Positions 1-24,105 of a stretch of 24,105 nt of DNA are shown in pieces; within the stretch, counting starts at the first letter, position 1, and each line of letters begins with the position of its first letter. Made by a program: the position numbers and the translations under genes. Source of the stretch: Gracilaria domingensis (Eukaryota; Rhodophyta; Florideophyceae; Gracilariales; Gracilariaceae); NCBI GenBank assembly GCA_022539475.1, contig VCMS01000016.1:353558-377662 (forward strand). Reading direction: 5' to 3'. The notes under the pieces are model-generated. The model worked only from the letters and a program-made list of their open reading frames with translations. It did not search any database and was not told where the DNA came from.

Positions 1-93
1 TGCTATTAGTCGCTGGGAACTTGTTGTGTCCTTTTTTTCGCACTGGGAAAGAAAATGATGGTAGGAAACCGCGTAGGACGGCGTGTCCCTCAA
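1..93. repeat. Host tandem repeat, left part of the unit interrupted by the retrotransposon
   Basis: This sequence continues on the far side of the element at 11865. The left part (ttagtcgctggg, ttgttgtgtc) matches the next unit at about 11911-11940 (ctagtcgctggagc, ggttgtgtca). Removing the element and one copy of the 5-bp duplication gives a unit of about 139 bp, close to the next one. The ctcaa at 89-93 is the left target-site duplication. No gene is seen here. Confidence 0.75.
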
Positions 94-649
94 TGTGGTG
101 CAAAACCCTCGACGGGAAAACAACAAGCCGCGTCGCGGACGAGCACCTCAGGGTGTTCAGGCCCTGCTCCCTGTGAAGGGCAGTCGAGCGGCAGAACCCT
201 CCGATAGGGCCAACACGAGCCGGGTGTAAATCCGGGTGGCCCCGATCTGGGCGTGCAGTCGGAGGTAGAAGGGGTAGAATCGGCGTAGGTATCCGGATGG
301 TTCCGGCGAGCCACAGCGAGTGGGGGTATCCAGCCCAACGGTATGGGACGACAAAAGATCAACAAACGAGCCGCACTGCGGAGCACTGACTCGCGATAAG
401 CGGGAAAACTCCCGAGACAAATAAAACAAACCTACAATGTAGGGCAGAGTAGCGAAAGCCGTAAGACGGAAATGACAACAATAAAATAGATAAGAAAAGT
501 GCCGTGACGACGGATTAGTACTCCTCAGGGACGGAGGTTGGTTGATCAGCCCGGAATTGCGGCGGTATTCCCCAGGATGGGGCTGGTGACCGTGCGCAAG
601 CGGCAAGAAGATCAGAGCCAAAGGCCTCGTTGAGGTTTACTTCCCGTAC

Positions 650-671
650 AGTGGCGGCAAGTGCCGCCACT
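650..671 (-). repeat. LTR inverted repeat abutting the TATA box
   Basis: Perfect 9-bp arms (650-658 and 663-671) around a 4-base loop. The same structure is at 11559-11580 and 20391-20412. It overlaps the edge of the TATA motif and covers the predicted initiation region, so it could form a 5'-terminal RNA hairpin or a protein-binding palindrome. Function is inferred. Confidence 0.65.
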
Positions 672-677
672 TATATA
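671..677 (-). promoter_or_regulatory. TATA box of the 3' LTR
   Basis: The minus strand reads TATATAAG within ccgtatataagtggcggc. The motif is conserved in all three LTR copies (11580-11586 minus and 20385-20391 plus). A start site about 25-30 bases downstream would fall near 640-650, at the foot of the inverted repeat 650-671. This sets U3 at roughly 949-645. The start site is inferred. Confidence 0.7.
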
Positions 678-744
678 CGGCACTTGAAAATATCAATTAA
701 AATATCTAACTATCCGGCGCTGCCGGCCAATACACTACAGGTGT

Positions 745-770
745 GCCCCGTGGCATGCTTGCCACGGGGC
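745..770 (-). repeat. U3 hairpin/palindrome
   Basis: Arms of 11 bp (745-755 and 760-770) around a 4-base loop. In the 5' LTR a 10-bp version is at 11656-11665 and 11670-11679. In the solo LTR an 8-bp core stem survives at 20294-20301 and 20306-20313 although the loop and flanking bases differ. It lies about 70 bp upstream of the TATA box, so it is a promoter-proximal candidate binding site. Confidence 0.6.
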
Positions 771-791
771 CCGCGCGATCGGGCCAACTTG

Positions 792-803
792 GCACACGTG
801 TGC
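792..803. promoter_or_regulatory. CACGTG (G-box/E-box type) palindrome in U3
   Basis: The perfect 12-bp palindrome gcacacgtgtgc is present unchanged in all three LTRs (11702-11713 and 20258-20269). CACGTG cores are bound by bHLH and bZIP factors in many eukaryotes. Its place about 120 bp upstream of the TATA box fits an activator site. Binding is inferred only. Confidence 0.45.
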
Positions 804-949
804 AGAAATACTACCCTTCCTAGGCATACCCCAAAATAGGGGCACTACCCCAGTAGCCTCTCATAACCTGAGGTGTCGAAGCCGGTAACGGATCAACAAA
901 CTATGAAAAGCACCTCGGTGCATCCCCACAAAGGGCGTTTTGCTCTACA

Positions 950-962
950 TCTCCCCCTTCTC
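950..962 (-). other. Polypurine tract (PPT) for plus-strand cDNA priming
   Basis: On the minus strand GAGAAGGGGGAGA directly abuts the start of the 3' LTR (TGTAGAGC at 949). This is the position and purine composition expected of an LTR-retrotransposon PPT. The same 13 bases, with two more (15 in all), recur at 2926-2940. Confidence 0.85.
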
Positions 963-1002
963 AGGCTGAGACACCGACTCCGTCGGCTCGATACGCCTCG
1001 CG

Positions 1003-2802
1003 ATGGAGGTATATAAGGAAGTCTCCCAAGACGGGTCTGCCGAGAACTGTTCGGAGCCACCAACACCTCCGGTGTCAGTAGCGAACCTCGTCATCTCGAG
1101 CCCTCCCGCGATGTCCAACGCACCGAACGGCCCTCCGTCCTCGACGGCACGCATGCAAGTATCGAACCCGCCGTTCCGGTCTGTTCCTCTCCCGCAGTCG
1201 GCGGCTGCCTCCCAGCCGGGTTCTTCCGGACAAGATCACGCTCCAGCTCAGGCTGGTCCCGCGCCCGTGTGGGATTGGTTCAACGCCGAGATGCCAGCTA
1301 CGCTGGGTGGATGGCCTACCGCAGGCGCGTTACGCATCCGGGATCCCCACCGGCACAGTTTCCTTTTTGCCCAGGCTCCCTGGTTTGACGCCGAAGCCGT
1401 TCGGGATACAGAGCTCGTCGACTCGTACGCTGTCGACGGTCAACTCCCTGGTGGGCTTCCTGCTGACGTTACCCGTTCATGGGACTGGATCGCCCGCGTT
1501 GCGGTTATACCGAGCTGCCTGTTTGTAGGTCGAAACGAGACGAGACAATTCGCTCGCAATGAGATGGCCCGCATTGGGTACGCGCGACACTTCCGAGCTC
1601 CGAACGAACATCCGGTGCCGGCACAGTACCAGTACGATGTGGCACGTTACCGAACTTTCGGCGAGGTCGGCTACGGCGACCATCTAGCCAACGCGTTGGA
1701 CGAAATTGACCGATATTCGGATACCGTTCAGCCGCAGCAGGAGTTGATCCTGTGGGCGCGGCCGATCCTTCGCGCCGAGTTCCGGTTCCTTCGCCGTCCT
1801 GGACGGTCTCAATTTCATGAAGGCCTCCGCTTCGAGAGGAAATGGCGTTCCCGCTTCGGGGTACTGGTGCCGTACCAGTGCACGGAGGTGGAACGCATTG
1901 CGCGTCACTCCCATACTGGGCGATACCTGCCGCTGCCGTCATTCTGGCCTGCGGTCGAAGTCCCACGAGGGTGTCACGTAGAGCTACCGCCCTGCCTAAC
2001 TTACATAGGCTCGTACTTCATGAACGATCCGCCTCGCGGCCTGTGGAGCATCCTGGCAACAGAATGGACCGTCCGCGTTGCGGCTTTCCTCCTCATCGAG
2101 GCATATGATTCGTACCGAGTTTGGTTCATCCCGGAACTCATCCGGCAAGCGATCCGAGCGTTGGATCTCTCCGAAGTGCTCGGCTCGGTCCGCAATGCGC
2201 GCGAAGCCACCGCGTTGGTGGACGTCATTGACCAGATTGACTGGAATGAGGTGCCTGCTAGTCAGGTTTCCGACGGGGTCCGTCGGCAGTCGGACCGTTC
2301 TCCCGGACGGAACGTCAACGCCGGCGACTTCGTATACTTTGACCCATGGATTTGGGAGGTAATTGGTCCCGCTGAGGCGGCTGGTCGCCGCCGAGAGGAG
2401 CGATATATCCCGGAAGGGCACCCGCGTGGGTTCGTATACGTCGACGATGACGGTGATGACCCTGCAGAGGGAGGAAGTCCCATGGATGAGGGGAGCCCAG
2501 TGGGGGTTGCCTCGGAGCCCGACACTACGGGAGATGACGACGAAGTCGTGATCGTTGACCCACCCGCTGTAGCGGCTCCCGCTCCGACCGGCCCGTGGGC
2601 TCAGGATGTAGCATCCGCCGTGGGCGGCAGTTCTTCTCTCACTCCGCGAGCGGCGGTCATTCGCGACTTCCTTCGAGGCGTGGGAGTGGCCGTTCCCGAT
2701 ACGGTGACCGACGAGTCGGAGTTGCAAGCAATAGCGGCACAGCGCTTCTCCGGGGCTCCCGGTAGTGGGGGCACCCCAGGTGCTGGGCCGTCCGGCGCGT
2801 AA
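1003..2802 (+). CDS. Antisense accessory ORF of the retrotransposon, unknown function (599 aa)
   Basis: This ORF lies on the strand opposite gag-pol, between the end of pol and the 3' LTR. I recognise no family. Residues 1-85 are Pro/Ser/Ala-rich and probably disordered. Residues 88-450 look folded, with many Trp, Tyr and Arg and clusters such as WDWF (about 89) and DFVYFDPWIWEVI (about 442). An acidic low-complexity stretch follows (about 480-515, DDDGDD and DDDEVVIVD). A short helical segment may close the protein (about 546-583). There is no zinc knuckle, protease, envelope or transmembrane signature. The start at 1003 has G at -3 and G at +4; an alternative ATG is at 1111. Codon and base use resemble gag-pol, so it has probably been resident a long time. 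Antisense extra ORFs are known in some plant Tat-type Gypsy elements, but I cannot claim homology. That it encodes a real protein is likely; its role is unknown. Confidence 0.8.
   Translation: MEVYKEVSQDGSAENCSEPPTPPVSVANLVISSPPAMSNAPNGPPSSTARMQVSNPPFRSVPLPQSAAASQPGSSGQDHAPAQAGPAPVWDWFNAEMPATLGGWPTAGALRIRDPHRHSFLFAQAPWFDAEAVRDTELVDSYAVDGQLPGGLPADVTRSWDWIARVAVIPSCLFVGRNETRQFARNEMARIGYARHFRAPNEHPVPAQYQYDVARYRTFGEVGYGDHLANALDEIDRYSDTVQPQQELILWARPILRAEFRFLRRPGRSQFHEGLRFERKWRSRFGVLVPYQCTEVERIARHSHTGRYLPLPSFWPAVEVPRGCHVELPPCLTYIGSYFMNDPPRGLWSILATEWTVRVAAFLLIEAYDSYRVWFIPELIRQAIRALDLSEVLGSVRNAREATALVDVIDQIDWNEVPASQVSDGVRRQSDRSPGRNVNAGDFVYFDPWIWEVIGPAEAAGRRREERYIPEGHPRGFVYVDDDGDDPAEGGSPMDEGSPVGVASEPDTTGDDDEVVIVDPPAVAAPAPTGPWAQDVASAVGGSSSLTPRAAVIRDFLRGVGVAVPDTVTDESELQAIAAQRFSGAPGSGGTPGAGPSGA
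1010..1017 (+). promoter_or_regulatory. Possible TATA box on the antisense strand
   Basis: The plus strand reads tatataag within gaggtatataaggaag, overlapping codons 3-5 of the antisense ORF. If used, transcription would begin near 1040 and the protein would start at the ATG at 1111. If transcription starts inside the LTR instead, the ATG at 1003 is available. The motif is identical to the LTR sense TATA box. Use is speculative. Confidence 0.3.
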
Positions 2803-2908
2803 TTCCCCGGCTCGCGATCCCCTACGGGCTCGGTAGTCCGCATAGACCCCGATGATGAGGGGCGACTCAATAGTTAGAGGTAAACTTCTCCAGCCGTGCT
2901 GGCTTGGC

Positions 2909-3127
2909 TCAACTCTTCGTCTTGCTCTCCCCCTTCTCAGTGGGCAATACCTCGTTTGAGGCTGTTGCGAATGGCCCACAAGAGAGGGGTAACTTTTCCG
3001 CACAAGCGGCTGTAGCGATAAAACTTCTTAGTCTTCTTCCAGTTTCCTGGCTTCTTCTCCTTCTTCTTAGGCTTCTTTCTTCTTTATCTTCTTCTCCACT
3101 GTAAGTGGCTTCCGCATTTCGCGGCAT
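2909..3127 (-). CDS. Possible small Arg-rich sense ORF downstream of pol (72 aa)
   Basis: An ATG-started ORF in the sense direction, 181 bp downstream of the pol stop. Its middle is strongly basic (a run of five Arg within SLRRRRRSQ, then GRRLRS) after an acidic GEEDKEE segment. Such a patch could be a nuclear or RNA-binding signal. The codons come from the low-complexity purine tract, and the ORF end overlaps the internal PPT, so chance is a serious alternative. It would need a subgenomic or spliced mRNA. Confidence 0.2.
   Translation of the reverse strand: MPRNAEATYSGEEDKEERSLRRRRRSQETGRRLRSFIATAACAEKLPLSCGPFATASNEVLPTEKGESKTKS
2926..2940 (-). repeat. Second, internal copy of the PPT sequence
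   Basis: This is 15 bases identical to 950-964 (tctcccccttctcag on the plus strand). With the terminal PPT it brackets the antisense ORF. A 14-base match is at 4644-4657 and a one-mismatch match at 7848-7861, both inside pol. It could act as an extra plus-strand primer site or be a relic of the old 3' end. Confidence 0.65.
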
Positions 3128-3308
3128 GTTTGTTCAGCGAAAAGCTGTCCGCTTAGAGCGGCCTGGTCCGCCTGAGGCGGCTAAGTGATCTCGAGTTAAC
3201 TTCAAGTTGCATCCGCTTGACGCGGCATATTCTTGCGTAATGCAATACTGTCCGCATGAGGCGGCATATTCCGTCTGGGACGGCTGTGCTCAATAGAGAC
3301 GTGGGTGG

Positions 3309-6300
3309 TCAACCCACTTGGGCCTTGTCCAGCGTAGCCGGTATCGGTGTCCGTGTGCGACGGTGGTACTGCAAGACCTTCGAGCGAGGCAAGTGCTCAA
3401 TGGGCTCGTGCGTATCCTCTGAAGAGGCGTAGCCGTACCAACGGACTCGATACAGTAGTTCCCCGTCAGGGGCGTAGCCGTGACTTATCAGACGGTCAAT
3501 GACATACTCCTCATCGAGGACCTTCCGCGCAGGATGCGGCTTTGTCGATGTATCCTCTCTCGAGGTGTCGTTGTTACCTCTCCCGTCGTGGGCTTCATTG
3601 GTTACTTTCGGCTTCCGTCCTGACGGCAAGACATCCTGTACGCCAGGCGAGAGCCATTTTGACCATGGTGTTTCCATGTCATTCCGGCTTCCAGAGTTCT
3701 GGCTTTCCTTCCCGTATTGTCGGGCTGTTACCGAGCTTCGGTGTTCTCGAATAGCGAGCTTCCGGCGTTCCGGCAAGATCTCCCGAAGTGAGGGTGAACG
3801 GTCCGCAATGCGGTGTGCCAGCGAGTGGTGCCGTGGCACGTGCCGAGGCGACGCCTTGCCAAGCATTGCTGGCGGTGGGGCCTGCGCCGTTGCACGGCTG
3901 TGCGTTGCCGATTCAAATTCGGAATTTCCGTTTCCGGCGGCCGCAAGCCTTACAGCGGGCACGTGCCCGGCTCGTGTGTTGTCACCCTCCACTGGAGGCG
4001 GATCGCCGGCGAAGCCAGACACTTGGCGCAGCGTGCGCGCGTGTGCAGCGTTGGGCTGCTGCCCACCTACTGTGGCATGTCGGCCTGCTGTTGCGGCGGT
4101 TGCCTCCGTGTTTTCAACGGCTTCATTACTCGATGCTTCAATAAAATCTCCCGAAATCGGGTCTGCCGTAACAACACGGTCTTTCTGGACAGGCTTCTTT
4201 TCCGGTCTTCCGGCTTCTTTTGACGCGAGTGCGCTGCCGCTGCCGGGCTCCGACTGCGGCGGGCATGTACTTTCCGCATTCGACGTGGCTGCTGCGGTGG
4301 TTACCACCCTCTTTTCCGGCGTACCGGTCTCACGCTGCACAGCTGGGGCAGGCTCTTGTCCTTCCGTCTGTGACGGCCGTACAGTGCTATCCGCGGGCGA
4401 AGCGGCGACTTCTGCAGCAGCTACATCCTGGTGTTCTTCCGGTTCTCCGGCTTCGTGCTCCACCGAAGTGGTGCGTTCCTCTTTAGGCTTCCGCGATAAC
4501 TGCGCGTTTCTCGCTTCTTTCCGAATCTTCGGCTGTACGTCGCGCGTCCGCGTGCTTTCACCACGACTTGCGTGCGGCCCGGAGGCCTGCAAAGGCACTT
4601 CCGTCGACGACGGCGACAACGAAATCGAGCGACTTACCTCCTCCTCCCCCTTCTCAGTTGGAGCGTCGGGGGTGGTGGTGAGTATCCCCTGAGGGGCCAG
4701 TATCCGCGTGTGGACATGTGCGGCGTTCGAGACTGGCGGGTTAGCTTCCGGCTTTGCCGGCAAATCAGCAAGTCCGCGGCTAGGATGCGGCAGGACTGAC
4801 AACGAAGCGCGCTCTCCCGCTGTCGCGGCTTGGTCCACAGTAGGCGTAGCGCTGTCCGGCGTTTCCGGTTGCTTTTCCTGACGAACAGGCTGTGGCGCAG
4901 GCGTTACGCGATCGCGCGAAAAACGCTCGTGTTCACCCTCAATATCGAGGACAACCGTTGTATCGGTGATAGAAATAACCCTGTAGGGGCCGTCCGCGAT
5001 AGGAGAGAGCTTATGCCTCTTCTCCTTTTCCGGGTTATAGTATTCCTTCCGTAGGAAGGCGTAGTTACCTTCCCTGATCTGAGGGGCATCCCTGCGCATT
5101 CGTGCGTCGAAATTCCGCTTGTACGCGGCTTGTGCCTTATCGATGTTTTGCCTAACTGTAGGAATGATGTTCTTAAGCCAGGCCTTCCAGGCGTCCCTGT
5201 GTAGACGAGGCGAGGGGAACTTATCCAAAGTTGGCTGTGGCTCGATAGCCACCGAAGGTGGAACGCGTGATAGCACAAGCTCGAACGGCGAGATCTGAGT
5301 AGTGCGATGAACCTGCGTATTGTAGGCATATGTCACCGCATCGGTGTATTGATCCCACTCCGACGGATGTTCGGCAACGAATGTCCGTAATGCATTGAGC
5401 ATTGTGCGGTTAAAACGTTCAACCTGCCCATTACTCTGGGGGTGGTATGTTGTCGTAAACCAGTTTTGGATCCGCAAGATGCGGCAAACGTCCTGAAAGA
5501 ACTTAGCCGTAAACTGCGGTCCATTGTCCGATAACAGGTCAATCGGCGGTCCGTAGACAAAAACCCAGTGTGTAACGAAAGCTTGGGCGACCGCACTGGC
5601 GGTAACCTTCGTCAAAGGCACAGTCCGTACCAGTTTAGAAAAACGGTCGGTGATCACAAGTAGAAACCGGTTTCCCCGGCGAGTGCGGATAAACTCGCCG
5701 AGCAAGTCAATTGCCACGAATTCAAGTGGAGCCCTGGCAGGGAAGAGTACCAACTTCTTGGAGTACTTCCGCAGTTTGACGCGGTTCTTCGCGCAGTCAG
5801 AACATCCACGAACAGTGGCATACGCGTCGAAAGCCATTGCTGGCCAGTAAAAGTCCTTCCGTAAGGTGTAGTACAACTTCCTGCCACCAGGGTGGGCTGA
5901 CAACTTCGCGTAGTGCGACAAATGCAGTACTCGTGACTGAAGTGAGTGCGGAACCACAATCTGTGGCCTGTTTCCGACGGTTCGGATTAGAAATCCTTGG
6001 TCGTTCTCGACGAAAGGCAACTGTGCTCCACCGTTTAGGCGACTACGAATCTCCGTACAAAAACGGTCGGTGTGCTGCTCCCGGATGAGTTCCTCCGGCT
6101 TGATCGGTACGAAAGAGCCCGGTTCGGGTTGCGTGTCAGACACGGCTAAAACAGCATCGTAGATGTCCCATCCTTCCGATTCTTCATCGGCATCGCTCGA
6201 GCCGTCTTCCACGAGGAAGCACGGTATCTCCAGATCATCGACTGGCGCAGCTTCAGCCGCTGTTTCCAAGCGGGACAGTGCATCAGCCTGAGTGTTCAGG

Positions 6301-8519
6301 AGTCCTTTCTTGTAACGGATTTCGAAGTCGAATTCCGACAAGCGAAGTCTCCACCGCATCAAGCGGCCAGATGGCTCTGCTATAGAGAGTAGCCAGCGTA
6401 ATGCCGAATGATCGGTATGGACAATGAAGCGGGTCCCCATAAGATAGGGCCGCAGTGTCTGTAACGCCCAGACAACTGCCAAGCACTCCTTCTCGGATAC
6501 CGAGTAATTCCTCTCGTGAACGTTGAGGCTCCTTGACCAATACCCAATTGGCAATCGCTCGCCATCATTGGTGGTCTGGAATAGGGCACAGCCGACTTGG
6601 TAGTCGCTCGCATCCGTATCTACTGCATATGGCAAACCAGCCCTAGGCAGGGATAAAACAGGTGGCGATGTCACCGCGTCCACGAGCGACGAGAAAGCCG
6701 CGACCTTGCGGTTGTCGAATTCTTCCAGATCGACTGGCTGGCCTTTGCGAAGAAGCTCGTTCAGAGGTGCAGCGATATCCGCAAAGTTCGGAATGAAGCG
6801 GCGATACACATTGCACAAGCCGAGAAAAGATCGGAGTTCCGTCTGCGTCCTCGGATGCTTAGCCTCTTTGAGGGATTTCACGCGTACTTCGTCAATCGAA
6901 AGCCGTCCCGGACGGATAACATGGCCGAGATACCTGACGGTTTCGGTAAAGAACTCACACTTCTTGAGCTTGAGCGTAATGCCTGCATCGCGTAGGACTC
7001 GCATCACATCCCGTACGTGGGTCAAGTGCTCATCCAGGTTGCTGGAGTAGACAATGATGTCATCCAGGTATACCAGGCAAGTCTTCCACTTAAAGCGGGC
7101 TAGCAAAATATCCACAGCTCGTTGAAAAGTGGCTGGCGCGTTCGTTAACCCAAAGGGCATCCGATTGAATCGGTACAATCCTTCATGACAAACGAAGGCT
7201 GTCTTGTCACGATCCTCAGCCCTCACGGGAACTTGCCAATAGCCCCAATTCGCGTCTAGGGTTGTGAACACTTTCGCGTCGCCCAATGAATCGATGCATT
7301 CATCCATTCGTGGGATAGGATACACATCCTTGACCGTAGCCGCGTTTAGCTTGCGGTAATCGATGCAAAATCGCCAAGACCCATCAGCTTTGGGCGCGAG
7401 CACCACCGGCGATGCCCAAGGTGACTGAGCCGGCTCGATAACTCCAGCGCGGAGCATCTTCTCAACTTGAGCTTTCTCCTCCTGCCGAGCTGTCGGTCCT
7501 GCCCTGTAAGGGTGCTGTGAAATGGGCCGAGTATTCGGTAGCAAATCAATCCGATGTTCGGTAATACCAATCTTACCCAGTGTGCCATCCCACATGGGCG
7601 TGAACTCCTCAAGCATGTGCCGCAATTTATCGCGGTGAGTCTCTGGGACATGTTCAAGATCCAGAGACTCCAGTTCCTGTACTGCCTTATCCTTCGTGTC
7701 AGCAGCACTCAGGTCCGTATCATTACTGTCCGACGAGGTCGGCATTGCCTCCTTCGACAGGCTGCGGTTATTTGCATCCGACGAAGTCGGCGTAGCATCT
7801 TCCGACGAACTGTTCGGTCCAGTCGTTTCGGAATTGTTCCGTTCCGCCTCCCCCTCCTCAGCTTCGAGGATTCCGAGAACCTCGGCAATAGAAACCTGAG
7901 TAGGCACTATAGCCGCAGGGTGCGGAAGCAACGAACCAATAACTTGGCTCCTAACCAACCGTTGAGAAAAACGGCTGAAGTTCGCAACCAGCACCTGAAA
8001 AGGCTTCTCGGGTTCGACGAAAACAATCCCATTAGCGAGGGCAAGCTGATGCTTCTCCTGTAACGCAGGCAACGGTTGTACCGTTTGTAAGCCACATTGT
8101 GGGGAGGTCACAGTAACCCAGACCTGTGATTCAGGCGGGATGGAAATGGGCCGAGCTACTCGGAGCTTTGTAGACTTCCGTTCATCGGCTGTAGGCTTCT
8201 GTGCCGCAGGCAAAGGGACTTGCTTCTTCAGAGCCCGGCGCAGGGGACGCCGAACGATCGGTACAGTAGTCCCATCTTCCATTTCGATGGTTCGCTTCCG
8301 CGGTCGAATTGCATCGACGAAGCGGTCACAGAAGTCGCAGCCGAGGATAACCGGCGCAGCGAGTTGCTTGCAAACCAAGAAATCGAGCTTCGCCACGTAG
8401 CGGCCAAGCCTGACGAGCAGGTCTATTACTCCCACAGTCGAAAGTGGCCGATTGTTCGCATCCGCTATGTCAATCTGCGGCGCCGCACGAACGCGAGACC
8501 GCAAGTGCGGCGGAATCAT
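3309..8519 (-). CDS. pol: Pol polyprotein: protease C-terminus, RT, RNase H, integrase, chromodomain (1736 aa)
   Basis: Copies and integrates the element. Domains in order: C-terminal half of an aspartic protease (residues 1-75, VILGCDF); Ty3/Gypsy reverse transcriptase (about 325-510) with YLDD at 484-487; RNase H (about 625-740) with Asp634 in DTDASD and HTDHSA around 703; integrase with an HHCC zinc site (His869, His876, Cys906, Cys909) and a D,D(35)E core at Asp938, Asp998 and Glu1034; a GPY/F module near 1177-1179. A Pro/Glu/Ser/Thr-rich linker of about 460 residues (1200-1660) follows. The C-terminal chromodomain keeps the three cage aromatics Tyr1672, Trp1694 and Tyr1697, which in HP1-type domains bind methylated H3K9. 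The protease catalytic DTGA is not in this frame but just upstream in another one (8470-8838). A TGA lies immediately before the ATG at 8519. Apart from that break the frame is open. The linker is much longer than usual for chromoviral integrases. Confidence 0.95.
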   Translation of the reverse strand: MIPPHLRSRVRAAPQIDIADANNRPLSTVGVIDLLVRLGRYVAKLDFLVCKQLAAPVILGCDFCDRFVDAIRPRKRTIEMEDGTTVPIVRRPLRRALKKQVPLPAAQKPTADERKSTKLRVARPISIPPESQVWVTVTSPQCGLQTVQPLPALQEKHQLALANGIVFVEPEKPFQVLVANFSRFSQRLVRSQVIGSLLPHPAAIVPTQVSIAEVLGILEAEEGEAERNNSETTGPNSSSEDATPTSSDANNRSLSKEAMPTSSDSNDTDLSAADTKDKAVQELESLDLEHVPETHRDKLRHMLEEFTPMWDGTLGKIGITEHRIDLLPNTRPISQHPYRAGPTARQEEKAQVEKMLRAGVIEPAQSPWASPVVLAPKADGSWRFCIDYRKLNAATVKDVYPIPRMDECIDSLGDAKVFTTLDANWGYWQVPVRAEDRDKTAFVCHEGLYRFNRMPFGLTNAPATFQRAVDILLARFKWKTCLVYLDDIIVYSSNLDEHLTHVRDVMRVLRDAGITLKLKKCEFFTETVRYLGHVIRPGRLSIDEVRVKSLKEAKHPRTQTELRSFLGLCNVYRRFIPNFADIAAPLNELLRKGQPVDLEEFDNRKVAAFSSLVDAVTSPPVLSLPRAGLPYAVDTDASDYQVGCALFQTTNDGERLPIGYWSRSLNVHERNYSVSEKECLAVVWALQTLRPYLMGTRFIVHTDHSALRWLLSIAEPSGRLMRWRLRLSEFDFEIRYKKGLLNTQADALSRLETAAEAAPVDDLEIPCFLVEDGSSDADEESEGWDIYDAVLAVSDTQPEPGSFVPIKPEELIREQHTDRFCTEIRSRLNGGAQLPFVENDQGFLIRTVGNRPQIVVPHSLQSRVLHLSHYAKLSAHPGGRKLYYTLRKDFYWPAMAFDAYATVRGCSDCAKNRVKLRKYSKKLVLFPARAPLEFVAIDLLGEFIRTRRGNRFLLVITDRFSKLVRTVPLTKVTASAVAQAFVTHWVFVYGPPIDLLSDNGPQFTAKFFQDVCRILRIQNWFTTTYHPQSNGQVERFNRTMLNALRTFVAEHPSEWDQYTDAVTYAYNTQVHRTTQISPFELVLSRVPPSVAIEPQPTLDKFPSPRLHRDAWKAWLKNIIPTVRQNIDKAQAAYKRNFDARMRRDAPQIREGNYAFLRKEYYNPEKEKRHKLSPIADGPYRVISITDTTVVLDIEGEHERFSRDRVTPAPQPVRQEKQPETPDSATPTVDQAATAGERASLSVLPHPSRGLADLPAKPEANPPVSNAAHVHTRILAPQGILTTTPDAPTEKGEEEVSRSISLSPSSTEVPLQASGPHASRGESTRTRDVQPKIRKEARNAQLSRKPKEERTTSVEHEAGEPEEHQDVAAAEVAASPADSTVRPSQTEGQEPAPAVQRETGTPEKRVVTTAAATSNAESTCPPQSEPGSGSALASKEAGRPEKKPVQKDRVVTADPISGDFIEASSNEAVENTEATAATAGRHATVGGQQPNAAHARTLRQVSGFAGDPPPVEGDNTRAGHVPAVRLAAAGNGNSEFESATHSRATAQAPPPAMLGKASPRHVPRHHSLAHRIADRSPSLREILPERRKLAIREHRSSVTARQYGKESQNSGSRNDMETPWSKWLSPGVQDVLPSGRKPKVTNEAHDGRGNNDTSREDTSTKPHPARKVLDEEYVIDRLISHGYAPDGELLYRVRWYGYASSEDTHEPIEHLPRSKVLQYHRRTRTPIPATLDKAQVG

Positions 8520-8838
8520 GATTCAACCAAAAATTTGGCCCAGCTCCTGTATCGAGCACGGACAACTGCCGAACCATGTACTGGTCGGAAACACCCAGGT
8601 CGGCGTAAACTTTGTAGTTACGTTTCGCCATGACCAGGACTCTATCCGGGAACCGGCTGTTCTTAGACCGTATCCACGGGCGACGCAAGACACCAAGGTG
8701 CTCAGAGTCCACGTCTGTAGTGGCCAGTTTCCTCGAAAGGATTGTGACCGGGGAGCGAGGCTTCTCAGCCTCAGGCGCACTAAACCCCGTCGCTGGGGGC
8801 GCCTCTCCATTGCTGGAGGCTCCCTTGCTCAGTTTTTC
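8470..8838 (-). CDS. pro: Protease N-terminal segment in the -1 frame (catalytic DTGA)
   Basis: After the gag stop, the -1 frame stays open for about 122 codons and encodes LSVLDTGAGPNF. This carries the DTGA active site of retroviral-type aspartic proteases (catalytic Asp codon at 8551-8553). The frame then ends at 8470, out of register with the rest of the protease, which begins with IPPHLR in the pol ORF. The gag end reads CAG AAA AAC TGA, so the run at 8838-8832 (G AAA AAC) is a near-canonical -1 slippery site with the stop right after it. Entry by -1 frameshifting from gag is plausible. Return to the pol frame needs a second shift (+1 net), or reflects small indels in this copy. There is no ATG near its start, so independent initiation is unlikely. 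Confidence 0.75.
   Translation of the reverse strand, partial: EKLSKGASSNGEAPPATGFSAPEAEKPRSPVTILSRKLATTDVDSEHLGVLRRPWIRSKNSRFPDRVLVMAKRNYKVYADLGVSDQYMVRQLSVLDTGAGPNFWLNHDSAALAVSRSCGAAD
8829..8838 (-). promoter_or_regulatory. Putative -1 ribosomal frameshift site at the gag end
   Basis: Sense-strand CAG AAA AAC TGA: the heptamer G AAA AAC (8838-8832) precedes the gag stop (8831-8829). AAAAAC is the core of well-known -1 sites. Here the P-site slip would need a G-U pair. A GC-rich stretch able to fold (gcctcc with a later ggagaggc, and ggcgcc repeats) starts about 11 bases downstream. The -1 frame is the protease frame, which supports the idea. Confidence 0.5.
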
Positions 8839-10838
8839 TGAGCGTCGCCGCCAATCTGCGGAGGTTGCGATTCCGCAGGGGCGGCTACAGTTCCACCATT
8901 CGATGGCACCGTTTCCTGGTTTCCAGGCTGAGTCTCCGCCTTCGCACGAAGGTACGATTTGTCGGGAACACGTTCCCGCTCGGCGGGCGTCAACGACTCA
9001 TACTGAGGCACTATCTTCGCCATATCCCGTATGGGCATTAAGCAATTCGGAGCGATGTGCCCTGGCCTGTAACAGGTATGACAAATAAGGTGACGAAGAA
9101 GATCCGCGTTGGGCGGCCGGCGCTCCTGTCGAGGAGGATACGGGTCCCTCCATCCAGGGCGTTGGCTTCGATATCCGCCAGAGTGCGGCACGGGCAATGC
9201 CGGGACTTGACGTCCGGCGTACAGAGCGGGGTCTCCGTCCACTGTAGACTGCTCCGTCGTCGACGGCAATTCCGAACTCGGCATTGAACCATCGTCCTGT
9301 AACAGGTGCAGGTTATCATAACCCCCTTGAACAGAACCTCGCGAGTGAGGCAGTGAGGAGTCTCGGCCTTCTACATGAAGGAGTCGGCGCGTGCGCGCCT
9401 TGATACCAGTGCGTGCTCGAGCTGCATCTCCCTCCGCTTGGGCAAATTGAACGAGTTCCAGATAGGTAATCCGGCGTTTGTTCTCCCGATAATGGGCTAC
9501 CAACGTCCGAATTGATCGGTCCAGTCCATCAACAAACATCGTACACCGCTCGGCTGCGGAGAACACGTTGCCACATCTGTGGAAAGCCTTATTGAGGCGG
9601 GTCGAATAAACGGTTTCCGACTCTTCGGCTCCTTGCTTCGTGTCTCGTAGCGCGAGTATGGCACCTTGTATCGCATTGCCTGTCGCGTAAGAGCGCAGGA
9701 GATATTGTACCGCTTCCGGCCAGCACGTAACTCCTCCTTCGGAGGCGCGAGACGACCCACGAACCGAATTGAATTGATCTTCGGCTACACCCGTCAAAAA
9801 GTACGGCAGCGCGATGTAGGCCTGTGCCTCACTCATCCGAAGTACATCGGCTTCCGCTACGAAGCGGCTAAGAAAATCCAAGACAAGAATTGGATCTTCC
9901 CCAGAGAACTTGTGGGGCTTTAACGTGAGCTCCATTTGTCGGAGATGATTTCGCACTTTGCCAGTCCCACGTGGGGTCCTCTGTGGCGTCGTGTCATCAA
10001 GCCGATAATATCGGTAAGATAGTAGCTTCCGATACAGTAAGTTTGTCGGCTTCAACTCCTTCAATCCGAGGTGTCTCCGTCCTTTCGTACGGCCTCGTGC
10101 AACGCCAGAAGTGGCTTCAGTAGCCCGCGAACGGGATGCACGATAGCGAGAGCGCTCTTCCGCGCTGTCCGAAGAGTCGGTAGACGATCCCTTTTTGGGG
10201 CCCTCCTCATCAGAAGAGGATGAAGAAGACGAGTCAGACTCAACCTTGACCTTCTTCTTTGCCGGACGATCCCGGGAACGGCGCGAGTGCTGAGAACCCT
10301 CAGAAACCGGGGCTCCCGGCGCAACAGCATCAGATACGATGATTTGCTCGACCGTCTCCAGACGGGTAGCCAGGCGGTCCAGGCGTGCGGCAGCCTGCTC
10401 GTGCAGACCAGCCGACACCTGTCGGTGTTCCATAATCTGGTTGACATCAGACCGTAAAACACGGACGTCGCTCGAAACATCCCGGACACCGGCTTCATCG
10501 AGCCGTTGCCGGAGTTTCGTAATGTCCCGGATGAGGCCCACTTGGGAGTTCTGCAGGATGCGAACCTGAGCCTCTAATTCACGGAGGGTATACTCGTCGG
10601 ACCGCGACGACATAACGTCAACCGCTGCGGCGGCATCAGCCGCAGGTGCGGTTTCAGTTGGCCCACGAGTGGGTGGGGTCCCGTTATCAGAACGGCGGCC
10701 CCGGGAAGCCGGTTTCGGGTCGCCATTGCCTGGGACCTCCAGTGCGTCCTTCGGCAACGGAGGCAAACTTGCCGGCAAGCCGGACGAACCGGGCACAGAA
10801 GCGGCACGTGGCGCGCCACTCCTGCGACGGGACGACAT
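8829..10838 (-). CDS. gag: Gag polyprotein with CCHC zinc knuckle (669 aa)
   Basis: Structural protein that forms the virus-like particle and binds element RNA. Residues 1-75 are Pro/Ala/Ser-rich. Residues 82-168 form a probable coiled coil (RELEAQVRILQNSQVG onward). A basic SV40-like nuclear signal (PAKKKVKVE, 192-200) is followed by an acidic serine run (201-213). The capsid-like region lies around 300-480 and is followed by a zinc knuckle, C-X2-C-X4-H-X4-C, at Cys586, Cys589, His594 and Cys599. The ATG at 10838 is the first in the 164-nt leader after the LTR. The protein is longer than many Gypsy Gags because of the N-terminal coiled-coil and SR/acidic part. It ends at AAA AAC TGA, a likely frameshift site into the protease. 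The frame is fully open. Confidence 0.92.
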   Translation of the reverse strand: MSSRRRSGAPRAASVPGSSGLPASLPPLPKDALEVPGNGDPKPASRGRRSDNGTPPTRGPTETAPAADAAAAVDVMSSRSDEYTLRELEAQVRILQNSQVGLIRDITKLRQRLDEAGVRDVSSDVRVLRSDVNQIMEHRQVSAGLHEQAAARLDRLATRLETVEQIIVSDAVAPGAPVSEGSQHSRRSRDRPAKKKVKVESDSSSSSSSDEEGPKKGSSTDSSDSAEERSRYRASRSRATEATSGVARGRTKGRRHLGLKELKPTNLLYRKLLSYRYYRLDDTTPQRTPRGTGKVRNHLRQMELTLKPHKFSGEDPILVLDFLSRFVAEADVLRMSEAQAYIALPYFLTGVAEDQFNSVRGSSRASEGGVTCWPEAVQYLLRSYATGNAIQGAILALRDTKQGAEESETVYSTRLNKAFHRCGNVFSAAERCTMFVDGLDRSIRTLVAHYRENKRRITYLELVQFAQAEGDAARARTGIKARTRRLLHVEGRDSSLPHSRGSVQGGYDNLHLLQDDGSMPSSELPSTTEQSTVDGDPALYAGRQVPALPVPHSGGYRSQRPGWRDPYPPRQERRPPNADLLRHLICHTCYRPGHIAPNCLMPIRDMAKIVPQYESLTPAERERVPDKSYLRAKAETQPGNQETVPSNGGTVAAPAESQPPQIGGDAQKN

Positions 10839-11002
10839 CGTTCACCGACACAGTCGGCCAATGGGCAACCAAAACAACTTCCGAAAACGGACAATGAGAG
10901 AACCGTAAGAACGGATATTCCCAGCTATCTGGGCTCCAAACAAACGAACCAACTCCAACGAACGTTGGCCAATTAAGCCGATTCTAAGTCGGGAGACCAG
11001 TT
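10839..11002 (-). other. 5' leader between the LTR and gag
   Basis: 164 nt of untranslated leader containing the PBS. No ATG precedes the gag start in the sense direction, so scanning ribosomes that pass the U5 region could reach gag. No other motif is recognised. Confidence 0.7.
10979..10999 (-). other. Primer binding site (PBS), tRNA not identified
   Basis: Three bases inside the 5' LTR the sense strand begins TGGTCTCCCGACTTAG, complementary to a tRNA ending CTAAGTCGGGAGACCA. The implied tRNA layout is sensible: CCA, discriminator A, acceptor strand TCGGGAG, T-stem strand CTAAG, then a T-loop ending CGATT. That gives 21 possible base pairs. It is not the initiator-Met PBS common in plant elements. 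The GGGAGACCA end resembles fungal tRNA-Tyr, but I cannot assign it. Confidence 0.7.
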
Positions 11003-11859
11003 TGTGGTGCAAAACCCTCGACGGGAAAACAACAAGCCGCGTCGCGGACGAGCACCTCAGGGTGTTCAGGCCCTGCTCCCTGTGAAGGGCAGTCGAGCGG
11101 CAGAACCCTCCGATAGGGCCAACACGAGCCGGGTGTAAATCCGGGTGGCCCCGATCTGGGCGTGCAGTCGGAGGTAGAAGGGGTAGAATCGGCGTAGGTA
11201 TCCGGATGGTTCCGGCGAGCCACAGCGAGTGGGGGTATCCAGCCCAACGGTATGGGACGACAAAAGATCAACAAACGAGCCGCACTGCGGAGCACTGACT
11301 CGCGATAAGCGGGAAAACTCCCGAGACAAATAAAACAAACCTACAATGTAGGGCAGAGTAGCGAAAGCCGTAAGACGGAAATGACAACAATAAAATAGAT
11401 AAGAAAAGTGCCGTGACGACGGATTAGTACTCCTCAGGGACGGAGGTTGGTTGATCAGCCCGGAATTGCGGCGGTATTCCCCAGGATGGGGCTGGTGACC
11501 GTGCGCAAGCGGCAAGAAGATCAGAGCCAAAGGCCTCGTTGAGGTTTACTTCCCGTACAGTGGCGGCAAGTGCCGCCACTTATATAGGGCACTTGAAAAT
11601 ATCAATTAAAATATCTAACTATCCGGCGCTGCCGGCCAATACACTACAGGTGTGCCCCCGTGGCATGCTTGCCACGGGGCCCGCGCGATCGGGCCAACTT
11701 GGCACACGTGTGCAGAAATACTACCCTTCCTAGGCATACCCCAAAATAGGGGCACTACCCCAGTAGCCTCTCATAACCTGAGGTGTCGCAGCCGGTAACG
11801 GATCAACAAACTATGAAAAGCACCTCGGTGCATCCCCACAAAGGGCGTTTTGCTCTACA
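11003..11859 (-). repeat. 5' LTR of the retrotransposon (promoter copy)
   Basis: 857 bp and nearly identical to 94-949. This copy drives the genomic transcript on the minus strand from the TATA box at 11580-11586. Differences from the 3' LTR are one base beside the TATA box, one extra c at the U3 hairpin, and one substitution at 11789. All three fall in the U3 part. Confidence 0.96.
11580..11586 (-). promoter_or_regulatory. TATA box of the 5' LTR
   Basis: The minus strand reads CCCTATATAAG. The TATATAAG core is intact although the base just upstream differs from the other two LTRs (c to g on the plus strand). Gag starts about 740 bases downstream. Confidence 0.75.
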
Positions 11860-12075
11860 CTCAAAGAAATGCAACGTTGTGCTCCTGGTAAGACAACCCA
11901 TATCCGAGGTTGTCACTAGTCGCTGGAGCTGGTTGTGTCAGTTTTTATAATAGGAAGGATAAAATGCTGAACAACACGCGTTGGACCGCGAGTCCTCAAA
12001 GAAATGCAACGTTCTTTTCCTGGTGAGACAACCTGCGTCTGAGGTTGAAATTACTGGCTGGAACTTGTTTTAGTA
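11860..12075. repeat. Host tandem repeat continued (period about 135 bp)
   Basis: 11860-11864 is the right target duplication, ctcaa. The string ctcaaagaaatgcaacgtt at 11860 recurs at 11995, a 135-bp period. Parts cctggtaagacaaccc and cctggtgagacaacc match likewise. A third, partial unit starts near 12045 (ttactggctggaacttg). The units are clearly diverged, so the array is older than the insertion. Confidence 0.75.
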
Positions 12076-13020
12076 AAAAGAATTACTAGTATCCCAGGTT
12101 CCAAAGATATCCTATAAGTGATAAAGTCCCAAAAAAAGAAACCCATTTTTGGATCTAATGATTTATGATACACCAATTCTAATCTTTGAAATCTGAAGAA
12201 AAACTTGGAACGCTGATTGACGGTGACGTGCTGTTAACTCCTCCAAAGAAATGAGCTAAATCCGCATACTTGCTGGCACACTAGTGTGCAACTCAATCAT
12301 TCCAAAGAGTGAAAAATAGATGAACTTAAGTAAAGCTGATTGGAGAACAACAACGTTGATAAAATCCGAAACATAAAATAAAGTAGTGTTTCTGGACTCT
12401 AGAATTATAGATTCTGGTTTTTTTGTCACCGAAACTGAAATACGCACCAAAAGTGTCCAAGAAAAAAAGCTGAAGACCAGAAAAGTTGAAATATCCAAAA
12501 AACCATTTGAAAAAAAGCAAAAAGCCGGCACTAATATGAGGCGAGAGAAAAAAATTAAGGAAGAAACAACCAACTTCGAAAAGAAGTATTCAAAGGATGT
12601 AAATCCGTACCGGAAGAAAGGACAATAAAAACAAAAAGGAGAAACGTTAAGGAATTAAAAATTATTTGAAATTTGCACATGGAGGAAAAATGAAAATACG
12701 TTGCGGAACATGAATATGGTCCCATCGTCTTTAGTATAGACTAAGGTCCCCGAGCAGATTGCGCAGAAAAGGAGACGAAGCTTGGTCATGCGTCTTGGAG
12801 AGCGGCGGAATTACGGCGCGGGTTTGGTGGTAGTCTTTCTCGGTACCGTTTGCGAACGTATGCCGTACTTGGAACTTCAACATAACAAAGGGATCCCTTA
12901 TAGAATCGTTTATAGATTTCAGAGCCTAAGGCTTATGAGCCCATACCTCCTTCAGTGGATCTCACTAGCATCAATTAAGAAAACCACACTTGTTCCACCC
13001 CCTTCCGCATAATCCTCTCC
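12076..13020. other. AT-rich intergenic DNA without a recognisable gene
   Basis: A-rich on the plus strand, with short ORFs made mostly of Lys, Glu and Asn codons (for example 12386-12628) that look like composition effects. No RNA gene, repeat or promoter was recognised. Confidence 0.5.
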
Positions 13021-14735
13021 TCACTCCGATCCCTCATGATTGCAGTCCGTGGACTCTTCCATACCGGCAATGGGAGCCCTGTCCTCCTCCTTCACGTCCC
13101 AGCTGAACGCACCCTCCAGCCTGCGGCGTTTTGCGCTCCAGTCTCCGTCCATCCATTGCACCTTCCTTTCCATTCCGGGCTTGGCCAATAAACTGCCTTC
13201 GACAGTACCGCAAACCGACAAGGTCGAGCAAACTATATTCTCTCCGAAAACCATGATAAATGATGGGTTGGAAACCCTCGAATTATGTGCCACCACGAAC
13301 ACAAACCAATGTCTTCGTTCGAAGGACGATTGGTTTGCCAGGTCATTACTTACGGTATTCATTGTGGCTCAGAACGGATACCTTCAAAGGGATTCACGTG
13401 AATTTGGACCTGCGAGTCGTCTGGATGTCATTCTATTGGCCGAATATAGCTCCTATTCTCGCCCACGTCTCGTCGCCAATCGACGAGGTTGAAAGTTCGC
13501 ACCAGGTTCGTACCCTAAGGGCAAGTCTACGGACATGGTGAGACCGTCGATGAGGGAGGTGGCGAGAACCTTTTGATGATAAGAAGTGGTGAACCTGACA
13601 AAGACCACGCCAGGATCTATTGTGTTGGATGTGAAGGTTCTTAGCAGTTGCAGTATGTGGAGGTCGAGATCGCCTCAATCCAAAAAGCCAGAAGACAGTA
13701 AGAAGAAGTTGTTTGATTGTATGGTGAGGCTGGAGAATAGGATAGAAGATGAGGAAGAGTTCATGGTGCGGAGCGAAGATAAAGGGAAGGAGGAGTTAAC
13801 GGTGCACAGATCGAAGAGAAAATCGCGCGGGCGGAAACGATCATAGGAAGAGTTGGACGACTTTGTGCTAGAAGAGAAGCTTGCCGTGGTTCGTCGTCGA
13901 AACGCTCGCAATTGAAGACTGAAACAAGAATAAAGAACATTTATAGATGTTTGCGTATGTATGATACGTGCCTAATAAGACCTCTCTCTCTCTCTCTCTC
14001 TCTGAATCATTCATGATCAACGTCTCTTCCTCATATGCAGTCCGCAGTCAGGAGAGATGTTCAGCTCATGTTAGGTCAAGTACACAAGAGTCTGGTGAGC
14101 TCTTTTGCTGTTGCTTCATATTCTTCACACCCTCGTACATCAACATATTTCTGCACTTTTGATGCCGTGGTATTCAAATGTCGAGCCACGGAAGAAAGGA
14201 ACCTTCCTTCCGAACAACTTGCCATGACCAATTTCTTACGAAATCCTGACACAAGGCATCTAACGCCGTTTACCCTCAAATTTCTCAGACTGACGCCAGA
14301 AGCTAACTGGCAGTTCTTGGAAACGAACTTTCGAAACTAGTACGCTATAGAACAGGACTACATAGGCTCACCCGTTTACTTGTGAACTATCAACTTCCTG
14401 GAAAATCCTGTACGTGTAGAGGCCTTCTTCCCTAACGAAGCCATTTTTATCTAATGCGCAACAGATACATGAAAGCGAACGTACTTGAGTGGAAGTGCTG
14501 GGAGCGCTACCATGTGGTGTCCCAAAGTCTGCGTTCGTCTCCCAAGAAGCGTTACGAGTTGCAAACATCCAGTCCTACATGCATTCGCCAAAACTTCTTC
14601 AAAAGTCGTTCGGCATGCGACTTCTATCTTCGAAATTGCCAACGGACACTGTCCAGCGGAGCACACTATAATTAACGCCGAGAACGCTGGGGACCAACTC
14701 GAGACAAAAGCTATTGGTTTGTCAACGCTCCCGTT
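13021..14735. other. Host intergenic or decayed coding DNA with short unassigned ORFs
   Basis: Several 60-150 codon ORFs overlap on both strands and none is recognised. A minus-strand frame (13021-13362) ends in a natural-looking acidic tail, and a plus-strand frame near 13514-13643 reads QVYGHGETVDEGGGENLLMI before a stop. The next plus frame (13586-13846) is charged and ends in a basic KRKSRGRKRS tail. These could be exons or gene remnants, but I cannot connect them. A CT microsatellite lies at 13982-14003. Confidence 0.35.
13982..14003 (+). repeat. (CT)11 microsatellite
   Basis: Eleven uninterrupted CT units followed by gaatcat. Simple sequence with no other feature nearby. Confidence 0.9.
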
Positions 14736-15872
14736 CTATGTCACTAAGTAATACTGAAATATCAGTTCATCCAATTTCGCTAAACTAAATTGGAAACAGC
14801 GCTTAATTAAGAGAGATCCATGTGGAAGAAGACTCGACTGCGAATTTAGAGTACCGGGCCCATCGATGTTCCCATTCGCGTTGATGATGATGTGCAAGTA
14901 CTGTGAAATTCTCGCAACCCATTGTGTCATCCTGACGTTCGTAATGAATTCAGGAGCCAACATGCAGAATTTTATCGGATGCTGCGCCATCAGCCTTGTG
15001 TTAAACGGGAGTGAGCTTCCATATGAAAATTGATGAAGCGCTCCACCACGCCAAAATGTGACACGCACTCAAAGAGGGCATTCAAGTTATACACATCGTG
15101 TTTGTGGCACACTCCCTGAGGCTCCAAAACGCCTCAAGTACTGAGACAGCGTGTTGTATAACCTCCGAAAACCCTCACTTTCGCCGAAAACAGGCCGTTT
15201 CTTAGGCCCAAAAAACGTCTTATGAATCGTGTTCAAAGCCAAACAATTCTCTTTCGTTGCCTTCGAACCACGATATGTTTTCTCCTCCTTCCAGGTTCCG
15301 GAACGACTTGAGAACCTTGCATCACTCGTGCCGAAGAAAGTAGGATCCTTACGAGCTATGACTTCTAGGTTTCGCTCCCACAAAAGCTTCACCGGCTCCG
15401 TAGATTTTTCAGATCCGTACTTAGTTCCTTCATCAGAAGCAATCTACGCGTTCTGCAAACTTGAACAATCTCTTGAAGAACGACCCTTCACAGAGTTCAG
15501 GGACCACGGTGCGGGAACCAGCTTTTCAGGCTTCCTCTTCCCATCATCATTTCGTCTGATGGTGGCCCTCGTAACACCACTAGTGCAAGAAACCGACTTA
15601 TAGCAACCCCTCCTTGGTGGTATTGATGCTCCAGACTGTGAACCTTCGACGGTAGGCTTGAAGCGGTCCCTAGTCAACTTGTGGTGAGCCACTCCACACG
15701 GGATTGATTCAGTTGATCGCGCTTTATTTCGTGTGGTACACATGCCACGATACATCATGAGAATGATTCTCCAAAACAGGTGAACAGCGCCAGTGAGAAC
15801 AAGAGAGATACAAAGCGTCAGATCATAGTCATTCGAATACTGTCGGGGCCAACGCGCCGAGCAATTGCTCAA
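14736..15872 (-). pseudogene. Decayed gene of unknown family with a possible membrane anchor
   Basis: Read on the minus strand, a protein-like frame begins near 15872 without an ATG. A hydrophobic stretch follows (LCISLVLTGAVHLFWRIILMMY), compatible with a type II membrane anchor. An in-frame TAG comes after LQNA, at about 15441-15443. The frame then stays open to 15087 with natural composition (EPVKLLWERNLEVIARKD and later EGFRRLYNTLSQYLRRFG). Just before that stop, the continuation is in a different frame (NLNALFECVSHFGVVERFIN), and then in a third one (TRLMAQHPIKFCMLAPEF) up to about 14739. So at least one stop and two frameshifts break it. A membrane-anchored Golgi-type enzyme is one guess from topology only. 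I recognise no catalytic motif. Confidence 0.4.
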
Positions 15873-16665
15873 GCTCTACTTTTCGAGGGAAAGCTGTAGC
15901 TGAGATTGGGTCAATGCGGGGAGCCTATGCTCTCGTCCATGATTTTGCGCGAATTGTACAAGCACACACATATCCACCTGAACTCGGACTGATATGCCAC
16001 GCACCGCACATGTCATCGGACCATTATAGCTCGTGCAAACCATAGGTGTGTCATGGTGACGGGGTGAGGCAAATGCGGTGAGCGAAGCGAACGCCGTGCC
16101 GAACGCAGTGATAATAATAAGGATGGCGTTGCAATAGAGGCAATTGTGCTTCGGGGAAGAAGATATGCAATGATGGGAGCACAACGTAGGGAGCGATGAT
16201 GTTGGCGATGCTGCGGCCGTGGGAGGTGGGGTGCAGATGGGTTGCCAATGGCAACTTTCCGTATTGTCGGGTGAAGAGCAGCTGTGTGGAGGCTCTCCAA
16301 TGGAGGGCACGTCTTTTTGGAATTGAATCAAAACAAAAAATTCGCTTTCACAGGGGCTGCTTTGATGGCCAATGACTCGTCGGTCATGGAATGATATTTC
16401 AACTCGTCGCAATTATGCTGCGTTCCCTTCTTTCATTCATTCATACCCTTGTATCTGGCACCTCTTGTAGCTTCCCCAGGGTCCGTTCTGGTTCTTTCCT
16501 GGCAAGCGGGATTGATTCGTCAGATCTTGGTACACACACAAATATGGAAAACCAGGGTATAAATGTTCCTGAATATAGGGGGATTCTGCTGCAAGTTGCC
16601 TGTCAATTCTACCCAAACGCAACATCACTAAACAACTACCTCCAAAAGCTAAATGATTATTTTTC
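15873..16665. other. Intergenic DNA, no supported gene
   Basis: A minus-strand open frame (15876-16412) exists but is rich in Cys, His, Pro and Ser and resembles nothing known. It is in register with the decayed gene downstream, separated by a TAG, so it could be its 5' part. The evidence is weak. Confidence 0.3.
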
Positions 16666-16942
16666 GAAGTAGCTAAAACGCGATAAAGAATGGGCTGTAG
16701 CGACGAAACGAGTGCGATTTGGGGGCTGAAATTAGACCGAGAGGTAGATTTGTTTGGCCTCTTTCGATTGCATACGGCAAATAGGTCGTCGATGACGGAA
16801 AGAGCCGGGGGTTTTCGGGGGTTTGTACTGTGGTTTAGGGTGAGATTTGTTATTTGACGCAGTCTAAGGGTTTGGACAGGTGGCGTGAGCGTTTGTACCA
16901 ATGTTTGTGGAGGTATTTAGGACCGTATTGAGATCGCTAATG
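16666..16942 (+). repeat. 277-bp direct repeat, copy 1
   Basis: Identical to 17621-17897 apart from one base (t at 16908, c at 17863), with start-to-start distance 955 bp. It begins gaagtagctaaaacgcg and ends gatcgctaatg. The ends are not TG/CA, and I see no target duplication, PBS or PPT around the pair, so an LTR pair is not supported. Both copies keep the same open frame on the minus strand, without a recognised product. Confidence 0.9.
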
Positions 16943-17620
16943 GCCTTGTATCAGGCGGAAGGAGCCAATTTGTGATGGTGGGTTGGTGAGGTAGAGTATG
17001 TGCTTTTCGTGAAGACGGAGGCAAACGGATCAATCTACAAGGGTGCTCAGCAGACCGTTGTTGTTCCAGTTATCAAAAGAGTGCATTAGATAGGTGCCAC
17101 GCGTCATGGAGGTGCCGTGGAAGTCGGTAAATATAGGAGAACAGGATAAACGCATTGGGCGGTGCTGGTGCGGCTTTTAGGGGCCCATATAGCACGATGC
17201 TAATGAAGCGGTTCGCCGCAGATTCATGAAGCATAGAAGTGAGGAGCTCTTCATGGTACGTGTTAGGAGTTAAGTAAAAGTTGTAGTAAGGGTTTTCTGG
17301 AGTTTGGCCGAGTGTTCAGAGACCAAATCAGCCTTCAATGCAGTTAAGGGAGCAAGACGATTAAGAACAGAAGCGTTTGGTAGGAGTTCAGGGCTTCTGA
17401 TGCATTGAGCAAGGCATTGAAGATGTTCGGAAACTGTTTTAGTTGAGCTGCGATTGAGGGATGTTAGTGTAGAGGAATTTATTAGTAGTAATTAGAAAAG
17501 AGTGCAGCGAGACGGCACTGAGAAGGTGAAGAGGATGCCGGGGGGACATTGGGCAGGGTTTGGTGGATTGAGTTGAAAAAGGTACAATTAAAAACTGGAA
17601 AATGTAATTAAAAAAGGCGA
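16943..17620. other. Unique spacer between the two 277-bp repeats
   Basis: 678 bp, purine-rich on the plus strand, with no long ORF and no motif I recognise. It ends in an A-rich run (aattaaaaaaggcga) just before the second repeat. Confidence 0.5.
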
Positions 17621-17897
17621 GAAGTAGCTAAAACGCGATAAAGAATGGGCTGTAGCGACGAAACGAGTGCGATTTGGGGGCTGAAATTAGACCGAGAGGT
17701 AGATTTGTTTGGCCTCTTTCGATTGCATACGGCAAATAGGTCGTCGATGACGGAAAGAGCCGGGGGTTTTCGGGGGTTTGTACTGTGGTTTAGGGTGAGA
17801 TTTGTTATTTGACGCAGTCTAAGGGTTTGGACAGGTGGCGTGAGCGTTTGTACCAATGTTTGCGGAGGTATTTAGGACCGTATTGAGATCGCTAATG
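17621..17897 (+). repeat. 277-bp direct repeat, copy 2
   Basis: Second copy of 16666-16942, with one substitution. Flanking bases on both sides differ from those of copy 1, so the repeat boundaries are sharp at single-base level. Confidence 0.9.
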
Positions 17898-18335
17898 CGT
17901 CTGTGTTCTGCAAAGTGGAATATAGTCTGTTCGCTTTGGAAACTAAGCTAGTTTTGGGGCTATTTGGGGCGCGCGAGGGGGTAGCAGAGGCTGGCACTCA
18001 AAAAATTAAGAAATTTTGGAATATTAAATTCCATTTCGCGCAGTTTAGTGCTTGGGTCCCCTAGTTTTTGTAGAGGTTCTACTTCGCCGCACCACCCCAT
18101 TCACTCTTTTCCGCGACCCTCTCTCAAAACTGCACTCGTGCTAGTTTGCGTTTCCATTTTCTCCCATGTTGCAATGCCAATCGCAACTCATCCCACCTCA
18201 ATCATCCCATCACTTCTTCCCAGTCCACACCACCCCCGCTATTTACCCATTTCTCGCCCATCACGCGTTAATTTTGTAGAAGTCAGGTGCACAACTCTCC
18301 CCCTTCTCGTATACCCGCCTCGCCCCAAAACGGCT
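17898..18335. other. Interval downstream of the leucine-zipper ORF
   Basis: It starts with AT-rich and G-rich sequence and becomes C/T-rich toward 18335, which would be the 3' flank of the minus-strand ORF 18336-19265. No gene or terminator-like motif was recognised. Confidence 0.4.
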
Positions 18336-19265
18336 TCAAATCCCTCCCATCCTTCTCTCCTCCTGTCCCCTCAGAATCCCCTTCGCAGTCCGCGCTACCT
18401 CCGACGCACTCCTAAACCCAGTCACCACCGGAGCTCCCACTCCCACCCGCGGCACCTCCTCCACCACCTTCTTCATCTCCTTACGCCTCTTCTTCAGACG
18501 GCTCTTCCCATCCCCAACCCCACCACCCTTTGTCTTCGGTGTCACAGGAGACCCCTTCTGCACCGCCACCCTTCCCACACTTCCCTTCTCCGTCTTTCCC
18601 TCCACACCTCCTTTCACCGTCTCCTCTTCCACCAATCTTTGCCTCTTGCACAGCTCCTTCACCTCCTTCTCCAGCACGTCCAACCTCTCGTTCAGAACCC
18701 TATTCTCCTCCCGCAACTCTCCAACCTCCCTTCCCGCACACTCCACTATCCCATACACATGATTTCTCATCTCCACTCCCAATACCGACAACGAATTTCG
18801 CAGGCTCGAAATCGCCTCAACCGAAACACCACTACCACCCCCACTCAGCACCACACCGCCCATTTCCGTTACAATCTCCACAATTCCATCGTCCAGTTGC
18901 TCCTTCATCACCAACCCCAACATCCCCACCCTCGCCTTCATCTCCCCCACAAACCGCATCTCCCTGTCACCCTCTCCGCCCCCACTCTCTATCTGGTCTC
19001 CAACCTCTAACTGACTCAGATGCACCGCACCCCTTCTCTCCATTGCGACCCCCTCCACCTCCAATTCTACCCCCTTCTCCACCTCATCACCATCCCCTCT
19101 CCTCGCCTCACACTTCTTTCCTTCATCAGCCACTTCCTTCTTCTGCGACATCCGACCAGCCGCCGTAATCACGTCCTCTTCCCGCTTTGGTGACGGCGTC
19201 TGCGGTACCTCCTTCCCCTCCAACAGCACCCACAGCTCCTCATCCTTCACGTATCCGTTCGACAT
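18336..19265 (-). CDS. Unclassified leucine-zipper coiled-coil protein (309 aa)
   Basis: Start chosen at the ATG at 19265, which has A at -3; the longer open frame upstream lacks an ATG. Residues 25-110 are Glu/Lys/Gly-rich. A heptad leucine series at Leu184, 191, 198 and 205 (ELREENRVLNERLDVLEKE) predicts a dimerising coiled coil. A basic cluster, SRLKKRRKEMKK (255-266), looks like a nuclear signal. No basic DNA-contact region sits directly before the zipper, so it is not a classical bZIP. The family is unknown. It may be a host protein or the first ORF of an unrecognised mobile element, since repeats lie just downstream. The coding strand is purine-rich, so the opposite strand shows long C/T-rich open frames that are artefacts. 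No intron or partner gene is evident. Confidence 0.5.
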   Translation of the reverse strand: MSNGYVKDEELWVLLEGKEVPQTPSPKREEDVITAAGRMSQKKEVADEGKKCEARRGDGDEVEKGVELEVEGVAMERRGAVHLSQLEVGDQIESGGGEGDREMRFVGEMKARVGMLGLVMKEQLDDGIVEIVTEMGGVVLSGGGSGVSVEAISSLRNSLSVLGVEMRNHVYGIVECAGREVGELREENRVLNERLDVLEKEVKELCKRQRLVEEETVKGGVEGKTEKGSVGRVAVQKGSPVTPKTKGGGVGDGKSRLKKRRKEMKKVVEEVPRVGVGAPVVTGFRSASEVARTAKGILRGQEERRMGGI

Positions 19266-19898
19266 CTTCAGAAAAAGAAGTAGTAGTTGGATCGAAGTTT
19301 CCGCTGCGATACAGTGCAATCGAGCTAAACTGTGCTGTCCACCCCCACTGTCCAACCACACGGGCTATATCCAGCACCATGATTGTCCCTGTTTCCCTCA
19401 TCCCATTTCCCGCCAAAACATCTACTGTACACCTCCGCACCTTCCACTATTTAAGCGCCATCTCTCTGTCCCCTCTTCACATAGTCCCCACCCACCTCGC
19501 CTCGACCGGCGATATTTTTCTCTTCCACCATAACCTCACTCGATGGTTATAGCAAAACAGGAAGATATTGCCAGTGGAGGCAAGCTAGGGACTAGTGATT
19601 GTACTTAGAGTTGCTCACCCTCTGTCTCGACTGGGGGCATGTTCTTCTTCCGTCACATCCTTTGTGGGTTGTGACAAAAAAAGAATATGTCACCACTCGA
19701 CACCGGATGGGTAACAATGATAGCACGTAGAGTAGTTCATCCTCCCTCTCAGCGTCCACTGGGGATATATTTATGTTCTCTCACATCCTTTCCCGGTTGT
19801 CATACAAGAGAAATACATCTCCAATGGAGACGGAGAATATAGTCGTGATAACACGTAAAGGTAACAATGTAATAAACAATAAATTTATGCTACTATCT
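19266..19898. other. Interval between the zipper ORF and the epimerase remnant
   Basis: The part next to 19265 would be the upstream region of the zipper gene. The minus strand has a weak TATA-like TTAAATAG around 19447-19454. The rest is largely the imperfect tandem repeat 19560-19870. Confidence 0.4.
19560..19870. repeat. Imperfect tandem repeat, period about 121 bp
   Basis: About two and a half diverged units. For example tgtacttagagttgctcaccc (near 19600) aligns with agcacgtagagtagttcatcc (near 19722), and ttccgtcacatcctttg with tctcacatcctttcc. Each unit contains a partly self-complementary segment (gtcacatcc with ggttgtgac). Diverged enough to be old. Confidence 0.55.
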
Positions 19899-20110
19899 CT
19901 AACCAACCTTTCGAAAACCTGCTATGACATGAGCTGGGTTACTCGAGCCAAAGATGGCAGATCCTGCAACTGAAATGTTTGCACCGGCCTTCACTACTCC
20001 TTTCACAGTACTCAGTCCAATACCCCCATCCACCTGTATCCCTATTCTTGCGTACAACTCCCTTGCATGTCGCACCTTGTCAAGAACACCCTCCATAAAC
20101 GCCTGTCCTC

Positions 20111-20968
20111 TGTAGAGCAAAACGCCCTTTTGTGGGGATGCACCGAGGTGCTTTTCATAGTTTGTTGATCCGTCATCGGCTTCGACACCTCAGGTTATGA
20201 GAGGCTACTGGGGTAGTGCCCCTATTTTGGGTTATGCCTAGGAAGGGTAGTATTTCTGCACACGTGTGCCAAGTTGGCCCGATAGCGGGTGCGCCGTGGC
20301 AAGCCTGCCACGGTTGCACACCTGTAGTGTATTGGCCGGCAGCGCCGGATAGTTAGATATTTTAATTGATATTTTCAAGTGCCGTATATAAGTGGCGGCA
20401 CTTGCCGCCACTGTACGGGAAGTAAACCTCAACGAGGCCTTTGGCTCTGATCTTCTTGCCGCTTGCGCACGGTCACCAGCCCCATCCTGGGGAATACCGC
20501 CGCAATTCCGGGCTGATCAACCAACCTCCGTCCCTGAGGAGTACTAATCCGTCGTCACGGCACTTTTCTTATCTGTTTTATTGTTGTCATTTCCGTCTTA
20601 CGGCTTTCGCTACTCTGCCCTACATTGTAGGTTTGTTTTATTTGTCTCGGGAGTTTTCCCGCTTATCGCGAGTCAGTGCTCCGCAGTGCGGCTCGTTTGT
20701 TGATCTTTTGTCGTCCCATACCGTTGGGCTGGATACCCCCACTCGCTGTGGCTCGCCGGAACCATCCGGATACCTACGCCGATTCTACCCCTTCTACCTC
20801 CGACTGCACGCCCAGATCGGGGCCACCCGGATTTACACCCGGCTCGTGTTGGCCCTATCGGAGGGTTCTGCCGCTCGACTGCCCTTCACAGGGAGCAGGG
20901 CCTGAACACCCTGAGGTGCTCGTCCGCGACGCGGCTTGTTGTTTTCCCGTCGAGGGTTTTGCACCACA
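20111..20968 (+). mobile_element. Solo LTR of the same retrotransposon family
   Basis: 858 bp, inverted relative to the LTRs of the full element, TG...CA, flanked by the perfect 5-bp duplication tcctc (20106-20110 and 20969-20973). No internal sequence is present, so it arose by LTR-LTR recombination. It differs from the full element's LTRs at roughly ten positions, concentrated in U3 (20172-20176 and the hairpin region 20283-20315). The R/U5 part is almost unchanged. So it is a related but distinct insertion. Confidence 0.95.
20385..20391 (+). promoter_or_regulatory. TATA box of the solo LTR
   Basis: TATATAAG within gccgtatataagtggcgg, identical to the 3' LTR of the full element. A transcript from it would run rightward toward the gene at 21480, on the same strand and about 1.1 kb away, so it could act as an ectopic promoter. 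Confidence 0.55.
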
Positions 20969-21150
20969 TCCTCCAAATTCTGGCTCCACCGTCATCAACA
21001 ATAACATGTCTACAACTCCTTCCTTCATAAGTGCTTCTACGACCTTTATAGACGTATTCGGGCGCAATCCAACTCCATTCTTTTACTTATGGCAATCCGA
21101 GTGAAGCTATAAAACCCGTTCACCTCATTTATGAAGCCAAAATGGCTCCT

Positions 21151-21479
21151 TTCATCCTGTATTCAAGCTCCCCGTAACTCGTACTTTACAACTACTTTAC
21201 AACTCAGGTTCGAAATCAGTTTCATTCATTGCACACTTTCTACTCTTCCACCTACCTTTCATAAAACATCATCACACTTTGTGGCTTGTCGTCTCATACA
21301 AGCCCTATCATTCATTCAGTACAATCACATATCATACATTTCGCTCACTTTCACAAAGTGAACCATGTTCCCGTTCTGCGCTTCCCAACCGTTTGTACTT
21401 ACGTATCACTCTTTACCCCAGCAGTTCTCCGCCCCATCTTTCCTTTTTATCGTCACACAAAAACAATCGAACACTTGCA
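21151..21479 (+). other. Upstream region of the Rossmann-fold gene
   Basis: C/T- and A-rich leader-like sequence with repeated cattcatt and tcacactt strings and no ATG in frame with the downstream gene. It ends acacttgcaATG. No clear TATA box was identified. Confidence 0.4.
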
Positions 21480-22382
21480 ATGAACTCCCAGTCCGACATG
21501 CCTCCGACTCCGCCTCCGAGTCCCAGATACTCTGACGTCCCTCAGGCCTCATCTCCCGCCCGAAGGACTCGGGCCGTTATTGTTGGAAGGGGGCGTATAG
21601 GTACCATGCTGGCGAACGAAGAAGATACGGTCATTTCCGCACACGAATTCTGCAGCATGGCTGCTACCTCTCATCTTTCTGATGTACCGTTACTAGTTTG
21701 TGGAAGAACGAACACTCTGGAGACCGTAATTCAGGCTTGCCCTTATTCGCTCAGAGAGAATCTCGTTTTCTTCCAGAATGGAGACATCATACCATTGCTT
21801 TCGAAGCTCGGTGTGGACAAATGTTCAAAAGTTGTCCTATACGTTGGTGTCCCCTCAAGAAACGCAGCTCCGCAGGATGGTGTCACTCCTCAAAGTCCGG
21901 ATGGTCTCACTGTCGCAACAGGAAAGTGGGCCTCCAACGTTGCAGACAGGTTTAGGTCTATGGGTCTCACTTGCGGGGTTGTCGACGAAGACACATTTCT
22001 CGTAAGCTATTATGAGAAGCTCGTGTGGCTATCAGCGTTCAACATCGTCGGGGCCTCAAGAGGTCTCATTCCTATGGACGTAGTCGCTACGGAGTGCAGT
22101 ACGGTTGTGCTCACAATAATGAAAGAGCTGTTGAAGATAGTTTCGCTTAAGACAGGTACTACTTTCAACCTGGAAGAGACCGTTGGGCGACTTCTTGCAT
22201 ATGGAAAAACTCTCATTGGCTTCCCTACTTCTTTCTCCGACTTTCAGTTTAGGAACGCGTACTTCTACGACTTTTCCCGCCAAGAAAGAAACATTGTAGG
22301 CTGTGACCCCGCTCCTTTTCATACAAACTACGTCAACGTTGTTAAGGAAAAGTTATCCCCCTCCCCATTCCCCCAGCTTTGA
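21480..22382 (+). CDS. Ketopantoate-reductase-like (ApbA/PanE-type) Rossmann protein (300 aa)
   Basis: Start at the ATG at 21480; the frame is open further up but without an ATG. Residues 1-30 are Pro/Ser-rich and probably disordered. A dinucleotide-binding motif, VIVGRGRIGTMLA (33-45), opens a Rossmann fold. LVFFQNG (95-101) corresponds to the SLQNG-type strand of ketopantoate reductases. YEKLVWLSAFNIVGA (178-192) matches the segment that starts the helical C-terminal domain and carries the catalytic lysine (here Lys180) and an Asn (188). Ketopantoate reductase makes pantoate for CoA with NADPH. The middle of this protein is diverged and shorter than usual, so an oxidoreductase of the same fold with another substrate is as likely. 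Intronless. The downstream HAD gene is on the same strand, 627 bp away. Confidence 0.6.
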   Translation: MNSQSDMPPTPPPSPRYSDVPQASSPARRTRAVIVGRGRIGTMLANEEDTVISAHEFCSMAATSHLSDVPLLVCGRTNTLETVIQACPYSLRENLVFFQNGDIIPLLSKLGVDKCSKVVLYVGVPSRNAAPQDGVTPQSPDGLTVATGKWASNVADRFRSMGLTCGVVDEDTFLVSYYEKLVWLSAFNIVGASRGLIPMDVVATECSTVVLTIMKELLKIVSLKTGTTFNLEETVGRLLAYGKTLIGFPTSFSDFQFRNAYFYDFSRQERNIVGCDPAPFHTNYVNVVKEKLSPSPFPQL

Positions 22383-23009
22383 GGTTAGAACACATGACTT
22401 TTCGGTGTTGTAAACCTTTTAGAGATAGTTAAACATAAAAGTTACTTTATGGAAATGACCTGTTCCTATTACATTACTTATATTGTTCGTCCTTCTGTGG
22501 TTCAAATATGCCCCTTTAAATCCTACATCCCTTATCACTAATACTTCGCTAAGACTTTGCTAGATAGAAAATGGTCATTCCATATCATTAAAGTGCACGA
22601 TACTAGTAACGAAACAAGTACAAAAATTGTGATATTTCTGAAGAACTAAGCGTTTGCATTACTTGGGGCACCCGTATAAAGTAAGGTAAACCTTTTATGG
22701 GTTTCAACCCATAATGGAGGTTGTTTTACTCTTCTTGATTTCTAAGCTCATGTTGAAGATATTTACAGTTTTCTTTACCCACTTGAACCCGTACATATAA
22801 TTTATGACTAAATCATCCTTTCTTTACTTCAAATCGATGCAAAAACTTCTCCTCCTAGTAACGTTTTAAAACAGTACTACAATACCCGTATATGGTCGTT
22901 CTTAGACTCTTTGTATACTACGAAACACCTTGTGAACATCAATCACATCCTTCTCATTCGTATACCCATACCCATTTGCAAAACGAACCCTTTCGAAAGC
23001 TTTCAAAAC
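22383..23009. other. AT-rich intergenic region between the two plus-strand genes
   Basis: Contains the 3' flank of the Rossmann gene and the 5' region of the HAD gene. A strong hairpin sits at 22695-22714. Three short strings, acccgtata or acccgtacata (near 22670, 22788 and 22886), recur before the HAD gene and may be promoter elements. No ORF of note. Confidence 0.45.
22695..22714. repeat. Perfect short inverted repeat
   Basis: Nine-base arms (ttatgggtt and aacccataa) around a two-base loop. Outer flanks (gtaaggtaaacc and ggttgttttac) pair imperfectly and extend the structure to about 22681-22729. It could be the core of a tiny inverted-repeat element or an RNA 3' hairpin. Confidence 0.5.
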
Positions 23010-23882
23010 ATGTATAACTCAGAAGTTAGAGCCCAAGAAGTAACTCCTCAGCAGCTGGCTAACGAAATATTCGAAAATGGCTACGCCGTGATTAGTGATG
23101 TTGACGGTACTCTGAAAAGAGCTGGGGAGAACATTCCTGCCGAAACAGTCAAATGCATGAAGTACATCAACGCACGCGTTGGTTTCGGAATTGCTACTGG
23201 GCGAGATATAGAGGATGCCGAGAGTTTCATAGAGCACCTGGGTGGCTACACTTTTGGCATCTCTGGAAACCAAGGCGCACGGGTGAGATTATCCAATGGT
23301 ACCGAAATTGATCAGGACCTTGACAGGGAAGGTTACGAAAGATGTGCAGCCGAACTTGAGAGACTTGCACTCTCCTTAAATGAATCGCACGGACTTCACG
23401 AAGAGCGTCAACAAGCAGTGGTGAGCACTAGAAAAGACAGTGGACTCCCTAACTTCACGTACAATGGACTGTCGAAGTGGAAAACAGAAGTTAACTCCGG
23501 TATTTCAAAAGTGTTGACATCCTTTCCGAACCTGGTTGCGTACCCTCAAGATGAAAACTGTGACATAGGGGACATTCGTTTCACGAAAAATAGTGGGGCG
23601 CTAGCCTTGGTTGAAAACGACCCCCAGTTCGACACACATTTAATCGTTGCTTTCGGGAATGCTTCCAATGATGGCCCTCTATATGAAATGGCAACCCTGG
23701 CAGTTCATGTGAAGGGAGAAGACCATCCAGCAGCGGTAACATATCTTGTTGATGGGGTGGAGGACGTGCATGAGACCATCAGAAGGGTGGCAGAACTGTA
23801 CGGGTACAGAAAATGCAAGTGTCAATGGTTTAGAAATGCTCTTGGAATTTGTTTCCAGTGCTACGATGCCTGTAATACTTAG
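23010..23882 (+). CDS. HAD-superfamily phosphatase-like protein, Cof/trehalose-phosphatase type (290 aa)
   Basis: Start at the ATG at 23010 (A at -3). Motif I is VISDVDGTL, with nucleophile Asp30 and acid/base Asp32. Motif II is GIATGR with Thr64. The cap lies at about 85-180. A candidate motif III Lys is in RFTKNSG (about 194), and motif IV is FGNASND (215-221). The layout (small alpha/beta cap between motifs II and III, ending VDGVEDVHETI) suits the class II (Cof-like) group that includes trehalose-6-phosphate and sucrose-phosphate phosphatases. The usual GD of motif IV is GN here, so Mg2+ binding may rest on Asp221. The substrate cannot be told. The last 20 residues are Cys-rich and not typical of the family. 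Intronless, with a diverged paralogue facing it 15 bp downstream. Confidence 0.75.
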   Translation: MYNSEVRAQEVTPQQLANEIFENGYAVISDVDGTLKRAGENIPAETVKCMKYINARVGFGIATGRDIEDAESFIEHLGGYTFGISGNQGARVRLSNGTEIDQDLDREGYERCAAELERLALSLNESHGLHEERQQAVVSTRKDSGLPNFTYNGLSKWKTEVNSGISKVLTSFPNLVAYPQDENCDIGDIRFTKNSGALALVENDPQFDTHLIVAFGNASNDGPLYEMATLAVHVKGEDHPAAVTYLVDGVEDVHETIRRVAELYGYRKCKCQWFRNALGICFQCYDACNT

Positions 23883-23897
23883 CTATGATATGAGATC

Positions 23898-24105
23898 TCA
23901 GTAATAAAAGTGTCGTATATATCTCAATACCCTTCTATGATTCATGGTGGTTTTTATCGTGCTGCTTTTCCTCGTAGCCGTACACAGAGCCACCAACATA
24001 ATTGTCGAATGTACATCCTCCACGCTTTCGAACAGGTTGTGTACTCCACGCGGGATACAGTCTTCTTTGACGTGAACGCCGTACACGCCTACGTCATGCA
24101 AAGGC
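23898..24105 (-). CDS. C-terminal part of a paralogous HAD protein, cut by the window edge
   Basis: Minus-strand frame from the right edge to a stop at 23898-23900. PLHDVGVYGVHVKED aligns with PLYEMATLAVHVKGED of the neighbouring HAD gene, and FESVEDVHSTIMLVA with VDGVEDVHETIRRVA, with no long gap. DNA identity is only moderate, so the duplication is old. After VAL the frame diverges; the next frame reads SVYGYEEK, closer to the neighbour's ELYGYRK. So a one-base shift may have altered the tail, or the copy may be decaying. Only the end is visible. Confidence 0.65.
   Translation of the reverse strand, partial: PLHDVGVYGVHVKEDCIPRGVHNLFESVEDVHSTIMLVALCTATRKSSTIKTTMNHRRVLRYIRHFYY

Follow-up and report, generated by a model that had tools for sequence, protein, structure and literature searches.

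The long ORF that lies antisense to gag and pol of an LTR retrotransposon in Gracilaria domingensis, within the 24,105-nt stretch of DNA analyzed here (the window), is a real protein-coding gene. It is retained in many copies, occurs in four element families and in other species, and carries the mark of purifying selection in its own frame. We consider it likely that it is a true accessory gene belonging to a lineage of red-algal chromodomain Ty3/Gypsy elements and encodes a putative trans-acting regulator or counter-silencer, translated from an mRNA that would start in the 3′ LTR.

An Antisense ORF Adjacent to the 3′ LTR in a Chromodomain Element

A preliminary description of the window had claimed a 599-codon ORF on the strand opposite to gag-pol of a chromodomain element, and this is exactly what we find (table 1). 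The two LTRs of the element differ at three positions and have, on the sense strand, the termini TGTAGAGC at the start and GCACCACA at the end. Within pol, Pfam matches were obtained for RVT_1 (1.1e-37), RT_RNaseH (3.7e-36), Integrase_H2C2 (2.7e-12), rve (4.5e-10), and Chromo (8e-07, at 1672–1720). The Gypsy order of RT, RNase H, and integrase, the C-terminal chromodomain of pol, the two LTRs, the TSD, the PPT, and a PBS called from its position and TGG start only identify the element as a chromovirus.

Table 1. Coordinates of the retrotransposon, its genes, and parts of the antisense protein in the window.
Feature	Position	Strand	Remarks
LTR retrotransposon with both LTRs	94–11859	−	Delimited by LTRs and TSD
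TSD, left copy	89–93		CTCAA, 5 bp
3′ LTR	94–949	−	856 bp; inner U3 part adjoins the antisense ORF
Polypurine tract (PPT)	950–964	−	Adjoins 3′ LTR; purine run 950–962
Antisense accessory ORF	1003–2802	+	599 aa, ATG start; flanked by pol and 3′ LTR
Conserved core of the antisense protein	1378–2442	+	Residues 126–480 (∼355); most invariant columns in alignments of 6 and 8 sequences
Short C-terminal stretch of the antisense protein	2638–2751	+	Residues ∼546–583; two predicted helices
pol	3309–8519	−	RT, RNase H, integrase, C-terminal chromodomain (Pfam)
gag-like ORF	8829–10838	−	669 aa; weak sub-threshold zinc-knuckle match (E 0.3)
PBS-like stretch	10984–10999	−	Adjoins 5′ LTR; called from position and TGG start only
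5′ LTR	11003–11859	−	857 bp
TSD, right copy	11860–11864		CTCAA, 5 bp

The antisense ORF reads toward pol, and its ATG is located 40 nt beyond the purine run of the PPT. With a length above 600 bp, a location in the interval between pol and the 3′ LTR, and an orientation opposite to gag-pol, it has the characteristics of the antisense aORF-3R class known from plant elements. The surrounding region has a GC content of ∼60%, which lengthens chance ORFs and could favor an open frame that arose by accident, or by an assembly artefact, on a non-coding strand. However, in 2000 first-order Markov simulations of positions 950–3308 the longest ORF in any of the six frames had a median length of 135 aa, with a 99th percentile of 276 and a maximum of 441 aa, compared with 599 aa in the real sequence. 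Together with the homologues in other species and families and the purifying selection described below, which are decisive, this leaves such an origin with a practically negligible probability.

A protease-like DTGA motif, recognized by eye at 8400–8900 (− strand) just upstream of pol, is in a frame that differs from the rest of pol, whereas in a copy of another family (L061, family 2; see below) the protease motif and pol are read through in a single frame. The window copy, whose antisense ORF is intact, thus probably has a broken pol gene. Allowing up to two mismatches, the PPT motif has six matches in the window, four of them inside the element (chance mean 0.24): the terminal one at 951–964 and internal copies at 2927–2940, 4644–4657, and 7848–7861, all on the − strand. 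Because comparable purine tracts are found in or near pol of other families (L061, 1945–1961 and 5079–5093; L062, 4356–4372; L063, 634–647), the internal tracts may, by analogy to central PPTs, serve as extra plus-strand priming sites.

The remainder of the window contains a solo LTR of the same family (20111–20968, + strand, TSD TCCTC), which splits a stretch matching ribulose-phosphate 3-epimerase; the flanking PF00834 matches are both on the − strand (1.7e-12 at 19902–20108 and 3.7e-05 at 20969–21073). A 277-bp direct repeat of 100% identity (16666–16942 and 17621–17897, 955 bp from start to start) possibly represents the LTRs of a small element, or else a duplication. An ORF of 309 aa at 18336–19265 (− strand), rich in E, K, and V, gave only a sub-threshold Pfam match and may be a repeat, since L062 contains sequence that looks similar by eye.

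The Antisense Gene Is Found in Many Copies, Four Element Families, and Other Species

In the G. domingensis genome (77.9 Mb, 680 contigs), 73 places out of 1352 first-look candidates were scored and show 94–100% identity, the window's own copy included. Internal stops, for which the preliminary description had suggested a comparison with the neutral frequency, are absent from 52 of these 73 places and occur at least once in 21 (counted by hand), so this check gave no refutation of the gene. Outside this genome, at least five database relatives with 30–66% identity were recovered from about 8000 scored candidates, namely those sharing most words with the query, a selection by which more distant relatives may be missed. 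The three of these five that carry a source name come from Gracilariopsis chorda, a red alga of the Gracilariales, and Agarophyton chilense, which we take to belong to the same order. The gene thus occurs in many copies here and also in further species, as do the members of the aORF-3R class. Genes of such elements can be annotated as “hypothetical proteins” of the host (P0001, BWQ96_10156).

Using the distant homologues as queries, we identified further families in the G. domingensis genome that bear a homologous antisense ORF, in addition to the family of the window copy (family 1). For three of them, one copy each was examined: L034 for family 2 (with its pol in L061), L062 for family 3, and L063 for family 4. 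The antisense proteins of the four families are 41–49% identical to each other. Pol identity among families 1, 2, and 3 amounts to 68.6–70.7% over the pieces compared; the pol fragment of family 4, in which no chromodomain was seen, shows 55% identity over 83 residues. In L034/L061, L062, and L063, the ORF is again found past the 3′ end of the pol piece and runs opposite to it. Upstream of the ATG, all four families show an LTR-like terminus, the PPT complement, and the ATG in that order. On the ORF strand, the terminus reads CTCTACA, CTCTACA, CACTACA, and CTCCACA in families 1–4, and the purine run is separated from the ATG by 40, 66, 66, and 51 nt, respectively; in families 2–4, where a second LTR was not seen, the LTR end was judged from the resemblance of this terminus. 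These comparisons show that in the four examined families the ORF has a fixed place, in antisense orientation and directly behind the 3′ LTR, and that the antisense gene predates their split.

Two mosaic copies were encountered in family 1 (L002 and L022), which have nearly the ORF of the window but a pol C-terminus that is about one-quarter different. A block of 16–20 differences just past the ORF stop (equivalent to 2803–2952 of the window) was observed in 10 of the 29 other family-1 copies, with 19 differences common to the four copies compared. Both observations suggest template switching between element subfamilies.

The Antisense ORF Is under Purifying Selection

The ORF of the window was compared with that of L064, a copy of 5% divergence that was picked for having no stop. 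The NG86 method gave a dN of 0.025 and a dS of 0.126 (ratio 0.195). Synonymous changes account for 53 of the 85 differences, compared with 24.0 expected if the differences are placed at random in a CpG-aware manner, and this number was reached in none of 4000 simulations. One of these differences was scored as a stop as a result of splitting codons with two changes, L064 itself being stop-free. An omega-like ratio calculated for the same pair is 0.24 overall, with 0.15 for the N-terminus, 0.26 for the core, and 0.35 for the tail.

In family 2, 223 variants were counted among 30 copies. Here, variants shared between copies comprise 30 synonymous and 23 nonsynonymous changes and no stops (omega-like 0.36), whereas variants of single copies comprise 113 nonsynonymous and 53 synonymous changes and four stops (0.89). 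Within the core, the shared variants are 21 synonymous and nine nonsynonymous (0.24). The N-terminus gave 0.67 over 53 variants and 1.08 for 12 shared ones, the tail 0.98 over 56 variants and 0.31 for 11 shared ones; constraint in family 2 is hence clear only in the core. If the shared variants are read in the other five frames as controls, the omega-like values are 3.08, 1.35, 2.44, 1.84, and 0.35. The last value belongs to the antisense frame that has its wobble positions in common with the ORF, and four stops occur in this frame among the 53 shared changes.

A corresponding picture was obtained for family 1, for which 30 copies (27 distinct sequences) were used: 26 synonymous and nine nonsynonymous changes and one stop are shared (0.26), and 22 nonsynonymous and 15 synonymous changes are confined to single copies (0.66). 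At the protein level, the family-1 loci are those that match the query best, so that copies with few replacements are favored; this bias is smaller for family 2, whose loci were picked with a query of only 37% identity. For comparison, singletons in the family-1 pol C-terminus have a value of 0.97 and shared variants one of 0.88, in a count that includes the window twice, many indels, and two mosaics. In family 2, the value for the small chromodomain ORF is 0.68, based on 41 variants in 27 or 28 copies, which are too few to weigh.

A dN/dS near 1, the other check suggested beforehand, was thus found neither in the pairwise NG86 comparison nor for the shared variants of the two families. The contrast between shared and singleton variants is the one expected if selection operates while elements spread and dead insertions then decay neutrally, and we conclude from these patterns of substitution that purifying selection on the antisense ORF acts on the copies that spread. 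Because selection is visible for individual copies, either the product may somewhat prefer its own copy or there may be few source copies.

Features of the Antisense Protein

The Pro/Ser-rich N-terminus of the protein is probably disordered. It is followed by the conserved core, which is rich in aromatic residues and Arg, an acidic linker (residues 481–545, pI 4.05), and the short C-terminal stretch with predicted helices at 548–559 and 571–582 (block-mean pLDDT of 70–74 across residues 551–580).

That the protein contains no recognizable domain, as stated in the preliminary description, holds for the libraries tried. No Pfam domain was found at E-values up to 10 in the whole protein, in three pieces of it, or in eight family members, and the C-terminal piece alone had no Pfam match either. 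NCBIfam contains no domain matching the antisense protein, PHROGs returned only one weak match (E 0.093) of unknown function, and the best E-value against PDB sequences, using the single protein as well as a profile, was 1.9. A match to E3_binding (E 0.029) in only one of the eight members was judged to be due to chance. No relative was detected in viral contigs (20 pattern matches) or prokaryote contigs (51). The AlphaFold2 model based on six sequences has a mean pLDDT of 39.8 for the whole protein and 36.6 for the core, and only for residues ∼101–200 and 551–580 of the whole model does the block mean rise to 53–79. Foldseek comparison of the whole model with the PDB gave 17 matches at E ≤ 10 and none at E ≤ 0.001, with a best probability of 0.07. 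Given the low pLDDT and the lack of a Foldseek match at E ≤ 0.001, the fold gives no support to any function. A basic cluster resembling a nuclear localization signal and common to the eight proteins was not found.

A Model for Expression and Function and Its Alternatives

In our model, transcription of the antisense mRNA would be initiated within U3 of the 3′ LTR and proceed toward pol. From the anatomy we infer that the 3′ LTR contains an antisense promoter, because in each of the four families the ATG lies just 40–66 nt from the PPT. A sigma-70-type scan of positions 600–1100, which is not meant for eukaryotes, returned no promoter-like and one terminator-like site. Translation of this mRNA would yield an accessory protein of about 600 residues that would act in trans, with the nucleus as the most likely site, and help the element by regulating its expression or by countering host silencing. 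This role as a trans-acting regulator or silencing antagonist is a guess by analogy to the antisense ORFs of plant elements.

A protein of this kind could also restrain rather than support its element. In Ty1, the Gag-derived p22 acts as a self-limiting factor, and conserved accessory proteins can either favor or oppose transposition; the sign of the effect is not given by our data. Nevertheless, selection on the copies that spread is more simply explained by a gene that helps transposition, and the family is numerous, with 73 family-1 places scored, so that a factor limiting the element's own copy number appears unlikely. A particle protein or one resembling an envelope, gained to allow passage from cell to cell or between species, would fit the location insofar as env of retroviruses occupies the interval between pol and the 3′ LTR. 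But the orientation of the ORF is antisense, and no clear membrane segment is apparent from hydropathy, by which the highest 19-residue Kyte-Doolittle mean is 0.85–1.52 in the eight members. By strand and hydropathy, therefore, neither the sense orientation nor the transmembrane helices of Env-like proteins are seen. Moreover, cysteines are few (2–8 per protein in the eight members), and there is no relative among phage-protein families or viral contigs, collections that represent the envelopes of eukaryotic elements poorly. We regard this origin as very unlikely.

The layout of the element implies convergent antisense transcription toward pol, and a possible action of such transcripts as dsRNA has been discussed in a review (PMC7264820). 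The antisense RNA might then be what matters, pairing with the genomic RNA and controlling copy number or triggering silencing, while the ORF would be incidental. This is improbable in view of the selection on the amino acid sequence in the frame of the ORF, with a dN/dS of ∼0.2 and low omega-like values for shared variants, and of a protein identity between families that was kept despite saturated or near-saturated synonymous sites. An RNA role may exist alongside the protein role. A similarly small probability is assigned to a more specific proposal, by which the red-algal chromovirus lineage independently invented its own antisense protein, of new fold and expressed from the 3′ LTR, as a lysine-poor adaptor of the ubiquitin system. 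Such an adaptor would deliver a host restriction factor to this system without becoming ubiquitylated itself, which would make it a convergent counterpart of retroviral accessory proteins. Lysine is indeed rare, with 0–10 K compared with 42–56 R per protein in the eight members. In families 1–4, we found 2, 9, 0, and 10 lysines compared with 8.8, 14.7, 10.8, and 15.7 expected from the position-specific base composition, which explains part of the scarcity. The depletion is significant in family 3 (P = 2e-5) and family 1 (P = 0.007) and marginal in families 2 and 4 (P = 0.08–0.09), and lysine-gaining variants are not depleted. The lysine argument is thus weak, and the literature on lysine deserts, in the portions available (PMC10169902, PMC10665810), is a lead, not evidence. 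We favor an accessory protein that would act in trans in support of its element.

Comparison with Known Antisense Genes of Retroelements

The preliminary description had called this an unknown antisense gene similar to the antisense ORFs of plant Tat-lineage elements and possibly undescribed for a chromodomain element. The likeness is supported and extends to the layout of fungal Boty elements; with these plant and fungal precedents, the antisense layout itself is not new. As far as seen in the open-access literature, the protein family and its red-algal chromodomain setting are new: among the matches listed, no open-access title or beginning of an abstract describes antisense ORFs from elements of red algae (subscription papers being outside the scope of this search), and the terms “Gypsy,” “LTR,” and “retrotranspos” have zero occurrences in the available part of a red algal genome paper (PMC12502185). 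Our results indicate that antisense genes beside the 3′ LTR arose or persisted in red-algal chromodomain elements, far from the plant and fungal cases. The clearly selected orphan protein family provides material for asking what antisense accessory ORFs of retrotransposons do, and the LTR/PPT layout common to four families makes the predicted antisense promoter directly checkable.

In HTLV, an antisense promoter resides inside the 3′ LTR, according to the accessible text of PMC7264820. The antisense gene HBZ of HTLV-1 is comparable in arrangement and belongs to an unrelated host and element; its 3′ LTR promoter is stated in that source, whereas ours is inferred only from the anatomy. The same text lists fungal Boty elements with an antisense layout (PMC7264820). 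The antisense gene brtn of Boty in Botrytis and Sclerotinia is likened to ours by layout only, and no fungal-named protein appeared among the scored relatives of the antisense protein (∼8000 candidates). Chromoviruses of the plant Tekay lineage, as described in the available part of PMC11728184, carry a conserved 5′ aORF whose product is proline-rich and largely disordered. They share with the red-algal element an extra conserved ORF in a chromodomain element, but theirs sits at the 5′ end and not antisense before the 3′ LTR, and the likeness is one of description.

The closest counterpart is aORF-3R of the plant elements Retand, Grande, and RIRE2, described in the accessible sections of PMC11963269 and PMC7264820 as a large conserved antisense ORF that is located between pol and 3′ LTR and retained in most copies. 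These sources give its function as unknown, with a regulatory role proposed, and report the Grande protein to be nuclear (PMC11963269, PMC7264820); in maize Grande, the antisense gene has its own promoter upstream (PMC7264820). No match to TRP28 (PF04195), the family of the plant proteins, was obtained for the eight members by hmmscan against Pfam-A at E-values up to 10, a search in which the HMMER filters drop most weak matches. Retand is described as a non-chromovirus, whereas pol of the red-algal element ends in a chromodomain, which sets it apart from the Retand lineage. Both have in common a large antisense ORF in the interval from pol to the 3′ LTR, conserved among the copies of the respective element.
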